A stretch of 64,000 bases of DNA from Aliiruegeria haliotis. Lineage in GTDB: Bacteria; Pseudomonadota; Alphaproteobacteria; Rhodobacterales; Rhodobacteraceae. The notes under the pieces are model-generated. The model ran no database searches and was not told the origin of the DNA. It worked only from the letters and a program-made list of their open reading frames with translations. Position 1 is the stretch's first letter. Each line of letters starts with the position of its first letter. Shown here piece after piece: positions 1 through 64,000 of the stretch. The translations under genes and the position numbers were made by a program. Location of the stretch: positions 124,001-188,000 of the forward strand of contig NZ_PVTD01000005.1 of assembly GCF_003003255.1 (NCBI RefSeq), in the 5' to 3' direction.

Positions 1-351
1 CACGGTGCCGGCATCGGAGGTCACGTGGATCGAGCTGTGATCACCGGTTTCCAGCGTGCCGACCATCATGGCAGTATCGACAATGTTCAGATCATCGGGC
101 CGGGGCGTGGCAGAGAGGGCGGAGACCTCAATGGAGCGGCCCTCCTCCGTGGTGCCGGAGAACCGGGCGACATCGACGCGTTGCTCGCTTGCCATTTCTT
201 CAAGCTGCTGCTCGGTAAAAGGCAGTTCGGTCTCTTCCTCGCCATGGCGTGCCACGAGAAACAGCGTGGAGAGCAGCGCCAGCGCGCAGAGGGGAAGAAT
301 AACCTTCAGCCAGGCCACGACCCAGGAGTGCAGGTTGTCCCGCGTGGCCAT
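1..351 (-). CDS. lptC: LPS export protein LptC (partial, C-terminus outside window)
   Basis: The visible 117 residues are the N-terminal part of an LptC-type protein, the bitopic inner-membrane component that receives LPS from LptBFG and passes it to LptA. Seen: a short cytoplasmic N-terminus, one hydrophobic helix at about residues 12-33, then a periplasmic stretch with the pattern expected of the LptC beta-jellyroll start. The ATG at 351 lies 3 bases after the kdsD stop, so the two are one transcription unit; in many proteobacteria kdsD, lptC and lptA are adjacent. The stop codon lies beyond base 1. Assignment rests on topology, short sequence style and context, since the diagnostic C-terminus is missing. 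Confidence 0.75.
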   Translation of the reverse strand, partial: MATRDNLHSWVVAWLKVILPLCALALLSTLFLVARHGEEETELPFTEQQLEEMASEQRVDVARFSGTTEEGRSIEVSALSATPRPDDLNIVDTAMMVGTLETGDHSSIHVTSDAGTV

Positions 352-354
352 CTC

Positions 355-1320
355 TCAGACCACGCCCGCCCGCAGGCAGTCGTGAATATGCAGGATGCCC
401 GTTGCAGCAGCGCCGCCTTCGGGCACGACAAACAGGCAAGTGATCTTTCGGTCGTTCATCTGTGCCAGCGCCTCTTCGGCCAGCGCGGTCGGGGCGATCG
501 TCAGCGGTGCGCTGGTCATCACGGCATCGGCCGTCAGGTCCAGCAACCCGGCCATGTGCCGGCGCAGGTCGCCGTCGGTGACGATGCCGGCCAGTGCGCC
601 GTCGGGCTCCGTTACGCCCACGACGCCGAACCCCTTGCGGGTCATCTCCAGCAATGCATCGCCCATCGGCGCGTCGCGTGGGATCAGCGGGACCGCGTCG
701 CCATCATGCATCAGGTCACCAACGCGGGAAAGCTGGGCGCCAAGCTTGCCGCCGGGGTGGAAGTTGCGGAAATGCTCCGGTGTGAAGCTGCGGTGCTCCA
801 TCAATGCAATCGCCAGGGCATCGCCAAGGGCAAGTGTCATCGTGGTGGAGATCGATGGCACCATCCCGAAGCCGCATGCTTCGCCCATTGCCGGGATCGG
901 AAGCTGGACGTCCGCCTCGGTCATCAACGTGCTGTCGGGGCGGCTGGAAAGGCCGATGAGCGGGATGCCGAAGCGGCGGGTGAAGGCCACGAGGTTGGCC
1001 AGTTCCGGCGCTTCGCCCGAGTTGGAGATCGCCAGCACCACATCGCCCTTCGTCAGCATTCCGAGGTCGCCATGGCTGGCCTCCGCCGGGTGGACGAAAT
1101 GCGCAGGTGTGCCGGTGGAGGCAAGTGTCGCCGCGATCTTGCGACCGATATGGCCGGATTTGCCGATACCGCTGACGATGATCCGGCCCCTGGCCGCCAG
1201 TATCAGGTCCACCGCCGCGGTGAAGCCCCCGTCGAGCGTGTCGGCGAGCGCATCAAGGGCGCGTGCCTCATCGGCAATGACCTTTCGGCCGGTGCAGAGG
1301 AAATCCTCAGGGCCGGTCAT
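355..1320 (-). CDS. kdsD: Arabinose-5-phosphate isomerase (KpsF/GutQ family)
   Basis: This 321-residue protein interconverts ribulose 5-phosphate and arabinose 5-phosphate, the first step toward Kdo for LPS. Seen: an N-terminal SIS domain (about residues 35-170) with the phosphosugar-binding run GIGKSGHIGRK and the SNSGEAPE segment, then two CBS motifs (about 205-315). Length matches the family (about 320). The ATG overlaps the stop of the upstream exonuclease gene in an ATGA tetrad, and lptC follows after 3 bases, so translation is probably coupled through all three genes. Confidence 0.95.
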   Translation of the reverse strand: MTGPEDFLCTGRKVIADEARALDALADTLDGGFTAAVDLILAARGRIIVSGIGKSGHIGRKIAATLASTGTPAHFVHPAEASHGDLGMLTKGDVVLAISNSGEAPELANLVAFTRRFGIPLIGLSSRPDSTLMTEADVQLPIPAMGEACGFGMVPSISTTMTLALGDALAIALMEHRSFTPEHFRNFHPGGKLGAQLSRVGDLMHDGDAVPLIPRDAPMGDALLEMTRKGFGVVGVTEPDGALAGIVTDGDLRRHMAGLLDLTADAVMTSAPLTIAPTALAEEALAQMNDRKITCLFVVPEGGAAATGILHIHDCLRAGVV

Positions 1321-1931
1321 GAGTGGGCGAAGATGTCTGTTTCCGGCCAGCCGGCAAGGTCCAGCCTGGCACGGGTCGGCAGGAAGTCGAAGCAGGCCTG
1401 CGCAGTCTCGGTCCGGCCTTCACGCGCCAGCCGCCGGTCCAGTTCCTCGCGCAGCCGGTGCAGGTACAGCACATCCGAGGCCGCATATTCCATCTGTGCC
1501 TCGGTCAACTCATCAGCGCCCCAGTCGGAGGATTGCTGCTGCTTGGAGATGTCGACGCCGATCAATTCCTGACAGAGATTTCGCAGACCGTGCCGGTCGG
1601 TGTAGGTCCGCACGAGGCGCGACGCAATCTTGGTGCAATAGACCGGTGCCGAGAGCGCGCCGAAGGTGTGAAACATCGCTGCGATGTCGAAACGCCCGAA
1701 GTGGAACAGTTTCAGAACCTCGTGATCGGTCAGCATGGCGCAGAGGTTCGGTGCCTCTGTCTGCCCCTTCGCAACCTGCACAAGGTGCGCATTGCCATCG
1801 CCGCCGGACATCTGCACCAGGCAGAGGCGGTCGCGATGAGGGTTGAGCCCCATGGTCTCGCAATCGATGGCAACGATAGGACCAAGGTCCAGCCCATCAG
1901 GGAGGTCGTTCTTGTACAGATGGATGGCCAT
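1317..1931 (-). CDS. RNase D-like 3'-5' exonuclease
   Basis: A 204-residue DEDDy-type exonuclease consisting of the catalytic domain only; it lacks the HRDC domains of full RNase D. The metal-binding acidic residues are visible: IDCE near the N-terminus (Exo I), FHFGRFD (Exo II), and YAASD (Exo III, with the Tyr of DEDDy). It probably trims 3' ends of tRNA or other RNA. I chose the ATG at 1931; a TTG seven codons upstream (1952) is the only longer alternative. The stop overlaps the kdsD start by 4 bases. Confidence 0.88.
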   Translation of the reverse strand: MAIHLYKNDLPDGLDLGPIVAIDCETMGLNPHRDRLCLVQMSGGDGNAHLVQVAKGQTEAPNLCAMLTDHEVLKLFHFGRFDIAAMFHTFGALSAPVYCTKIASRLVRTYTDRHGLRNLCQELIGVDISKQQQSSDWGADELTEAQMEYAASDVLYLHRLREELDRRLAREGRTETAQACFDFLPTRARLDLAGWPETDIFAHS

Positions 1932-2030
1932 CGCGGGACTCTTCGCTTGCAAGGGTTTGGCCCGAGATACGGTCTCGGACGTGTGAATTCAATGGCGCGG
2001 GTCCGTGAGGGGCGTGGCGTATCGGCCCTG

Positions 2031-4020
2031 CTAGGCGTCTTCCGGAAGCCAGATCCGGAAGGTCGTGCCCTCGCCCGGAGCACTTTCGACGGAGATCGTG
2101 CCGCTATAGCGCAGGATCAGTTTGCGGCTGATGGAGAGCCCCAGGCCGGAGCCCTCGCCCTGCTTTGTGGTGTAGAAGGGATCGAAAGCACGCTGGACCA
2201 CCTCAGGCGGCATGCCGACCCCGGTGTCGGTGACCTCGAACCGCACGCCGTCCCGCCCCTCAATGGTTTCGTCCCGCGTGCGAAGGGTGAGCGTCCCGCC
2301 CTGTGGCATCGCGTGGATCGCGTTGACCATCAGGTTGATCAACACCTGTTGCAGCTCGGTACGGTTGATCGCGACCAGCCGGCTCGCCTGAAGGTCCAGA
2401 TCAAGCGCGATATCCACCTTGCTCAGCAAGTGCTGCACCAACGGCACGGAATCGTCGATGATCTGCGACGGCACCTGTTGCTGGTCGAAGGCCGCGAACT
2501 CGTCCGGCCGGGTGAACTGCAACAGCTTGTTGACGATGATGAAGATGGAGTGAACCTGTTCGTGGATCAGCTTGAATTCTGTCGCAAGCGGCTCGGCCTG
2601 GGGGCCAAGTTCGGCCTGAATCAGATCTAGGTTGCCTTGGATCACGGCAATGGGATTGTTGATCTCATGGGCGATGCCTGCAGCGATCTCGCCGACGGCG
2701 GCGAGCTTCTCGGACATCACCAACTGGCGGGACGTTGCCTCCAGTCGCGTGTTGGCCTCTTCCAGTTCGCGGGTGCGTTCGGCGACGCGGGCGTTCAGTT
2801 CTTCTGCCCAACTTCGCAGCGCCTTGTCGCGTTCCTGGATCTGGTCGAGCAGCGTGTCCATCTGGCCCGCGACCCGGCCGATCTCGTCCCCCCGGTGCGC
2901 CACGCCGGTTCGGGCCCCGAGATGTCCGCCCTCGACCTGTGAAATCGTGTCGAGCATTCGCTGCAGCGGGGTGAAGATCTGGCGCGCCCAGCGCAGGAAG
3001 ATCGGGACGGAGAGGAGGACAACGCCGAAGAAGGCCGCGGCGAAGGTCAGCAGCGTGTTCCACTTCGCATCCCGAAATGGTGTGTCCAAGAAGCCGACGT
3101 AGAGCATGCCCACACGTTCCCCGCGGCTGTCGGTGATCGGCTCGTAGGCGGAGATATACCAGTCGTTCACCACGAAGGCCCGGTCGAGCCAGACGCTCCC
3201 CTCGTCCAGGACCGTCTTTCGCACCACGTCCGACACCCGTGTGCCCAATGCGCGCTCCTGCTGGAAGAGCCGGACATTGGTGGAGATCCGCACGTCCTCC
3301 AAGAACAACGTCGCGGTGCCGATACTGCCCTCGATCAGGCTGGCTGTCGGGTAGACGAGGCCGTTGATCGTGTCGATGAAGGCGAGATTGCGATTGAGCA
3401 GCAAGCCCCCGACCAACGCCCGCCCGCCGGCTACGGTGGAGGCTGCATGAAGGACCATGCCGCGGCTTTCCTCTATCGCGTCCGTGGGGCGCGCGGCCTT
3501 GGTCGGAACGAGGGGAAGCCGCGCCCGGTCGGCCAGCGCCGGGGAGATTGCCAGAAGATCCCCGGCACTGAAGATATCTATGGCGGAGGCGGAATGCCCC
3601 GCGATGGCGTGGCGAACAACAGGCCAGCGACGAAACCGGTCCATGTCCTCGTCGCCCGCAGGCGCGCCCGCGACCACGCCTGAGCTGTCGATCAGGTAGA
3701 GGAAGTCAAGACCGAACGCCTCGCGCCGCGCTTCCAGCAGCGCGGCCAGCCGTTCGGGATCATTCTCCAACGTGTCGGCAAACAGCGCGGATTCTCCGAA
3801 GGACCGGACCTGCAACGCGGTGCTCTCCTTGATCCGGCTGACATATTGGTGTGCGATGGTCAGCTCGCCGTTGACCTTTGCAATGAGCAGTTGGTCAAAC
3901 CGCGCCGACCAGTTCAGAAACGTCACGCCGAGGAAGAGCGGCAGGATCACCAGCGTCGGCAGCAATGCGATGGCGAGCAGTCGGACGCGGACAGAAATCC
4001 CGTTCTTTCTGGGCTTTGCG

Positions 4021-4028
<8 letters not shown>
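2031..4028 (-). CDS. Membrane sensor histidine kinase (Cache-HAMP-HisKA-HATPase)
   Basis: A 665-residue kinase. Seen: TM1 at about residues 15-38, a large periplasmic sensor region of Cache type, TM2 followed by HAMP, a coiled-coil linker, the H-box GIAHEINNP with the phospho-acceptor His at about 454, N-box near 565, and G boxes DTGVGM and GSGLGL near the C-terminus. It resembles the DctB/NtrB-type kinases that partner AAA+ response regulators. The ATG at 4028 overlaps the regulator stop by 8 bases; the longer reading from 4142 would run deep into the regulator gene. It is the last gene of the FDH operon, so it probably senses formate, a related small acid, or redox state and controls the FDH genes; this role is inferred. 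Confidence 0.9.
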
Positions 4029-5381
<1,353 letters not shown>

Positions 5382-5385
<4 letters not shown>

Positions 5386-5507
5386 TCGATGCGGACAGAG
5401 GGCCCGGCGGTCTCGGTCAGGGTGGACATGCCGATCTCCTTCGTCGCGAAGCTCGCGCCGATGCCGATGGCGATGATGGTGGCGCAGGCCAACAGGAAGG
5501 ATCGCAT
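5382..5507 (-). CDS. Small 41-residue membrane or secreted peptide in the FDH operon
   Basis: An unrecognised small ORF that fits tightly between two operon genes: its ATG (5507) lies 5 bases after the stop of the WD40-cytochrome gene and its TGA overlaps the regulator ATG in an ATGA tetrad. The product has one hydrophobic segment (about residues 4-21, SFLLACATIIAIGIGASF) followed by a short polar tail. It could be an uncleaved single-span peptide or a tiny exported protein. The position argues for real, coupled translation; no function can be assigned. Confidence 0.6.
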
Positions 5508-5512
5508 GGGCC

Positions 5513-6817
5513 TCAGTCCTCTGTCATTGGTCGTGTCGCTTCTTGCAGATACTCCACCAGGTCAGAGCGGTCTTCTTCCCCGGTGATGCGCTGCATCGGC
5601 ATCTTGCTTCCCTCAATATACACATCCGGACCCAGATCGAACAACGCGTCAACGGTGTCTGCGGACCAGATTATGTCGGATTTTTCGAGGGTTTCGGAAT
5701 AGGAGTAGCCGTCCACGCTGCCTGCGGGGCGCCCAAAGAGCCCGTGGAGCGTGGGACCGGCGCGGCGCTCTCCATCGGGTCCGAGCGCGTGGCAGATGGA
5801 GCATTTGCGGTTGAACTGTCGCTCGCCATTGCTGGCGGTTTCGGCGCCGCGCAGGAACGTGCGGTCCTGCTGGACCATCCGCGGGGCGTCGTCGGTGCCA
5901 TCGACGGGCCACGAGTACATCGCATCGTCAAGTCCGCCGGCGTGGATGTTTTCCCCATCGGCTGAGAAGGCCAGCGCCCAAATGGGACCGCGCAGCGTCG
6001 CCCGGAAGTCGGCAATGAAACTCCAGGTCGCGGTGTCGATGACGGAGATGTAGCCCTCTCCATCCCCGATCGCGAGCCGCGACAGCTTGCGGTCCGCAGC
6101 CATGGCAAGGATCGGTCGACGTTCCAGGGTCAGGTCCTTGATCTGTTCGCCCGTGGCGAGGTCGACAATCCGGGTCACGCCATCCACGGCGCCATAGGCC
6201 AGCCATCCGGCGGCCTCGTTCAGCACCAGCGTGTTGACGCCGAAGCCGTTGTTCAGGAGCTGCCCTGTCTGTGTTCCGGTTTCGACATCCCAGGTCCGGA
6301 TCGATCCATCCGAACTGCCGGAATAGAGCGTCGTTCCATCGGTGGCAAAGGCGACGTCGTTTACCCCGGCGGTATGGCCTGTGAGGAAGCGTGGCGCGCC
6401 ATCCCCGGCGAGATCCCAGAGGCCGATAGAGCCGTCCCAGCTGGCGGATGCGGCGCGTGTGGAATCGGTACTCACCGCAAGCGACAGCACCTTTCCCTTG
6501 TGGTGACCGAGCAGGCGCGGCGTGGCTGTCCTCAGGTCCCAGAGGTACAGCGCAAAGTCGTCGCCGGCAGAGATCGCCTGCGTTTCGTTCACGAAACGAA
6601 CAGTGTTTGCGGCTGCGGAATGCGCTTCGAGCCATGCAGATTTGCCGTGAAGCCAGTGCCCGAGCGAGTTGTCGAAACTTGCCGTCAGGATGGCATCGCC
6701 CTCCGGGGACACGGCGATGCCCTTGATTGGCCCGCCATGACCCTTGAGGGTGAAGAACTCACCGGCCTGGACTGCCGCCGGCAGGAACAGGGCCAGGGCA
6801 AGCGCCGCCCGCATCAC
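5513..6817 (-). CDS. Periplasmic WD40-repeat protein fused to cytochrome c
   Basis: A 434-residue exported protein. Seen: signal peptide (about 1-18, ending AVQA), a WD40 propeller region (about 20-310) with recurring GH...V..V..S and IRTWD-type strands, then a class I cytochrome c domain (about 330-430) with heme motif CSICH and a likely axial Met in GSKMP. It starts 4 bases after the fdhC stop, so it is part of the FDH operon. It is probably a periplasmic electron carrier or assembly/scaffold factor for FDH; the WD40 part would be a docking surface. The role is inferred from position. The alternative start one codon downstream gives a nearly identical product. Confidence 0.88.
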   Translation of the reverse strand: MMRAALALALFLPAAVQAGEFFTLKGHGGPIKGIAVSPEGDAILTASFDNSLGHWLHGKSAWLEAHSAAANTVRFVNETQAISAGDDFALYLWDLRTATPRLLGHHKGKVLSLAVSTDSTRAASASWDGSIGLWDLAGDGAPRFLTGHTAGVNDVAFATDGTTLYSGSSDGSIRTWDVETGTQTGQLLNNGFGVNTLVLNEAAGWLAYGAVDGVTRIVDLATGEQIKDLTLERRPILAMAADRKLSRLAIGDGEGYISVIDTATWSFIADFRATLRGPIWALAFSADGENIHAGGLDDAMYSWPVDGTDDAPRMVQQDRTFLRGAETASNGERQFNRKCSICHALGPDGERRAGPTLHGLFGRPAGSVDGYSYSETLEKSDIIWSADTVDALFDLGPDVYIEGSKMPMQRITGEEDRSDLVEYLQEATRPMTED

Positions 6818-6821
6818 CGGA

Positions 6822-8075
6822 TCACTCGGCCGGTGCGGCGGCGGTCCCGTTCGGGGCCTCCGCCTCCTTGGCCTTCATCTCGTCATACCAGATGGAGTGG
6901 TGTTCCTTGGCCCATTGCTCTTCGACATAGCCGGAACCCATCGCGTCAAATGCGCCCTCCATGCCCAGCGTGCCGATGTAGATGTGGCCGATGATCATTG
7001 CCATGAAGAGGAAGGCAAAGACGGCGTGGGCCAGTTGCGTGTACTGCATTTCCTGCTGCGGAGAGAGAGCTGCGGGAAGGTCGGCGAGGCCCACGAGTGG
7101 CAACATGCCCAAAGAGTTGATCCAGCCGAACAGCCCCTCGAATACGGGTGCACGGAATGGCATCAACAGGCTGAGCCCGGTGGCCACGACGCAGACCGAC
7201 AGGAACATCACCGACCAGAAGATCAGCTTCTGTCCGGCGTTGAACTTTCCGGCGGGAGGATGGATGTCGTGGTTGAAGAGCCCGCCGAGCACCAGCATCC
7301 ATTTCACGTCGTTCCAGTTGGGGATGTTGTAGGCAACCCATTTGAAGAAGATCAGCACCACGCCAATCATGAAGGCCCAGCAGACGTTGTTGTGGATCAG
7401 CTTCGACCAGAGGGCGAGCGTTGCATGTGCTTCCAGACCCATGACGGGGATCAGGAACTGCCGGCCGTACATGGAGACCAGCCCGGTGAGGCCAAGCAGG
7501 ATAAAAGACCCTGCGGTCGTCCAGTGCATCCAGCGATCGAAGCCGCCGAACCGCAGCATGGTCCGGCCGGTTTTCTCACCGGCGATCGGGACGCGGCCGA
7601 AAAGCGCGTAAACTACAATGAACAGGGCGATCATGCCCATGAGCAACCAGCCTCCGTACTTTCCAAGCACGTCCTCGCGCAGTTGCAGCCACCACATGCC
7701 ACCATCCTGGATGATCACGTCGGCGGCAGGGTTGCGGGCACTGGTGGTGATATCGGCAGTATTGTAGCGCAGGGCGCGGAACATTTCCGCGTCCGAAACG
7801 CCGCCCAGCGTGCCGAGTTGATCAGTTGCCGCCTTCGCCCGATTGGGGTCGCCGACATCCTCGCGCCGGAAGTCGAGATCCACGGTCTCGCCGCGTTGGC
7901 GGGCCATGATCGATTCGCGTGTCTGGGCTCCGCCGGTGGCCTCTCTCGCGGCCGTGAGTGTGGTTTCGTCCACTGCGTCGGGGTCCGGCGCGGGTGTCGA
8001 AAACAGGAACGCGGCGGCAATCAGCGCCACGCTCAGAGCCAGGAAGACGGCAAATCCGCTCTTTCGGTCGGCCAT
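6822..8075 (-). CDS. fdhC: Formate dehydrogenase gamma subunit (cytochrome b)
   Basis: A 417-residue membrane subunit that takes electrons from the iron-sulfur subunit and passes them to the quinone pool through two b hemes. Seen: an N-terminal signal/anchor (about 9-26), a periplasmic or soluble insert to about residue 135, a further helix at about 140-162, then the four-helix cytochrome b core with His residues in DRWMHW, KLIHNN, and AHAVFAFLFMAMIIGHIYIG. The long N-terminal extension is usual for the FDH3-like gamma subunits. It follows fdhB after a 175-base gap that contains a strong hairpin. Confidence 0.93.
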   Translation of the reverse strand: MADRKSGFAVFLALSVALIAAAFLFSTPAPDPDAVDETTLTAAREATGGAQTRESIMARQRGETVDLDFRREDVGDPNRAKAATDQLGTLGGVSDAEMFRALRYNTADITTSARNPAADVIIQDGGMWWLQLREDVLGKYGGWLLMGMIALFIVVYALFGRVPIAGEKTGRTMLRFGGFDRWMHWTTAGSFILLGLTGLVSMYGRQFLIPVMGLEAHATLALWSKLIHNNVCWAFMIGVVLIFFKWVAYNIPNWNDVKWMLVLGGLFNHDIHPPAGKFNAGQKLIFWSVMFLSVCVVATGLSLLMPFRAPVFEGLFGWINSLGMLPLVGLADLPAALSPQQEMQYTQLAHAVFAFLFMAMIIGHIYIGTLGMEGAFDAMGSGYVEEQWAKEHHSIWYDEMKAKEAEAPNGTAAAPAE

Positions 8076-8205
8076 TTGGTACTCACTCGGTCAATCGGGG
8101 CACAGGCGGAACGCCCGGCCGGTTGGAAATCGCTGAGTGCCCCCGGTGCGGTGCACCGGAGACGGGAAGGAGCGAGCGCCCCTTTCCTGTTGGGTCGGAT
8201 GAGTG

Positions 8206-8232
8206 GGGAGAGCGCACGCCATGCGCTCTCCC
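8206..8232 (-). other. Perfect 11-bp hairpin between fdhB and fdhC
   Basis: An inverted repeat with arms at 8206-8216 and 8222-8232 and a 5-base loop, GC-rich, in the 175-base gap between fdhB and fdhC. On the transcribed (minus) strand no T-run follows it, so it is not a standard intrinsic terminator. Hairpins of this kind inside operons often mark RNA processing or protect upstream mRNA, which would raise fdhAB over fdhC and the later genes; that effect is inferred. Confidence 0.6.
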
Positions 8233-8250
8233 GGTCTGATATCGGACGGA

Positions 8251-8844
8251 TCAGCCGCCCTTCTGGTCGTAGGCCGTGCCCCAACCCCAGGCGCCGCTGC
8301 CGAAGCCACGGGCCACCACGCGTTCGCGGTAGATGCCCGAGACCACGTCGCCGTCGCCGGCGAGCAGGGCCTTGGTCGAGCACATCTCCGCGCAGAGGGG
8401 CAACTTGCCCTCGGCGATCCGGTTGCGCCCGTACTTGGAGAACTCCGCATTGGAGTGGGTCTCCTCCGGGCCACCGGCGCAGAAGGTGCACTTGTCCATC
8501 TTGCCGCGCGACCCGAAATTGCCCGCCTGCGGGTATTGCGGCGCACCGAAGGGGCACGCGTAGAAGCAATATCCACACCCGATGCAGAGGTCCTTGGAGT
8601 GCAGCACCACACCTTCTTCGGTCTGGTAGAAGCAATCCACCGGGCAGACGGCCATGCACGGCGCATCAGAGCAGTGCATGCAGGCCACGGAGATCGAGCG
8701 TTCGCCGGGGCTGCCATCATTGATGGTCACCACGCGACGGCGGTTGATGCCCCAGGGGACTTCATGCTCGTTCTTGCAGGCCGTGACGCAGGCATTGCAC
8801 TCGATGCAGCGCTCGGCGTCGCAGAGAAACTTGGATCTAGCCAT
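8251..8844 (-). CDS. fdhB: Formate dehydrogenase beta (iron-sulfur) subunit
   Basis: A 197-residue ferredoxin-like electron-transfer subunit. Four 4Fe-4S cluster motifs are visible: C..C..C...C in CIECNACVTAC near residue 15-25, CMHCSDAPCMAVC, CIGCGYCFYAC, and the split set CTFC ... CAEMC. It passes electrons from the molybdopterin subunit to the cytochrome b subunit. It is short compared with about 290 residues for E. coli FdnH and lacks the C-terminal membrane helix, as in FDH3-type beta subunits. It starts 13 bases after fdhA. Confidence 0.95.
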   Translation of the reverse strand: MARSKFLCDAERCIECNACVTACKNEHEVPWGINRRRVVTINDGSPGERSISVACMHCSDAPCMAVCPVDCFYQTEEGVVLHSKDLCIGCGYCFYACPFGAPQYPQAGNFGSRGKMDKCTFCAGGPEETHSNAEFSKYGRNRIAEGKLPLCAEMCSTKALLAGDGDVVSGIYRERVVARGFGSGAWGWGTAYDQKGG

Positions 8845-8857
8845 TCTTCATTCCTCC

Positions 8858-11833
8858 TCAGGCTGCCGTGATCTTGCAGAGAGTTGTCTTGGTCTCCTGC
8901 ATCTGTGTGACCGAGTCGTAGCCATAGGTCTGCGCAGTGTTGGTGCTTTCGCCCAGCACGTAGGGATCGGCGCCAGCGGGGTATTTCGCCCTCTGGTCCT
9001 CGCCCTGGAAGTGACCGCCGAAGTGGAACGGCATGAAGGCTACGCCCTCGCCGACCCGTGGTGTCACCATTGCCATGACCTTGACCTTTCCTCCTTCCGG
9101 ACCTTCGACCCAGACCTGTGCCCCGTCACGCACGCCAAGATTGTTGGCATCGCGCGGGTTGATCTCGACGAACATGTCCTGCTGGAGTTCGGCCAGCCAG
9201 GGGTTCGACCGGGTCTCGTCGCCACCGCCCTCGTATTCGACCAGGCGACCGGATGTGAGGATGATCGGATAGTCCTTCGAGAAATCCTGCTTCTGGATCG
9301 ATGCGTACATCGTCGGCAGGCGATAGAACTTCCGGTCCTCGTAGGTCGGGTAGTCGGCCACGAGGTCGCGCCGCGGCGTATAGAGCGGCTCGCGGTGCAC
9401 CGGGACAGGATCCGGGAAGGTCCACACGACGGCCCGGGCCTTGGCATTCCCGAACGGCGCGCAGCCGTGGGCAATCGCGACCCGCTGGATACCGCCCGAA
9501 AGGTCGGTCTTCCAGTTGACCTTGGCCGCCTTGTCGTTGAAGTCCGACGGGAACGGCGACATGCCGGCCTCGCCCACTTCCTTGGCGCCCTTCTGGAACT
9601 CCGGAATGCCTGCGGCGCGGGCGATTTCGGCCTTCTCTGCGTCAGTCAGATCCGCATCCCAGCCCAGGTCCACCAGCATCTGGTAGGTGAACTCGGGGTA
9701 ACCGTCCTGGATCTCGGAGCCGACGGAGTAGACGCCTTCGGCCAGCAGGTTGTCGCCATCGCGTTCCACGCCGAAGCGGGCGCGGAAGGTAAGGCCACCC
9801 TCTGCCACCGGCTTGGACATGTCATAGAGGTTCGGCGTGCCGGTATGACCCATCTCCGCCGTTCCCCAGCATGGCCATGGCAGACCGTAGTACTCGCCGT
9901 CATTCGGACCACCGATGGCCTGAAGCGTTGTACGGTCGAAGGTGTGCTGGTTCGCCATGTGGGACTTGATCCGGTCGGGATCCTGCCCGGTGTAGCCGAT
10001 CGTCCACATGCCGCGGTTGAATTCGCGGGTCACGCTTTCGATGCTCGGCGTCTCCTCGTCCTCCATCTCGATGTTGCGGAAGAAACGATCAGCCCATCCG
10101 AACTTGTTGGCGAACTTGGCCATGATGACGTGATCGGGAAGGCTCTCGAAGAGCGGATCCATGATCTGGTCGCGCCACTGGAAAGACCGGTTGGAGGCGG
10201 TCACCGAGCCGCGTGTCTCGAACTGTGTCGAGGCGGGCAGCAGATAGACACCGTCCGTGCGGTCATGCAGCACCGCCGAGACCGTCGGGAACGGATCGAC
10301 CACGACAAGCATGTCGAGCTTCTCCATCGCCGTCTTCATCTCGGTCATGCGGGTCTGCGAGTTGGGCGCGTGGCCCCAGAGCACCATCGCCCGAACATTG
10401 TTCGGCTGGTCGATGTTGTCCGCTTCCTCAAGGATCCCGTCGATCCAGCGCGAGACCGGGATACCGGTCAGGTTCTGAAGCGACTTTTCCTTGCCATCGG
10501 CGCCGGTGATCTTGTCGAACTGGCCGGCAAGCCACTCCGGATCCTCTTCCCAGACGCGGGCCCAGTGTGCCCAGGCGCCGCCCGACAGGCCGTAGTAGCC
10601 GGGCAGGGTGTGGCTGAGGACACCAAGGTCCGTCGCGCCCTGCACGTTGTCGTGGCCGCGGAAGATGTTGGTGCCGCCACCGCTGGTGCCCATGTTGCCA
10701 AGGGCCAGTTGCAGGATGCAGTAGGCGCGGGTGTTGTTGTTGCCGTTGGTGTGCTGCGTGCCACCCATGCACCAGATCACGGTGCCGGGGCGGTTGTTGG
10801 CCATCGTGCGGGCCACGCGGCGGAGCTGGCTACCGGGGGTGCCGGTGACGCGCTCGACCTCTTCGGGGGTCCATTTCGCAACTTCTTCCTTGATCTGGTC
10901 CATGCCCCAGACACGGGTGCGGATGAACTCCTTGTCCTCCCAACCGTTCTCGAAGATGTGCCAGAGGATGCCCCAGACCAGCGCCACGTCGGTGCCCGGG
11001 CGGAAGCGGACGTATTCGTCGGCATGGGCCGCGGTGCGGGTGAAGCGCGGGTCGCAGACGATCAGCGGTGCGTTGTTCTGCTCCTTGGCCCGCAGCACGT
11101 GCAGGAGGGAGACAGGGTGCGCCTCGGCGGGGTTGCCGCCGATGATGAAGATCGCCTTGGACTTGTGGATATCGTTGTAGGAGTTGGTCATGGCGCCGTA
11201 GCCCCATGTGTTCGCAACACCCGCAACCGTGGTGGAGTGGCAGATCCGGGCCTGGTGGTCCACGTTGTTCGTGCCCCAGTAGGCGGCGAACTTGCGGAAC
11301 AGGTAGGCCTGCTCGTTGTTGTGCTTGGCCGAGCCGAGCCAGTAGACGCTGTCAGGTCCGCTCTCTTCTCGGATTTGCATCATCCCGTCGCCGATCTCGT
11401 TGATCGCCTGCTCCCAGGAGATGCGCTTCCACTCGCCACCCTCTTTCTTCATCGGGTACTTGAGCCGGCGCTCTCCGTGGGCGTGCTCGCGGACCGCTGC
11501 GCCCTTGGCGCAATGCGAGCCGAGGTTGAACGGGCTGTCCCAGCCGGGTTCCTGCCCGACCCAGACGCCGTTCTGCACTTCTGCGACGACCGTACAGCCG
11601 ACGGAGCAGTGCGTGCACACGGATTTCACGTTCTTGACGGCGCCGTCCATGGCTTCCTGGGCACTGGCCTTCTTGACCATGCCGCCAGAGGCGCCGATTG
11701 CAGCCAGGCCACCAATGGCCAGACCGGAGCCGCGCAGGAATGTGCGGCGGTCGACAGACTTTTCAGCCGCCGACGTCAGGATACTTGTCCGCTGGGGGCG
11801 TCGCGCAACCCCGTTGGTCTTTTTCCTAAGCAT
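8858..11833 (-). CDS. fdhA: Formate dehydrogenase catalytic alpha subunit (Cys type)
   Basis: A 991-residue periplasmic molybdo- or tungsto-pterin enzyme that oxidises formate to CO2 (or reduces CO2). Seen: twin-arginine signal RRTFLRG at 29-35, the N-terminal 4Fe-4S ligands C73, C76, C80 and C108, the active-site pair Cys198-His199 in HQARICHS, and the C-terminal dinucleotide-binding domain. The catalytic position is an ordinary Cys (TGC) and no in-frame TGA interrupts the gene, so no SECIS element is needed. A Shine-Dalgarno GGGAGG precedes the ATG, and a small hairpin (11852-11867) sits just before it. The complex is the membrane-bound, periplasm-facing FDH3-like type. Confidence 0.97.
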   Translation of the reverse strand: MLRKKTNGVARRPQRTSILTSAAEKSVDRRTFLRGSGLAIGGLAAIGASGGMVKKASAQEAMDGAVKNVKSVCTHCSVGCTVVAEVQNGVWVGQEPGWDSPFNLGSHCAKGAAVREHAHGERRLKYPMKKEGGEWKRISWEQAINEIGDGMMQIREESGPDSVYWLGSAKHNNEQAYLFRKFAAYWGTNNVDHQARICHSTTVAGVANTWGYGAMTNSYNDIHKSKAIFIIGGNPAEAHPVSLLHVLRAKEQNNAPLIVCDPRFTRTAAHADEYVRFRPGTDVALVWGILWHIFENGWEDKEFIRTRVWGMDQIKEEVAKWTPEEVERVTGTPGSQLRRVARTMANNRPGTVIWCMGGTQHTNGNNNTRAYCILQLALGNMGTSGGGTNIFRGHDNVQGATDLGVLSHTLPGYYGLSGGAWAHWARVWEEDPEWLAGQFDKITGADGKEKSLQNLTGIPVSRWIDGILEEADNIDQPNNVRAMVLWGHAPNSQTRMTEMKTAMEKLDMLVVVDPFPTVSAVLHDRTDGVYLLPASTQFETRGSVTASNRSFQWRDQIMDPLFESLPDHVIMAKFANKFGWADRFFRNIEMEDEETPSIESVTREFNRGMWTIGYTGQDPDRIKSHMANQHTFDRTTLQAIGGPNDGEYYGLPWPCWGTAEMGHTGTPNLYDMSKPVAEGGLTFRARFGVERDGDNLLAEGVYSVGSEIQDGYPEFTYQMLVDLGWDADLTDAEKAEIARAAGIPEFQKGAKEVGEAGMSPFPSDFNDKAAKVNWKTDLSGGIQRVAIAHGCAPFGNAKARAVVWTFPDPVPVHREPLYTPRRDLVADYPTYEDRKFYRLPTMYASIQKQDFSKDYPIILTSGRLVEYEGGGDETRSNPWLAELQQDMFVEINPRDANNLGVRDGAQVWVEGPEGGKVKVMAMVTPRVGEGVAFMPFHFGGHFQGEDQRAKYPAGADPYVLGESTNTAQTYGYDSVTQMQETKTTLCKITAA

Positions 11834-11990
11834 GTTGTTGCCTCCCTTGCTGCCCTGAAGTCAGGGCTTGCTTGGTAAGTGTTCGGGTGTCCTCGGGCAG
11901 TCGGGCGTCACGCAACCAGTCGCCTTCGGGCGGGATGTCAGTGTCCGGTTCGCATTTCGGTCCGTGGTGATCACGGACAGCCGAAACGCA

Positions 11991-12176
11991 TCAGAACCGG
12001 GCGCTGTCGTAGTAGGCGCGGGTATGCGCGGTGTCCTGCATGCGGTTCTCGTCGATCGCGACATCGGCCTGGGCCTCGGTCGAAACAACGGTCGCAGCAG
12101 CGGCGGCCGGGACGGAGGCCGCGGCGACTTTCAGAAAGTCACGGCGGGTGGCCTTGTCTTCGGCTGGCTTGCTCAC
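11991..12176 (-). CDS. Small Tat-exported FDH-locus protein
   Basis: A 61-residue protein with a twin-arginine signal at its N-terminus (TRRDFLKVAAA, followed by an Ala-rich helix and an AQA-type cleavage region) and a short acidic mature part that ends in ARAYYDSARF. It matches the known family of short Tat-signal proteins encoded beside FDH catalytic subunits (the formate_TAT family). Its role is unknown; it may accompany or guide FDH through the Tat system. It lies between the TorD-like chaperone gene and fdhA, separated from fdhA by 157 bases. Confidence 0.82.
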   Translation of the reverse strand: MSKPAEDKATRRDFLKVAAASVPAAAAATVVSTEAQADVAIDENRMQDTAHTRAYYDSARF

Positions 12177-12222
12177 TTTGCTTGCTCCTTGTTGTGGGCC
12201 ATGGTTGCGGCCGGTTGCAGTT

Positions 12223-12828
12223 TCACTCGCCGCTCATGCGGAAAGCTTGCGCTTCGATCTCCATGAAGACCCGGCCGGTGGTGCCGACAGGGGCGTAGAA
12301 GATCGAATTCTGAGCGCCCTCGAGGTCACTGAAAAAGTGACCGGCCCAGGGCGCGATGTGACGGAAGAAGAAACCCTTCTGACGCTCGAGCGATGCTGGC
12401 TCGCCGAAGCGGCCGGTGATCAGCCCGGCCATCATTCCGCAGAGGCTTGCGATGTTGTCTTCCGGCTCGAAAACGTCCGGCGCGCGGGCGATATGCAGCG
12501 CTGCCATGTCCTGGCGCAGGCTGGAGAGCGGTTTCTCGTTGAGGAAACCGGTCATGTAGTAGCTGGCATAGGGCAACAGTTCCCCGCGGCCGAGACCGAT
12601 GAAAAGCGCGTTGAACTCCGATTCCACCGCCTTGGCCTTCACCGCGCCTGCTACGCGCGCCAGGCCTGAGATTGCTCCGCCGAGGTCCGTGTCGTCGCCA
12701 GACAGCGACGCTGCCCGCGATAGCAGGTCCTTGCTGGGCGGGAAGGCAAGCAGGGCGCTGAGAAAATCGTAGAGATCCGCGCGGAGGCGGTCTTCTTCGG
12801 CGATGGCGATATCGGTGGCGGCGGACAT
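12223..12828 (-). CDS. TorD/DmsD-family molybdoenzyme chaperone
   Basis: A 201-residue all-helical cytosolic chaperone of the TorD superfamily. Such proteins bind the Tat signal or apo-form of a molybdoenzyme, keep it open for cofactor insertion and hold back export. Seen: N-terminal RADLYDFLSALLAFPPS, the central EFNALFIGLGRGELLPYASYY (the family's E..FxxLF...G...PY.S pattern, at about 85-110), and the W-x-x-H-F motif near 155. I chose ATG 12828 (MSAATD); the longer open frame to 12999 runs into the DUF3306 gene. Its place before fdhA makes FdhA the likely client. Confidence 0.88.
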   Translation of the reverse strand: MSAATDIAIAEEDRLRADLYDFLSALLAFPPSKDLLSRAASLSGDDTDLGGAISGLARVAGAVKAKAVESEFNALFIGLGRGELLPYASYYMTGFLNEKPLSSLRQDMAALHIARAPDVFEPEDNIASLCGMMAGLITGRFGEPASLERQKGFFFRHIAPWAGHFFSDLEGAQNSIFYAPVGTTGRVFMEIEAQAFRMSGE

Positions 12829-12850
12829 TTCGGCGGGTTTTCCTCGGACG

Positions 12851-13459
12851 TCAGGTGAATTCGAAGCGCATGCGGCGGCGGGTCGGCGCGGGATCGGTGT
12901 CCTCGGCCTCCGTTCCAGCGGACTGCGTGGCGGGTGTTTCCGGGCGGGGTGTATCTGCGAACTGCGGCTCGGCCTGTTGCGTTTCGTCGGTTCCTGCAAC
13001 CTCGATCGTTTCCTCGGCGTCGACGGGGTCTTCTTCGGACGATTGCTTGGCGGCCTCTTGCCGCTCCATTTCGAGGATGTGTTTCAACATGCCCTTGCCG
13101 ACCTGGTAGGTGGTCTGAAGGTTCTCGACGACAGTTGCGGCATCGGTGAAATCCTCACCGTAGTCGACCAATCCGTCGACGTTCGCCAGGGTCGGGTTGG
13201 TCAGCCAGAGCTTGCGCAGCGCGCGGCGGCGCAGGCGTTCGGGCACCGCGGCTTTCATGAAAGCGGAGAAGTCGTCGCCGGGTTCAAGCAGGTCCGGATC
13301 CTTCAGGTCCAGTTCTTCAAGGATTTCCGCGTCGGATTTCTCTTCCTGGAGGGCCTGTTCCTCGGCCGCCTGCATCGCCTCGTTGGCGCGCTGCTCTGCC
13401 TCCGCCTCAGCGGCGACCGCGGCCTTTCGACGGGACCAGAAATCCTGACGCGCGCTCAA
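12851..13459 (-). CDS. DUF3306 protein of FDH locus
   Basis: A 202-residue soluble, strongly charged protein of the DUF3306 family. Seen: an acidic/Ala-rich coiled-coil-like N-terminal part (residues about 10-50), a conserved centre around FSAFMKAAVPERLRRRALRKLWLTNP and LVDYGEDFTD (about 65-105), and a Pro/Thr/Glu-rich tail. DUF3305 and DUF3306 genes are a recurring pair next to formate dehydrogenase and TorD-like genes; function unknown, probably FDH maturation or assembly. Its start overlaps the DUF3305 stop by 4 bases. Confidence 0.85.
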   Translation of the reverse strand: MSARQDFWSRRKAAVAAEAEAEQRANEAMQAAEEQALQEEKSDAEILEELDLKDPDLLEPGDDFSAFMKAAVPERLRRRALRKLWLTNPTLANVDGLVDYGEDFTDAATVVENLQTTYQVGKGMLKHILEMERQEAAKQSSEEDPVDAEETIEVAGTDETQQAEPQFADTPRPETPATQSAGTEAEDTDPAPTRRRMRFEFT

Positions 13460-14070
13460 TGCAACACCCTCCGCTTCTGGGAGCCGGGCGAGCGGTAGAC
13501 GTCGGTCAATTGCGGAATGCGGGCGTCGCCGACGCCGTCTTCCTGCGCGTCGATCCGCTTCTTGTCGCGACGGCGCTTTACGAAGACCTCGTCCTCGTGA
13601 TGCGCATCGACGAAATCGCGGATCAGCGCCACCAGCCCTTCGGGCATCGGTACCAACTCCACAATTTCCTCACCACTGTCGAGGTAGTCCTGCGTCTCGT
13701 AGGGCGATGCGGTGGCCAGAACGACCTCCACATCCTCCGCCGCGTCGGGATCGGTTGCATCCCGCATCACCACGCCGATCGACGGAACGCGGGCAGAGAG
13801 GCCCGTCAGGTAGGCTTCAGTGTCGGAGGCATAGAGTTCGAGTTGCACCGTTGCGGCATGGTACTCTACCGCGTCACCGTCCCGGCGCATTTCATGCCAA
13901 TCCGCCGGTCCGGCGCCGGGCAATATGCCGACAGCCTTCCAACTCCAGCGCGCCCAACGTGTCACGCCTGGCATTTTCCGGATCACGATGCCCAAAGGCA
14001 GCGATACCTGCGGTGGTCGCATGCTGTCGTGGTCCTCCCCAGCGGTCAGGCGCCTGTGTTCTGGTTTCAT
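13456..14070 (-). CDS. DUF3305 protein of FDH locus
   Basis: A 204-residue soluble protein of the DUF3305 family: a conserved N-terminal core (LGIVIRKMPGVTRWARWSW, about residues 26-44) followed by LYASDTEAYLTGLSA and PSIGVVMRD segments, and a basic tail. It is the first gene of the long FDH operon and overlaps DUF3306. Function is unknown; constant pairing with FDH genes suggests a role in FDH biogenesis. The start is uncertain: ATG at 14070 or ATG at 14022, the latter preceded by GGGGAGGA at a 10-base distance. Confidence 0.82.
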   Translation of the reverse strand: MKPEHRRLTAGEDHDSMRPPQVSLPLGIVIRKMPGVTRWARWSWKAVGILPGAGPADWHEMRRDGDAVEYHAATVQLELYASDTEAYLTGLSARVPSIGVVMRDATDPDAAEDVEVVLATASPYETQDYLDSGEEIVELVPMPEGLVALIRDFVDAHHEDEVFVKRRRDKKRIDAQEDGVGDARIPQLTDVYRSPGSQKRRVLH

Positions 14071-14390
14071 TGGCGGCGCCCTTGCCTCATTTCAGCCCGA
14101 CACTGCTCAAAACCCAAGCCAATTCTTCCCGATGGCAGGAATTTTGTCGGATCATCGCGGGCGATTGGACAAAATGGCTGTCCGTGTAGAGCGTGACGGA
14201 AGGGTTTGGACGATATGTCCACTCCGGACCTAATGCGACTAAAACCATCGGGTATGGCGGCGATTTCGAAACCGAATCACCCCGTTCGCACATGGCTGTT
14301 TCGTCTTTACCTGCCTTGGGAATCGTGACTAGGTGATATGCCGGGAGCGAGCGAACGGGCAGTGGATGCCCTGCGGCCAGTGGGGAGGAC
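14071..14390. promoter_or_regulatory. Divergent control region of the FDH operon
   Basis: This 320-base gap separates the minus-strand FDH operon from the plus-strand 4Fe-4S protein gene and must hold promoters for both. I see no coding sequence and no -24/-12 sigma-54 promoter (TGGCA-N7-TTGC), which agrees with the loss of GAFTGA in the operon's own regulator. A long-spaced dyad at 14141-14175 is the best operator candidate. Confidence 0.6.
14141..14175. promoter_or_regulatory. Dyad ATTTTGTC-N19-GACAAAAT, candidate operator
   Basis: Two perfect 8-base inverted half sites (14141-14148 and 14168-14175) are separated by 19 bases, giving 27 bases between equivalent positions, about 2.5 helical turns. 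The site is close to the DUF3305 start side of the divergent region. It could bind the Fis-type HTH of the operon's response regulator. I did not find a second copy elsewhere in the FDH island, so the assignment is tentative. Confidence 0.35.
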
Positions 14391-14393
14391 ATG

Positions 14394-16361
14394 ATGGCTA
14401 AATCCTTGATTACATGTAGCTGTCTGGACAGCCAGTCGATCGATTCAAAGGCTTTCGAGGGGCTGGATGGCGTGCGGTGCGTGGGGTCGGGGACGGCACT
14501 TTGTACCCGCGAGATCACTCGGGTCGCGGAGCTGTTGCAGGAGGGCGATACGATTGTTGCCTGCGGCCAAGAGCAGGATCGTTTCGAAGAGCTTGCCGCC
14601 GATCTCGGAGTGGAAACGCCCCAATTTGTCGACCTGAGGGACCGGGCCGGATGGTCGGACGAGGGCGATGCCGCCGCGCCGAAGATGGCAGCCCTGCTTT
14701 CGGATGCGCTGCTCGTGCCACCACCGGTCAAGACCTTTGACATCGTTTCTGAAGGGATCTGCCTTGTGATCGGTGGCAGCGAGGCGGCGCTGAGCGCGGC
14801 TGTCGATCTGTGCATGACGATGGGTGTGACGCTCCTGATCGACGAGGGGCAGGAGCCCCCATTGCAGCGCGGTTTCGACGTGATATCGGGCCGGCTGCGA
14901 AGTGCCGCCGGCGCGTTGGGCAAGTTCGACATCGGCATCGACAACCTGCGCCAGGTGGAGCCCGGAGGGCGCGGCGCGTTTCGCTTCGGGGAGCCGCGCA
15001 GTGGGGCCCGCAGTGCCTGCGACGTGATCCTGGACCTGCGCCCGGCGGGCACCGCCCCGCTGTTCCCTGCGCCGGAGAAACGGGACGGCTACCTGCGTGC
15101 CGATCCCGGGAGCCCGGCCGCCGTGGCGCGTGCCGTTGCCGAGGCTGCACAGCTTGTCGGGACCTTTGAGAAGCCGCTCTACCTGTCGTTGGACCCGTTG
15201 ATTTGCGCGCATTCAAGAGCCGGGCAGGAGGGCTGCCGAAACTGCCTAGATATCTGCCCGACCGGGGCGATATCGCCTGCGGGCGACCATGTCGTGGTGG
15301 ATCCACTTGTGTGCGCGGGCTGCGGAGCCTGCGCGGCGCTGTGTCCGTCGGGTGCCATTACCTACGACGACCCGTCTGCTACGTTCCTGTTTGGCCGAAT
15401 GCGCACATTGTCGGAGAGTTTCCGCAATGCGGGTGGCAAGGCGCCGCGGCTGCTGGTTCATGATCGCGAGCACGGCGCCGAGATGATCTCGCTTGCGGCG
15501 CGGTTCGAACGGGGGCTTCCGGCGGACGTGATCCCAATGGACCTCGAAAGGGTTTCTGGCTTCGGTCATGCGGAGATGCTGGCGGCCCTTGCCTGTGGCT
15601 TTGCCGCTGTCGACATCCTGGTCAACCCGAAGACAGAGCGGGAGGCTTTGGAGCGGGAACTGACGCTGGCACAGGCGCTTGCGGATTCCCCTGACAGGCT
15701 GCGTCTGCTCGACCCGATCGAGCCGGCGGGGCTGTGCGATGCCGTTTACGGAAGAGAGGTCGGTGCGCCGGTCGAAACACCCGTGTTGGCACTAGGAAGC
15801 CGCCGGCAGGTGGCACGACTCGCGGCGCAGGCACTTCATCCCGGGGCCGAGCAGCCGCTGCCCTTGCCACAGGATGCCCCCTATGGGGCAGTTCTGGTCG
15901 ATACCGAGGCCTGCACGCTCTGCCTGTCCTGTGCCTCGCTCTGCCCGGCGGGCGCGCTTGGCGACAACCCCGACATGCCGCAACTCCGTTTCCAGGAAGA
16001 TGCCTGCCTGCAATGCGGTCTGTGCGCCCATGTCTGCCCGGAGGACGCAATCACCCTGGCGCCCCGCATGGACCTGTCGGACGCGGCGCTTTCCCAGAAG
16101 GTCCTGCACGAGGAAGAACCGGCGGCCTGTGTCGAATGCGGCAAGCTTTTCGGTGTGAAATCAACCATCGAGAAGATCGCCGCCAAGCTGGAGGGCAAAC
16201 ACAGCATGTTTGCCACGGGCGATGCGGCGCGGATGATCCGGATGTGTGACGACTGCCGGGTGCAGGCGCAGTACCACAGCGAGAACAATCCATTCGCCGC
16301 AGGGGAGCGACCGCGTGTGCGGACCACGGACGACTACTTTTCCAAGCGTCGGGATCACTGA
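14394..16361 (+). CDS. Large 4Fe-4S ferredoxin-like protein, FDH-associated
   Basis: A 655-residue soluble iron-sulfur protein. Seen: an N-terminal domain with a CSC motif (TCSCLD), a region with a dinucleotide-like loop (CLVIGGSEAAL, about 123-133), two ferredoxin-type 4Fe-4S motifs at about 271-320 (CRNCLDICP, CAGCGACAALCP), two more at about 510-550 (CTLCLSCASLCP, CLQCGLCAHVCP), and a C-terminal CVECGKLFG ... CDDC zinc-like pair. It resembles proteins regularly found divergent from or beside DUF3305/3306-TorD-FDH clusters. It could take electrons to or from FDH in the cytosol, or assist assembly. GGGGAGG lies 6 bases from the second ATG (14394) and only 3 from the first (14391), so I prefer 14394. 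Confidence 0.85.
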   Translation: MAKSLITCSCLDSQSIDSKAFEGLDGVRCVGSGTALCTREITRVAELLQEGDTIVACGQEQDRFEELAADLGVETPQFVDLRDRAGWSDEGDAAAPKMAALLSDALLVPPPVKTFDIVSEGICLVIGGSEAALSAAVDLCMTMGVTLLIDEGQEPPLQRGFDVISGRLRSAAGALGKFDIGIDNLRQVEPGGRGAFRFGEPRSGARSACDVILDLRPAGTAPLFPAPEKRDGYLRADPGSPAAVARAVAEAAQLVGTFEKPLYLSLDPLICAHSRAGQEGCRNCLDICPTGAISPAGDHVVVDPLVCAGCGACAALCPSGAITYDDPSATFLFGRMRTLSESFRNAGGKAPRLLVHDREHGAEMISLAARFERGLPADVIPMDLERVSGFGHAEMLAALACGFAAVDILVNPKTEREALERELTLAQALADSPDRLRLLDPIEPAGLCDAVYGREVGAPVETPVLALGSRRQVARLAAQALHPGAEQPLPLPQDAPYGAVLVDTEACTLCLSCASLCPAGALGDNPDMPQLRFQEDACLQCGLCAHVCPEDAITLAPRMDLSDAALSQKVLHEEEPAACVECGKLFGVKSTIEKIAAKLEGKHSMFATGDAARMIRMCDDCRVQAQYHSENNPFAAGERPRVRTTDDYFSKRRDH

Positions 16362-17116
16362 TGCTGGATGGGTGCCCCGAGATCGGCCGGCGCGACGCTG
16401 GCTGCAAACGCCACGATGTCTTCGATTTCCTCAAGGGTGATCTCGACCGGGCTGATATGCGGCGCCTTTCCATCGGCAAAGGGTTCGGTGACGTTGGTCA
16501 CCTGTGTGAACGAGGGATGGGGCTTCAGCGCGTAGAACTCGGAGAAGCGCCGTTTCCAATCCTTGAAAGTGCGCATCACGGCGAAGGACGGTGTAGAACC
16601 GACGCCGTTCATCCGGTTGATCTCTCCGATGACATGGCAGCGGCCGCAATGAACAAGCGAGAGCTCCGCGCCGCGTTCCTGATCTCCGTCGAGGATCGGC
16701 GCCGCGGTCTCGACGATCCGGGCAAAGTCGGCACTGAACGCCGGCGGGCCGGCGAAGCCGGTGACGGTATTGCGCCCGATATCGGAGCCCAGCCAGTCGG
16801 CGAATTTCGCCAGGTGCGGATTGGCCGTGGAGGCCGCAGGAATCGTGAGATGCCAGGTCGTGTCACCGCTGGCGAAGGCCGGCGTGCCGTCCGGTGTGTC
16901 GGTGAAGGCCGCATCGGCAGACTCGCCCGGTGCGACCACCGTGATCGGGATGCCGTACTTCAGGGAAAACCGCGGCAGCAGGTGGCGCAGAAACCCGGTT
17001 TCGACAAGGGTCGCCGGCGCCGCGATATGCAGCCGCTTGTCCTGGGCCGAAAGCGGTGCCATGGCGGCAAGAAGCAACGCGACAGAAATCAGCAGGTAAC
17101 TGGCGGAACGTCTCAT
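16355..17116 (-). CDS. Cytochrome c with shortened TupA-like N-terminal domain
   Basis: A 253-residue exported protein. Seen: signal peptide (1-24); residues 28-122 read like the two ends of a tungstate-binding TupA protein joined together (LHIAAPATLVETGFLRHLLPRF ... at the front, KFADWLGSDIGRNTVTGF at the back) without the metal-binding middle; then a cytochrome c domain with CGRCH at 157-161 and later His/Met candidates. It may be a periplasmic electron carrier for FDH whose binding domain has been reused as a docking or fold element. It converges on the 4Fe-4S gene with a 7-base overlap. The cytochrome part is clear; the TupA relation is my reading and needs a structural comparison. Confidence 0.75.
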   Translation of the reverse strand: MRRSASYLLISVALLLAAMAPLSAQDKRLHIAAPATLVETGFLRHLLPRFSLKYGIPITVVAPGESADAAFTDTPDGTPAFASGDTTWHLTIPAASTANPHLAKFADWLGSDIGRNTVTGFAGPPAFSADFARIVETAAPILDGDQERGAELSLVHCGRCHVIGEINRMNGVGSTPSFAVMRTFKDWKRRFSEFYALKPHPSFTQVTNVTEPFADGKAPHISPVEITLEEIEDIVAFAASVAPADLGAPIQHQ

Positions 17117-17211
17117 GGCGTGGCGCCCTCCTGTTCGCAGGCGATAGCCTTCGACGTTAGGGTGTGCCGAGAGGTTCGGTCAATACGGCAGTTAAGGGAA
17201 AGGGGTGCGCC

Positions 17212-17412
17212 ATGAGCGACGACTTCAACATGAGCATGCGGAAATTCCTCAAGCAGGTGGGTGTGACATCGCAGCAGGCCATCGAGGATGCCATGCGGAA
17301 AGCCGGGTCGGACGTGACCGCCGGAAAATCCTTCGAGATCAAGGCGGTGATCTCCATCGATGGTCTCGAAATGGAACACGTTGTGAACGGCACGATCGAG
17401 GGGCGTGAGTGA
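17212..17412 (+). CDS. DUF6494 family small protein
   Basis: A 66-residue soluble acidic protein (MSDDFNMSMRKFLKQVGVTS at its start) that matches the short DUF6494 family seen in Rhodobacterales and relatives. It has an N-terminal helical part and a C-terminal ISIDGLEMEHVVNGTI strand region. The ATG at 17212 fits the family length and has an AAGGGAAAGGGG purine run upstream; the longer reading from 17164 is unlikely. The mrp gene starts at the base after its stop. Function unknown; the context suggests Fe-S or molybdoenzyme support. Confidence 0.7.
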   Translation: MSDDFNMSMRKFLKQVGVTSQQAIEDAMRKAGSDVTAGKSFEIKAVISIDGLEMEHVVNGTIEGRE

Positions 17413-18477
17413 ATGGCGCTGCAACGGGATGACGTGCTGGCGGTGCTCAAGGGCATCGCCCTTCCCCAGGGCGGGGACATCGTCTCTGCCGGGATGGTTC
17501 GGGCGCTGAATGTCGATGCCGGGACGGTACGTTTCGTGCTTGAGATCGACCCGGCGCAGGCAGAGGCGATGAAAGCGGTTCAGGCCGAGGCCGAAGCCGC
17601 CGTGAAGGCGCTGGAGGGGGCTGACACCGTGTCTGTCCTGATGACCGGGCATACCACGCCCTCCGCGCCGCCGGATCTGAAACCCAAGGGCGCCGCGAAG
17701 CCACAGGGGCCGCAGAAGATCCCGGGGATTGACCGGATCGTGGCCATCGCGAGCGGCAAGGGCGGCGTCGGCAAGTCGACCGTCGCCTCCAACCTTGCCG
17801 TTGCCCTCGCGGCCGAGGGGCGCCGTGTCGGACTGCTCGATGCCGATGTCTATGGCCCGTCGCAGCCGCGGATGCTGGGCGTGTCCGGCCGCCCGGCCTC
17901 GCCGGACGGAAAGACGATCCTGCCGATGCGCAACCACGGGGTGACGATGATGTCGCTCGGACTGATGATGCGCGAGGAGGAGGCGGTCGTCTGGCGCGGC
18001 CCGATGCTGATGGGCGCGTTGCAGCAGATGCTGACACAGGTTCAGTGGGGCGCGCTCGACGTGCTCCTGGTCGATCTGCCGCCCGGCACCGGCGACGTGC
18101 AGATGACGCTGGCGCAGAAGGCGGAGGTGACCGGCGCAATCGTGGTTTCTACCCCGCAGGACATCGCATTGCTGGATGCGCGCAAGGGAATCGACATGTT
18201 CCAGAAACTGAACGTGCCCCTGCTGGGGATGATCGAGAACATGTCGACCCATGTCTGTAGCCAGTGCGGGCACGAGGAGCATGTCTTTGGACATGGTGGT
18301 GTTCAGGCGGAGGCCGAGAAGCTCGGCGTCCCACTACTTGCCGAGGTTCCGCTGGCCATCGAGATCAGGAAAGCCGCGGACGGCGGTGCGCCGATTGTCG
18401 TCTCCAACCCGCAGGCGCCGCAATCCGGTGCATTCCGCCAGATCGCCCGCACGCTGATTGACGGAGGCAACGCATGA
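17413..18477 (+). CDS. apbC: Mrp/ApbC-type Fe-S carrier P-loop ATPase
   Basis: A 354-residue ParA/MinD-superfamily ATPase that carries and transfers Fe-S clusters. Seen: N-terminal MIP18-like (DUF59) domain (about 1-80), a Pro-rich linker, a deviant Walker A SGKGGVGKS at about 113-121, DLPPGTGD near 217-224, and the cluster-binding pair CSQC followed by GHEEHVFGHGG near 276-290. Full length. Between DUF6494 (0 bases apart) and the ligase-like gene (ATGA overlap), it forms an operon. Beside the FDH genes it may supply clusters for the many 4Fe-4S centres there. Confidence 0.93.
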   Translation: MALQRDDVLAVLKGIALPQGGDIVSAGMVRALNVDAGTVRFVLEIDPAQAEAMKAVQAEAEAAVKALEGADTVSVLMTGHTTPSAPPDLKPKGAAKPQGPQKIPGIDRIVAIASGKGGVGKSTVASNLAVALAAEGRRVGLLDADVYGPSQPRMLGVSGRPASPDGKTILPMRNHGVTMMSLGLMMREEEAVVWRGPMLMGALQQMLTQVQWGALDVLLVDLPPGTGDVQMTLAQKAEVTGAIVVSTPQDIALLDARKGIDMFQKLNVPLLGMIENMSTHVCSQCGHEEHVFGHGGVQAEAEKLGVPLLAEVPLAIEIRKAADGGAPIVVSNPQAPQSGAFRQIARTLIDGGNA

Positions 18478-19208
18478 GCGACGCGCCGGCGCCGGTCTTT
18501 CCGCCGCTGTTCCACGGGCTGGCGGTTTACGGGCCAGCGGATCCCTTCGCGAAGGCCTGTACGCAGGCAATGCTTGGCTGCGACGCGGGGCTGGTGGTCT
18601 ACAACCACGGCGCAGACGTGTTGCGAGCGGCGATCGTCTTTGCCCCGGAGATGCCGCTGTCGCAGGCGGTTTCTGTGGTTGTTGCCTGCGGGGTCGGGTT
18701 CCAGAACGCCCTTGGGGCGCTGGCGCCGCCGGAGGTCGCGGTACACTTGCACTGGAGCGGTGGGATACTCGTCAATGGTGCCTCCTGCGGACGGTTGCGT
18801 GTGGCAGCCTCGACCGATGACCCGGCGGCGGAACCGGACTGGATCGTGGTTGGCCTCGAGCTTTCACTGATCCCTCCCGACCCGGAGGCGCCCGGCGCTT
18901 CGCCCGATGCGACCGGGCTCTACGAGGAAGGATGCGTGGAGGTGGATTCCGTCACGCTTCTGGAGGCATGGGCACGGCACACTCTGCTTTGGGTCAACCG
19001 GATGCTGGACGAGGGCAACCGACCGCTTCACGCCGAATGGCAAGGGTTGGTGCAGGACGTCGGAAAAGATATCTCCCTTGCCTTGCAAGGCGAAACACTG
19101 GCCGGAACCTTTGTCGGAACCGACGAGGATTTCGGTATGCTGCTGCGCAACGGGGAGGTCACCGACCTGGTGCCACTGACCCGGATACTGGAACAGGGGG
19201 GCGGGTGA
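18474..19208 (+). CDS. Biotin/lipoate-protein ligase-like protein (DUF4444)
   Basis: A 244-residue protein of the biotin/lipoate ligase-like family that carries a DUF4444 C-terminal domain. Seen: a fold-typical segment around VVYNHGADVLRAAIVFAP and VSVVVACGVGFQNALG, then the HWSGGILVNGASCGRLRV strand that corresponds to the ligase core, where the catalytic Lys normally sits in a different context. C-terminal part GTFVGTDEDFGMLLRNG resembles the BirA C-terminal domain. Substrate unknown. It overlaps apbC by 4 bases and the next gene by 1 base. Confidence 0.75.
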   Translation: MSDAPAPVFPPLFHGLAVYGPADPFAKACTQAMLGCDAGLVVYNHGADVLRAAIVFAPEMPLSQAVSVVVACGVGFQNALGALAPPEVAVHLHWSGGILVNGASCGRLRVAASTDDPAAEPDWIVVGLELSLIPPDPEAPGASPDATGLYEEGCVEVDSVTLLEAWARHTLLWVNRMLDEGNRPLHAEWQGLVQDVGKDISLALQGETLAGTFVGTDEDFGMLLRNGEVTDLVPLTRILEQGGG

Positions 19209-19687
19209 TGAACCTCGCACGGGCGATCCATCTCGATGAGAGCGACCAGAATGTCTATTTCAGCCCCGCCCGGACCGGCGAATGGGCGATCAGCGGCGGG
19301 TTCGAGTTTTCCAACTGGACCGAGGCCGACCTGACCGGCAAGGCGCGCCAGGCCTTTTCCAATGGCTGGCTGGGGGTGGAGACCTTCGGCCGGGTGACTT
19401 TTGTCGCAGTGACCCGGGTGGAGCCCTCCGAAGTCGAGGCGCTGGAACAGGCATTGGCGCGGCATTTCGTGGAGATCTACGGCGCTCCTTCAGTGGAGGC
19501 GGCGCTTGGCGTCGCGCGGGAGGAGATCGCGCACATGGCCGAGCTTTGTGACGATCACGAACCCAATACCCTGCTGACCGTGGCGCGCGAACTGACCGAC
19601 GCCGGAGTGCGGGAGCAGTACCGCTCCATCAAGGGCGAGGCCGCCGATCTGGAGCAATTTGCCGTCCACCTGACGCCCGACAGCTGA
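19208..19687 (+). CDS. DUF6505 family protein
   Basis: A 159-residue soluble protein without signal or membrane segments, matching the DUF6505 family that co-occurs with DUF6494, Mrp and the DUF4444 ligase in Rhodobacterales. Seen: N-terminal HLDESDQNVYFSPARTGEWAISG, a central amphipathic region, and a C-terminal helix-rich part ending in HLTPDS. The ATG shares one base with the previous stop (TGATG), so it is the last gene of this four-gene operon; a hairpin follows. Function unknown. Confidence 0.72.
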   Translation: MNLARAIHLDESDQNVYFSPARTGEWAISGGFEFSNWTEADLTGKARQAFSNGWLGVETFGRVTFVAVTRVEPSEVEALEQALARHFVEIYGAPSVEAALGVAREEIAHMAELCDDHEPNTLLTVARELTDAGVREQYRSIKGEAADLEQFAVHLTPDS

Positions 19688-19701
19688 CGCGCGGCGGGTG
19701 T

Positions 19702-19729
19702 GGTTCGGGCTGGTCGCCCGAACCCCTTT
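19702..19729. terminator. Hairpin terminator between DUF6505 gene and tupA
   Basis: Perfect 9-bp arms (19702-19710 and 19716-19724) with a 5-base loop are followed on the plus strand by CCCTTTC. The genes on either side converge, so it may serve both strands. The T-tract is weak. Confidence 0.55.
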
Positions 19730-19738
19730 CGTGCCGCG

Positions 19739-19782
19739 CTATTCCTGCTTCGCGTTGAAGCTATTCCTGCTTTGCGTTGAAG
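19739..19782. repeat. 22-bp tandem duplication of the tupA 3' end
   Basis: Two adjacent 22-base copies (19739-19760 and 19761-19782) differ at one position. The right copy encodes the last codons FNAKQE and stop of tupA; the left copy is the same text, stop included, just after the stop. It looks like a recent slippage duplication that left the protein unchanged. Confidence 0.9.
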
Positions 19783-20570
19783 GTGAACAAGGTCTCGCCA
19801 TTCAGCGTGTAGCCGTCGATCAGCGCGCCCGCGCGGTCGGAGATCAGCCAGTCTTCGAGCTTCGCTGCAAGATCCGCCTTCACATGGGGGTGCGCCTCCG
19901 GGTTCACCGGGAGGTAGGCGTATTGATTGAAGAGAACGGGATCACCGGCGAAGAGCAGCTTCAGGTCGCCCTTGTTGCCGAACTTCAGCCAACTTGCGCG
20001 GTCAGACATGATATAGGCATTCATCCCCGAAGCGGTGTTGAGCGTCGCGCCCATGCCGGACCCGGCCTCCTTGTACCAGGAGACATCCCGTGCGCTCTCG
20101 CCAACCCCGGCGGCCTCCCAGAGCGACAGCTCTTTCTTGTGCGTGCCACTGTCGTCGCCACGGCTGGCGAACGGTACCCTGGCTTCCGCGATGAGGGTCA
20201 GCGCCTCCGCCGCGCTTCCGGCCGAGGCAACCCCGGCGGGGTCGTCGCCCGGTCCGATCAACACGAAGTCATTGTACATGATCTCCGTCCGGTGGGTGCC
20301 GTTGCCGCCCGCGATGAAAGCCTCCTCCGCCTTTCGGGAATGCACGAGGATCGCGTCCACATCGCCGGCCTCGCCCAGTCGGATCGCCTGACCGGTCCCC
20401 ACGACCAGCAGTTGAACATCGAGGTCGAGATCGGCCTTGATCTCCGGCAGCAGCACGTCCGACAGGCCGGAGTTCTGGAAGGACGTCGTCACCGCCATTT
20501 TCATCTCCTCCGCCTGAAGTACCGTGCCCATGGTCAGGGCGGCGATGGCAAAAATTGCCTGCTTTTTCAT
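19761..20570 (-). CDS. tupA: Tungstate ABC transporter substrate-binding protein
   Basis: A 269-residue periplasmic protein with a signal peptide (1-20) that binds tungstate for uptake. TupA-type sequence is visible: TTSFQNSGL near the mature start, VVGTGQAIRLGEAGDVDAIL and VHSRKAEE, YNDFVLIGP, and SRGDDSGTHKKEL, which carries oxyanion-contacting Ser/Thr and Arg residues of this family rather than of ModA. Its ATG overlaps the tupC stop by 4 bases. The order B-C-A differs from the commoner A-B-C. It probably feeds the FDH metal site; TupA proteins usually prefer tungstate strongly over molybdate. Confidence 0.92.
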   Translation of the reverse strand: MKKQAIFAIAALTMGTVLQAEEMKMAVTTSFQNSGLSDVLLPEIKADLDLDVQLLVVGTGQAIRLGEAGDVDAILVHSRKAEEAFIAGGNGTHRTEIMYNDFVLIGPGDDPAGVASAGSAAEALTLIAEARVPFASRGDDSGTHKKELSLWEAAGVGESARDVSWYKEAGSGMGATLNTASGMNAYIMSDRASWLKFGNKGDLKLLFAGDPVLFNQYAYLPVNPEAHPHVKADLAAKLEDWLISDRAGALIDGYTLNGETLFTFNAKQE

Positions 20571-21286
20571 TCCAGAATGTCTCCTCTCAGAAATGCCCGG
20601 GCTTCGGGCGTTGGCGCGCTTCCAAAAAAGCTTGGGGCAGGGCCACTGTCGTGCAGCCGGCCATGGTGTATGAACAGCACCTCGTCGGCGAGCCGGCGTG
20701 CCTGTCCCATGTCGTGCGTGGCCATCACCAGGCGGGTTCCGTCTGCGCGGGCCGCTTGCAGGATGGCCTCGATGTCCCGTGTGGCGCGGCCGTCGAGGCT
20801 CGCGCAGGGTTCGTCCAGAAAAAGGATCTGCGGTTCGCGGATCAGGGCGCGGGCCAGCGCCAGTTTCTGACGCTCGCCGCCGGACAGGACGGTGGCCTGC
20901 CGGTCGGCGGCCGCTTCCAGCCCGACCCGCACCAGCCAGTCAGCGGCCCGGTCCCGGGCTTCCTTGCGGTGGACGCCATGCAAGGTCAGCGGAAAGGCCA
21001 CGTTGTCCAGAACGCTCCGACGCATCATCACCGGCGTCTGGAAGACATAGGCCTGTGCTTCCCGTGCCTCGACGTCGGGGATCTGCCAGTCGATGGTTCC
21101 ATCCGCCAGCCGCTCCAAACCGTGCATCAGGCGCAGCAGCGTGGTCTTGCCCGCGCCGTTCGGTCCCATGACAATCGTGCAGCCCGTGGGTCCAAGATCC
21201 AGGTCGACCGGGCCGACAATGGTCTTGCCCTTGCGCCGGGCAACGGCGCCCGAAAGGCGCAGGGGCAGGATCGGCCGGGTCACCAT
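20567..21286 (-). CDS. tupC: Tungstate ABC transporter ATPase
   Basis: A 239-residue ABC ATPase. Seen: Walker A GPNGAGKT near residue 38-45, signature LSGGERQK, Walker B ILFLDEPCASLD, and the switch His in VMATHDMGQAR. It powers the TupB channel and lacks the C-terminal regulatory (TOBE/mop) domain of ModC, which fits the Tup type. It overlaps tupB by 7 bases and tupA by 4. Confidence 0.92.
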   Translation of the reverse strand: MVTRPILPLRLSGAVARRKGKTIVGPVDLDLGPTGCTIVMGPNGAGKTTLLRLMHGLERLADGTIDWQIPDVEAREAQAYVFQTPVMMRRSVLDNVAFPLTLHGVHRKEARDRAADWLVRVGLEAAADRQATVLSGGERQKLALARALIREPQILFLDEPCASLDGRATRDIEAILQAARADGTRLVMATHDMGQARRLADEVLFIHHGRLHDSGPAPSFFGSAPTPEARAFLRGDILE

Positions 21287-21984
21287 CGCTCTCCCACCTC
21301 GGTGCGCGACAATGTGTGGATCACCCAGTTCACCGCCAGTGCCAGCGCGATCAACACGAAGCCGAGCGCGAGGGCGACGGCGAACTCCCCTTTTCCGGTT
21401 TCGAGCGCAATGGCGGTGGTCAGCACACGGGTGGCGTGGTCGATGTTGCCGCCAACGATCATGATTGCCCCGACTTCGCCAATCCCGCGACCGAACCCGG
21501 CCAGCGAGGCCGTCAGAAGCGCCCTGCGCCCATCCCAGAGCAGTGCGCGAATGCGCTGGTGCCGCGTTGTGTTCAGGGAAATCAGCAGGTCATGATACTC
21601 CGCCCACATGTCCCGCATCGTCTGGTGCGAGATGGAGGCAATGAGCGGCGTGAGGATGATCACCTGCGCAATGATCATCGCACTCGGCGTGAACAGCAGC
21701 CCCAGGACCCCGAACGGCCCCGAGCGCGACAGCAGCAGGTAGACAACGAGGCCCACCACCACCGGCGGGAGGCCCATCAGCGCATTCAGGGTGGCAATGG
21801 CAGCCCGCCTGTGACGGAAGCGTTTGACCGCAAGGAAGGCGCCGAGTGGCAGGCCAATGGCCGACGAGATAAGCACGGCGGTGACAGTGACCTGGAGCGA
21901 ACGCAGGGAGATTTCGATCAGGTCGGAATCAAGCGTGACGATCAGCCGTCCGGCCTCGATCATGCCCTGGAGAATTTCGTTCAT
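21280..21984 (-). CDS. tupB: Tungstate ABC transporter permease
   Basis: A 234-residue inner-membrane permease with about five hydrophobic segments and the coupling-helix loop (AGFGRGIGEVGAIMIVGGN) characteristic of the molybdate/tungstate permease family. I chose ATG 21984 (MNEIL); a GTG 11 codons upstream is the alternative. It is the first gene of tupB-tupC-tupA. The 183 bases upstream contain a palindrome CGCAATTGCG (22133-22142) that might be an operator, but nothing confirms it. Confidence 0.9.
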   Translation of the reverse strand: MNEILQGMIEAGRLIVTLDSDLIEISLRSLQVTVTAVLISSAIGLPLGAFLAVKRFRHRRAAIATLNALMGLPPVVVGLVVYLLLSRSGPFGVLGLLFTPSAMIIAQVIILTPLIASISHQTMRDMWAEYHDLLISLNTTRHQRIRALLWDGRRALLTASLAGFGRGIGEVGAIMIVGGNIDHATRVLTTAIALETGKGEFAVALALGFVLIALALAVNWVIHTLSRTEVGERW

Positions 21985-22167
21985 TTGCCGTGCACTACCG
22001 CCTGCGCTGCATGGCACATGGTTAAGCCGCCGGTCGGTCTCTGCCTAGGGGAAAGATCCGCAACGGTCGGAATAACTGGCCTCTCCACCGTGGCGCGGTT
22101 TCGCGGCGGTCAAATTGTCCAGTTGTGGCGGTCGCAATTGCGGCCAGGGCCGACAAAAGGTCCCGTG

Positions 22168-23430
22168 TCAGCCGTCGAAACTGCGGTAGGGCAGGAACCG
22201 GACCCGATCGCCCGGGGAGATCTGGCGAGGCGCTTCATCAAGATGCACCAGCCCGTCGGCCCAGCTCAGGCCGGAGATCCGCCCGGATCCCTCGGAATGA
22301 AACGTCTCCACGCGGCCATCGGCGCCAATGCGGGCGCGCAGGAATTCCGAACGCCCGGGTTTCTTGGTCTTGCAGAAACCGGCCGGTAGATCGAATCCCT
22401 GCGGCTCCAACCACTGTCCGCCTGCCAGTGCCTCCAAGGCGGGTCGGGCGAAAACCAATGTACAGACCAGTGCCGCAACCGGGTTGCCCGGCAGGCCGAA
22501 GACGGGCGTTCCCTGCCAGACAGCGAGTGCCAGTGGCCGCCCCGGCTTGATCGCGATCCGCCAGGTTTCCATGTGCCCCTCCGCGCGCAGCAGCGCCGAG
22601 ACGTGGTCCTCGTCCCCTGTCGAGACACCACCGGAGGTCAGGATGGCATCGACATTCGCGCCGTCGAGCTTTTCCCGAAGCCCGTCTATCCGGTCGGGAG
22701 CGACACCGAGGTCGACCGGTTCGAACCCCCACAGGGCGATCTGAGCCAGCAGCATCGGGCGGTTGGCGTCGTAGATCGCGCCTGCCGCCATGGCTTCGGG
22801 CGGCACCATTCCCGGCGGCACCACTTCGTCACCATTTGAGAGTACGCCGACGCGAAGTCGCTTGAACACAGCCACTTCGGATATGCCGACCGCGCTCAGC
22901 AAGGCGACCTCCGCCGGGCGCAGCCGCCTGCCTGAGCTCAGGATCCGGGCGCCTTCCTGAACATCCTCGCCGGCATTCCGGGCATTGGCGCCACGTTTCA
23001 GTGGGCCATTTAAAGCCACGTCCCGATCGTCGGCGGCGGTGTCCTCCTGCAACACCACGGTATCGACCCCGGGCGGCAGGATAGCCCCGGTCAGGATGCG
23101 GATGGCGTGGCCTGCCGGCACTGCACCGTCGAAGGGGACGCCGGCGGCCGCGCGACCTTCGGCCAGCGGCAGGGTGACGGGTCCATCCGGCGCCGGGCCG
23201 GCAAAGGCGTAGCCGTCAACGGCGGAATTGGGCGCCGGGGGATTGGAGCGGCGCGCCACGACGTCTTCGGCCAGAATACGCCCTGCACAGGCATCCACGG
23301 GGACACTTTCGGTTCCCACGACGGCCCTCACCCGGCTCCGCATCCGGTCCAGGGCGTCGTCCATCGGCACCCAATCCACGCCCGGCGGCAGGGCAAAGCA
23401 ATCGTTGCGCAGCTTCGGTGGCTTGATCAT
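22168..23430 (-). CDS. moeA: Molybdopterin molybdotransferase MoeA
   Basis: A 420-residue MoeA-type enzyme that inserts Mo (or W) into adenylylated molybdopterin. Seen: NSAVDGYAF (the conserved loop near residue 65-73), RILTGAILPPGVDTVV, the SGGVSTGDEDHV catalytic segment with conserved Ser/Asp, and GLPGNPVAALV in domain III; C-terminal beta domain IV with FLRAR. Length is normal (about 400-420). It is the last gene of fdhD-mobA-mobB-moeA and overlaps mobB by 4 bases. Confidence 0.96.
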   Translation of the reverse strand: MIKPPKLRNDCFALPPGVDWVPMDDALDRMRSRVRAVVGTESVPVDACAGRILAEDVVARRSNPPAPNSAVDGYAFAGPAPDGPVTLPLAEGRAAAGVPFDGAVPAGHAIRILTGAILPPGVDTVVLQEDTAADDRDVALNGPLKRGANARNAGEDVQEGARILSSGRRLRPAEVALLSAVGISEVAVFKRLRVGVLSNGDEVVPPGMVPPEAMAAGAIYDANRPMLLAQIALWGFEPVDLGVAPDRIDGLREKLDGANVDAILTSGGVSTGDEDHVSALLRAEGHMETWRIAIKPGRPLALAVWQGTPVFGLPGNPVAALVCTLVFARPALEALAGGQWLEPQGFDLPAGFCKTKKPGRSEFLRARIGADGRVETFHSEGSGRISGLSWADGLVHLDEAPRQISPGDRVRFLPYRSFDG

Positions 23431-23936
23431 GCGAGACCTGTGTCCTTCAATACGAAATCGGCGATAGCAGCGGTGTCGTTCAGGTCGAACACCGGGCGGT
23501 CCGGCATCCTCGCGGCCATCTGGTCGGGCACGTCGCTTGCGATTGCGCGGATGGTTTCGTCTGCCACCGCGATCAACGGTTGCTCGGTTTCCTGTCTGTG
23601 CGCCTCGATCTTCGGATGGCGGTCGCGCTTGTAGCCCTCGACCAACACGAGGTCGACGGGCGCAAGTCCGGCCAGCACGTCCGCAAGCGGGGGCTCCGCA
23701 TTGTCGCGCAGCTCTGTCATCAAGGCCCAGCGACGCCGGGACACCAGCATGACCTGTTCGGCGCCTGCTTCGCGGTGGCGATGACTATCCTTGCCGAGCT
23801 GGTCCACGTCGAAGGTATGGTGCGCGTGTTTGACGGTCGACACCCGGAACCCGCGTGCCGTGATCTCCGCGACAAGCCGTTCCATCAAGCCGGTCTTGCC
23901 GGAGTTTTTCCAGCCCGTGACCCCAAAGAGCTTCAT
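23427..23936 (-). CDS. mobB: Molybdopterin-guanine dinucleotide biosynthesis adaptor MobB
   Basis: A 169-residue P-loop GTPase that assists MobA in forming the guanine dinucleotide cofactor used by DMSO-reductase-family enzymes such as FDH. Seen: VTGWKNSGKTGL Walker A near the N-terminus, the STVKHAHHTFDVDQLGKDSHRHREAGA segment typical of MobB, and LVLVEGYKR Walker B. The frame overlaps mobA and moeA by 4 bases each, so translation is likely coupled. Confidence 0.95.
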   Translation of the reverse strand: MKLFGVTGWKNSGKTGLMERLVAEITARGFRVSTVKHAHHTFDVDQLGKDSHRHREAGAEQVMLVSRRRWALMTELRDNAEPPLADVLAGLAPVDLVLVEGYKRDRHPKIEAHRQETEQPLIAVADETIRAIASDVPDQMAARMPDRPVFDLNDTAAIADFVLKDTGLA

Positions 23937-24565
23937 GTCCGGGATTCCTCGATTCTGGCCTCTATCCTCTGCCGGGCAGCGGCGAGATCTTCGGGCGTGT
24001 TGACGTTGAAGAACGGATCGGGCGACGCATCGAACAGGACGTCCGCCGCGCCGTGCTTATCCGTCCAGATCACGACCTTCCGTACGCCCCCCGCCAAAGC
24101 CGCGCGCAGGTCGTCGCGCAGCGCGGTGGACCAGAGCCCGAAGGTCGGCTGGCGCAGGCTCCCCCGTTTGGGGTGCGGCGTCGCGGCCAGAGCGATCGGT
24201 GCGGATCCGATATCGGTGACAAGGCGATCGACCAGGTCGGTCGGGAAAAACGGCGTGTCGGCGGCCACTGTGACGATCCGTTCTGCCCCGATCCCGGCCG
24301 CCCAGTCGAGGCCTGCCAACACCCCGGCCAGGGGCCCGGGAAACTCCGCGACGCTGTCTGCAATGACGGGCAGCCCATAGTCGGCAAACCGGCTCGCCGG
24401 GCCATTGGCATTGAGCGCCATCGGACCGGCCTGCGGACCGATGCGATTGATCACGCGGGTCAGCAGCGTCTGTCCGCACAGGTCGAGAAGGCATTTGTCG
24501 CCTCCACCCATGCGGCTTGAAAGCCCCCCGGCGAGGATCACTGCCGGGATGTCGCGGTCAGCCAT
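23933..24565 (-). CDS. mobA: Molybdenum cofactor guanylyltransferase MobA
   Basis: A 210-residue nucleotidyltransferase that joins GMP to the molybdenum cofactor. Seen: the LAGGLSSRMGGGDK nucleotide-binding loop at about 10-23, VAADTPFFP (metal-binding Asp), and FFNVNTPEDL near the C-terminus. I chose ATG 24565 (MADRD); the open frame to 24619 overlaps fdhD much further. Start overlaps the fdhD stop by 8 bases. Confidence 0.95.
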   Translation of the reverse strand: MADRDIPAVILAGGLSSRMGGGDKCLLDLCGQTLLTRVINRIGPQAGPMALNANGPASRFADYGLPVIADSVAEFPGPLAGVLAGLDWAAGIGAERIVTVAADTPFFPTDLVDRLVTDIGSAPIALAATPHPKRGSLRQPTFGLWSTALRDDLRAALAGGVRKVVIWTDKHGAADVLFDASPDPFFNVNTPEDLAAARQRIEARIEESRT

Positions 24566-25448
24566 CCGAGGTGGCTCCTTTCCGGCGGTGCTTGCGCGAT
24601 TCCTCCGCAACACCGGCAAGATCGGCGTCGTAGACCAGCCGTTCTGCCCCGCTCAGACAGGTGAAGCGCTTTCCACGCATCCGGCCGATCAGGGTCATGC
24701 CGAGTTGCTGCGCCAGTTCCACGCCCCAGGCGGTGAAGCCCGAGCGCGAGACCAGTACCGGAATGCCCATGTGCGCTGTCTTGAGAACCATCTCCGAGGT
24801 CAGACGGCCGGTGGTATAGAGGATCTTGTCAGCGGCTTCCGTGCTGTTCATGAACATCCATCCGGCGACCTTGTCGACGGCATTGTGACGTCCGACATCC
24901 TCCATGTAGACCAGCGGTTCCTCGCCCCTGCACAGCACGGTGCCGTGGATCGCACCGGCCTCCAGGTAAAGCGATGGGGTGCGATTGATCTTCGCGGCGA
25001 GCGCATAGAGCCAGCTTGTGCGCAGTTCCGCCTGCGGGAGCCGCACATCCTCCAGCCCTTCCATCATGTCGCCGAAGACGGTGCCCACGGCACAGCCACT
25101 GGTGCGGGTCTTCTTCTTCAATTTCTCTTCGTAGTCGGTTTCCCGTTCCGTGCGGACCACGACAACGTCGAGGTCCTCATCGAAGTCGACGCCCGTGATC
25201 GCCTCGCCCGGTGCCAGCATCCCCTGGTTTCGCAGGAACCCGATGGCGAGGTAGTCGGGGTAGTCCCCGATCGTCATCGCCGTCACGATTTCCTGCGAGT
25301 TTAGAAAGATCGTCAGCGGGCGCTCGGTGATCACCGAAGCATCGACCGGTTCGCCGGCCTCATCCACACCGGAAATCCGCGTCGTCAGCCGTGCATCGTC
25401 AATGCGCGGCGCGATCAGGTAGCCGGCGCTGTCGTGTAACCTGGCCAA
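24558..25448 (-). CDS. fdhD: FdhD sulfurtransferase for FDH cofactor sulfuration
   Basis: A 296-residue FdhD protein that passes sulfur from the IscS-type desulfurase to the FDH metal cofactor, which FDH activity requires. Seen: ITERPLTIFLN, EDVGRHNAVDKV (conserved core), TGRLTSEMVLKTA and SRSGFTAW. The catalytic loop TSGCAVGT has a single Cys (residue 119) where E. coli has a CxxC pair. I chose TTG at 25448 because GGGAGA stands 6 bases before it and homologous sequence starts just after; no ATG lies in a better place. First full gene of fdhD-mobA-mobB-moeA. Confidence 0.93.
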   Translation of the reverse strand: MARLHDSAGYLIAPRIDDARLTTRISGVDEAGEPVDASVITERPLTIFLNSQEIVTAMTIGDYPDYLAIGFLRNQGMLAPGEAITGVDFDEDLDVVVVRTERETDYEEKLKKKTRTSGCAVGTVFGDMMEGLEDVRLPQAELRTSWLYALAAKINRTPSLYLEAGAIHGTVLCRGEEPLVYMEDVGRHNAVDKVAGWMFMNSTEAADKILYTTGRLTSEMVLKTAHMGIPVLVSRSGFTAWGVELAQQLGMTLIGRMRGKRFTCLSGAERLVYDADLAGVAEESRKHRRKGATSDG

Positions 25449-25598
25449 GCCTGTTCTCCCTTTGGCTGAGGTGCGACCAGCACCAAGCCAGTTTCGCGAT
25501 CCAATGGCAATGGGTGCGCGACGCCGCAGCACAGCGCAGAGCACGTGTGCCGGGAAGAAGAAACAGCGATGTCGGGGACCTGACCGGGCGTGTCCGGC

Positions 25599-25688
25599 TC
25601 AGATCATGGCCCAGTCGGTGAACCGATACTTCCGAACCGGCTTGGCGTCGGGGATGCGGGGGAAACGTGGCCGGATACGGGGTTTCAT
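25599..25688 (-). CDS. Possible 29-residue basic peptide upstream of fdhD
   Basis: A short frame with ATG (25688) preceded by AGGA at an 8-base distance, giving a very basic peptide rich in Arg, Lys and Pro (KPRIRPRFPRIPDAKPVRK) that ends in FTDWAMI. It lies 150 bases before fdhD on the same strand. It could be a leader peptide of the cofactor operon or a small protein of its own. I do not recognise it and the sequence alone cannot prove translation. Confidence 0.35.
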   Translation of the reverse strand: MKPRIRPRFPRIPDAKPVRKYRFTDWAMI

Positions 25689-25778
25689 GGTCTTTGTCCT
25701 GGAGGTCATTCCTAAATTGGCAGATGCGCCCGGCGCATGCGGATGTCACCAGCCAAAACACCTAAAATCATCCGCTTA

Positions 25779-25812
25779 CCCCCGCATCGGCCACTTTTGG
25801 CCGATGCGGGGG
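25779..25812. other. 15-bp perfect hairpin in the fdhD/ion-channel divergent gap
   Basis: Arms at 25779-25793 and 25798-25812 pair perfectly with a 4-base loop (CTTT). It is the strongest hairpin in the gap 25449-25944, which otherwise holds only the 29-codon frame. On neither strand is there a clear T-run beyond the arm, so a terminator is possible but not typical; it could lie in the 5' leader of either divergent transcript. Confidence 0.7.
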
Positions 25813-25944
25813 CAAAAGCCGATGCCGGAATGGGCGCGCGCTGTCCGGTTCGGAGATCATGGACCGGGACCACTGCACCGAACCAACCGGCTTTCGTTGA
25901 CCGATCCGCCACTTTGGGCTCTAGATCGCTGACAAGGAGGCCGC

Positions 25945-26721
25945 ATGTCCAACAGCCTGAAGAGCAAGGTGGTTGATCTCTACACCGGTCAGTCGAGCCG
26001 GTCTGTGCGGTTTCGCTACACGCTTATCCTGTTCGACCTTGCGACCGTCCTCTACTTCATCGTCACGACGCCGCTGCCACACGGGCAGGGCTTGCTGATC
26101 GTGAACATGCTGCTGCTCGTCGTCATCCTGCTCGACTTCATCGCCAGGTTCTGGATCGCCGACGACAAGGTAAGCCATCTCTGTCGCCTCTACGTGATCG
26201 CCGATCTGTTGGTGCTGTTGTCCTTTCCGCTGAATGCGATCACCCATGTCGACCTGACGTTCCTGAGGATCCTGCGGGGAGTGCGCCTCGGCCACTCGGA
26301 ATATCTTCTACGAGACCTCCGGCGCGACTTTCCCGTTTTTCGCCTGCGGGAGGATGCGCTTGTTGCGCTGTTGAACCTGGTGATCTTCGTCTTCGTGATC
26401 ACCTCTGCCGTCTTTGTGTTCTTTGTCGACGCCGATCGAAGCGTGTCAGGCTATATCGATGCGATCTACTACACCGTCACCACGCTCACCACGACCGGCT
26501 ACGGCGATCTCACGCCCAAGACGCCGGGCGCCAAGCTTTTTGCCGTCGGGATCATGGTCGTTGGCGTTGGCCTGTTCCTTCGGTTGGCGAGTGTGATCTT
26601 CACGCCCTCGAAGGTCCATCATCGCTGTGGGCATTGCGGGCTGACACGTCACGACCCGGATGCGATCCACTGCAAGCATTGTGGTGAAGCCGTCAGGATC
26701 GAGACGAAGGGGTTTGGGTGA
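25945..26721 (+). CDS. Voltage-gated-type potassium channel with C-terminal zinc ribbon
   Basis: A 258-residue membrane protein of the six-helix potassium channel fold. Seen: S1-S4-like hydrophobic segments between about 25 and 135 with an arginine-containing S4-like segment (FLRILRGVRLGHSEYLLRDLRR), S5 at about 140-165, the pore with selectivity filter TTTGYGDLTP, S6 at about 195-212, and a short C-terminal CGHCG ... CKHCG zinc ribbon (about 227-247). A strong AAGGAGG precedes the ATG. No RCK domain. The ribbon may be a regulatory or assembly element. Function as a K+ channel is well supported by the filter. Confidence 0.9.
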   Translation: MSNSLKSKVVDLYTGQSSRSVRFRYTLILFDLATVLYFIVTTPLPHGQGLLIVNMLLLVVILLDFIARFWIADDKVSHLCRLYVIADLLVLLSFPLNAITHVDLTFLRILRGVRLGHSEYLLRDLRRDFPVFRLREDALVALLNLVIFVFVITSAVFVFFVDADRSVSGYIDAIYYTVTTLTTTGYGDLTPKTPGAKLFAVGIMVVGVGLFLRLASVIFTPSKVHHRCGHCGLTRHDPDAIHCKHCGEAVRIETKGFG

Positions 26722-26945
26722 CCCCGCACCACGGTGCGAGGCTCTCCGGGACGCAATCGCCCCTTGGGCCGTGGCTTTGGCGCGGCGGAAACGCGTCGTT
26801 CAGGGCAGTGCAGTTGCGGAAGCGTGCCGGAAGGTCTCTGCGCACGCAACCAGGCCCCCATGCCGGGCAGATCGTGGATTTGGATGATTATTTGTCCAAA
26901 CGGGAGCAGGGCGAGCGGTGGGAGCGCTGTGCCGCGCGCGCCGGG

Positions 26946-27581
26946 TCAGGTCCGACGGCGTTTGCGCCGCCCGGCAACACCCAGCCCGGCCAGGGCCGTC
27001 ATGCCGAACAGCAGAGACGCCGGCACCGGGACCGCAGCGATCTCGTACAGGAAGTTTGCCCCGTAGCGGCCACTGTTTCCGCTGATACTTGCCGGAAAAA
27101 CGAACCCGAGATCGCCGCTCGACGGGTAGCGCCCCTGAACGACGGAAATCTCCGGCGACGTCGCGACAGTCGGACCCGAAAGGTAGCTGTCGTCGTCATT
27201 GGATGTGTAGACCGCCCCGATCGTATAGGTCCCGGCCGCAAGGACGAAGTTGGTGACGGGGCTGTAGTGGAAACCGTTGATCAGGGTGGCTAGGGAATCG
27301 ACGGTGCCGGAGCCAACAAGGGTCTGGCCGCTATTCCAGATGCCAACCATGTGATCAGAACTCAGGCTGCCATCGTCGTAGATGCCGAAGTGGGTGACCG
27401 TGACATCGGTAGAGAGCGTGAAGTCCCAGCCCACGACATCGTCTGAGGTTCCTCCGTAGTAGCTGCCGAACGAACCGCCACCGGAAATGGAGGATATCGC
27501 CGCAGTCGCTGCGACGCCCTCGGTGCCGCTCGCCAAAACCAGAGCGACAGCAAGCCCCGCCAGACCGATCTTCGTTTCCAT
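26946..27581 (-). CDS. VPLPA-CTERM sorting domain protein
   Basis: A 211-residue exported protein with a signal peptide (about 1-24), a Gly/Ser/Thr-rich beta-sandwich-like body, and a C-terminal signal of the PEP-CTERM class: VPVPASLLFG, then a hydrophobic helix, then GRRKRRRT. Such proteins are recognised by an exosortase, cleaved and placed at the surface or in matrix. No exosortase is in the window. I chose ATG 27581 (METKIG) because it starts a good signal peptide; the frame to 27623 adds an unlikely prefix. Ligand unknown. Confidence 0.82.
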   Translation of the reverse strand: METKIGLAGLAVALVLASGTEGVAATAAISSISGGGSFGSYYGGTSDDVVGWDFTLSTDVTVTHFGIYDDGSLSSDHMVGIWNSGQTLVGSGTVDSLATLINGFHYSPVTNFVLAAGTYTIGAVYTSNDDDSYLSGPTVATSPEISVVQGRYPSSGDLGFVFPASISGNSGRYGANFLYEIAAVPVPASLLFGMTALAGLGVAGRRKRRRT

Positions 27582-27752
27582 GGTATCGCCACTCCCGTCG
27601 AACTCACAGACCCACATCCCCACTGTGCCATGACGGCGGGGTCACCCGGGAATGGAGCCTAACACGATTTGACATCATCGGGATAGCCGATGATTGCGAC
27701 GCGGCAACAATGATGGAATCGCGCGACACCAGGTGCCGCGCCGAGGGTCACG

Positions 27753-29408
<1,656 letters not shown>

Positions 29409-29639
29409 TGGGTGCGCTCGCTTAGCTGGAAGGTCTGGTTTCGGCGCTATGTATCCGCCCGGGAGGCCGGTTTCAATCGGCGGTGCGAGGATCGAAGCCT
29501 TCAAGTGCACGGTGCGGAAGGGTGGCCTTTCGGAAACTTGAATGGACGTTATATCTGCTTTCCACGCGAAGGCGTTGATTTCCCCGGCGCGCCGAGTCCA
29601 TGCTTGTCCCAGTTTTCAAGCCGTGAAGAGCCCTGATCA

Positions 29640-30218
29640 ATGATATCGCGTCGTACCTTCCTCACCTCCACTTTCGCCGCCGCTGCTGCGCCCGCGTTCG
29701 CACAGACAGCCACCACGGAGGAACCGCAGGGGTTCGTGCTCGACCCACGCTTCCAGCCGCAGGTCGTCAGGATCCAGAAACAGTACCTTCCCGGGCAACT
29801 GCTGATCCTGCCGCGGAGCCACTTCCTGTACTTCGTCATCGAGTCCGGAAAGGCGATCCGCTACGGCGTCGGTGTCGGCAAGGCGGGGCTGGAATTCACC
29901 GGGACCGCCACGATCGACGTGAAGAAGGAATGGCCCACCTGGCGGCCGACGGACGAGATGATCGAGCGCGATCCGCAAACCTATTCCAAGTTCAATGGCA
30001 CCGACTACGTGATGCCCGGCGGCCCCGGGAACCCGCTTGGCGCGCGCGCGCTTTACCTGTTCCAGAACGGTCGCGACACGTTCTTCCGGATCCACGGGAC
30101 AACGTCCCCGGAGTCCATCGGCCGTTCGGTCTCCAACGGCTGCATCCGGATGCTGAATTCCCACGTGATCGATCTCTACAACCGGGTGCCCATCGGCACG
30201 GTCGTCACCGTCCTCTGA
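29640..30218 (+). CDS. L,D-transpeptidase (YkuD domain)
   Basis: A 192-residue periplasmic enzyme that forms 3-3 peptidoglycan cross-links or attaches proteins to the wall. Seen: a twin-arginine-like signal (SRRTFLTSTFAAAAAPAFA), then a YkuD domain with the catalytic HGTTSPESIGRSVSNGCIRM motif (His and Cys in the S-x-G-C-I-R core). Divergent from ettA across a 231-base gap. Residues FRIHGT give the second conserved His. Normal short length for this family. Confidence 0.93.
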   Translation: MISRRTFLTSTFAAAAAPAFAQTATTEEPQGFVLDPRFQPQVVRIQKQYLPGQLLILPRSHFLYFVIESGKAIRYGVGVGKAGLEFTGTATIDVKKEWPTWRPTDEMIERDPQTYSKFNGTDYVMPGGPGNPLGARALYLFQNGRDTFFRIHGTTSPESIGRSVSNGCIRMLNSHVIDLYNRVPIGTVVTVL

Positions 30219-30298
30219 CACGCTGTCTGCCGCGCCCATTGCGACGGGCCAAAGGCGCTTACGCCGATCCGCGGGCGTAGTTGGGCTGGCGTGATGCC

Positions 30299-30706
30299 TC
30301 AGGTGCGTTCGGGAAGGTCGTCTCCGACCGGAACCGGGCGCGGTCGTCCGGTCTCGTCGATAGCAACGAACGTGAAAACAGCCTCCGTGACCCTTTCCCG
30401 TGCGCCGATCCGATTGCGCAGGACCCAGGCCTCCACGTGGATGCCCATCGAACTGGTCCCGACCCGGGCCACCTCGGTGTAGACGCAAAGTACATCGCCG
30501 ACCTTGACCGGACGGATGAATTTCATCGCATCCAGCGCAACGGTGGTCACCCGCCCCTGCGCGCGTGCGCCTGCCGTCATCCCCGCAGCAATATCCATCT
30601 GGCTGAGAACCCAGCCGCCGAAAATATCACCGTTCACGTTGACATCGGCTGGCATGGCAAGCGTCCTGAGCGTCAGCTCGCCATCCGGGGTTTCGCTTTC
30701 GCTCAT
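30299..30706 (-). CDS. Acyl-CoA thioesterase (YciA-type hotdog)
   Basis: A 135-residue single-hotdog thioesterase of the YciA/BACH type that hydrolyses acyl-CoA esters. Seen: MPADVNVNGDIFGGWVLSQMD with the conserved N..GDIFGG catalytic loop (Asn/Asp pair) at about 20-40, then VTTVALDAMKFIRPVKVGD and VTEAVFTFVAID strands. ATG 30706 (MSESE) gives the usual length; the frame to 30850 is extra. Substrate range not determined by sequence. Confidence 0.9.
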   Translation of the reverse strand: MSESETPDGELTLRTLAMPADVNVNGDIFGGWVLSQMDIAAGMTAGARAQGRVTTVALDAMKFIRPVKVGDVLCVYTEVARVGTSSMGIHVEAWVLRNRIGARERVTEAVFTFVAIDETGRPRPVPVGDDLPERT

Positions 30707-30746
30707 CGTCACTCTCCGTGGTTTTCCGGGCAGTCTGCGGGAAGGC

Positions 30747-30792
30747 AGTGCGGCTGGCAAGCGGCAGGGAGTGCGGCTGGCAAGCGGCAGGG
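30747..30792. repeat. Perfect 23-bp tandem duplication
   Basis: Two identical 23-base copies (30747-30769, 30770-30792) stand side by side, with the first four bases of a third. They lie upstream of the thioesterase gene in a 219-base gap that holds no gene I can support. Probably a slippage product. Confidence 0.92.
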
Positions 30793-30925
30793 AGTGGCAA
30801 TGCGCGCCCAGCTGTTTGCCTCCCGTTTGCATCCTATCAGTGCCTCGCATCGTTCACTCCGGGGGAGGCAGCAGCCTGCCCAAGCCTTCGGAGGTCACGT
30901 GCGGAGGCTACATCGCCGTGGACTG

Positions 30926-32539
30926 TCACGCGCTGTCGGCCGCATCTCCAAGGTTGAATGCCGCCGCAATCAGTTCCCGCGTGTAGTCCGTCTGCGGGGA
31001 GGCAAAGATGTTCTGCGCCGTGCCGCCTTCCACGATGTCACCCTGCTTCATGACGATCACCTTGTGACTGAGCGCGCGCACCACCCGCAGGTCATGGCTG
31101 ATGAAGAGATAGGCCAGCCCGTGTTTCTTCTGAAGCCGGCGAAGCAGTTCGACAATCTGCACCTGCACCGTCATGTCGAGAGCCGATGTCGGCTCATCCA
31201 GAACCACCAGGCGGGGGCGAAGGATCATGGCCCGGGCGATCGCGATCCGCTGCCGCTGTCCCCCGGAAAACTCGTGCGGGTAGCGGTGCATCATAGCGGG
31301 GTCGAGCCCGACCTCCTCCATGATGTCGGACACCAGTTCGCGGTTGCTGCGCTGGCGGTCAACCTTGTGCACGCCGAGGCCCTCGGCGATGATCTGCTCG
31401 ACGGTCATGCGGGGGCTGAGTGAGCCATAGGGATCCTGAAAGACGATCTGCATGTGCTGGCGCAGGTCGCGAAGGGTGCGTTGGGGGCGGCCCTGAACGT
31501 TTTCTCCCATGAAGACTACCGGTCCTTCGGACGCAATCAGACGCATGATCGCCAGCGCCAGCGTCGTCTTTCCGGACCCGGACTCGCCGACGATCCCCAG
31601 GGTTTCGCCGGCGCGCACGGAAACGGTCGCCTCGTTCACGGCCTTCACGTGCCCCACTGTCTTGCGCAGGAACCCGCGCTGGATCGGGAACCAGATACGC
31701 AACTTGTCGGTGGACACGATCTCCTCCGGATCGCCCTCCACCGGGGGCATGGTCCCTGTGGGCTCCGCCGCCAGCAGCATCTGTGTATAGGGGTGTTGCG
31801 GGCTGCCGAAGATCTGGTCCGTCGGACCGGTCTCGACGATTTCTCCGTCCTTCATCACACAGACCCGGTCGGCGATCTTGCGAACGATGCCGAGGTCATG
31901 GGTAATGAACAGCAGGCTCATCTGCTCGGTCTGTTTCAGTTCCGCCAGCAGATCGAGGATTTGCGCCTGGATGGTCACGTCGAGCGCCGTGGTCGGCTCG
32001 TCCGCGATCAGCAGGTCCGGCCCGTTGGCCAGCGCCATGGCAATCATCACACGCTGCCGCTGTCCTCCGGACAATTGGTGCGGATAGGCGCCGAGTCGGC
32101 TCTCCGGGTCCCGAATGCCGACCTTGTTCAACAACTCCAGCACCCGCGCACGTGCAGCGTCGCCAACGAGGCCCTGGTGCAGGGTGATCGACTCCACCAA
32201 TTGCCGCTCCAGCGTGTGGAGCGGGTTCAGCGAGGTCATGGGCTCTTGGAAGATGAAACTGATGTCGTCGCCCCGGACGTCCATCAGGTCGCCCTCCGGG
32301 GCGCCGACCATCTGCGTGCCCTTGTAGTCGATGGAGCCTGCGATCGTGGCATTCTCCCCCAGCAGCGACACCGTCGACAATGCCGTGACCGACTTGCCGG
32401 ATCCGGACTCGCCCACCAGTGCCACCGTCTCGCCCTCGGCGACGTCGAACGACACTCCCTTGACAGCCGGAATATCCCGCCCGTCCTGGCGGAAGGACAC
32501 CCGAAGGTCGCGCACCGTCAGCAAGTTCCGATCAGACAT
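30926..32539 (-). CDS. yejF: Peptide ABC transporter ATPase YejF (two ABC domains)
   Basis: A 537-residue protein with two fused ABC ATPase domains. Seen: Walker A GESGSGKS in each half, signatures [12 protein letters not shown] and [12 protein letters not shown], Walker [13 protein letters not shown] and [12 protein letters not shown], and oligopeptide-type C-terminal segments. It energises the YejABEF importer of peptides (in E. coli linked to microcin C uptake; in other bacteria to antimicrobial peptide tolerance). ATG 32539 (MSDRN) is the family start; the longer frame is not. Last gene of yejA-yejB-yejE-yejF. Confidence 0.94.
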
Positions 32540-32641
32540 CGCGCCCGTCCTCCCCGTCATCTTTCCGCAAGCATCCTCGGGGGGAGCGCGCCCCGCGCGC
32601 GGGGGGCAGACAGCCCCCCTCTGCCCTGTCCACATACGCCA

Positions 32642-33802
32642 TCACTGGAATGTCTTCCTTGGATCGAATGCGTCCCGCACCCCTTCGAAAATGAAGACCA
32701 GCAGCGAAAGCATGATCGCAAAGACAAAGAAGGCGGTGAACCCGAGCCACGGCGCCTGCAGGTTCTGCTTCGCCTGCAAGGTCAGCTCGCCGAGCGACGG
32801 TGCGGAAGAAGGCAGGCCGAAGCCGAGAAAGTCCAGCGAGGCCAGCGAGCCGATGGTTGCCGTCACGATGAACGGCAGCATCGTCAGCGTCGCCACCATG
32901 GCGTTCGGCAGCATGTGCCGGAACATGATCTTCCAGTTGGACACACCAAGCGCCTTGGCGGCACGCACATACTCCAGGTTCCGCGCCCGCAGGAATTCGG
33001 CACGCACCACGCCCACCAGGGCCGGCCAGCCGAACAGGACGGTGAGGAACACCAGCAACCAGAAACTTCGCCCCAGGATCGCGAACATGATGATGATAAT
33101 GTAGAGCGATGGCGTGGAGACCCAGATCTCGATGAACCGCTGGAACAAAAGGTCGATCCAACCGCCGAAATACCCCTGCACCGCGCCGGCGACAATGCCG
33201 ATGACGGAAGAACAGACCGTGACAATGAGCGTGAACATGATCGACAGCCTGAAACCGTAGATCACCCGTGCCAGCACGTCGCGCGTGGCGTCATCCGTGC
33301 CGAGCCAATGATCGGCATCCGGGGGAGAGGGCGCCGGCTGACCCAGCGTGTTTGGCGTGTTGTAGCTGTAGGGCACCAATGGCCAGAGCATCCAGCCTTT
33401 CACGACCTCCTCGCCGTTGATCTCCTTCGCCCCGGCGTCGACCTGTTCGATGATGCCCTCCGGGTCATCGAAGCAATCGAGCAATCCGCCGGAGACGATG
33501 AGGCATTGCACCTCCACGTCGCGATAGACCGCTTCCGTGGGGAAATCGCCGCCAAAGGCGGTCTCCGGGTAGAAGTTGTGGATCGGGAAGTAATACTCGC
33601 CCCGGTGCTGAACGAGGATTGGCCGGTCATTCGCCAGGTATTCCGCGAAGAGCGACAGCACGAAGAGCACCGAGAAAATGATCAGCGACCAATAGGCGCG
33701 TCGGTTGCGCTTGAAGTTGCGCCAGCGGCGTTGGTTCAGCGGTGACAACCGAAAGAGGCCTTTTTTTGGCCGGGCGGCGGGGATGAAGGTCTGATCGCTC
33801 AT
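32642..33802 (-). CDS. yejE: Peptide ABC transporter permease YejE
   Basis: A 386-residue inner-membrane permease with a cytoplasmic N-terminus, TM1 near 35-55 (WSLIIFSVLFVLSLFAEY), a long periplasmic stretch with several conserved motifs (GTDDATRDVLARVIYGFR), and a C-terminal binding-protein-dependent transport domain of four helices with the EAA loop (RAAKALGVSNWKIMFRHMLPNA). ATG 33802 lies 1 base before the yejB stop. Full length. Confidence 0.95.
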   Translation of the reverse strand: MSDQTFIPAARPKKGLFRLSPLNQRRWRNFKRNRRAYWSLIIFSVLFVLSLFAEYLANDRPILVQHRGEYYFPIHNFYPETAFGGDFPTEAVYRDVEVQCLIVSGGLLDCFDDPEGIIEQVDAGAKEINGEEVVKGWMLWPLVPYSYNTPNTLGQPAPSPPDADHWLGTDDATRDVLARVIYGFRLSIMFTLIVTVCSSVIGIVAGAVQGYFGGWIDLLFQRFIEIWVSTPSLYIIIIMFAILGRSFWLLVFLTVLFGWPALVGVVRAEFLRARNLEYVRAAKALGVSNWKIMFRHMLPNAMVATLTMLPFIVTATIGSLASLDFLGFGLPSSAPSLGELTLQAKQNLQAPWLGFTAFFVFAIMLSLLVFIFEGVRDAFDPRKTFQ

Positions 33803-33803
33803 C

Positions 33804-34961
33804 TCACACCTGCCGGCTCTCGAAATCGATCCGAGGATCGACAAGGACGTACATCATGTCGGAGAGGATCCCCACCAACAGGCCGATTAACCCGAAAACA
33901 TAGAGCGTTCCGAAGACGACCGGGTAGTCCCGCGCCACCGCCGCCTCGAAGCCCAGCCGCCCGAGACCGTCGAGCGAGAAGATTGTCTCGATAATGATGG
34001 AGGCGCCGAAGAAGACACTGAGGAACGCCGCGGGGAAGCCCGCGATGACGATCAGCATGGCATTTCGGAAGACATGCCCATAAAGGACGCGACTCTCGCT
34101 CAACCCCTTTGCCTTGGCGGTGATCACGTATTGCTTCTTGATTTCGTCGAGGAAGGAATTCTTGGTCAGCAGCGTGAGCGTGGCGAAGCTGGAGATCGTA
34201 GAGGCCAGAACCGGAAGTGTGATGTGCCAGAAATAGTCACCGATCTTCTGGAGTGTTGTCATGTCCTCGAACCCGTCGCTCACCAGCCCCCGGAGCGGGA
34301 AGATCTGCCAGTAGGACCCGCCGGCAAAGAGCACCAGCAACAGGATCGCGAAGAGGAAGCCCGGGATTGCGTAGGCCACGATGATGAAGCCGGAGGTCCA
34401 GGTGTCGAAGCTGGAGCCGTCCTTGACCGCCTTGCGGATACCGAGCGGAATGGAAACGATATAGGCGATCAGCGTCGACCACAGACCGAGCGTGATGGAG
34501 ACCGGCATCTTCTCGATCACGAGGTCCACGACCGAGATGGAGCGGAAATAGCTCTCTCCGAAATCGAAGCGCAGGTAATTGCCCATCAGGATCGCAAACC
34601 GTTCGACGATGCCGATGGTTTCCTTGCCGCATTCCGCCGCATCGAGCGTGGGCGTGCCTTCGAACCCGTCCGCGCAACTGATCCGGGCGAATCCCATGTC
34701 GATTTCAAGCTGGTCCAAAAAATCCTGCGGCAGCCCCCGTGCGCCAAGATAGGCGTCGTCACTTCCTTCCGACCCGGCGCCGCCGCCGGCATCCGCGCCG
34801 CCCGCGATGCCCTCGAACACGTCGCCTTCGCCTTCGACCTGGGCGATGATCTGCTCGATCGGCCCGCCCGGGACGAATTGTGTGAGAATGAAGTTGATCA
34901 GCATGATCCCGAACAGAGTCGGAATGATCAGCAGCAATCGCCGTAGGATATAGGCGCCCAT
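33804..34961 (-). CDS. yejB: Peptide ABC transporter permease YejB
   Basis: A 385-residue permease: TM1 near the N-terminus ([20 protein letters not shown]), a periplasmic region rich in Gly and acids, then the transport core with EAA loop ([21 protein letters not shown]). The Gly/Asp/Ala-rich segment ([19 protein letters not shown], about 43-70) is longer than in E. coli and looks unstructured. It pairs with YejE to form the channel; the gap to yejE is 1 base and to yejA 24 bases. Confidence 0.95.
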
Positions 34962-34985
34962 CGAGGTGCTCTTACCTGCCTGTTG

Positions 34986-36869
34986 TTATCGCAGCACGCC
35001 GGCTGCTTTCAGTTTTTCTGCCTTTTCGGCATTGTACCACCAGAAGTCCAGATGGCCGAGTGCATAGGGCGGCAGTGGTTCGGGGTGTTCATACATGTCG
35101 AAATAGGCAACCGTGTGCTTGTCCTTGTACCACTGCGGCACCCAGAAGCGCTCCGCCCGCAAGACGCGGTCGAGCGCCTTGACGGCGACATGCAGCTCGT
35201 CCTTGCTCTGCGCGCCGATGATGGTGTCCACCAGGGCATCGACAGCGGGCGATTTCAGCCCCATCGAATTGAAAACCGAGCTGTCGGCGGTTTCCGAGCC
35301 GAAGTACTGCTTCAGGCCCGCCCCCGGGACATAGCCCATCGGGAACTGATCGGTTGCAATGTCGAAGTCGTAGTTCCGCTCACGGTTGGTCGCCTCGGCC
35401 TGATCCACGCGACTGTGGACGGCGTCGATACCGGCGCGGCGGAGGTTCTCGACATAGGGGTTGATGACCCGGTCAAAGGTCTGGCTGTCATTGAGGAATT
35501 CGACCTTGAGGACCTTGCCGTCCTTGCGGCGCATACCGTCGTCACCGACGATCCAGCCGGCCTGATCCAGCAGGTTCGAAGCCTTGCGCAGATTCTTGCG
35601 GTCAAGCTGGCGGGCGCTGGAGGTCGGCGCCATAACCGGCTCGCTATCGAGCACGCCTTCGGGCAGATGCTCTTTCAGCGGCTCCAGCAGGGCAAGCTCC
35701 TCGGGGCTGGGCTGGCCGGTTGCAGCCAGCTCCGAGTTTTCCCAGAACGAGTTGACGCGCGCATACAGGCCATAGAACAACTGCTCATTCGACCATTCGA
35801 AGTTGAACAGGAGCCCGATGGCTTCGCGCACCCGCGGATCCTGGAACTGCTCCCGGCGCAGGTTCATGACGAAGGACTGGCCGGTGGCGATGGTACCATC
35901 GTGCAGTTCCACCTTTTTCACGTGGCCGTTCTTGATGGCCGGAAAATCGTAGCTTGTCGCCCAGTTCTTGGAACTGGCCTCGTTCCGGAAGTGGTAGGAG
36001 CCGCCCTTGAAGCCCTCGAAGGCGACGTTGTAGTCGGCGAAATATTCGACTCGCAGGCTGTCGAAATTGTGGCGACCCTTGTTGATCGGCAGATCCTTGC
36101 CCCAATAGTCGGGGTTGCGCTTGTAGGTGGCGCGCTTTCCGACGTCGAGTTGGTCGGGCACGTAGGCGCCAGACCCGAGGAAGGGCGTCATCGAGTTTTC
36201 TTCAAGATCGAGCCCGTTGGCCTCGTAATGCGCCTTCGAAAAGACCGGGAGCGACCCGACAGTCTGAATCAGGTCGCGCTTGGGCTGATCCTCGTGGAAG
36301 ATGTAGCGAACGCGGCGCTCGTCCAGCACCTCCCCTTCCTTCACCTGCTCGCGCAGCACGGCCCGGAAGCTCGGCAATCCCTTCTCCCGGAAAAGCTCGT
36401 AGGAAAACAGTACGTCCTCCGCTGTCACCGGCGTGCCGTCAGAGAAGGTCGCTACCTCGCGCAGTGTGAAGATCACTTCCGAGCGATCCTCTGGAAACTC
36501 GATGGTCTCCGCCAGAAGGCCGTAGTTCGACCCGATCTCGTCGGCCACGCTTTCGAGCAGCGTCTCGTAGGGCGCGGTGGCAAGGCCGGCGGCACGGCCC
36601 TTGACCGAATACGGGTTCATTGAATCGTAGCCGCCAAAGCCCCAGACCGACATTTCCCCGCCCTTGGGCGCGTCCGGGTTCACGTAGTCGAGGTGTTCGA
36701 AATCGGCAGCATATTTCAACGGATCGCCGGTGAAGGTCGTGATCCCATGGGAGTTGATCCAGCCCTCCGGTGTGGCTTGGGCGAATGCCGTCATTGCCAG
36801 CAGTGCCGCCCCCGACATTGCGAGCCGCGCGCGGGTGGCAATGGGCGACAGGAATTCGGGCATCGTCAT
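34986..36869 (-). CDS. yejA: Peptide ABC transporter substrate-binding protein YejA
   Basis: A 627-residue periplasmic oligopeptide-type binding protein. Seen: signal peptide (about 1-32), then the family pattern HGITTFTGDPLKYAADFEHLDYVNPDAPKGG and conserved NPYSVKG, REVATFSDGTPVTAEDVLFSYEL, DFLP-like strands and a C-terminal RFWVPQWYKD. First gene of the yej operon. ATG 36869 is the longest; MPEF two codons on (36863) is an equal alternative and changes only the start of the signal. Confidence 0.95.
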   Translation of the reverse strand: MTMPEFLSPIATRARLAMSGAALLAMTAFAQATPEGWINSHGITTFTGDPLKYAADFEHLDYVNPDAPKGGEMSVWGFGGYDSMNPYSVKGRAAGLATAPYETLLESVADEIGSNYGLLAETIEFPEDRSEVIFTLREVATFSDGTPVTAEDVLFSYELFREKGLPSFRAVLREQVKEGEVLDERRVRYIFHEDQPKRDLIQTVGSLPVFSKAHYEANGLDLEENSMTPFLGSGAYVPDQLDVGKRATYKRNPDYWGKDLPINKGRHNFDSLRVEYFADYNVAFEGFKGGSYHFRNEASSKNWATSYDFPAIKNGHVKKVELHDGTIATGQSFVMNLRREQFQDPRVREAIGLLFNFEWSNEQLFYGLYARVNSFWENSELAATGQPSPEELALLEPLKEHLPEGVLDSEPVMAPTSSARQLDRKNLRKASNLLDQAGWIVGDDGMRRKDGKVLKVEFLNDSQTFDRVINPYVENLRRAGIDAVHSRVDQAEATNRERNYDFDIATDQFPMGYVPGAGLKQYFGSETADSSVFNSMGLKSPAVDALVDTIIGAQSKDELHVAVKALDRVLRAERFWVPQWYKDKHTVAYFDMYEHPEPLPPYALGHLDFWWYNAEKAEKLKAAGVLR

Positions 36870-37222
36870 GTGGGCATCTCCGGGCGGTGCAACAGTTCTA
36901 TCGCACGCAGGCTAGAGAGGCCTGCTGGAAGGAACAAGGCGAGATTCCGTGAGCGCGCGTGATTGGCGTCTCGACTCGTTGCGCCTGTCGGTCAGCGCAA
37001 GGACTGTCGATGCCCCTGACTACGCGGTTGCCATGCGCAAGAGCCACTGGACGCACAGGCCGCTGGCCCTGAACTCACCTCGGGAGGTCGGGTCCAAGGC
37101 TACGACGATCCGGGCGACCGGGGCCCGGCAGTTCATCGTCATGTCGGCCATCACGCGGCCGACTTCGATCTGGAAGACGCGGCGGAAGAAAGCGGTCCGT
37201 CCGTCAAGCCGGCCGCTGCCCA
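36870..37222. other. Gap upstream of yejA and downstream of cycM
   Basis: This stretch between yejA and the cycM terminator must contain the yejA promoter near 36880-36960. Open frames on both strands here are short or run through the cycM terminator. I see no recognisable gene, repeat or operator in it. Confidence 0.5.
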
Positions 37223-37257
37223 CAAAAAAGCCCCCGGTGATCCAGTCACCGAGGGCC
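37223..37257 (-). terminator. Intrinsic terminator of cycM
   Basis: On the minus strand a GC-rich hairpin (core arms at 37235-37240 and 37246-37251, extended with a small bulge to 37230-37256) is followed by TTTTTT (complement of the A-run at 37224-37229). Classic rho-independent form, 27 bases beyond the cycM stop. Confidence 0.9.
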
Positions 37258-37283
37258 CGTGTCATGTCAGGATGCAAAGCCTG

Positions 37284-37808
37284 TCAGCCTTCGGGGTTCT
37301 CCAGGAAGGCGATGATGTTGGCACGCTCCTCGGGCTTCTTGAAGCCGGCGAAGGCCATCTTGTTGCCCGGGGCAAAATCCTTGGGGTTGGCCAGGAACGC
37401 ATTGAGGTTCTCCGGCGTCCAGACGTCGGCGGCCTCGATCAGCACACCGGAATAGCCACCGAAACTGTCGACAGCCTGCACCGGACGGTTCACGACCTGG
37501 TAGAGTGTCGGCCCGGTTGCGTTCGCGCCGTCTTCCAGCTTGTGGCAGGCTTGGCACTTCTTGAAGAGCTTGGCACCCTTGGAGGCGTCGGCACTGGCCA
37601 TCAGTTCCTCGAAGCTCACTTCCTCTACCGGCTCGGCGGCTTCGCCATCGTCTTCCCCGGTGGGAATCACGTAGGCCTGGTGGTGGTCGTCGCCGTGGCC
37701 ACCGCCCGTGGTGTAGATGGCGCCAGCAACCCAGGCGCCAAGAAGAAATACCAGAAGCGATCCGAAGAGGGCGCCTGCGGCCTTGGTGATAGTCATCGTG
37801 TCGAACAT
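37284..37808 (-). CDS. cycM: Membrane-anchored cytochrome c (CycM, c552-type)
   Basis: A 174-residue class I cytochrome c with an uncleaved N-terminal membrane anchor (about 6-32), an acidic His/Asp/Glu-rich linker, and a heme domain with CQACH near residue 85-89 and axial Met in GNKMAFAGF. This is the arrangement of Paracoccus cytochrome c552, which passes electrons from the bc1 complex to the aa3 oxidase. Its start codon at 37808 follows the family; pheA starts divergently 125 bases away. Confidence 0.93.
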   Translation of the reverse strand: MFDTMTITKAAGALFGSLLVFLLGAWVAGAIYTTGGGHGDDHHQAYVIPTGEDDGEAAEPVEEVSFEELMASADASKGAKLFKKCQACHKLEDGANATGPTLYQVVNRPVQAVDSFGGYSGVLIEAADVWTPENLNAFLANPKDFAPGNKMAFAGFKKPEERANIIAFLENPEG

Positions 37809-37933
37809 GTCGCATCCCGCTAAATGGTCGTTTCGCGCATCTATCGGGGTTCCAGCGCCGTGGTGCAAGCTATACTTGGCGCGACGAAACGCCCTTTCGC
37901 TTCGCGATAGTGCTAAATGGCAACGGAAAACAC

Positions 37934-38773
37934 ATGACAGACCGTCCCCGTATCGCATTTCAGGGTGAGCTTGGCGCCTATTCCCATCAGGCCTGCCACG
38001 ATGCCCGTCCGGAATACGAACCGCTTCCGTGCCACGCGTTCGAAGATGTGATCGAAGCCGTGCAGACCGGCAAGGCGGAGCTTGCGATGCTTCCGGTCGA
38101 GAACTCGACCTATGGCCGCGTGGCCGACATTCACCGGCTGCTTCCCGAGAGCGGATTGCATATCGTGGACGAGGCCTTTGTCCGCGTACACATCTCGCTG
38201 ATGGCCATGCCCGGTGTGCGCATGGAAGATATCAAGGTGGTGCGGGCGCATCTGGTCCTGCTGCCGCAATGCCGTGGCTTTCTTGACCAGTTCGGGATCC
38301 GTGGGGAAGCGGCCGCGGATTCCGCGGGCGCGGCTGCGGACATCGCGCGCGACGAGTTGCGGAATGTCGGCGCGCTCGCCTCGGACCTGGCGGCGGCGAC
38401 CTACGGGCTCAATATCCTCGCTCGTCACATCGAGGATCGGTCGCACAACACCACCCGCTTCCTGATCATGGCCAGTGAGCCCAACTATGCCCGGCGCGGC
38501 GACCACGGCATGATGACAACCTTCGTGTTCAAGGTCCGCAATATCCCTGCTGCGCTCTACAAGGCAATGGGCGGTTTCGCGACCAATGGCGTGAACATGA
38601 CGAAACTGGAGAGCTACATGGTGGACGGGTCCTTCTCCGCCACCCAGTTCTACGCCGATATCGAGGGTCACCCGGACGACCGCAGTGTTCAACTGGCGCT
38701 GGAGGAGCTCGATTATTTCACTGACCGGGTGGATGTTCTGGGCGTCTATCCGGCGGACCCGCGTCGGGACTGA
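37934..38773 (+). CDS. pheA: Prephenate dehydratase (PDT domain plus ACT)
   Basis: A 279-residue enzyme that converts prephenate to phenylpyruvate for phenylalanine synthesis. Seen: PDT domain with AFQGELGAYSHQA at the start, VENSTYGRV, and the catalytic NTTRFLI motif near 180; then an ACT domain (about 200-275) for feedback by phenylalanine, in which the usual ESRP reads ESYM. No chorismate mutase domain. I chose ATG 37934 (MTDRP) over a codon eight residues earlier because conserved sequence starts here. Confidence 0.95.
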   Translation: MTDRPRIAFQGELGAYSHQACHDARPEYEPLPCHAFEDVIEAVQTGKAELAMLPVENSTYGRVADIHRLLPESGLHIVDEAFVRVHISLMAMPGVRMEDIKVVRAHLVLLPQCRGFLDQFGIRGEAAADSAGAAADIARDELRNVGALASDLAAATYGLNILARHIEDRSHNTTRFLIMASEPNYARRGDHGMMTTFVFKVRNIPAALYKAMGGFATNGVNMTKLESYMVDGSFSATQFYADIEGHPDDRSVQLALEELDYFTDRVDVLGVYPADPRRD

Positions 38774-38800
38774 ACACAGGCGCGCGCGGCCCCGAGCAGG

Positions 38801-39265
38801 TCAGCCAGCGTGGTCCTTGCGGCCGAGGTCTTTCGCGAAGCGGCGGATGGCTCTCCTGAACCGCTTGTCGAGCGTCGCCTTGGCCAGTTTCAAGGTCTGG
38901 ATCAGAACCCGCCCGGGGACAGAGGCGGGCGTCAGGTCCAGAGCCAGCGCCATGCGGGTCCGATCCTTCGGAAGCGCCTCCAGTTGAACGCTCAGAAGCG
39001 AGTTCACGCCGCTCACCCTGGAAGCGATGTCATACGCCACCGGAGCCTTCAGGTTGGTGACATTCACCTCCATCTTGCGACTCATGCCGTGAAAGTCGAA
39101 CTCCGCGCTCCAGCTGTCGCCGGGTTTCAGCGCATCGGCCTCCTGCCCTGCCGTGACCTGCACGCCCTTCCCGCGGGCCCTTTCCTCGAATGTCGCGGTG
39201 TCGGTAACGGCCTTCCAGACGTCCTGGACCGGAGCGTCTATTTCCTCGCGGGTCGAAAACTTCAT
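38801..39265 (-). CDS. SRPBCC family protein
   Basis: A 154-residue START-like (SRPBCC) ligand-binding protein: N-terminal MKFSTREEIDAPVQDVWKAVTD typical of the fold, a grip of beta-strands with AEFDFHGMSRKMEVNVTNL, and a C-terminal helix with basic residues. No signal peptide. Ligand and role unknown; the family includes lipid- and polyketide-binding proteins. ATG 39265 (MKFST) is the natural start; nudC follows upstream by 49 bases on the same strand. Confidence 0.82.
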   Translation of the reverse strand: MKFSTREEIDAPVQDVWKAVTDTATFEERARGKGVQVTAGQEADALKPGDSWSAEFDFHGMSRKMEVNVTNLKAPVAYDIASRVSGVNSLLSVQLEALPKDRTRMALALDLTPASVPGRVLIQTLKLAKATLDKRFRRAIRRFAKDLGRKDHAG

Positions 39266-39314
39266 CGTGGCATCCCGGGTCGTGGTGTCGTGTCGGTTCG
39301 GCCGTACATTCAGG

Positions 39315-40289
39315 TCAATCCAGCCGGTCCGCAAGCCAGTTCGTCAGCAGGAACCGGGCGATGGCGCCGCTGCGTGCGGCCTTGATGTGGGGATGGTCGC
39401 CGGCCATCACTTGCAGCATCTCCTCACGCGTGACCCAGATCGCATCCTCGATTTCCCTGGGATCGATCTTGATCTTGCGATCCTTCGCGACGCCCCGGCA
39501 CCCCATCATGAGCGAGGCCGGAAACGGCCAGGGCTGCGAGGCCAGGTATTCCACAGCACCAATGCGAACACCGGTCTCCTCGAAAGTCTCGCGGCGGACA
39601 GCGGCCTCGATGGTTTCCCCCGGTTCGACAAACCCGGCCAGCAGCGAATACATGCCGTCCGGCCAGCCCGGCGACCGCCCGAGCAGGACCGAGTTTCCAT
39701 GGGTGACCAGCATGATCACCACTGGATCGGTTCGGGGGAAATGGGTGGCGTCGCAGGCCGGGCAGCGGCGTTGCCAACCGGCCTCCTCCATGTCCGAGGC
39801 GTGTCCGCACCGGGCGCAGAACCCGTGCGTCTGGTGCCAGGCCATCAATCCCCGCGCCGTCGCCGCCAGTTCCGCATCAAGCGGTGACAGCCGGTTCATG
39901 ATCGTGCGCAACTCTGCGAAACGGTGGTCGTCGGGCAGTCCGGGATACCGCTGTTCGGACAGATCCACGAAGGCGCCGATGGTGTCGGTGTCCTGTCCTG
40001 CCGGTTCCCACGGCGAGATGTCGACGGCAAACCAGGGCGTGCCATCGGCCAGTCCCAGGAAGATCGGCTCCTCCGTGGCATGGGACAACGCAGCCGCGCC
40101 AGACGAAAGGCCGGCAAGCGACAGGCCGCCCTCGTCGCAGCCGACGACCAGCGGTTTCGACTTCCAGAAAGGCACGATCCGGGCCGTGTCCTCCGCCACC
40201 ATTCGCGTCAGTGCCGCGCGGTCGCAGCGCAACTCCGCGGCGCGCTCAAGTCCACCGCCGCCAAATGTCACCTGTTCCGCAATCCGCAT
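39315..40289 (-). CDS. nudC: NAD(H) diphosphatase NudC (Nudix)
   Basis: A 324-residue Nudix hydrolase that cleaves NADH/NAD and removes NAD caps from RNA. Seen: N-terminal domain, a zinc ribbon (CARCG ... CPAC, at about 162-185), the Nudix box GFVEPGETIEAAVRRETFEE followed by TG, and the NADH-specific SQPWPFPASLM motif after it. These features separate NudC from other Nudix proteins. Length slightly above E. coli NudC because of a longer N-terminal part. Confidence 0.95.
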   Translation of the reverse strand: MRIAEQVTFGGGGLERAAELRCDRAALTRMVAEDTARIVPFWKSKPLVVGCDEGGLSLAGLSSGAAALSHATEEPIFLGLADGTPWFAVDISPWEPAGQDTDTIGAFVDLSEQRYPGLPDDHRFAELRTIMNRLSPLDAELAATARGLMAWHQTHGFCARCGHASDMEEAGWQRRCPACDATHFPRTDPVVIMLVTHGNSVLLGRSPGWPDGMYSLLAGFVEPGETIEAAVRRETFEETGVRIGAVEYLASQPWPFPASLMMGCRGVAKDRKIKIDPREIEDAIWVTREEMLQVMAGDHPHIKAARSGAIARFLLTNWLADRLD

Positions 40290-40550
40290 CCCGACCCCGC
40301 CTCAATGTCAGCCCGCATCGGGACGGTGATCGCATGTGGCGCGGCCCCCGGCAATCCGCATCAGCCCCCAATTCGTTAACAAAATCACCTTGTTTGTTAA
40401 CTAGTTGTGTCATTTTGACCGCGAAGCCACGGTCTTGCCGGAAGGTGCCCGGTTTTCGGCTGGCAATCCGGGGGGGCAGAAGTATCGGTCATGAAGATGG
40501 GATACATGGGTTATACTCCGGGAGACGCAACGGATCCCGAGGAGAATCCC

Positions 40551-42530
40551 ATGACCAAACGTACCGATTTCCACCTTACCCGTCGTGGCTTCATGGCGGG
40601 CAGTATCGCGGGGGCGTCCTTGATCTCGCTGCATCCTTTCTCCGCTCGGGCTGCCGGAAACCAGGCGCACTTGCGGATCATGGAAACCACGGACCTGCAC
40701 GTCCATGTGTTCCCATATGACTATTACTCCGACAAGCCGCGCGACACCGTCGGCCTGTCGCGCACCGCGTCGATCATCAACGATATCCGCGCAGAGGCGA
40801 CCAACGCCATGCTGGTGGACAATGGCGACTTCCTTCAGGGCAACCCGATGGGCGACTACATCGCCTACGAGCGGGGCATGAAGGAGGGCGACCTCCACCC
40901 GATCATCAAGGCGATGAACACGGTCGGTTTCGATGCCTCCACGCTGGGCAACCACGAATTCAACTATGGCCTCGATTTCCTGGATAAGTCGCTGGCCGGC
41001 GCCGACTTCCCGGTGGTTTCGGCCAATGTCGTCAAGGAAATGGGGGTGGATCCGACCAGAGACGTCACTCTCATCAAGCCCTATGTGATCCTCGACCGGG
41101 AGTTGACGGATGGCAACGGTGAGACCCATCCGATCAAGGTTGGCATCATTGGCTTCGTGCCGCCCCAGATCATGAGCTGGGACCGCCGGCACCTCGAAGG
41201 TAACGTTGCAACGCGGGACATCCTGGAGACCGCCGAAGCCTACGTGCCGCAAATGCGCGAGGAGGGGGCCGATATCATCATTGCCCTGTCGCATTCCGGC
41301 ATCGGCTCGGCCGACCGTACCGATCTTATGGAAAACGCCTCGGTTCCGCTGGCCGGGATCGATGGCGTCGATGCGATCATGACTGGCCATTCGCACCTGG
41401 TGTTCCCCTCTGCAACCTTTGCCGATTTCGCCGCTGTCGATGTCGACAATGGGACGATCCATGGCAAGCCGGCCGTGATGGGCGGCTTCTGGGGCTCTCA
41501 CATGGGGCTGATCGACCTGATGCTGGAAAGGGACGGCAACGCGTGGAGGGTCGTGAATTTCGAGACGTCGGCCCGCCCGATCTCCAAGCGAAACGAGGAC
41601 CGTTCTGTTACGGCGCTTGTGGAAGACGACCAGGCCGTGCTCGACGCCGTGCAGACGGACCATGAGGAAACGCTGGCCTATGTCCGCCGCGCTGTCGGCA
41701 AGACCGACGCGCCCTTGCACTCATACTTCGCGCTCGTGGCAGACGACCCGTCGGTGCAGATCGTGTCCATCGCGCAGAGATGGTACGTCGAGGAGATGCT
41801 GAAGGGCACCGAGTACGCGGACCTGCCGCTCCTGTCCGCCGCTGCTCCCTTCAAGGCCGGCGGCCGGGGCGGTCCGGACTACTACACCGATGTTGCGCCC
41901 GGGGATGTCGCGATTAAGAACGTCGCAGACCTCTATCTTTACCCGAACATCGTGCGGGCGGTGAAGATCAACGGCGCGCAGCTCAAGGGCTGGCTGGAGC
42001 GGTCCGCCGGCATGTTCAACCAGGTCGAGCCGGGCAGCACCGACGCACCGCTGCTGAATTCCGATTTCCCGACGTACAATTTCGACGTGATGGACGGCGT
42101 GACCTACCAGATCGACCTCTCGCAGCCCTCGCGTTTTGGTCCGAAAGGGGAGCAGTTGAACCCGGAGGCAAGCCGCATCGTCAACCTGATGTACGATGGC
42201 AAGCCCGTCACTGACGACATGGAGTTCGTGATTGCCACCAACAACTACCGGGCTTCTGGCGGCGGGGATTTCCCGGGTGCGGATGGCAGCACGATCATCC
42301 TCGAAGCGCCGGACACCAACCGCGACGTGATCGTGCGCTATATCGTAGAGCAGGGCACGATCAGCCCGAGCGCAGATGGAAACTGGACCTTCGCGCCAAT
42401 GGACGGCACGACCGTGCTCTTCGAGACCGGCCCCAAGGCCGCCGATCACATCGGCGATGTGAAAGCCGTATCGATCGAACCGGCCGGCGACGGCGCCGAT
42501 GGCTTTGCCGCCTATCGCATCACGCTCTGA
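40551..42530 (+). CDS. cpdB: 2',3'-cyclic-nucleotide phosphodiesterase/3'-nucleotidase
   Basis: A 659-residue periplasmic metallophosphatase that releases nucleosides from extracellular nucleotides. Seen: Tat-type signal ([13 protein letters not shown]), calcineurin-like domain motifs [39 protein letters not shown] and GHSHLVFPS, then the C-terminal 5'-nucleotidase domain with [14 protein letters not shown] chose ATG 40551, preceded by GAGGAGA at a normal distance; a start 20 codons earlier has no such support. Followed by a terminator at 42553. Confidence 0.95.
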
Positions 42531-42552
42531 CCGGTCGACCTGAACCCGAGAC

Positions 42553-42580
42553 GGTCCCCGCCAGGTGCGGGGGCCTCTTT
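42553..42580 (+). terminator. Terminator after cpdB
   Basis: A 9-bp stem (one T-G pair) with arms at 42553-42561 and 42567-42575 is followed by TCTTT, 22 bases past the cpdB stop. The T-tract is short but the position fits. Confidence 0.7.
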
Positions 42581-42723
42581 CCGGGGGAATGAGCCGCCCG
42601 TTGGACTGGCGGACGAAGTCCCCGTCGGGTCTGTGGAATGTCGTTGAGTGTGGGGCACCGATCGCAAAGCAGCCCTTTTCCGCCTGCGGGATGTGCCGAA
42701 TGCGGGCGTGTCATGGTTGGCAT

Positions 42724-43347
42724 CTATGCCGGTTTGCGGGCAATGATGAATACAGCCTTCTTTGATCCTGGCTGCCAGACGGTCTCCAACTCGAACCCGG
42801 CACCTGTGATGATCCGCTCCACATCCGCCGGCATCAAGTCGCGGACCGACGGAAGTACCCTGAGCGCCGAGCCAATGGGCAACAGGCGTTTGAACACCCC
42901 ATCGATCTCGCCGAGGCATACGGTCGAGGAGAAGAACACCCCGCCGGGTTTCAGCATCCGATACACCTTCGCCGCAGCGGCCGGAGGATCGTCCAGCAGG
43001 TGCAGGATGCTCATGGCCAGGACGGCGTCGAAATGGTCATCCGGGACAGAGCAGGCGGCAAAGCCGGATAGCTCCCAGGTGATATTGGCAATCCCCGCCG
43101 CCTCGGCCTTGCTGCGGGCGATGTCCAGCATCTTCGGCGATATGTCCATCGCGTGGATGTGTTTGACCAGCGGTGCATGCTCAATGGCGGTCGAACCCGT
43201 CCCGCAGCCCAGCTCGAAGAGCTTCCAGTCCGGTTTCAGGTGGGCCTGGGTGAGGCGCAGCTTTTCACGGTAGGAAGCCTCGTCCGCCACGGGCGTTCGG
43301 GCATAGCGTTTGGCGATAAAATTCCAGAATCCTGCGCGTTCCGCCAT
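42724..43347 (-). CDS. Class I SAM-dependent methyltransferase
   Basis: A 207-residue soluble methyltransferase with the Rossmann-type motif I LFELGCGTGSTAIEHA, motif II VKHIHAMDISPKML, DDHFDAVLAMSILHLLDDP (motif IV), and a C-terminal variable cap. Substrate not predicted; similar proteins act on small metabolites or quinone precursors. Divergent from the importer operon that starts at 43599. Confidence 0.9.
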   Translation of the reverse strand: MAERAGFWNFIAKRYARTPVADEASYREKLRLTQAHLKPDWKLFELGCGTGSTAIEHAPLVKHIHAMDISPKMLDIARSKAEAAGIANITWELSGFAACSVPDDHFDAVLAMSILHLLDDPPAAAAKVYRMLKPGGVFFSSTVCLGEIDGVFKRLLPIGSALRVLPSVRDLMPADVERIITGAGFELETVWQPGSKKAVFIIARKPA

Positions 43348-43598
43348 GACGGTCTCCTTGCGGGTGTCTGTTGTTGGCTCCTAGCATGTCATGTCAGTGT
43401 TTTCCGCCATTTCTCGACCACCCGGTCAGGAAATTCGGCAAAATGCCTTGCCACAGGGCCCACTTCATGGGCTGAATGCCTGCAAAATGTGCAAAACTGG
43501 CGTTTGAAGGCGACAAATTGCTGATCCTGGCCTCGCCGTCTTCCCGGACGCCCCTCGAAGACCGCAGTCTCTTGCGGACAACGACAAGGAGGTAACGC

Positions 43599-44606
43599 GT
43601 GTTCCATCGCACGATCACTGCCATCGCCGCGACGGTCGCCCTGACCGCAGGTGTGGCGCATGCCGAGACGAAGGTGCCCTTCGCGCTCGACTGGAAATTC
43701 GAAGGCCCCTCGGCCGCCTATTTCGCCGCCATCGACAATGGCCATTTCGCCGAAGCCGGTCTGGAGGTGGAAGTGACGGCGGGCCAGGGCTCGCTCGATG
43801 CCATTCCAAAGGTCGCCACCGGCGCCTATCCCGTGGGCTTCGCCGACATCAACTCGCTGGCAAAATTCCTCGACCAGAATCCCGGCGCCCCGGTGACCGC
43901 GGTGATGATGATCTATGACAAGCCGCCGTTTGCCATCGTTGGCCGCAAGTCGCTGGGCGTTGAAACCCCGGCCGATCTCGAAGGAAAGGTGCTTGGCGCC
44001 CCGCCGCCTGACGGTGCATGGGCCCAGTTCCCCGCCTTTGCGGAGGCCGCAGGGATCGATCCCTCAAAGATCACGGTGGAACCCGTCGGTTTCCCGACGC
44101 GCGAGCCGATGCTGGCCGAGGGCAAGGTCGCTGCCGTGACCGGGTTCTCATTCTCTTCCTACCTGAACCTCGTGCGGCTGGGCGTGGAGGAAGCCGACAT
44201 CTCGACCATCTTGATGGGTGATTATGGTCTGGAACTCTACGGCAATGCGATCATCGTGAACACGGAGTTCGCGGCGGCCAACCCTGACGTGGTCAAGGGC
44301 TTCCTTGCCGCCGTTGCGGCTGGCTGGAAGGACGTGGCCGCAGACCCGGCCATGGGGGCCAAGGCCGTCATCGCCCGCAACCCCGCCGCGGACGAAGCGC
44401 TGGAACAGCGCCGCCTGGAGCTTTGTCTTGCAGACAACGTGCTGACCGATCACGTGATGGAAAACGGCTTCGGCGGCATTGACGAAACCCGCATGGCAAC
44501 AGCCATCGAGCAGCTGGGCAAGAATTACGAGTTCCAGAATGCACCGGATGCGTCGCTCTACTTCGACGCGTCATATCTTCCGGAGGGGCTCTTCTCCCTG
44601 AAGTGA
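43599..44606 (+). CDS. NitT/TauT-type ABC transporter substrate-binding protein (NMT1/THI5-like)
   Basis: A 335-residue periplasmic binding protein of the NMT1/THI5-like family: signal peptide (1-22, ending AHA), DWKFEGPSAAYFAAIDNGHFAEAGLEVEV at the start of the mature part and a conserved VGFADINSLAKF region. The family binds small molecules such as pyrimidines, thiamine precursors, taurine, nitrate or riboflavin; no TPP riboswitch precedes the gene. The start is GTG at 43599 because a perfect AAGGAGGT ends 5 bases before it. First gene of an operon with an ATPase, a permease, a HAD phosphatase and a glycosyltransferase. Confidence 0.88.
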   Translation: MFHRTITAIAATVALTAGVAHAETKVPFALDWKFEGPSAAYFAAIDNGHFAEAGLEVEVTAGQGSLDAIPKVATGAYPVGFADINSLAKFLDQNPGAPVTAVMMIYDKPPFAIVGRKSLGVETPADLEGKVLGAPPPDGAWAQFPAFAEAAGIDPSKITVEPVGFPTREPMLAEGKVAAVTGFSFSSYLNLVRLGVEEADISTILMGDYGLELYGNAIIVNTEFAAANPDVVKGFLAAVAAGWKDVAADPAMGAKAVIARNPAADEALEQRRLELCLADNVLTDHVMENGFGGIDETRMATAIEQLGKNYEFQNAPDASLYFDASYLPEGLFSLK

Positions 44607-44768
44607 TCCTTCGCGTCCGCGCGCCTTCTCCAGTGGTGCGCGGACGACCCGATGCATTCGCGTTAATGCGACCGGCCGCGATATGACCGGGCAGGGCAAA
44701 CAGGGCGCTGAACGCCCGGTTCTGTTCGACGATATCGCCGCCGGGCGCCACGAAACCCAAGGCAGGTC

Positions 44769-45578
44769 ATGAGCGACGCCCCCCTGATCGAAATCAAGAA
44801 CGTCAGTCACACGTTCCAGACCGCCGGTGGCCCGTTGCAGGTCCTGGACAGGCTCAATATCTCCGTCAAGGAAGGCGGGTTCTGTGCCGTGGTCGGGCCT
44901 TCCGGATGCGGCAAGTCCACCCTGACCCGGCTGGTGGCAGGTCTGCTGAAGCCGGACGAGGGCGAGGTCTGGTTGCATGGAGAGCAGGTGAAATCGCCGC
45001 GCGCCACCGTCGGAATGGCGTTCCAGAATCCCGTTCTGCTGGAATGGCGAACGATCCTTCGCAACGTGATGCTGCCGCTGGAGATCGTACCGACGAAAAC
45101 CAGCAAGGCGGAGCAGGAGGAGCGTGCGCGCTATCTGCTCAACCTCGTGGGACTGGAAGGGTTCGAGGACAAGCGGCCCTCGGAGCTGTCCGGCGGAATG
45201 CGGCAACGTGCCTCCCTTTGCCGTTCGCTGGTGCACCAGCCCGACGTGTTGATCCTGGACGAGCCTTTCGGCGCGCTAGATGCCTTCACCCGCGAGGACC
45301 TCTGGCAAACCATGCACAAGGTCAAGGAGCAGGAACCCTTCACCGGCCTGCTCATCACCCACGACCTGCGGGAGTCCATATTCCTCGCCGATCAGGTGGT
45401 CGTGCTGTCCGGTCGCCCGGCGCATGCGCAATACGTGCTGGACGTCCCGATGGACGGACCACGCGACCTAGAACACCTTTATACCCACGATGCCGCCGAG
45501 ATGCTGACCATCCTGCGCCACCAGATCGAGATCGCCCAGGGCCGCGCGCCCGAGGGCAGCCCAGCGGAGCCGGCATGA
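44769..45578 (+). CDS. NitT/TauT-type ABC transporter ATPase
   Basis: A 269-residue ABC ATPase. Seen: Walker A GPSGCGKST at about 42-50, Q-loop FQNPVLLEWRT, signature LSGGMRQRASL, Walker B LILDEPFGALD, and the His-loop THDLRESIFLADQ. Family style matches SsuB/TauB-like ATPases. Its stop overlaps the permease ATG by 4 bases. The 162-base gap before it holds nothing I recognise. Confidence 0.93.
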   Translation: MSDAPLIEIKNVSHTFQTAGGPLQVLDRLNISVKEGGFCAVVGPSGCGKSTLTRLVAGLLKPDEGEVWLHGEQVKSPRATVGMAFQNPVLLEWRTILRNVMLPLEIVPTKTSKAEQEERARYLLNLVGLEGFEDKRPSELSGGMRQRASLCRSLVHQPDVLILDEPFGALDAFTREDLWQTMHKVKEQEPFTGLLITHDLRESIFLADQVVVLSGRPAHAQYVLDVPMDGPRDLEHLYTHDAAEMLTILRHQIEIAQGRAPEGSPAEPA

Positions 45579-46330
45579 CCTTCCAGAAAGTCTTTGTCCC
45601 GATCATCGCGATCATCGTGTTCCTTCTCCTGTGGGAGGCGCTTGTCTGGGTCATGGGATGGCCGAATTACAAGATGGCCTCCCCCTCGGATCTCTGGCCT
45701 GCCTACGTGAAATACGCCGACCTGTTCCTGATCAATGGCTGGCAGACGCTTTGGCGGACGGTGGCCGGGCTCGGTCTGGCGATCATTTTCGGCACGGCCG
45801 TGGGCATGATCATGGGCTTTTCCAAGATCATGCGAGAGGCCCTCTATCCCCTTCTCGTGGGGTTCAACGCCATTCCGAAAGCGACGGTCGTCCCGATCGT
45901 CGCGCTGATGTTCGTCGGCATGCACGATTTCAATACCGTGCTGATTGCCTTCATGATCTCCTTCTTTCCGATTGCAGTATCGGTCTCCATCGGCCTCAGC
46001 ACGCTTGAGCCGGAATACCGTGACATCCTCGCCGCTCTTGGGGCCAACAAGGTCACTATCTTCTGGAAGATTGCGCTGCCGAAAACGCTGCCGGAGTTCT
46101 TTGGCGCGCTCAAGGTTTCCGTGACCCTTGCCTTCATCGGCACCAACCTGATGGAGATCGTTTCGCCGCATGGCCGCGGGCTGGGTGCGCTTTTCGACTC
46201 GGGCAAGACCAACTCGGACTATCCGCTGATGTTTGCGGTGCTGATTGCCCTCGCGGGCCTCGGAATCGTGCTCTACTATGTTGTCATCGCAATGGAAAAA
46301 GCACTGGCCGGGTGGGCCGTTCGCGATTGA
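45575..46330 (+). CDS. NitT/TauT-type ABC transporter permease
   Basis: A 251-residue inner-membrane permease with six hydrophobic segments and the EAA coupling loop (DILAALGANKVTIFWKIALPKTLPEFFG). I chose ATG 45575 (MTFQKV), which overlaps the ATPase stop in ATGA; the longer frame from 44906 is an in-frame read through the ATPase. It completes the importer; a HAD phosphatase gene starts 9 bases later. Confidence 0.92.
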   Translation: MTFQKVFVPIIAIIVFLLLWEALVWVMGWPNYKMASPSDLWPAYVKYADLFLINGWQTLWRTVAGLGLAIIFGTAVGMIMGFSKIMREALYPLLVGFNAIPKATVVPIVALMFVGMHDFNTVLIAFMISFFPIAVSVSIGLSTLEPEYRDILAALGANKVTIFWKIALPKTLPEFFGALKVSVTLAFIGTNLMEIVSPHGRGLGALFDSGKTNSDYPLMFAVLIALAGLGIVLYYVVIAMEKALAGWAVRD

Positions 46331-46339
46331 GGTAGCTTG

Positions 46340-47110
46340 ATGGGGCATCCCCCGCTGATCGTCTTCACCGACCTCGATGGCACGCTGCTGGACCATGAAA
46401 CCTACTCGTACACAGCGGCCCAACCGGCGCTTCGTCGACTGGCGGAGGTTGGCGCGCCACTGATCCTCGCCTCCTCCAAGACAGCGGCGGAAATCGCCGT
46501 TTTTCAGCAGCGGATCGGTTGCGAGGCATTCCCGGCTATCGTGGAAAATGGCGCCGGACTCCTTGTGGACGTGACCGATGGACAACCGCCGTACCAGCGG
46601 TTGATCGCGGCGCTGGCGCATATCCCGGCCCGGTTGAGGGCCCGGTTCGAAGGGTTTCACGACCTTGGCCCGGACGGGATCGCGCGGGTCACCGGCCTGT
46701 CGCCGGAGGGCGCTTTCTTGGCCGGCCAGCGTCAGTTCTCGGAGCCCGGGCTCTGGCACGGGACGGAGGCGGAACAAGAGGCATTCCTCGCGGCGCTGAA
46801 TGCTCATGGCGTGCAGGCCCGGCGCGGTGGCCGTTTCCTGACCCTCTCCTTCGGGGGCACGAAGGCCGACCGGATGGCCGATATCGCCTCCCGCTATGGC
46901 AGTCCGCCAAGCGTCGCCCTCGGGGATGCGCCGAACGATGTGGAGATGCTCACCACCGCCGATCGCGGCGTCATCGTCGAAAATCCGCATGGCGCGACAT
47001 TGCCCCAGCTTGAAGGCGAGGCAGAAGGGAGGATTGTACGCACAGACCGCCCCGGGCCTCTCGGCTGGAATACCGCGATGCTCGACATACTGGATTCAAT
47101 GCACCTCTAG
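46340..47110 (+). CDS. Glucosyl/mannosyl-3-phosphoglycerate phosphatase-like HAD hydrolase
   Basis: A 256-residue HAD-IIB hydrolase. Seen: motif I FTDLDGTLLD with nucleophile Asp, ILASSKTAAE (motif II), KADRMADIA (motif III Lys) and ALGDAPNDVEML (motif IV), plus a C2 cap with IVENGAG typical of mannosyl-3-phosphoglycerate phosphatases. It probably removes phosphate from the product of the next gene, a GT81-like enzyme, to give glucosyl- or mannosylglycerate, a compatible solute. The ATG at 46340 has GAGGT 6 bases before it; a TTG at 46337 is too near. Confidence 0.85.
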   Translation: MGHPPLIVFTDLDGTLLDHETYSYTAAQPALRRLAEVGAPLILASSKTAAEIAVFQQRIGCEAFPAIVENGAGLLVDVTDGQPPYQRLIAALAHIPARLRARFEGFHDLGPDGIARVTGLSPEGAFLAGQRQFSEPGLWHGTEAEQEAFLAALNAHGVQARRGGRFLTLSFGGTKADRMADIASRYGSPPSVALGDAPNDVEMLTTADRGVIVENPHGATLPQLEGEAEGRIVRTDRPGPLGWNTAMLDILDSMHL

Positions 47111-47122
47111 AAAGGGCGCCCA

Positions 47123-48343
47123 ATGGCCGACTTTCACCAGAACGGCAATATCGCCACGATGCACAACCTGCGCAGTGCCAATACGGAGGCGCTGACCCGG
47201 GAGCTTTCGACTTTCGCAACCTCGCGCCGGATCTCGTTGATCCTTCCATCCCTTTATTCCGAGCTTGAGGGCGAGGCGCTGCCGAGGATCCTCGATGAGC
47301 TGTCGGACGTGCCCTACCTGCATCGGATCATCATCGGGCTCGACCGCGCCAATGAGGAGCAATTCCGCAAGGCACGGCAGTTCTTCTCGCGCCTGCCGCA
47401 AAACCACGTTGTGATCTGGAACGACAGTCCGCGGATGCTGGAAATCCAGGATCGCCTGAGGGAGTTGAACCTCGGCCCGGCGGAACCCGGCAAGGGCAAG
47501 AATGTCTGGACTTGCCTTGGGTACCTGTTGGCTTGCCAGGACAGTTCCGTGGTGGCGATCCACGATTGCGATATTCTGACCTATCACAAGGACATGCTGG
47601 CCCGACTTGTCTATCCGGTGACCAACCCGACCTTTCCCTACCAGATGGCGAAGGGCTTCTACCCACGAACCGACGGCCAGAAGCTGAACGGGCGGGTGTC
47701 GCGGCTGCTTGTTTCGCCCCTGCTGATCGCACTGAAACGGGTGATCGGGGATCGGGACTATATCGACTACCTGCGCTCCTTCCGCTACCCGCTGTCAGGC
47801 GAGTTCGCCATGCGTGTCTCGACCCTTGCGGATCTGCGCATTCCGGCGGATTGGGGGCTTGAAGTCGGCGTGTTGTCCGAGGCCTGGCGGAACCTGGCGC
47901 CAAAATCCGTCTGCCAGGTGGAAATCGCCGACACCTACGATCACAAGCACCAGCCGCTGTCAGAAGAGGACGCCAATGCCGGTCTTTCCCGCATGTCGGT
48001 GGATATCTGCAAGTCGATCTTCCGCAAGCTGGCGACCGACGGCACGGTGTTCTCGGAGGAAGTTTTCCGCTCGCTGAAGGCAACCTACTATCGCTCGGCG
48101 CTCGACCTGCTGGAATGCTACTACAATGATGCGAAGATGAACGGGCTTTCCATTGACCGCCACGCCGAGGAGGCCGCGATCGAACTTTTCGCGCGAAATG
48201 TGGTGGTCGCGGGCCAGATTTTCCTCGAAAACCCGGCAGAGCCCCCCTCAATCCCGACCTGGAACCGTGTGCATGCTGCGGATGCCGAGCTGCTGCCGGA
48301 CATGTTGAAGGCAGTGGAGAAGGATGCGGAGGACTTCGACTGA
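47123..48343 (+). CDS. Glucosyl/mannosyl-3-phosphoglycerate synthase-like glycosyltransferase
   Basis: A 406-residue GT-A glycosyltransferase of the GT81-like kind that should transfer glucose or mannose from an NDP-sugar to 3-phosphoglycerate. Seen: SLILPSLYSELEGEALPRIL at the NDP-sugar-binding start, the metal site HDCDILTYHKDM (D-x-D type), and GEFAMRVSTLADLRIPADWGLEVG, a family-typical acceptor region. It lies 12 bases after the phosphatase gene, which supports a two-step pathway. Which sugar is used cannot be read from the sequence. Confidence 0.8.
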   Translation: MADFHQNGNIATMHNLRSANTEALTRELSTFATSRRISLILPSLYSELEGEALPRILDELSDVPYLHRIIIGLDRANEEQFRKARQFFSRLPQNHVVIWNDSPRMLEIQDRLRELNLGPAEPGKGKNVWTCLGYLLACQDSSVVAIHDCDILTYHKDMLARLVYPVTNPTFPYQMAKGFYPRTDGQKLNGRVSRLLVSPLLIALKRVIGDRDYIDYLRSFRYPLSGEFAMRVSTLADLRIPADWGLEVGVLSEAWRNLAPKSVCQVEIADTYDHKHQPLSEEDANAGLSRMSVDICKSIFRKLATDGTVFSEEVFRSLKATYYRSALDLLECYYNDAKMNGLSIDRHAEEAAIELFARNVVVAGQIFLENPAEPPSIPTWNRVHAADAELLPDMLKAVEKDAEDFD

Positions 48344-48602
48344 TCCGGTCCAGCCGGTAATTATCGAGTCGCTAGAGCCATCTTGGAGCGAGTCTACCGC
48401 ACCGTCCGGCACGATTTTGCGGGTTCTAACGTTGTTTCTGGCTCGGTCCTAATACGGCAGGTGGTCGGGCTGAAATCGTTCGCTCTGTGCCCCCGAGTGC
48501 CGTTTGGGCCCGTGCGGTGCGCGCGCTGGGGGGGGGCGCGCGACGAGGCTCTGTCGCGATGGTAGGGGCACACCTACGCGTTGTTCGAGCCTTCGGAGGG
48601 TG

Positions 48603-49103
48603 TCAGGAGCAGGTCGGCAGCGGCACTCGGAGTTTTGCGGTCTCTTCAAATGTCTTCGAGGCCGTCCAGGCTGGTGTTTTGATCGATGCCGTTGCGCCGC
48701 TGAGTTCGCTGTCGGTCACAGTGATTGCTCTGCTCCCCCGGGTATCATCGACGTCCACCGTGAAAGCCACCGTTTCCCCGCGCGGGAGGCTTTTCAGCCG
48801 CAGGGTAACAAGACGATCGCCATCTCTCACGGTTGGTCGGTCAACGACATACCCTTCGCCGCTGACGATCTCGAAAGGTTGGAAAACCTCGGTTCCGGCT
48901 CCGTTACCCGTGACGTCAAATATGACACCGGAAGCGGAGGTAGAAAGGTCCAGCGTGATGGCTGCGGCATCGAGGTCACACGTGCCGGAGTTGGTCAGGA
49001 CGAAACTGTCCTTCGGTGCGCCTTCCAGGAAAGCGACCTCCAGATCGGCCATGGCCGGCGTGGAAAAAAGAGTGGCAACAACGGCAGTAACCAGGTTTCT
49101 CAT
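48603..49103 (-). CDS. Secreted protein, aggregation-factor-core-like
   Basis: A 166-residue exported protein: signal peptide (1-20, ending AMA) and an all-beta mature part with a repeated strand pattern (FVLTNSGTCDLDAAAITLDL; GVIFDVTGNGAGTEVFQPFE; VAFTVDVDDTRG). It reads like proteins annotated as aggregation factor core in Rhodobacterales. It has two Cys that could form a disulfide. Function at the surface or in the periplasm is unknown. ATG 49103 (MRNLVT) chosen because the signal peptide starts there. Confidence 0.65.
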   Translation of the reverse strand: MRNLVTAVVATLFSTPAMADLEVAFLEGAPKDSFVLTNSGTCDLDAAAITLDLSTSASGVIFDVTGNGAGTEVFQPFEIVSGEGYVVDRPTVRDGDRLVTLRLKSLPRGETVAFTVDVDDTRGSRAITVTDSELSGATASIKTPAWTASKTFEETAKLRVPLPTCS

Positions 49104-49146
49104 AGGACGATCGGTTCCGTTCGGTTTCTTGTGGCGTGGCGGCGTT

Positions 49147-49188
49147 GGAAAAGGTGCGCGCCGCCTCGAGGGAGGCAAGACGGCGCGC
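49147..49188 (-). terminator. Terminator after the fasciclin gene
   Basis: On the minus strand an 8-bp GC-rich stem (arms 49156-49163 and 49181-49188, with a short inner stem) is followed by CCTTTTCC. It lies 12 bases past the fasciclin stop and before the next minus-strand gene. Confidence 0.65.
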
Positions 49189-49199
49189 GGAACTGAGTA

Positions 49200-49685
49200 T
49201 TACTTGGGAAGGATCACCGCATCGATGACGTGAATAACGCCATTGGACGCTTCAATATCGGCGGTGACGACATTTGCGCCATCAACGGTAACGCCGCCAT
49301 CGGTCATGATCGTCACGTCGCTGCCCTGAACGGTCGTGGCCATCATGTTGTTGCTGAGATCACCGCTCATGACCTTGCCGGGCACCACGTGGTAGGTAAG
49401 CACGGCCGTCAGTTGATCCTTGTTCTCGGGCTTCAGGAGATCTTCAACCGTGCCTTCGGGCAACGCGGCGAAGGCGTCGTCGGTCGGGGCAAACACCGTG
49501 AAAGGACCTTCGCCCTTCAGGGTGTCTACGAGCCCGGCGGCCTGAACGGCGGCCACGAGGGTGTTGAAGGAGCCGGCTCCCACAGCCGTATCCACAATGT
49601 CCTTGGAGTGGCCATCGGCAAATGCGGTGGTCGCGGCGAACAGACCGGCGGCGGCGGTGGCGGCAAAGAAAGTTCTACGAAGCAT
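49200..49685 (-). CDS. Secreted fasciclin (FAS1) domain protein
   Basis: A 161-residue exported FAS1-domain protein: signal peptide (1-24, ending AFA), then one FAS1 domain with [38 protein letters not shown] (the H1-like motif), [12 protein letters not shown], and a C-terminal [14 protein letters not shown] (H2-like motif). FAS1 domains mediate adhesion. The ATG at 49685 is preceded by GGAG 5 bases upstream. No membrane anchor. Confidence 0.95.
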
Positions 49686-49836
49686 GGTATCTCCATTCAT
49701 GTGAGCCCGCGTCGTGCGGAATGTTTGGGATACGGCGCTTGACGTGAGGTGGATCATCGCGACGTGAAAAATGCTGCGCCGCCGGCCGAAGGGGGCGTCG
49801 CCCGGGACTGCCGCCCCGGTGCGTATCCCCGCGCGG

Positions 49837-50472
49837 TCATTCGAGTCTGAGCCCACCAAGCCGTGCCTGCACCGACGTGCCCGTGTCGTCACTGTCCGAA
49901 GACACTGCAAGTCCGACGAGAACGGTTTTTGGTTCACCGAAGGCACGCTGGAAATCTGCATTCAAATCAACGCTTTCCTGGTAGCTTCCCGTGCCTGCAG
50001 GGCGCCGGATCAAGGTCTTGCCACGAGTGCCAAGGTAGGGTGTCGGCAGCACCTCGCCACGGGCGTGCGTGCCGCCCCAGACATACATGAGCACGCGGGC
50101 ATCCCGGTCTCTCAGCAGCTTGCGGATGCTGGTGTTTCGGCTGGCTTCGGCGCGATCCTGCGGCAAGAACACGAAATAGAGAGCAAGGTTGCGATCGTCT
50201 CCGCCCTTCCGCGTGAGCTGCGTGCCGGGCACGCTTTCCGAGACAGACCAGTCCCAGGTGGCCCGTGTTGCAGCACCATCGGAGGCCGGCAGCCGGGTCC
50301 AGATCAACGAAACCGATCCGTTTGAGCGCACCTCTACACCTTGCGGCGACTGGCTCCACTGGTTGCCGGGCAGGCGCGGGAACTTCTGCTCCGACCATTT
50401 CCCAAATGGCACCGCACCTGCCGCAGAAGCGGCAAGGGATATCGAGAGGGCGAGGGCGGCCGCCAATTTCAT
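49837..50472 (-). CDS. Secreted DUF3047 protein
   Basis: A 211-residue exported protein of the DUF3047 family: signal peptide (1-20), then a beta-sandwich-like domain with [61 protein letters not shown] and [13 protein letters not shown]-like segments. Function unknown. ATG 50472 gives a good signal; the 334-codon frame extends far upstream over the next gene and is not credible. Confidence 0.82.
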
Positions 50473-50554
50473 GATCGTTCTCCGGGGTATTTTCAGGCTG
50501 CCGGAGACGATAGCGCTGACAAGCGGGTCGAACAGGTTGTGGGGGCGTGACCTG

Positions 50555-51094
50555 TCAGTGGCGCACATCGCGAAGGCGCGCGGGATCGTACCCGTTACGC
50601 CTGAGAACCTCTTCTGCGGTTGCGCGCGCCTCGTCGGAGATCGACGGGCTGCGTGCGAGGATCCACCCGGTTGTCCCACGCGGCGCACCGACAACGGCAA
50701 GGGTGTAGTCCTCATCAACATGAAGCACCCAGTAATCGCCACGGGCAAAGGGAAGCCACGGCACGAACGTGACTGACAGCTTGCCCGGACCGACAACCTT
50801 GGCCTGTCCGTCGGCCGTCTTGACCTCACCATCGGGCGCACCGATCCGACAGGTGTTCAGTACCGAAATCTTGCCGTCATCGCGCAGGGCGTATTCCGCC
50901 GTGACCCCCTCACATCCTTTCTCGAAACGGTTGGGGAAGCGCGCGATCTCGTACCACTTGCCAAGGTAGCGTTCGAGGTCGAGTTGGGACACCGGTATCA
51001 TCTCCACGTCACGATCCCTATACCTCTCGGCCATCGCAGGAGCCGCGAGAATGACCATCAGCCCTGCGACCATGGCGTGCCAGATTGCCTTCAT
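50555..51094 (-). CDS. Lipocalin (Blc-like)
   Basis: A 179-residue exported lipocalin: signal peptide (1-22, ending AMA), then the lipocalin fold with YLGKWYEIARFPNRFEKGCEG (first conserved region), TCRIGAP and WVLHVDEDYTLAVVGAP, and the C-terminal helix. No lipobox Cys, so it is probably soluble in the periplasm rather than anchored as E. coli Blc is. May carry lipids or act in envelope stress. It lies 82 bases upstream of the DUF3047 gene on the same strand. Confidence 0.92.
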   Translation of the reverse strand: MKAIWHAMVAGLMVILAAPAMAERYRDRDVEMIPVSQLDLERYLGKWYEIARFPNRFEKGCEGVTAEYALRDDGKISVLNTCRIGAPDGEVKTADGQAKVVGPGKLSVTFVPWLPFARGDYWVLHVDEDYTLAVVGAPRGTTGWILARSPSISDEARATAEEVLRRNGYDPARLRDVRH

Positions 51095-51205
51095 GTTCTG
51101 CCTCCGGGTTATGCAGATTGGTTTTCAGGTTCCGAGTGGACAGACGATAAGCGCTTCGCCAAAGGGCGAGGAGCACAGGTCGATTGGCCGCCGGGAGTCT
51201 GCCGT

Positions 51206-51583
51206 TCAGATCGGGTTCTGAGCCCCGACATAGTACAGCAGATCGCCAGTGTCATCGAACAGCGGCCGAATCCGCAGGCGATTCATGAAAGGCTCGCCCG
51301 ATTTGCGGTAGTTCAGAATGTCGATCGTGAAGGTCGTCCTGGCCTTCAGCGCCGCACGGATCGCCTCGACGGCGTTCGGGTCCGTTTCCGGTCCCTGTAG
51401 AAATCGGCAGTTCTGCCCGAGGACCTCGTCCGGTGCATAGCCGGTGTGAGCCTCGAACTCATCGCTGACATAGATCATCGGGTTGTCGGGCAACGCGGGG
51501 TTGGTGATCACGACGCTCATCGACCGTTCGTCAGAGTCGAGCCGGGCAATCAGGTCTTCTTCGCTGAGGAATGTGTCGGGCAC
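51206..51583 (-). CDS. Short LOV-domain blue-light photoreceptor
   Basis: A 125-residue single LOV (PAS) domain. Seen: VVITNPALPDNPMIYVSDEFEAHTGYAPDEVLGQNCRFLQG, which contains the NCRFLQG motif with the Cys that binds FMN on blue light; Asn and Gln residues of the flavin site are in NPMIY, NYRKSGEPF and YYVGAQ. There is no effector domain, so it belongs to the short LOV class known from Dinoroseobacter and Rhodobacter. Output may be by dimer change or protein contact. ATG 51583 is the only start that fits. Confidence 0.92.
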   Translation of the reverse strand: MPDTFLSEEDLIARLDSDERSMSVVITNPALPDNPMIYVSDEFEAHTGYAPDEVLGQNCRFLQGPETDPNAVEAIRAALKARTTFTIDILNYRKSGEPFMNRLRIRPLFDDTGDLLYYVGAQNPI

Positions 51584-51856
51584 GGTAGACTCCTACAAGA
51601 TGGGAGAAAGGTCCTGCCCATATCCTACCCTCCCGGCGCCATTGAGCAATAGAGCGTTTGAGCCCAACGTTCCGCGCATCCGCGAGACGCGCGAAGGTCA
51701 ATGCACACGATGGACAGCGCTGCTCATGATTGCCGGGTCGGCGTCACTCCAACTTCTGGGGGCAGTGGAGTGAACCAAGGCAAACCTCGCGGTGCTGCGC
51801 CTCTCTCTCCCATCTCGGCTGATTTCGGGCTTGGGAGCGTTTTCCACGATTCTTTG

Positions 51857-51881
51857 GGAACATTTCCGCCGGCACGCCGTT
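51857..51881 (+). promoter_or_regulatory. EcfG-type promoter before the DUF1328 gene
   Basis: GGAAC at 51857-51861 and CGTT at 51878-51881 with exactly 16 bases between, the known alphaproteobacterial EcfG promoter form (GGAAC-N16/17-CGTT). The DUF1328 ATG lies 49 bases after the -10. The rest of the gap 51584-51930 shows no gene or other element that I can support. Confidence 0.75.
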
Positions 51882-51930
51882 GTCGATGCACAGTTCGATA
51901 CGAAAATCGCAACGATCAAAGGAGTAAATC

Positions 51931-52101
51931 ATGCTTGGATGGGCCATCACGTTTCTGGTTGTCGCCCTCATTGCCGCGCTGTTCGGGTTCGGTGGGATTG
52001 CCAGCGCCTCGGCAGGGATCGCCCAGATCCTGTTCTTCGTATTTCTCGTACTGTTTGTCATCGCAATGGTCGCGCGCGCCCTGCGCGGTCGCACGCCCTG
52101 A
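51931..52101 (+). CDS. DUF1328 small membrane protein (YtjA-like)
   Basis: A 56-residue membrane protein with two hydrophobic segments (about 4-20 and 26-49) of the DUF1328 family; the pattern [21 protein letters not shown] is characteristic. It is linked to general stress in several proteobacteria. AAAGGAG precedes the ATG by 6 bases. It ends in RALRGRTP. Next gene is dps, 92 bases on, with no EcfG promoter of its own that I could see, so the two may share a transcript. Confidence 0.9.
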
Positions 52102-52193
52102 CTGAAGCAGAGCTCACTTTGGTGGAGCGCGCCTGAAAGGCGTGCCGTCGACCTACACCGCACAAGATCAATAACACGCTACCGGAGACTCCA

Positions 52194-52715
52194 ATGAACA
52201 GTCCGCTGAACATCGCCCCCAGCAACCCCATGAACATCGCCCCCTCGGACAAGGTCGTGAAGACCGGCGTCCGCGACGTGGATGCGGTCGCCGAAGGCCT
52301 CGCGGATGTGCTGTCCGAGAGCTACGCCGTGTTGCTCAAGACCCATAGCTATCACTGGAATGTCGAAGGTCCGCTGTTTCACGCGGTGCATGTTCTGACC
52401 GAGGAGCACTACACCGATCTGTTCGCGGCGATCGACGTGATTGCAGAGCGCATCAGGGCACTTGGCCGGGTTGCCCCGATGAAACCCTCCGATGTCGTGA
52501 ACATGTCCAACGAGCATTCCACGCTGGAGCATCCCTCGGCGCTCTGGATGCTGGAAGACCTCGCAAAGGACAACGAAAGGTTGGCCCACAAGCTGCACGC
52601 GTTGGTTGAGCTGGCGGATGCCCGCAAGGACCATGCGACGGCCGATCTTGCGACGGCCCGGATTGCTGTACACGAAAAAGCGGTGTGGATGCTGCGCGCG
52701 CTGGCCGCGTCCTGA
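52194..52715 (+). CDS. dps: Dps/ferritin-like DNA-protecting protein
   Basis: A 173-residue Dps-type protein that oxidises and stores iron and protects DNA. Seen: ferroxidase ligands in KTHSYHWNVEGPLFHAVHVLTEEHYTDLFAAIDVIAERI (His, Asp and Glu residues of the inter-subunit site), and the helical C-terminal half. A disordered N-terminal tail with Asn/Pro and Lys (about 1-20) precedes it. Stress context fits. Followed by a strong terminator. Confidence 0.94.
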   Translation: MNSPLNIAPSNPMNIAPSDKVVKTGVRDVDAVAEGLADVLSESYAVLLKTHSYHWNVEGPLFHAVHVLTEEHYTDLFAAIDVIAERIRALGRVAPMKPSDVVNMSNEHSTLEHPSALWMLEDLAKDNERLAHKLHALVELADARKDHATADLATARIAVHEKAVWMLRALAAS

Positions 52716-52745
52716 TCCGCGAAGCGATCACCACACCAACATGAA

Positions 52746-52775
52746 AAAGCCCCGCGTGACGACACGCGGGGCTTT
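52746..52775. terminator. Bidirectional terminator between dps and phyR
   Basis: Perfect 13-bp arms (52746-52758 and 52763-52775) with a 4-base loop have A5 on one side and TTTCTGTTT on the other. It ends dps on the plus strand and phyR on the minus strand. Confidence 0.92.
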
Positions 52776-52798
52776 CTGTTTATGTTCTCTGCCGTGGG

Positions 52799-53608
52799 TC
52801 AGGCGCCGAGCGTTGCGGTCGACGCGAAGAACATGGCCTGGCTGACGGCGCCGACCACCTGATCGGGCTCATAGGGTTTGGCAATCAGGAACGTCGGCTC
52901 TGGGCGGTCCCCGGTCAGCAGGCGTTCGGGGAACGCGGTGATGAAGATCACTGGGACGTCGAGTTCCGGAAGCAGCGTCTTCACGGCATCGATGCCGCTG
53001 GAATTGTCGGCGAGCTGAATATCGGCAAGGATCAGGTCAGGTTGTTGCTTGCGTCCCATCTCGACCGCGGCATCGCGGGTGCGGGCGACGCCAGTCACCT
53101 CGTGCCCCATCATCGACAGGATGCCCTCGAGATCCATCGCGATGATTGCCTCGTCCTCGATGATCAGAACCCGGCCGCTCACCGATTTCTGCATTTCCGC
53201 GCGTGCGGTCTCCACCAGAGCGTCAGCTTCGGCGGCGTCGATTCCCATCACGAACGCCAGATCATCGATGGAGAAACCCTCGACGGTGTGCAGGAGCAAT
53301 GCTTCGCGCGAGTTCGGGGTAAGTGTTGCCAGATGCTGCGTTGCCTGGGCGCGGAGTGGATCCCCCGACACCGCATCCGGCGCATCGATACTCGTCCAGA
53401 TCGAATGGAACACCCGGAACAGCCCTGCCTTTCCACCCCGGCTTGCATCAAAGCAACTCGGATCGGCCAGGATTGCCTCCAACGTGGCTGCGGCCTGACG
53501 GTCCCCGCTGTCCTGCCGCCCGGTCAGCGCCCGGGCATGCCGGCGCAGAAATGGCAATTCCGGAGCAACGAGATCTGACATCTTGGTTGGTTGGCTGGGA
53601 TCGGTCAT
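52799..53608 (-). CDS. phyR: General stress response regulator PhyR
   Basis: A 269-residue protein with an N-terminal sigma-like domain (about 1-135) and a C-terminal receiver (about 145-260; acidic E151/D152, phospho-acceptor D196, T224, Lys in IAKPY). In alphaproteobacteria phosphorylated PhyR exposes its sigma-mimic part and captures the anti-sigma factor NepR, freeing EcfG. The start MTDPS follows the family; the longer frame has no support. Divergent from nepR with a shared promoter, which is the classic arrangement. Confidence 0.97.
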   Translation of the reverse strand: MTDPSQPTKMSDLVAPELPFLRRHARALTGRQDSGDRQAAATLEAILADPSCFDASRGGKAGLFRVFHSIWTSIDAPDAVSGDPLRAQATQHLATLTPNSREALLLHTVEGFSIDDLAFVMGIDAAEADALVETARAEMQKSVSGRVLIIEDEAIIAMDLEGILSMMGHEVTGVARTRDAAVEMGRKQQPDLILADIQLADNSSGIDAVKTLLPELDVPVIFITAFPERLLTGDRPEPTFLIAKPYEPDQVVGAVSQAMFFASTATLGA

Positions 53609-53637
53609 GCTGTCTCCAAGAAAAATCACACTTTCGG

Positions 53638-53668
53638 GGAACAAACGTTTCTCTCATGCGTTTGTTCC
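53638..53668. promoter_or_regulatory. Palindromic bidirectional EcfG promoter (phyR/nepR)
   Basis: GGAAC (53638-53642) and CGTT (53659-53662) are 16 bases apart on the plus strand; on the minus strand GGAAC (53668-53664) and CGTT (53647-53644) are also 16 apart. The two reads share one palindrome: 10-base arms 53638-53647 and 53659-53668 with an 11-base spacer. It therefore drives phyR and nepR-ecfG-kinase from one segment and should be autoregulated. Confidence 0.88.
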
Positions 53669-53724
53669 ACAAGACCACGAATTTTTTTGCGGCTGTCAAC
53701 ACGAGCCAAGGGACGCCACTGCCG

Positions 53725-53910
53725 ATGCCATCGAAATCCAGAATGCTGAAAAGCCAGATAGACGACAACCTGCGCCTCATATTCGAGGAAGAGTCGCAAG
53801 CTGATTTGCCGCCGCGGTTGCAGGAACTACTTGAACGTCTCGATGAGATCGACGTGCCTGTCGGTGTCGCAAGCGGGGTTTCCGATCCCAAGACGGAGAA
53901 GAACTCGTGA
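53725..53910 (+). CDS. nepR: Anti-sigma factor NepR
   Basis: A 61-residue NepR-type protein that holds EcfG in the unstressed cell. Seen: two helices with the NepR pattern QIDDNLRLIFEEE and LPPRLQELLERL, plus a short acidic tail. The ATG at 53725 lies about 55 bases after the expected transcription start; the ATG at 53656 lies inside the promoter and cannot be used. The stop overlaps the ecfG GTG start (GTGA). Confidence 0.93.
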   Translation: MPSKSRMLKSQIDDNLRLIFEEESQADLPPRLQELLERLDEIDVPVGVASGVSDPKTEKNS

Positions 53911-54464
53911 ACCGACAAGATGCGAAGGCCGAACTGATCGGCCATATGAAGGTCCTGCGGGCCTTCGCCATGAGCCTGACCCGCAATCCAGCCGCCGCTG
54001 ACGACCTCGTGCAGGACACCGTGCTAAAGGCGTGGAGCAAGCTCGACACGTTCGAAGAGGGTACGAACATGCGGGCATGGTTGTTCACCATTCTGCGCAA
54101 TGGTTTCTATTCTGATCGACGGAAGGCCGCTCGCGAGACCGATGATCCGGAGGGCAATCTCGCTGGCGCTCTGGCGGAAAAGCCTGCACATGACGGGCGG
54201 TTGCAACTGGCGGATTTTCGGGTTGCCTTCGACACTCTCCCGCCGGAGCAACGCGAGGTCCTGACACTGGTCGGAGTGTTGCAATACTCTTACGAAGAGG
54301 CGGCGGAAATGTGTGGAGTGAAGATCGGAACGATCAAAAGCCGTCTCAAGCGCGGGCGCGATGCGCTGGCGCAGGCGATGGATCTGTCGGAGGACGAACC
54401 GATCGAAATGACGGATCAGGTCACCCAGTCCGTGGTCTCCGTCAATGGAGGAGCCGCTGCGTGA
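53907..54464 (+). CDS. ecfG: General stress sigma factor EcfG
   Basis: A 185-residue ECF sigma factor of the EcfG group. Seen: region 2 with AFAMSLTRNPAAADDLVQDTVLKAW (about 20-45) and NMRAWLFTILRN, and region 4 with LPPEQREVLTLVGVLQYSYEEAAEMCGVKIGTIKSRLKRGR. The start is GTG at 53907, inside the nepR end, so translation is coupled. The sensor kinase gene overlaps its stop in the same GTGA way. Confidence 0.97.
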   Translation: MNRQDAKAELIGHMKVLRAFAMSLTRNPAAADDLVQDTVLKAWSKLDTFEEGTNMRAWLFTILRNGFYSDRRKAARETDDPEGNLAGALAEKPAHDGRLQLADFRVAFDTLPPEQREVLTLVGVLQYSYEEAAEMCGVKIGTIKSRLKRGRDALAQAMDLSEDEPIEMTDQVTQSVVSVNGGAAA

Positions 54465-56221
54465 GCGAGCAACGGGCCGGGCCGCTCCCGGCGAAGCGTC
54501 TTCGGCTCCCGTTTCGCGGAAGCCTGTCGCTGCGTCTTGCCTCCTTGCTCTCGATTGCACTCCTTCCATTGGGTTTGATCGCGGTCTGGCAGACGACACG
54601 GCTGGAGCGAGAGCTTGACGAGATCCACTCCCTGACGACGACCGCGATCACCGCGCGCGCTGCCAGCAACGACCGCAGGACAATCGAGGCCGCGTTTGGT
54701 GCGGCGAAGGGGCTGGCGGCCGCGATCCCCGAGATGCGGGGCGATCCTGCGCAATGCCGCGAGACGTTCCAGCGCTTCCTCGACCGGTCGGGCGGTGATT
54801 TCGCCTTTGCCGGGTTCATTGACAGGGAGGGTCACTCGGTTTGCTCCTCCGCCGACACCAGCCTCGACCTGTCGGATGATCCCGAGTACCGGGCGTTGAT
54901 GTCTGGCGACCGCCGCAAGATCCTGGTGTTGCCGGAAGGACCGGTATCAGGCGCCTCGGTAATTCTGGCGGGTCAGCCAGTGCGTGATCGGGATGGCGCC
55001 GTGACGGGGTTCGTTGCTGTTTCGATCCCCCATCTGCGACTTGACCCGCCGCCTGATGACCAGATTGCCGGGCGGAAAATGGACCTGGTCACGATCAACC
55101 GGTCAGGAGAGATCCTGACTGCAACCGGCGACCTCGGTCAGGCGGAGGGCTGGCTGCCCGCGGACCGAGACGCGGCGGCGCTCGTCTATGGACCAGACCG
55201 CTTCATCGGACAGAACCGCAACGGGGAGACACGCGCCTTCTCTGTCGTTCCGATCGTCGAGGAAACTGTCTACGCCGTCGGCTCCTGGCTGCCGCGGTCC
55301 GCCGGCGAGGGCCGGGCATGGGTCTCGCCTGCGTTGTTCCCGATCCTCATGTGGCTGGCCAGCCTCGCACTGGTCTTCATGGCAGTGGAGCGGCTGGTCG
55401 TGCGGCACGTTCGCAGACTCGCAGCACAGATGCAGGTTTTCGGCCGCGACCGGAACCTGCCGCCAGCCGGGAGCGCAGAGTCGATGCCCTCTGAACTGGC
55501 CGCTATCGACGATGCGTTCGGTGAGCTGGCGGCCCGGCTCCTTCGCGACGAAGCTGACCTGCTGGATGCGATGCACGACAAGGATGTACTGCTCAAGGAG
55601 GTCCATCACCGCGTCAAGAACAACCTTCAGTTGATTTCCTCCATCATCAACATGCAGATCCGCGCCACCCAAAGCGACGAGACGCTGGCCGCGCTTCAGA
55701 ATGTGAATCGTCGGGTTGCAGGCATGGCAACGGTGCACCGCCGACTATACCAGGCCGAGAACCTCGGGCTCGTTCAGGCGGGTGATCTGTTGCGAGACGT
55801 CGTGGCGCCGCTCTTGGACCTCGCGCCTCCCGGCGGCGCACGGCCGGAGGTGGAGCTGAAGCTCGACCCGGTTGTGCTCTATCCCGACCAGGCGGTTCCG
55901 GTTGCGTTGCTGACCGTCGAGGCGGTGACAAACGCGCTCAAGTACCTGCAGACTGATGCAAACGGGGAACGCTGGCTTCGAGTCTGCCTCGACGATCTTG
56001 GCGAGGGAACGGTGCGGATTTCCACGGCGAGTTCCCTCTCAGAACGGCCGGCCACCGGCGAGAGCCAGGAAGCGGTTGATGCCGGCGGATTGGGAAGCCG
56101 GTTAATCGCTGCCTTTGCGAGGCAATTGGACTCCTCGGTCGAGATTGAAGAAGGTCAGGGCGTGTTCCGGCTTAGTGTCACGTTCGAGGCTTTGCCGTTC
56201 TCCAGTGACGATCCAGCCTGA
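54461..56221 (+). CDS. Membrane sensor kinase of the PhyR pathway (HisKA_2)
   Basis: A 586-residue kinase. Seen: N-terminal TM (about 27-45), a periplasmic sensor stretch (about 50-285), TM2 at about 290-312, then a HisKA_2 domain with VHHRVKNNLQLISSI (acceptor His at about 382) and an HATPase domain (N-box TVEAVTNALKYL). The kinase type, position and GTGA overlap with ecfG make it the likely PhyR phosphodonor (PhyK-like), an inference. The long reading from 54311 crosses ecfG and is not used; GTG 54461 is the start. Confidence 0.93.
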   Translation: MSEQRAGPLPAKRLRLPFRGSLSLRLASLLSIALLPLGLIAVWQTTRLERELDEIHSLTTTAITARAASNDRRTIEAAFGAAKGLAAAIPEMRGDPAQCRETFQRFLDRSGGDFAFAGFIDREGHSVCSSADTSLDLSDDPEYRALMSGDRRKILVLPEGPVSGASVILAGQPVRDRDGAVTGFVAVSIPHLRLDPPPDDQIAGRKMDLVTINRSGEILTATGDLGQAEGWLPADRDAAALVYGPDRFIGQNRNGETRAFSVVPIVEETVYAVGSWLPRSAGEGRAWVSPALFPILMWLASLALVFMAVERLVVRHVRRLAAQMQVFGRDRNLPPAGSAESMPSELAAIDDAFGELAARLLRDEADLLDAMHDKDVLLKEVHHRVKNNLQLISSIINMQIRATQSDETLAALQNVNRRVAGMATVHRRLYQAENLGLVQAGDLLRDVVAPLLDLAPPGGARPEVELKLDPVVLYPDQAVPVALLTVEAVTNALKYLQTDANGERWLRVCLDDLGEGTVRISTASSLSERPATGESQEAVDAGGLGSRLIAAFARQLDSSVEIEEGQGVFRLSVTFEALPFSSDDPA

Positions 56222-56250
56222 GGGGCGGTGCGAACGTCGTGGCGCGCGCG

Positions 56251-57315
56251 TCAAGCGGGTGGTGGCGTTTCGGATCCGCGTGGCGCTGGCCCGTCCGGGA
56301 GGCCGAGCTGCCAGCCCGTCATGCTGAGCGTCCATACAAGGAGCGGGATCGCGACAATCCCGCCAATCGGACCCCAGAGCCAGAGCCAGATTGTGAGGGA
56401 CAGGAAAACAAGCAGCGGGTTGATGGTCATGCTGTGGCCCACGAGCGTCGGTGTCACGAACTGGCCCTCCGTCACGTTCAGCGCAAGGTAGGCGGCCATC
56501 GGCAGGATGCCGGCAATTCCGTCGAAGGTGAGGATGCCCGCCACGGCGAGCGCAGAGGCGAAGATTGCCGGGCCGAGATAGGGTGCGAAGTTGAACAGGA
56601 ATGCCAGCACACCCCACAGGACCGGTGAGGGCATTCCCAGGGCCGACATGGTCACAGCGACGAGAATTCCAAGACCGGCGTTGATCACGCTGATCGTCAG
56701 GAAGTACCGGGACACACGCGCCTCCGCCTTGCGCAACCGATGGGAATCGACGGTTTGTGTGGCGCGTTCGACCAGCTCATAGATCTCGTCCCGCGACAGC
56801 AGGAAGAAAAACAGCGTTCCCACGAACACAAGAGCCTGTCCGGCCAGCGCCGGTGCATAGCCGAGCGCCGTCGCAACATCGGGCAGCGCTTCGTCTGGGG
56901 CGATAATCTGGTCACCGCCCGCACTCTCGGTGTCGCCCTCGTCCTTCAATGCCTCGTTCACCGTTTCCGCCATCTCCTCGACGCCCCGCAGCAGGTTGCG
57001 CAGGTTCTCGATGGCTCCTTGCGCTTCTTCCCAGAGGATCGGGGCACGGCGGACAAGTTCGCGCACATAGGGGTCCATGAAGAGCACGAACAGCCCGATG
57101 AGCATTGCTACGAGCAGCAGCCCGGAAAAGGCGGCGAGGGATCGTGGCACACCTGCGGAACGTGCAAGATCGACCAGCGGCGCGAAGACCACACCGACAA
57201 CGAGCGCCAGGACAACCGGCGCCAGGATTTGCTGGGAGGCCCAGAAGACCGCCAGCATGGCCAGGATGGCGAGTGCGATCTGAGCGATACAAGCCATTCT
57301 GGCCAAGGGTGTCAT
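56251..57315 (-). CDS. AI-2E family transporter (PerM-like)
   Basis: A 354-residue membrane protein with about eight hydrophobic segments, N-terminal pair (IAQIALAILAMLAVFWASQQILAPVVLALVVG), and the C-terminal YLALNVTEGQFVTPTLVGHSMTINPLLVFLSLTIW region characteristic of the family. Members export autoinducer-2 or other small molecules or exchange Na+ and H+; the substrate here is unknown. The ATG at 57315 has AGAGGAGG upstream; the longer frame has no support. An EcfG promoter lies just before it. Confidence 0.92.
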   Translation of the reverse strand: MTPLARMACIAQIALAILAMLAVFWASQQILAPVVLALVVGVVFAPLVDLARSAGVPRSLAAFSGLLLVAMLIGLFVLFMDPYVRELVRRAPILWEEAQGAIENLRNLLRGVEEMAETVNEALKDEGDTESAGGDQIIAPDEALPDVATALGYAPALAGQALVFVGTLFFFLLSRDEIYELVERATQTVDSHRLRKAEARVSRYFLTISVINAGLGILVAVTMSALGMPSPVLWGVLAFLFNFAPYLGPAIFASALAVAGILTFDGIAGILPMAAYLALNVTEGQFVTPTLVGHSMTINPLLVFLSLTIWLWLWGPIGGIVAIPLLVWTLSMTGWQLGLPDGPAPRGSETPPPA

Positions 57316-57335
57316 ACGAGTGCCTCCTCTGGTCC

Positions 57336-57360
57336 AACGCACAGTATCGAGGGAGGTTCC
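57336..57360 (-). promoter_or_regulatory. EcfG-type promoter of the AI-2E transporter
   Basis: On the minus strand GGAAC (57360-57356) and CGTT (57339-57336) are exactly 16 bases apart. The leader to the ATG at 57315 is about 15 bases and includes the ribosome site. Confidence 0.78.
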
Positions 57361-57385
57361 CGGCACCGCGCGATCATGTGCCATT

Positions 57386-57410
57386 GGAACCTTTCCCGGG
57401 CCTAGGCGTT
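57386..57410 (+). promoter_or_regulatory. EcfG-type promoter of the amidoligase gene
   Basis: GGAAC (57386-57390) and CGTT (57407-57410) are 16 bases apart on the plus strand. The amidoligase ATG starts only 8 bases after the -10, so the transcript is probably leaderless or nearly so; no Shine-Dalgarno sequence precedes the ATG. Confidence 0.78.
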
Positions 57411-57418
57411 CCCACTTC

Positions 57419-58441
57419 ATGGATATACAGCGCACAACCCCCTCCGAGAACTCCCCTGTCTTCGCGCCGTTGCCGGCTGATCCGTCATGTGAATCGCCAC
57501 GTCGTGTCGGGCTTGAGATCGAGTTCGCCGGGCTTTCGTTGCCGGACGCCACAGGTGTCGTGAAGCAGCGTTTCTCCGGCCGCGAAATCTGGAACGGCGC
57601 CGGGGAGGTAACCCTGCAGCACAGTTCCATTGGCAAGATCGAGATGTACCTGGACACGGCATTCCGCCCGGAGTCGGAGTCCGCCGCCGCGAAGGCCGGT
57701 GTGGAAATTGCCCAGTCCGTGGTGCCATTGGAGATCGTGACCGAGCCCTTGCTTCATACCGATCTGCCGCAGATGGAGGCTCTGGTCGCGGACCTGGACG
57801 CCGCAGGCGGCCACGGCGGCGGAAAGAGTCTGCTGATCGGCTGCGGTCTGCACCTGAATATCGATCTTGCCGACAGCGAAGAAGGATCGGACTTGCCCCG
57901 GATTGCGCTTGCCTACGCATTGCTGGAGGGCTGGCTGCGTTGGCGAGACCCGCCGGAGCTGAGCCGACGTCTCTTGCCATTTGTCGACCCCTTTCCGGCC
58001 GACATGGTGTCTGACCTGGCCGGGATGGGCCCCGGGATGAGTTGCGACGACCTGTTCACGCTGCTGTCGCGATACGCTCTGAGCCGCAACCAGGGGCTCG
58101 ATCTCCTGCCAGCGTGGGCTGCCGTTGCACCGGAACGGTATGAGCGGGATGGGCCGGTCGACAGTGCGGTCTCCCCACGTCCGGCATATCACTATCGGTT
58201 GCCGGATTGCAGGATCGGCGATGCCGAATGGTCACTCGCCTACGAGTGGGACCGTTGGCAGCTGATCGAGAACGTGGCGCGGAGGACTGACCTGCTGGAG
58301 GCATTGTGCAACCTTTGGCTCGCGGCAGACGGAACGCAGTTGCTGCCCGGCCATACCGAATGGCACGAGGCAGTCACCGGGCACCTTGGCTCGCTGGCAA
58401 CCTTGGCGCCGAACTACCGTTCGGTTCAGGAGGGCGGATAG
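57419..58441 (+). CDS. Amidoligase family protein
   Basis: A 340-residue protein of the putative amidoligase (GCS-like, COOH-NH2 ligase) superfamily. Seen: RRVGLEIEFAGLS (the N-terminal E-x-E metal/ATP motif) and GCGLHLNIDL, a strand with a conserved His, followed by helices. No signal peptide, so cytosolic. Amidoligases join a carboxyl group to an amine with ATP; paired with a glutamine amidotransferase they are thought to make or cut peptide-like conjugates. The ATG at 57419 is the only start after its EcfG promoter. The GATase gene starts 1 base after its stop. Confidence 0.85.
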   Translation: MDIQRTTPSENSPVFAPLPADPSCESPRRVGLEIEFAGLSLPDATGVVKQRFSGREIWNGAGEVTLQHSSIGKIEMYLDTAFRPESESAAAKAGVEIAQSVVPLEIVTEPLLHTDLPQMEALVADLDAAGGHGGGKSLLIGCGLHLNIDLADSEEGSDLPRIALAYALLEGWLRWRDPPELSRRLLPFVDPFPADMVSDLAGMGPGMSCDDLFTLLSRYALSRNQGLDLLPAWAAVAPERYERDGPVDSAVSPRPAYHYRLPDCRIGDAEWSLAYEWDRWQLIENVARRTDLLEALCNLWLAADGTQLLPGHTEWHEAVTGHLGSLATLAPNYRSVQEGG

Positions 58442-58442
58442 A

Positions 58443-59192
58443 ATGGCCCGGAGAGAGCACAATCGCCCGCTGATTGGCGTGACGACCTCTGCCCGCTCGG
58501 GGTGGCGCATCTTCCCGCTGGTCGCTTTCAACCTGTGGCTTGTGGGCGGACGCGGGATCCGCTGGGGCGCCGGGCGCCCCGCCGATCTTGATGCGGTCGA
58601 TGGTTTGATCATTGGTGGCGGAGATGACATCGCGCCGGCGCTTTATGGCGGCGAGATCGTGGCCGAGGCCGTACTGGAGCCCCAGCGGGACGCGCTGGAA
58701 AGGACGCTGGCGGAGGCGGCGCTGACCCGCGGGATTCCTGTGCTCGGGATCTGCCGCGGCGCGCAAATGCTGAATATCGCTGCGGGCGGGACGCTGATGG
58801 GGGATGCCTTCGCCCGTCACCCCGAATCGCGAAAGGTCCGCACTATCCTTCCACGCCGGATTGTGTCGGTATCCGCCGACAGTTGGCTGCGCCGGATCAC
58901 CGGGCGCGATACGCTCAAGGTCAACGCCTTGCACAGCCAAGCGGTTGATCGATTGGGCAATGGGCTGCGTGTGGGTGCGCGGGATGGCGGCGGCATGGTG
59001 CAGGCCATTGAAAGCACACGCGATCCGTTCGCGCTGGGCGTGCAATGGCACCCGGAGCATCTTTTCTATCGCGCCGCGCATCGGCGGCTCTTCACGGCGC
59101 TTGTTGCCGCCGCGCGTGAACGGCGCCTGGAGCGGCACGGGAACGGCCGTCAGAGGGCTGCCGTGGCCGGGGCACTGAAGCCGTCCGGCTAG
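58443..59192 (+). CDS. Class I glutamine amidotransferase, gamma-Glu-GABA hydrolase type
   Basis: A 249-residue peptidase C26-type amidotransferase. Seen: GLIIGGGDDIAP, nucleophile Cys104 in GICRGAQML, and His203/Glu205 in GVQWHPEHL, so the catalytic triad is complete. PuuD-like enzymes cut gamma-glutamyl amides. Its gene follows the amidoligase by 1 base and must be co-transcribed; the two probably make and cut, or supply ammonia for, the same amide bond. The C-terminal tail after 220 is basic and probably disordered. Confidence 0.9.
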   Translation: MARREHNRPLIGVTTSARSGWRIFPLVAFNLWLVGGRGIRWGAGRPADLDAVDGLIIGGGDDIAPALYGGEIVAEAVLEPQRDALERTLAEAALTRGIPVLGICRGAQMLNIAAGGTLMGDAFARHPESRKVRTILPRRIVSVSADSWLRRITGRDTLKVNALHSQAVDRLGNGLRVGARDGGGMVQAIESTRDPFALGVQWHPEHLFYRAAHRRLFTALVAAARERRLERHGNGRQRAAVAGALKPSG

Positions 59193-59364
59193 GCAATGAT
59201 CGTATTGGGCTTGCTAGGGGTTTGTCTTTCCTGCCGTGGGCCTGGGCAAAAAAGCTTAATAGTGCCTGCTCCAGAGATATCAGCTCGCGCGCAGATTGCC
59301 CAAAGGCCAGGACAGCCATTCGCGAACTGTTCTGGCGGTAGTCGGGATTGCTACAGCCGGCCCG

Positions 59365-59526
59365 TTATATCCGGTCCCATCCGGCCAGCCCCGTGGAGAG
59401 GCTGATGGCGGCTATGGGCAGGCCCGGTTGCACGTCTGTGCCGGCCCCCTCTGAAGGCCCAGCCTGAACGACTGGTGACTTGGTCCGGCGCATGTCCAAT
59501 ATCATGTCGGGAATCGAAAAAGTCAT
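59365..59526 (-). CDS. Possible 53-residue protein downstream of the csbD operon
   Basis: A short frame with AAGGAGA 7 bases before its ATG (59526), 62 bases after the preceding gene and on the same strand, so it would share the EcfG-controlled transcript. The product has a hydrophobic/polar mix without a clear membrane segment (IPDMILDMRRTKSPVVQAG at its start). I do not recognise it. The ribosome site makes translation plausible. Confidence 0.42.
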   Translation of the reverse strand: MTFSIPDMILDMRRTKSPVVQAGPSEGAGTDVQPGLPIAAISLSTGLAGWDRI

Positions 59527-59588
59527 CCTGCTTCTCCTTGTCCTATGTGAACCCCGCGCCGGTCGGCGACGTGGCGCGGGGCGGGCGA

Positions 59589-60095
59589 TCAAGCCGCGAT
59601 CTGGATCACGGTGTGAAAGCCGAGGTCTTCGGCCGAACCGCCGGCATTGGCGCGCAGGACGTTGATGCCGAACACGACCGGGTTGGACGGGCTCGCCCAG
59701 AGCGCGGCTTCTCGCAGTGTCATTCGCAACAGGATCGCATCCGATTCCGTCGGCGCCTCGCCTTCGAAGAAGGCGGCGGACACCGGCGACCAGAGGTTGC
59801 GCAACCGTTCCGGGTTGTCGACCTGCATGAGCGCGCCGGTGAAGCTGATGTGAACGTCCTGCGCCTTGGTCACGAGCGTGAATCGCGCATCCGCGCCTTC
59901 GCCCACCGCTGCGACAAGGTCGGATTGGCGGTTGACGATGAACCAAAGCTCACCGTCACTCCGCTCCAGGTGATGTGTCATGGGTTGCGGATGCTGGCCA
60001 CTTGCCGGGACCCACAACATGCCCGCCCGGGTGTCGTCGAGCGCATCGAAAACGAGTTTTTCCGGGGCTTCCCGGGCTGTGTCGAGATCCGGCAT
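59589..60095 (-). CDS. Pyridoxamine-phosphate-oxidase-like general stress protein
   Basis: A 168-residue split-barrel flavin-binding-type protein of the general stress protein 26 family. Seen: MTHHLERSDGELWFIVNRQSDLVAAV (barrel strands), DVHISFTGALMQVDN and the LWSPVSAAFFEG segment typical of this family. May bind FMN or F420-like cofactors. It lies 3 bases after csbD, under the same EcfG promoter. Exact reaction unknown. Confidence 0.88.
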   Translation of the reverse strand: MPDLDTAREAPEKLVFDALDDTRAGMLWVPASGQHPQPMTHHLERSDGELWFIVNRQSDLVAAVGEGADARFTLVTKAQDVHISFTGALMQVDNPERLRNLWSPVSAAFFEGEAPTESDAILLRMTLREAALWASPSNPVVFGINVLRANAGGSAEDLGFHTVIQIAA

Positions 60096-60098
60096 CGC

Positions 60099-60296
60099 TC
60101 ACGCCTCCGCCAGCCAGCGATCGATAGCGTCGCGGGCTTCTTCCTTGGTCTTTCCGTACTTCTGGCGCAGCAATCCTTCGAGCTGCTCGCGGTCGCCCTC
60201 GGCTTCCGCCAGTTCATCATCGTTCAGGCGGCCCCAGGTCTCCTTGGCCTTGCCCTTCATTTCCTGCCAGTTTCCGCGAACTTGGTCCCAGTTCAT
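60099..60296 (-). CDS. CsbD family stress protein
   Basis: A 65-residue CsbD-like protein: MNWDQVRGNWQEMKGKAKET at the N-terminus, then KLNDDEL-like GRLNDDELAEAEGDREQLEGLLRQKYGKTKEEA, the family pattern. Small, soluble, helical and stress induced in many bacteria; molecular role unknown. ATG 60296 is the family start, the longer frame having no support. First gene of an EcfG-controlled operon. Confidence 0.93.
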   Translation of the reverse strand: MNWDQVRGNWQEMKGKAKETWGRLNDDELAEAEGDREQLEGLLRQKYGKTKEEARDAIDRWLAEA

Positions 60297-60350
60297 CTTG
60301 GGTCTCCTTTCCGTAGTGGTCGCCTGCTCACGCGGCGCCTTCACAGAGAG

Positions 60351-60375
60351 AACGGCGACAGGCCCGGAATGTTCC
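60351..60375 (-). promoter_or_regulatory. EcfG-type promoter of the csbD operon
   Basis: On the minus strand GGAAC (60375-60371) and CGTT (60354-60351) are exactly 16 bases apart, giving a leader of about 47 bases before the csbD ATG. Confidence 0.8.
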
Positions 60376-60846
60376 CGGCTGGGCGCTAGACCCGTCGGAC
60401 CCGAACGGGTGGTGCCCCGGTCAAGGGCGCCCGAACCGGCTTGTGACCGATTCCGGCGGGACAAATGCCGGGTCGGCGCCAAAACGCCCCTCAAAGTGAG
60501 CTCGGCACCGTGCCTAAGATGTTCGCCAGGGCGTTGCAGGTGTCGCCAGTGCTACGGTCTCGCATCGGTCTCCGTCGCGGATCGGTCGTTCCGCGCGGTG
60601 GGCAGGCAGGACCGGGCAGGGTTGGTGGACCTGGTCGCAATCCGCCATGGCCGTATACACTCTTGCGCCAAGCTGCATTGTGCGCACCAAGTGGTCCTTC
60701 CAGATGGCGCTTCATCTCGCTGGATCGGCCAACAGCCTTCTTGGCTTGCGCGAATGAAACCCAAGGCCATCAGCTATCCCATTGTTTTCGCACAAGTCGC
60801 CCCAAGCACCCGTCGCGGTACCGTCAGTGAGCGCACACCCTGCAGT
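60376..60846. other. 471-base gap without supported gene
   Basis: Between the csbD promoter and the convergent-side tonB end I see only short overlapping frames on both strands with no ribosome site or recognisable motif. No repeats or mobile element ends. It may be decayed sequence. Confidence 0.4.
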
Positions 60847-62019
60847 CTATTTGGAGCCGAAAACGAAGCCGATCTGCCGCTTGGCGCCAGCAGGTGGCCG
60901 CGGAAAGGGCTCTGCCTTCCGGACCTGCTGGCGGGCTGCGCGAACTAGTTCCGGCGAACCCGACCGCGTATCGACCTTGACCCAGGCCAGCGTGCCGTCC
61001 GGATTGATCTCGAAGGTGACCCGTGCCAACCCGGGGGTTGATACCCGTACCGGTGGGACACTGTTCAGATGCACCAGAACACGTCCGGCATAGTTGGTGG
61101 TGCTTGCGTTTCCTGGTCCCCGATCCCTGTTCTGGCCGAGCCAGCCGTTCAGGGTCCCGTCGCGTTGATAGGCCGTCAGCGGCGATTCCATGGTCTGGGG
61201 CGCAGGGGGCCGGCTGCCGCTGCCTGCAGTGGACGGGGCGGAGGGTCGTCGATCCGGGAGTTTTGGACGCGGCGAAGATACAACAGCAAGCTCGGTCCCC
61301 CCGAGACCGTCCTCGGCGGTCTCCGGCACCGGGGCGATGTCCGTGTCGGGGGTGGCCGGGTCAATGCTCTCCTGTTCCAGCGGGATGACCGGGATCGTCG
61401 CAGGCTCTGGTGATGGCGAAACAGGCAGCGTGGGCGACACCTCGACCGGCAAGGCCGCAAGCCGTTGTGTCGGCTCCGGCGAAGGTGCATTCGACGGCTC
61501 TGTTGCTGCGGTGTCGACTGCCGCAACATCGGAGACGGGCGCGCTTTCCGGTTCTTCGGGCGATGACACGGGCTCGACGGCGCTGGGGCTGGCGGCCTCG
61601 GTCGCCGAGCCGTCCTCACCGTTCGGGGTGGAAACGGCCTCCGGCTTCGGTATCTCTGCCGGCTTGGGTTCCGTAGAACCAGCCGCGTCCGCCTGCACTG
61701 TCTCGGCCGAACCCAGGTCCGGTGCCGCGACAGGCTGTGGATCGGGGGATGCCACGAGCGCAACGGAAGTTGGGGGGTCCTGGTTCTCTGGCTCCGGCAA
61801 CGGTTCGGTTGGTGGTTCGGGCGCTGGGGCCGGTTCGGGTGGCACCGGATCCGACAGGGCTTCCGCAATGTCCTCGAACGAACTGCCCAATGCGACACTA
61901 TCGGACGGTGCATCGGCATGCGGTCGTTCCGCGTCAACGCGAATGCCAAGGCCGAAGACATGCGTCACCAGCGACAACAGGACGGCCGCAGTCGCGGCGA
62001 TTGCCGATCTGCGGATCAC
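60847..62019 (-). CDS. tonB: TonB family energy transducer
   Basis: A 390-residue protein: short N-terminus and TM (about 5-27), a very long Pro/Glu/Ala-rich periplasmic linker (about 40-290), and a C-terminal TonB domain (about 305-388; ARVTFEINPDGTLAWVKVDTRSGSPELVRAARQQVRKAEPFPRPP). It passes ion-gradient energy from ExbB-ExbD to outer-membrane receptors. Start GTG 62019 overlaps the exbD stop by 4 bases. No receptor gene is in the window. Confidence 0.9.
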   Translation of the reverse strand: MIRRSAIAATAAVLLSLVTHVFGLGIRVDAERPHADAPSDSVALGSSFEDIAEALSDPVPPEPAPAPEPPTEPLPEPENQDPPTSVALVASPDPQPVAAPDLGSAETVQADAAGSTEPKPAEIPKPEAVSTPNGEDGSATEAASPSAVEPVSSPEEPESAPVSDVAAVDTAATEPSNAPSPEPTQRLAALPVEVSPTLPVSPSPEPATIPVIPLEQESIDPATPDTDIAPVPETAEDGLGGTELAVVSSPRPKLPDRRPSAPSTAGSGSRPPAPQTMESPLTAYQRDGTLNGWLGQNRDRGPGNASTTNYAGRVLVHLNSVPPVRVSTPGLARVTFEINPDGTLAWVKVDTRSGSPELVRAARQQVRKAEPFPRPPAGAKRQIGFVFGSK

Positions 62020-62393
62020 TCGATGGCCTGTTCGGTGACGAGGAACACGGACGGGGCACCAAGGCGGCGGAGGGTTCCAGTCACCTCCACCAGCCTGGAC
62101 GCTGGCGCATCGCGATCAGGCACGATCCGTGCCGGTTCATCAGCGCGCGTGTCCAGATACGCCTTCGGGTCACTTGGCTGGCCCCGGTAGCTCAAAGTGC
62201 CGTCCTTGTGCAGTACCAGCGCATCTGGTGGCTCCCGCCCGTCGAGGCCGGCGGTGTCCACGAGTTCCAGGTCCGGGTCGAGCGGTGGCGCGACCGTTCC
62301 AGCGATCAGAAAGAAGATCAGCATCAGGAAGACCACGTTGATCAGCGCGATGGTCGAGTCGCGTTTTCGACGCGGGATCGTGGAGCGTATCAT
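62016..62393 (-). CDS. exbD: ExbD/TolR-type protein (second copy)
   Basis: A 125-residue biopolymer transport protein: short basic N-terminus, a TM helix (about 14-34) with IALINVVFLMLIFFLIAGTV, in which the membrane Asp of ExbD (LIDVIF-type) is replaced by Asn (ALINVVF), then a periplasmic domain. It lies between the first ExbD and TonB. With Asn at the proton-carrying position it may form a mixed ExbD dimer and not carry protons itself. Confidence 0.88.
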   Translation of the reverse strand: MIRSTIPRRKRDSTIALINVVFLMLIFFLIAGTVAPPLDPDLELVDTAGLDGREPPDALVLHKDGTLSYRGQPSDPKAYLDTRADEPARIVPDRDAPASRLVEVTGTLRRLGAPSVFLVTEQAIE

Positions 62394-62397
62394 TCGT

Positions 62398-62763
62398 TCA
62401 CTCCAGCACCAAGACGTTGACACCTTCCACGCCGCGCAGTTGCACGAGAAGGTCAGCCAGCCTCTGTGCAGAGGTGTCGTCGTCAAGGCTCACCAGCAAC
62501 TGCCCGGGCTGGACAGTCCTGGCCAATTCGTTCAGCGAAACGTCCGCCCCATTCAACACCAGTCGCGCGCCACCGAGTTGCAGAAATGCGCGCTCGGTCG
62601 GTTCTCCTGCGGCCCCGGTCCCGGCTACGGCCGCGCTCAATTCGATCTCGCCGAATTTCGCGAAGGTCGAGGATAGCATAAAGAACAACAGCAGAAGGAA
62701 AATGACATCGATGAGCGGCGTCAGCGCCACCCTGCGGCGGGTGAATGGCGCTCTGTTAGCCAT
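62398..62763 (-). CDS. exbD: ExbD/TolR-type protein (first copy)
   Basis: A 121-residue ExbD: basic N-terminus, TM (about 15-35) with LTPLIDVIFLLLLFFMLSS including the essential Asp, and a periplasmic domain ending in VEGVNVLVLE. With ExbB it forms the proton channel that drives TonB. ATG 62763 (MANRAPF) overlaps the exbB stop by 8 bases. The second ExbD starts 4 bases after its stop. Confidence 0.92.
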   Translation of the reverse strand: MANRAPFTRRRVALTPLIDVIFLLLLFFMLSSTFAKFGEIELSAAVAGTGAAGEPTERAFLQLGGARLVLNGADVSLNELARTVQPGQLLVSLDDDTSAQRLADLLVQLRGVEGVNVLVLE

Positions 62764-63421
62764 GGTTCGAGGCCAAGGGCGCGAAGTCGGGCGCTGCGTC
62801 AGCAGGGTCGGTCCGGCTGGGCACCGCGACCGTCCGGAGCGCCTTGTCCGCGAACACACGTTCACCAGCAGTGCGGCTTTCGAGCCAGGCGAGTACCATC
62901 GACGTCGGCATCGCCACTGCCAGCCCGACGGCGGTTGTCAGAAGCGCGACCCAGATCCCGCCCGCAAGCAGAGACGGATCCACCGACGAGCCAGCATTCT
63001 GAAGGCTCTGGAACGCTTCGATCATGCCGAGAACCGTGCCGAACAGGCCAAGCAACGGCGCAAGCTGGGCGACAGTGTCGAGAAAACGAAAACCGCGTTC
63101 AAGGCCTGCGAGCGCCAGCCCCGCTTCGGCGTCCAACCGGTCATCCAGTCCGGGCATGTCGCGCTCTTCCATCGCCACCTTCAGAAGTGGAGCCAGGTAG
63201 CTGCGGCTTTCGGCAAGTCGCGTCCGGGCGGTTTGGCGGTCACCTGCATCCCAGGCGGCCAGCGCCTCTGAAAGATGACGGTGGCGACCCACCCCTGAGA
63301 CAGCGAACTGCCAGATCTTGTAGAGAGCGACCCCGAGCGTCAGTACGGAGATCACCAGCAGGATCGCTATGACCGGACCGCCGAGGTTCACAATCTCGCC
63401 GAGCGCGTCGATGGGATTCAT
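62756..63421 (-). CDS. exbB: ExbB/TolQ/MotA proton channel protein
   Basis: A 221-residue membrane protein with three hydrophobic segments: N-terminal TM (about 15-36, VIAILLVISVLTLGVALYKIW), and the paired TM2/TM3 with VAQLAPLLGLFGTVLGMIEAFQ and GIWVALLTTAVGLAVAMPTSMVLAW, the conserved ExbB channel motifs. Short-type ExbB. Its ATG overlaps the preceding periplasmic protein gene by 4 bases. Confidence 0.93.
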   Translation of the reverse strand: MNPIDALGEIVNLGGPVIAILLVISVLTLGVALYKIWQFAVSGVGRHRHLSEALAAWDAGDRQTARTRLAESRSYLAPLLKVAMEERDMPGLDDRLDAEAGLALAGLERGFRFLDTVAQLAPLLGLFGTVLGMIEAFQSLQNAGSSVDPSLLAGGIWVALLTTAVGLAVAMPTSMVLAWLESRTAGERVFADKALRTVAVPSRTDPADAAPDFAPLASNHG

Positions 63422-63852
63422 CCGAGCAACTCCACCGAAAGACGGCTGCCGAGCGAGAGCGACGCATCACAGATGTCGCTTTCGGCGCCGTCGACACGGC
63501 ATGTATTGGCACCATTGATCAGCGCCTGCCCGATGGACTCGCAGGACCTGTCCGGCAGATCGAACTGCCGTACCCGTGGCCGATCGGCTGGCAACTCGCG
63601 GAAATCAAAAAGCGACAGGTTTACCACGCCGCCGGATTGATCGAAGACCACCGCCTCGAATACCACCTTCTCGATGGTCATTCCGGTCCCGTTGCGTGCC
63701 ATGAACGTCAATCGGCACGCGCCGCCCACATCCTGCAATGCGTTCAGTTCCAGATGCAGGGTACGAGGCGTGTCTTCGGCGGACTGAGCCTGTGCCAATG
63801 CCGGCAGCACGCCAGCCAATACAGTTGTCAATGCAAAGAGACGAAACGACAT
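63418..63852 (-). CDS. Periplasmic protein leading the exbB-tonB operon
   Basis: A 144-residue exported protein: signal peptide (1-21, ending AQAQ), then a beta-rich domain (LHLELNALQDVGGACRLTFMARNGTGMTIEKVVFEAVVFDQSGGVV) with four Cys that could form two disulfides (in GACRLTF, DRSCESIG, ANTCRVDG, DICDASL). It reads like a small periplasmic protein conserved in front of exbB in Rhodobacterales. Function unknown; perhaps linked to TonB-dependent uptake. ATG 63852 starts the signal peptide; the frame to 63972 is longer but unlikely. Confidence 0.72.
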   Translation of the reverse strand: MSFRLFALTTVLAGVLPALAQAQSAEDTPRTLHLELNALQDVGGACRLTFMARNGTGMTIEKVVFEAVVFDQSGGVVNLSLFDFRELPADRPRVRQFDLPDRSCESIGQALINGANTCRVDGAESDICDASLSLGSRLSVELLG

Positions 63853-64000
63853 GGGCAGGCTCCTGATTGCTGTTGCCGGAACATCGCGGCCTGAGAAATG
63901 TCGCGAGCGGGTGGACCAAACCCCGCTCGGATATCGCAGACCTTGCCAGATCGGAAGGCCTGCCAACGGCAATGTGATATTGCCGAGCAGCAGCGCAGGC

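Follow-up and report, generated by a model that had tools for sequence, protein, structure and literature searches.

In the stretch of Aliiruegeria haliotis DNA analysed here (64,000 nucleotides, hereafter the window), an amidoligase gene and the peptidase C26 gene immediately behind it lie close to the core genes of the general stress response (GSR) and carry an EcfG-type promoter of their own. The account that we favour, with a probability of roughly 0.6, is that this pair would act as a GSR effector module, expressed from a leaderless EcfG-dependent mRNA and installing a reversible gamma-glutamyl cap, and that the neighbouring AI-2E family transporter is unrelated to it. The features of the locus, in window coordinates, are:

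52194-52715: Dps-like ferritin gene, with an exact EcfG-type match at 51857-51881, about 310 bp upstream
52799..53608, minus strand: PhyR, the anti-anti-sigma response regulator of the GSR core (start codon picked by eye)
53725..53910, plus strand: NepR anti-sigma factor, a short ORF recognized by eye and by its resemblance to the ORFs that relatives have in this position
53907..54464, plus strand: EcfG, the general stress sigma factor
54446..56221, plus strand: HWE/HisKA_2 sensor kinase of the GSR (start uncertain)
56251..57315, minus strand: AI-2E family transporter, 354 aa, assigned by profile PF01594
57336..57360, minus strand: EcfG-type promoter of the AI-2E gene, GGAAC-N16-CGTT, 20 nt from the ATG, which is preceded by AGAGGAGG
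57386..57410, plus strand: EcfG-type promoter of the amidoligase gene, GGAAC-N16-CGTT, whose GTT ends 8 nt before the ATG
57419..58441, plus strand: amidoligase, 340 aa, PF12224, with a modelled glutamine-synthetase fold; probable gamma-glutamyl-amine ligase
58443..59192, plus strand: class I glutamine amidotransferase (GATase)/peptidase C26 protein, 249 aa, with C104, H203 and E205 intact; probable gamma-glutamyl amide hydrolase
59589-60095, minus strand: pyridoxamine-oxidase-like gene
about 60099-60302, minus strand: CsbD gene, with another EcfG-type match at 60351-60375

The two exact GGAAC-N16-CGTT promoters described in the initial annotation are indeed present, arranged back to back (57360 to 57336 on the minus strand and 57386 to 57410 on the plus strand) with 25 bases between them, and the C26 gene begins 1 nt past the amidoligase stop codon. 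The phyR, nepR, ecfG and HWE/HisKA_2 kinase genes, which adjoin the transporter–amidoligase–C26 set, were absent from that annotation. Beyond the set lie the CsbD gene with its EcfG-type match and the pyridoxamine-oxidase-like gene, so that this region of the window looks like a GSR island. We note that phyR and nepR-ecfG have divergent EcfG promoters sharing one inverted repeat (window 53638-53668, GGAACAAAC...GTTTGTTCC), in which each -35 box is the complement of the bases beside the other promoter's -10; these overlapping promoters occur in all five genus loci with phyR (the window, L243, L244, L245 and L247). A second PhyR copy, of 62% identity, lies elsewhere in the window's own genome (G000:C7:80253-81053, L241).

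Eight matches to GGAAC-N15-17-CGTT occur in the window against 1.69 expected, a number that none of 100 shuffles reaches. Genome-wide the motif is not enriched (171 matches versus 251 for a reversed control pattern), so a single match proves little, and it is position and conservation that carry the case. Across 80 named amidoligase loci, which are the best 80 of 578 confirmed and are weighted to Rhodobacteraceae, a strict GGAAC-N16/17-CGTT lies within -200 to +60 of the amidoligase start in 13 (one match being antisense), compared with 0.82 expected from the motif density in the same 80 loci. Six control patterns were found at the amidoligase starts of 0-2 of these loci each, the two of the six with wrong spacing at 2 and 1 loci versus 0.12 expected. 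Within the genus, the EcfG-type amidoligase promoter is present in the window and in all three congeners that have the gene. As far as promoter conservation can show, the EcfG control that had been proposed for the pair is supported.

The initial annotation did not mention the 8-nt spacing of the amidoligase ATG from the -10 element. Promoter-like GGAAC-N16/17-[CTG]GTT sequences give 32 hits at amidoligases, two of them duplicates of others, and in 17 of the 32 the first in-frame ATG lies exactly 8 nt after the GTT, the remainder falling at 2 to 179 nt; the gap-8 promoters include those of the window, Chachezhania, Roseisalinus, Pseudoroseicyclus, Palleronia, Pseudooceanicola and Maliponia, and a second ATG at gap 8 in locus L093 makes an 18th. 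Counted over 97 non-redundant amidoligase loci, gap 8 occurs in 17 and any other gap from 0 to 40 in at most two. When up to one mismatch is allowed, 19 loci stand at gap 8, where 200 scrambled motifs average 0.10 loci and never exceed 2. All four genus amidoligases show this gap. Among other EcfG-type promoters, those of phyR and dps stand at gap 20 or more and those of csbD at 17 and 36, and AI-2E promoters have gap 8 in 2 of 31 cases. Gap 8 is found at 4 of 100 other motif matches with an ORF behind them in the same loci (103 were listed, of which three are the genus amidoligases and were left out), versus 9 of 17 at the named amidoligases. It is a tendency of the amidoligase promoter and no general habit of EcfG-type promoters, and this locking is new here. 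The amidoligase GGAAC starts 33 (N16) or 34 (N17) nt before the ATG; in the available part of a Caulobacter study, the SigT motif is placed about 35 bp upstream of the transcription start site, and at -34 for one antisense start (PMC4287350). Transcription should therefore start on or next to the ATG, and the locked gap predicts a leaderless amidoligase stress mRNA. The accessible part of one report documents 171 leaderless mRNAs with an AUG start in S. meliloti and names such mRNAs for R. sphaeroides (PMC3616915).

The link to the GSR takes several forms among the 80 named loci. The amidoligase lies at most 200 bp behind a GSR kinase gene in 12 (two of which also have their own promoter), an own EcfG promoter is found in 11 others, and 5 more have PhyR in the locus; the other 52 have no GSR neighbours, no kinase directly upstream and no strict EcfG promoter. 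PhyR is nearby in 22 named loci, from isolates and MAGs, which offers several organisms in which to study the pair. The promoter is present and GSR genes are absent from the locus in L055, L069, L073, L086 and L116, as well as in L104, of which only 248 bp upstream are covered. The L104 contig bears the label of an Oceanospirillaceae MAG, but its amidoligase, which has an EcfG-type promoter, is Pseudooceanicola-like; the contig is perhaps mis-binned. GSR genes lie within about 7 kb of the amidoligase in 8 of 22 other family loci. At class level, none of 20 loci has a strict EcfG promoter at the amidoligase (the GGTT variant occurs in two), and the idea that EcfG controls the pair in general was rejected on this ground. 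On the tree, GSR coupling requires no fewer than 13 changes, and the own promoter requires 12 among 14 rows, which indicates that the coupling has come and gone repeatedly. EcfG control of the pair, as predicted from these promoters, is a lineage-specific wiring that is repeated in Rhodobacteraceae.

In the family sample, PhyR occurs in 20 of the 23 genomes with an amidoligase and in 46 of the 125 others (Fisher p 7e-6, with kinship ignored and the two family samples, of 149 and 148 genomes, treated as identical). Four of the nine genus genomes have the amidoligase and five have PhyR, and no amidoligase occurs without PhyR. PhyR at E up to 1e-30 is absent from G007, G898, G899 and G903, and G007 also lacks a close EcfG, its best match having 30% identity; judged by these searches, the GSR core seems to have been lost, or never gained, in the four genomes. 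The titles and openings of abstracts in the literature searched held nothing that ties an amidoligase to EcfG or the GSR, and the paper on the S. melonis EcfG regulon, whose main text was searched by term, mentions no amidoligase, glutamine amidotransferase, AI-2E or CsbD there (PMC6599016). In R. sphaeroides, PhyR serves in membrane stress defence, according to the available portion of one study (PMC5830050).

The amidoligase–C26 pair is a widespread proteobacterial module. PF12224 was found in 23 of 149 family, 26 of 385 class and 24 of 398 phylum genomes. A C26 homologue adjoins the amidoligase in 70 of the 80 named loci. The count is 19 of 22 for the other loci of the family and 21 of 24 at class level; among the phylum-level genomes that were newly seen it is 15 of 19, and two of the four without a C26 neighbour are fragment matches. 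The C26 gene is the only constant amidoligase neighbour in 20 class-level loci, where ORFs of 90 codons and up were called and the gene calling was crude, with antisense ORFs in high-GC DNA. In the named loci, with gene names given by eye, 24 of 80 have an rlmN-like gene upstream of the amidoligase, in most cases around -1.2 kb; downstream, 15 have a LOG-like gene and 13 a dapD-like one. These neighbours are uninformative, and a hint at the substrate from the surroundings was rejected. The rlmN-like surroundings (L057 to L132) form a second habitat of the pair, in which few loci have an EcfG-type promoter. The amidoligase range of Alkalilacustris brevis (L101:7971-8987) contains one in-frame stop.

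The amidoligase passes the PF12224 (Amidoligase_2) profile with 117.5 bits against a cut-off of 22, and its mean column identity is 46% in alignments of 20 and of 70 sequences. Its predicted fold, compared by running VIA-align along Foldseek's ranking, matches glutamine synthetase (GS) and gamma-glutamyl ligases. The motifs GLEIEF (31-36), GLHLN (143-147) and HYR (258-260) provide E33, E35, H145, N147, H258 and R260, which are invariant in 70 sequences; by eye, the motif order is that of GS and GCS2 (GxExE, GxHxH, ExR), with N and H substituting for H and E. Profile comparison with GS, plant-type GCL and GCS2 gave no link, no sequence similarity was found to GS or GCS2 of the same lineage, and a PDB sequence search with amidoligase profiles matched no chain. 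The tie to gamma-glutamyl ligases runs only through the predicted fold and the motif order, on which the protein is probably a gamma-glutamyl-amine ligase.

The partner protein scores 156.6 bits with Peptidase_C26 (cut-off 20.5) and 53.6 bits with GATase PF00117, and its mean column identity of 67% over 13 sequences is above that of the amidoligase. The complete triad reported in the initial annotation is borne out: C104, H203 and E205, the residues of the C26/GATase triad, are invariant in 13 aligned sequences. An ammonia-supplying glutaminase subunit, with which the amidoligase would amidate a carboxylate in the manner of MurT-GatD, would fit the GATase match, the triad, the 1-nt spacing and the joint occurrence of the two genes in most loci. 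The closest solved and curated relatives, however, are C26 proteins and not synthase glutaminases, and in 10 genomes the C26 neighbour is replaced by a protein of the gamma-glutamyl cyclotransferase family, of which we know of no member that supplies ammonia; we therefore consider a glutaminase subunit unlikely. By its relatives, the C26 protein is a probable gamma-glutamyl amide hydrolase, and it stays below the NCBIfam equivalog for PuuD (92.6 bits versus a cut-off of 266).

The replacement occurs in one clade, in which the C26 orthologue is absent and a gamma-glutamylamine-cyclotransferase (GGACT) gene adjoins the amidoligase instead. It represents one evolutionary event, in genomes that are mostly MAGs and possibly incomplete. 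At the N-terminus of the GGACT proteins lies a hydrophobic segment, which is missing from the C26 proteins sampled, so the two partners may differ somewhat in job. No EcfG promoter was found at the GGACT loci, and a PDB search with the GGACT set gave weak hits alone, including an AIG2-like chain at E 0.82. One locus (L128) has a C26 gene and, upstream on the other strand, a GGACT homologue of 54% identity, a possible intermediate of the swap. An exchange of C26 for GGACT points to a gamma-glutamyl bond that is made and cut. The swap, which is new here, hints at the bond handled by the Amidoligase_2/C26 pair; no such hint was found in the searched parts of the literature, a scope outside which Iyer et al. 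2009 lies. GGACT acts on gamma-glutamyl-epsilon-lysine, and amidoligases of this superfamily were reportedly predicted by Iyer and colleagues to modify peptides, both of which would suit a pair that modifies a protein or peptide, by reversible lysine gamma-glutamylation, in place of a small amine. Against such a target, which we regard as less likely again than the glutaminase subunit, no recurring peptide gene or protease lies near the 20 class-level loci among ORFs of 90 codons and up.

The transporter matches the AI-2E profile PF01594 with 146.7 bits (cut-off 34.3). The initial annotation had placed it with the two enzymes in one system that makes, cuts and exports a conjugate, and the divergent EcfG promoters in one intergenic region, found in the window and in congeners G900 and G902, agree with this. 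It had also named linkage in other genomes beforehand as a test of that idea, and the linkage fails: none of the 80 named loci has AI-2E near the amidoligase, and the two are adjacent in 1 of 22 other family loci. Among 29 other AI-2E loci, chosen as the best of 40 matches with E no higher than 1e-40, GGAAC-N16/17-[C/G]GTT lies within 300 bp upstream in 15 (12 with CGTT, 3 with GGTT) versus about 2.4 expected from density, and the 1.5-kb flanks hold csbD in 5, a GSR kinase in 4 and the amidoligase in 1. In the genus each occurs alone, the pair in G897, at the GSR locus with its own EcfG promoter and no AI-2E between, and AI-2E in G901, at the GSR locus with its own EcfG promoter and no pair. 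A three-gene system is largely refuted by these linkage patterns, and we give it very little credence; the AI-2E transporter is judged to be a separate GSR gene outside the pair. Besides EcfG control, the part of the proposal that stands is the making and cutting of a gamma-glutamyl amide by two enzymes, which the swap and the fold make likely.

In the account that we prefer, a GSR effector pair with a reversible cap, stress would free EcfG, which would begin transcription on the A of the amidoligase ATG or no more than about 1 nt away from it. The resulting leaderless mRNA would encode the amidoligase and, 1 nt downstream, the C26 enzyme. The amidoligase, with its glutamine-synthetase fold, would activate with ATP the gamma-carboxyl of glutamate, which we infer to be the donor, and join it to an amine, either a metabolite or, in a peptide, a lysine or the N-terminus. 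The C26 enzyme, whose place GGACT would take in one clade, would cleave the gamma-glutamyl amide. The net effect would be a reversible gamma-glutamyl cap by which an amine is buffered, stored, protected or detoxified under stress. The AI-2E transporter would be a stress gene unrelated to the pair, with nothing but the intergenic region in common. More tentatively, and at less than even odds, the GSR may include a reversible gamma-glutamylation cycle as such, in which an EcfG-started leaderless mRNA would have no need of a Shine-Dalgarno sequence, a ligase would cap the amine, and the remover would be replaceable.

The gene pair is of a known kind. Iyer et al. are said to have predicted, in 2009, the Amidoligase_2 family and its pairing with GATases, the same family and the same type of gene pair as in the window, so that the description of the set as an undescribed system does not hold; stress regulation, the leaderless promoter and the cyclotransferase swap are, to our knowledge, not known from that work. 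In E. coli, PuuA and PuuD (gamma-glutamylputrescine synthetase and gamma-glutamyl-GABA hydrolase) likewise combine a GS-fold ligase with a C26 hydrolase. Unlike PuuA, the window ligase belongs to PF12224 and not to Gln-synt_C, and no constant oxidase or dehydrogenase lies beside pairs of the window type in the 20 class-level loci. From GmaS and 1-naphthylamine gamma-glutamyl synthetase the amidoligase differs in sequence family, with 9-10% identity. A cluster in the LUZ24-like phage UFV-P2, in the part of its description available, contains Amidoligase_2, class II GATase, ATP-grasp and AIG2/GGCT-like genes (PMC3890496); it resembles our case in having Amidoligase_2 and a GGCT-like gene together, and differs in its phage setting, extra ligases and other GATase class, with EcfG not mentioned in that part. 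With the alphaproteobacterial GSR regulon (PhyR-NepR-EcfG) the window pair shares the GGAAC-N16/17-CGTT promoter and the position at the core locus. A gene pair of this known kind was not found described in such a regulatory role in the searched parts of the literature.

Most effectors of the alphaproteobacterial stress response are unassigned; rpoE2 induces some 202 protein genes in S. meliloti, of which 150 were without predicted function, according to the accessible part of the report (PMC3616915). The amidoligase–C26 pair is one candidate effector with a definite chemistry, made testable by its EcfG promoter, probably a leaderless one, and by the swap of C26 for a cyclotransferase. If the account is true, a gamma-glutamylation cycle would add to the GSR a stress-effector chemistry that has not yet been attributed to it.
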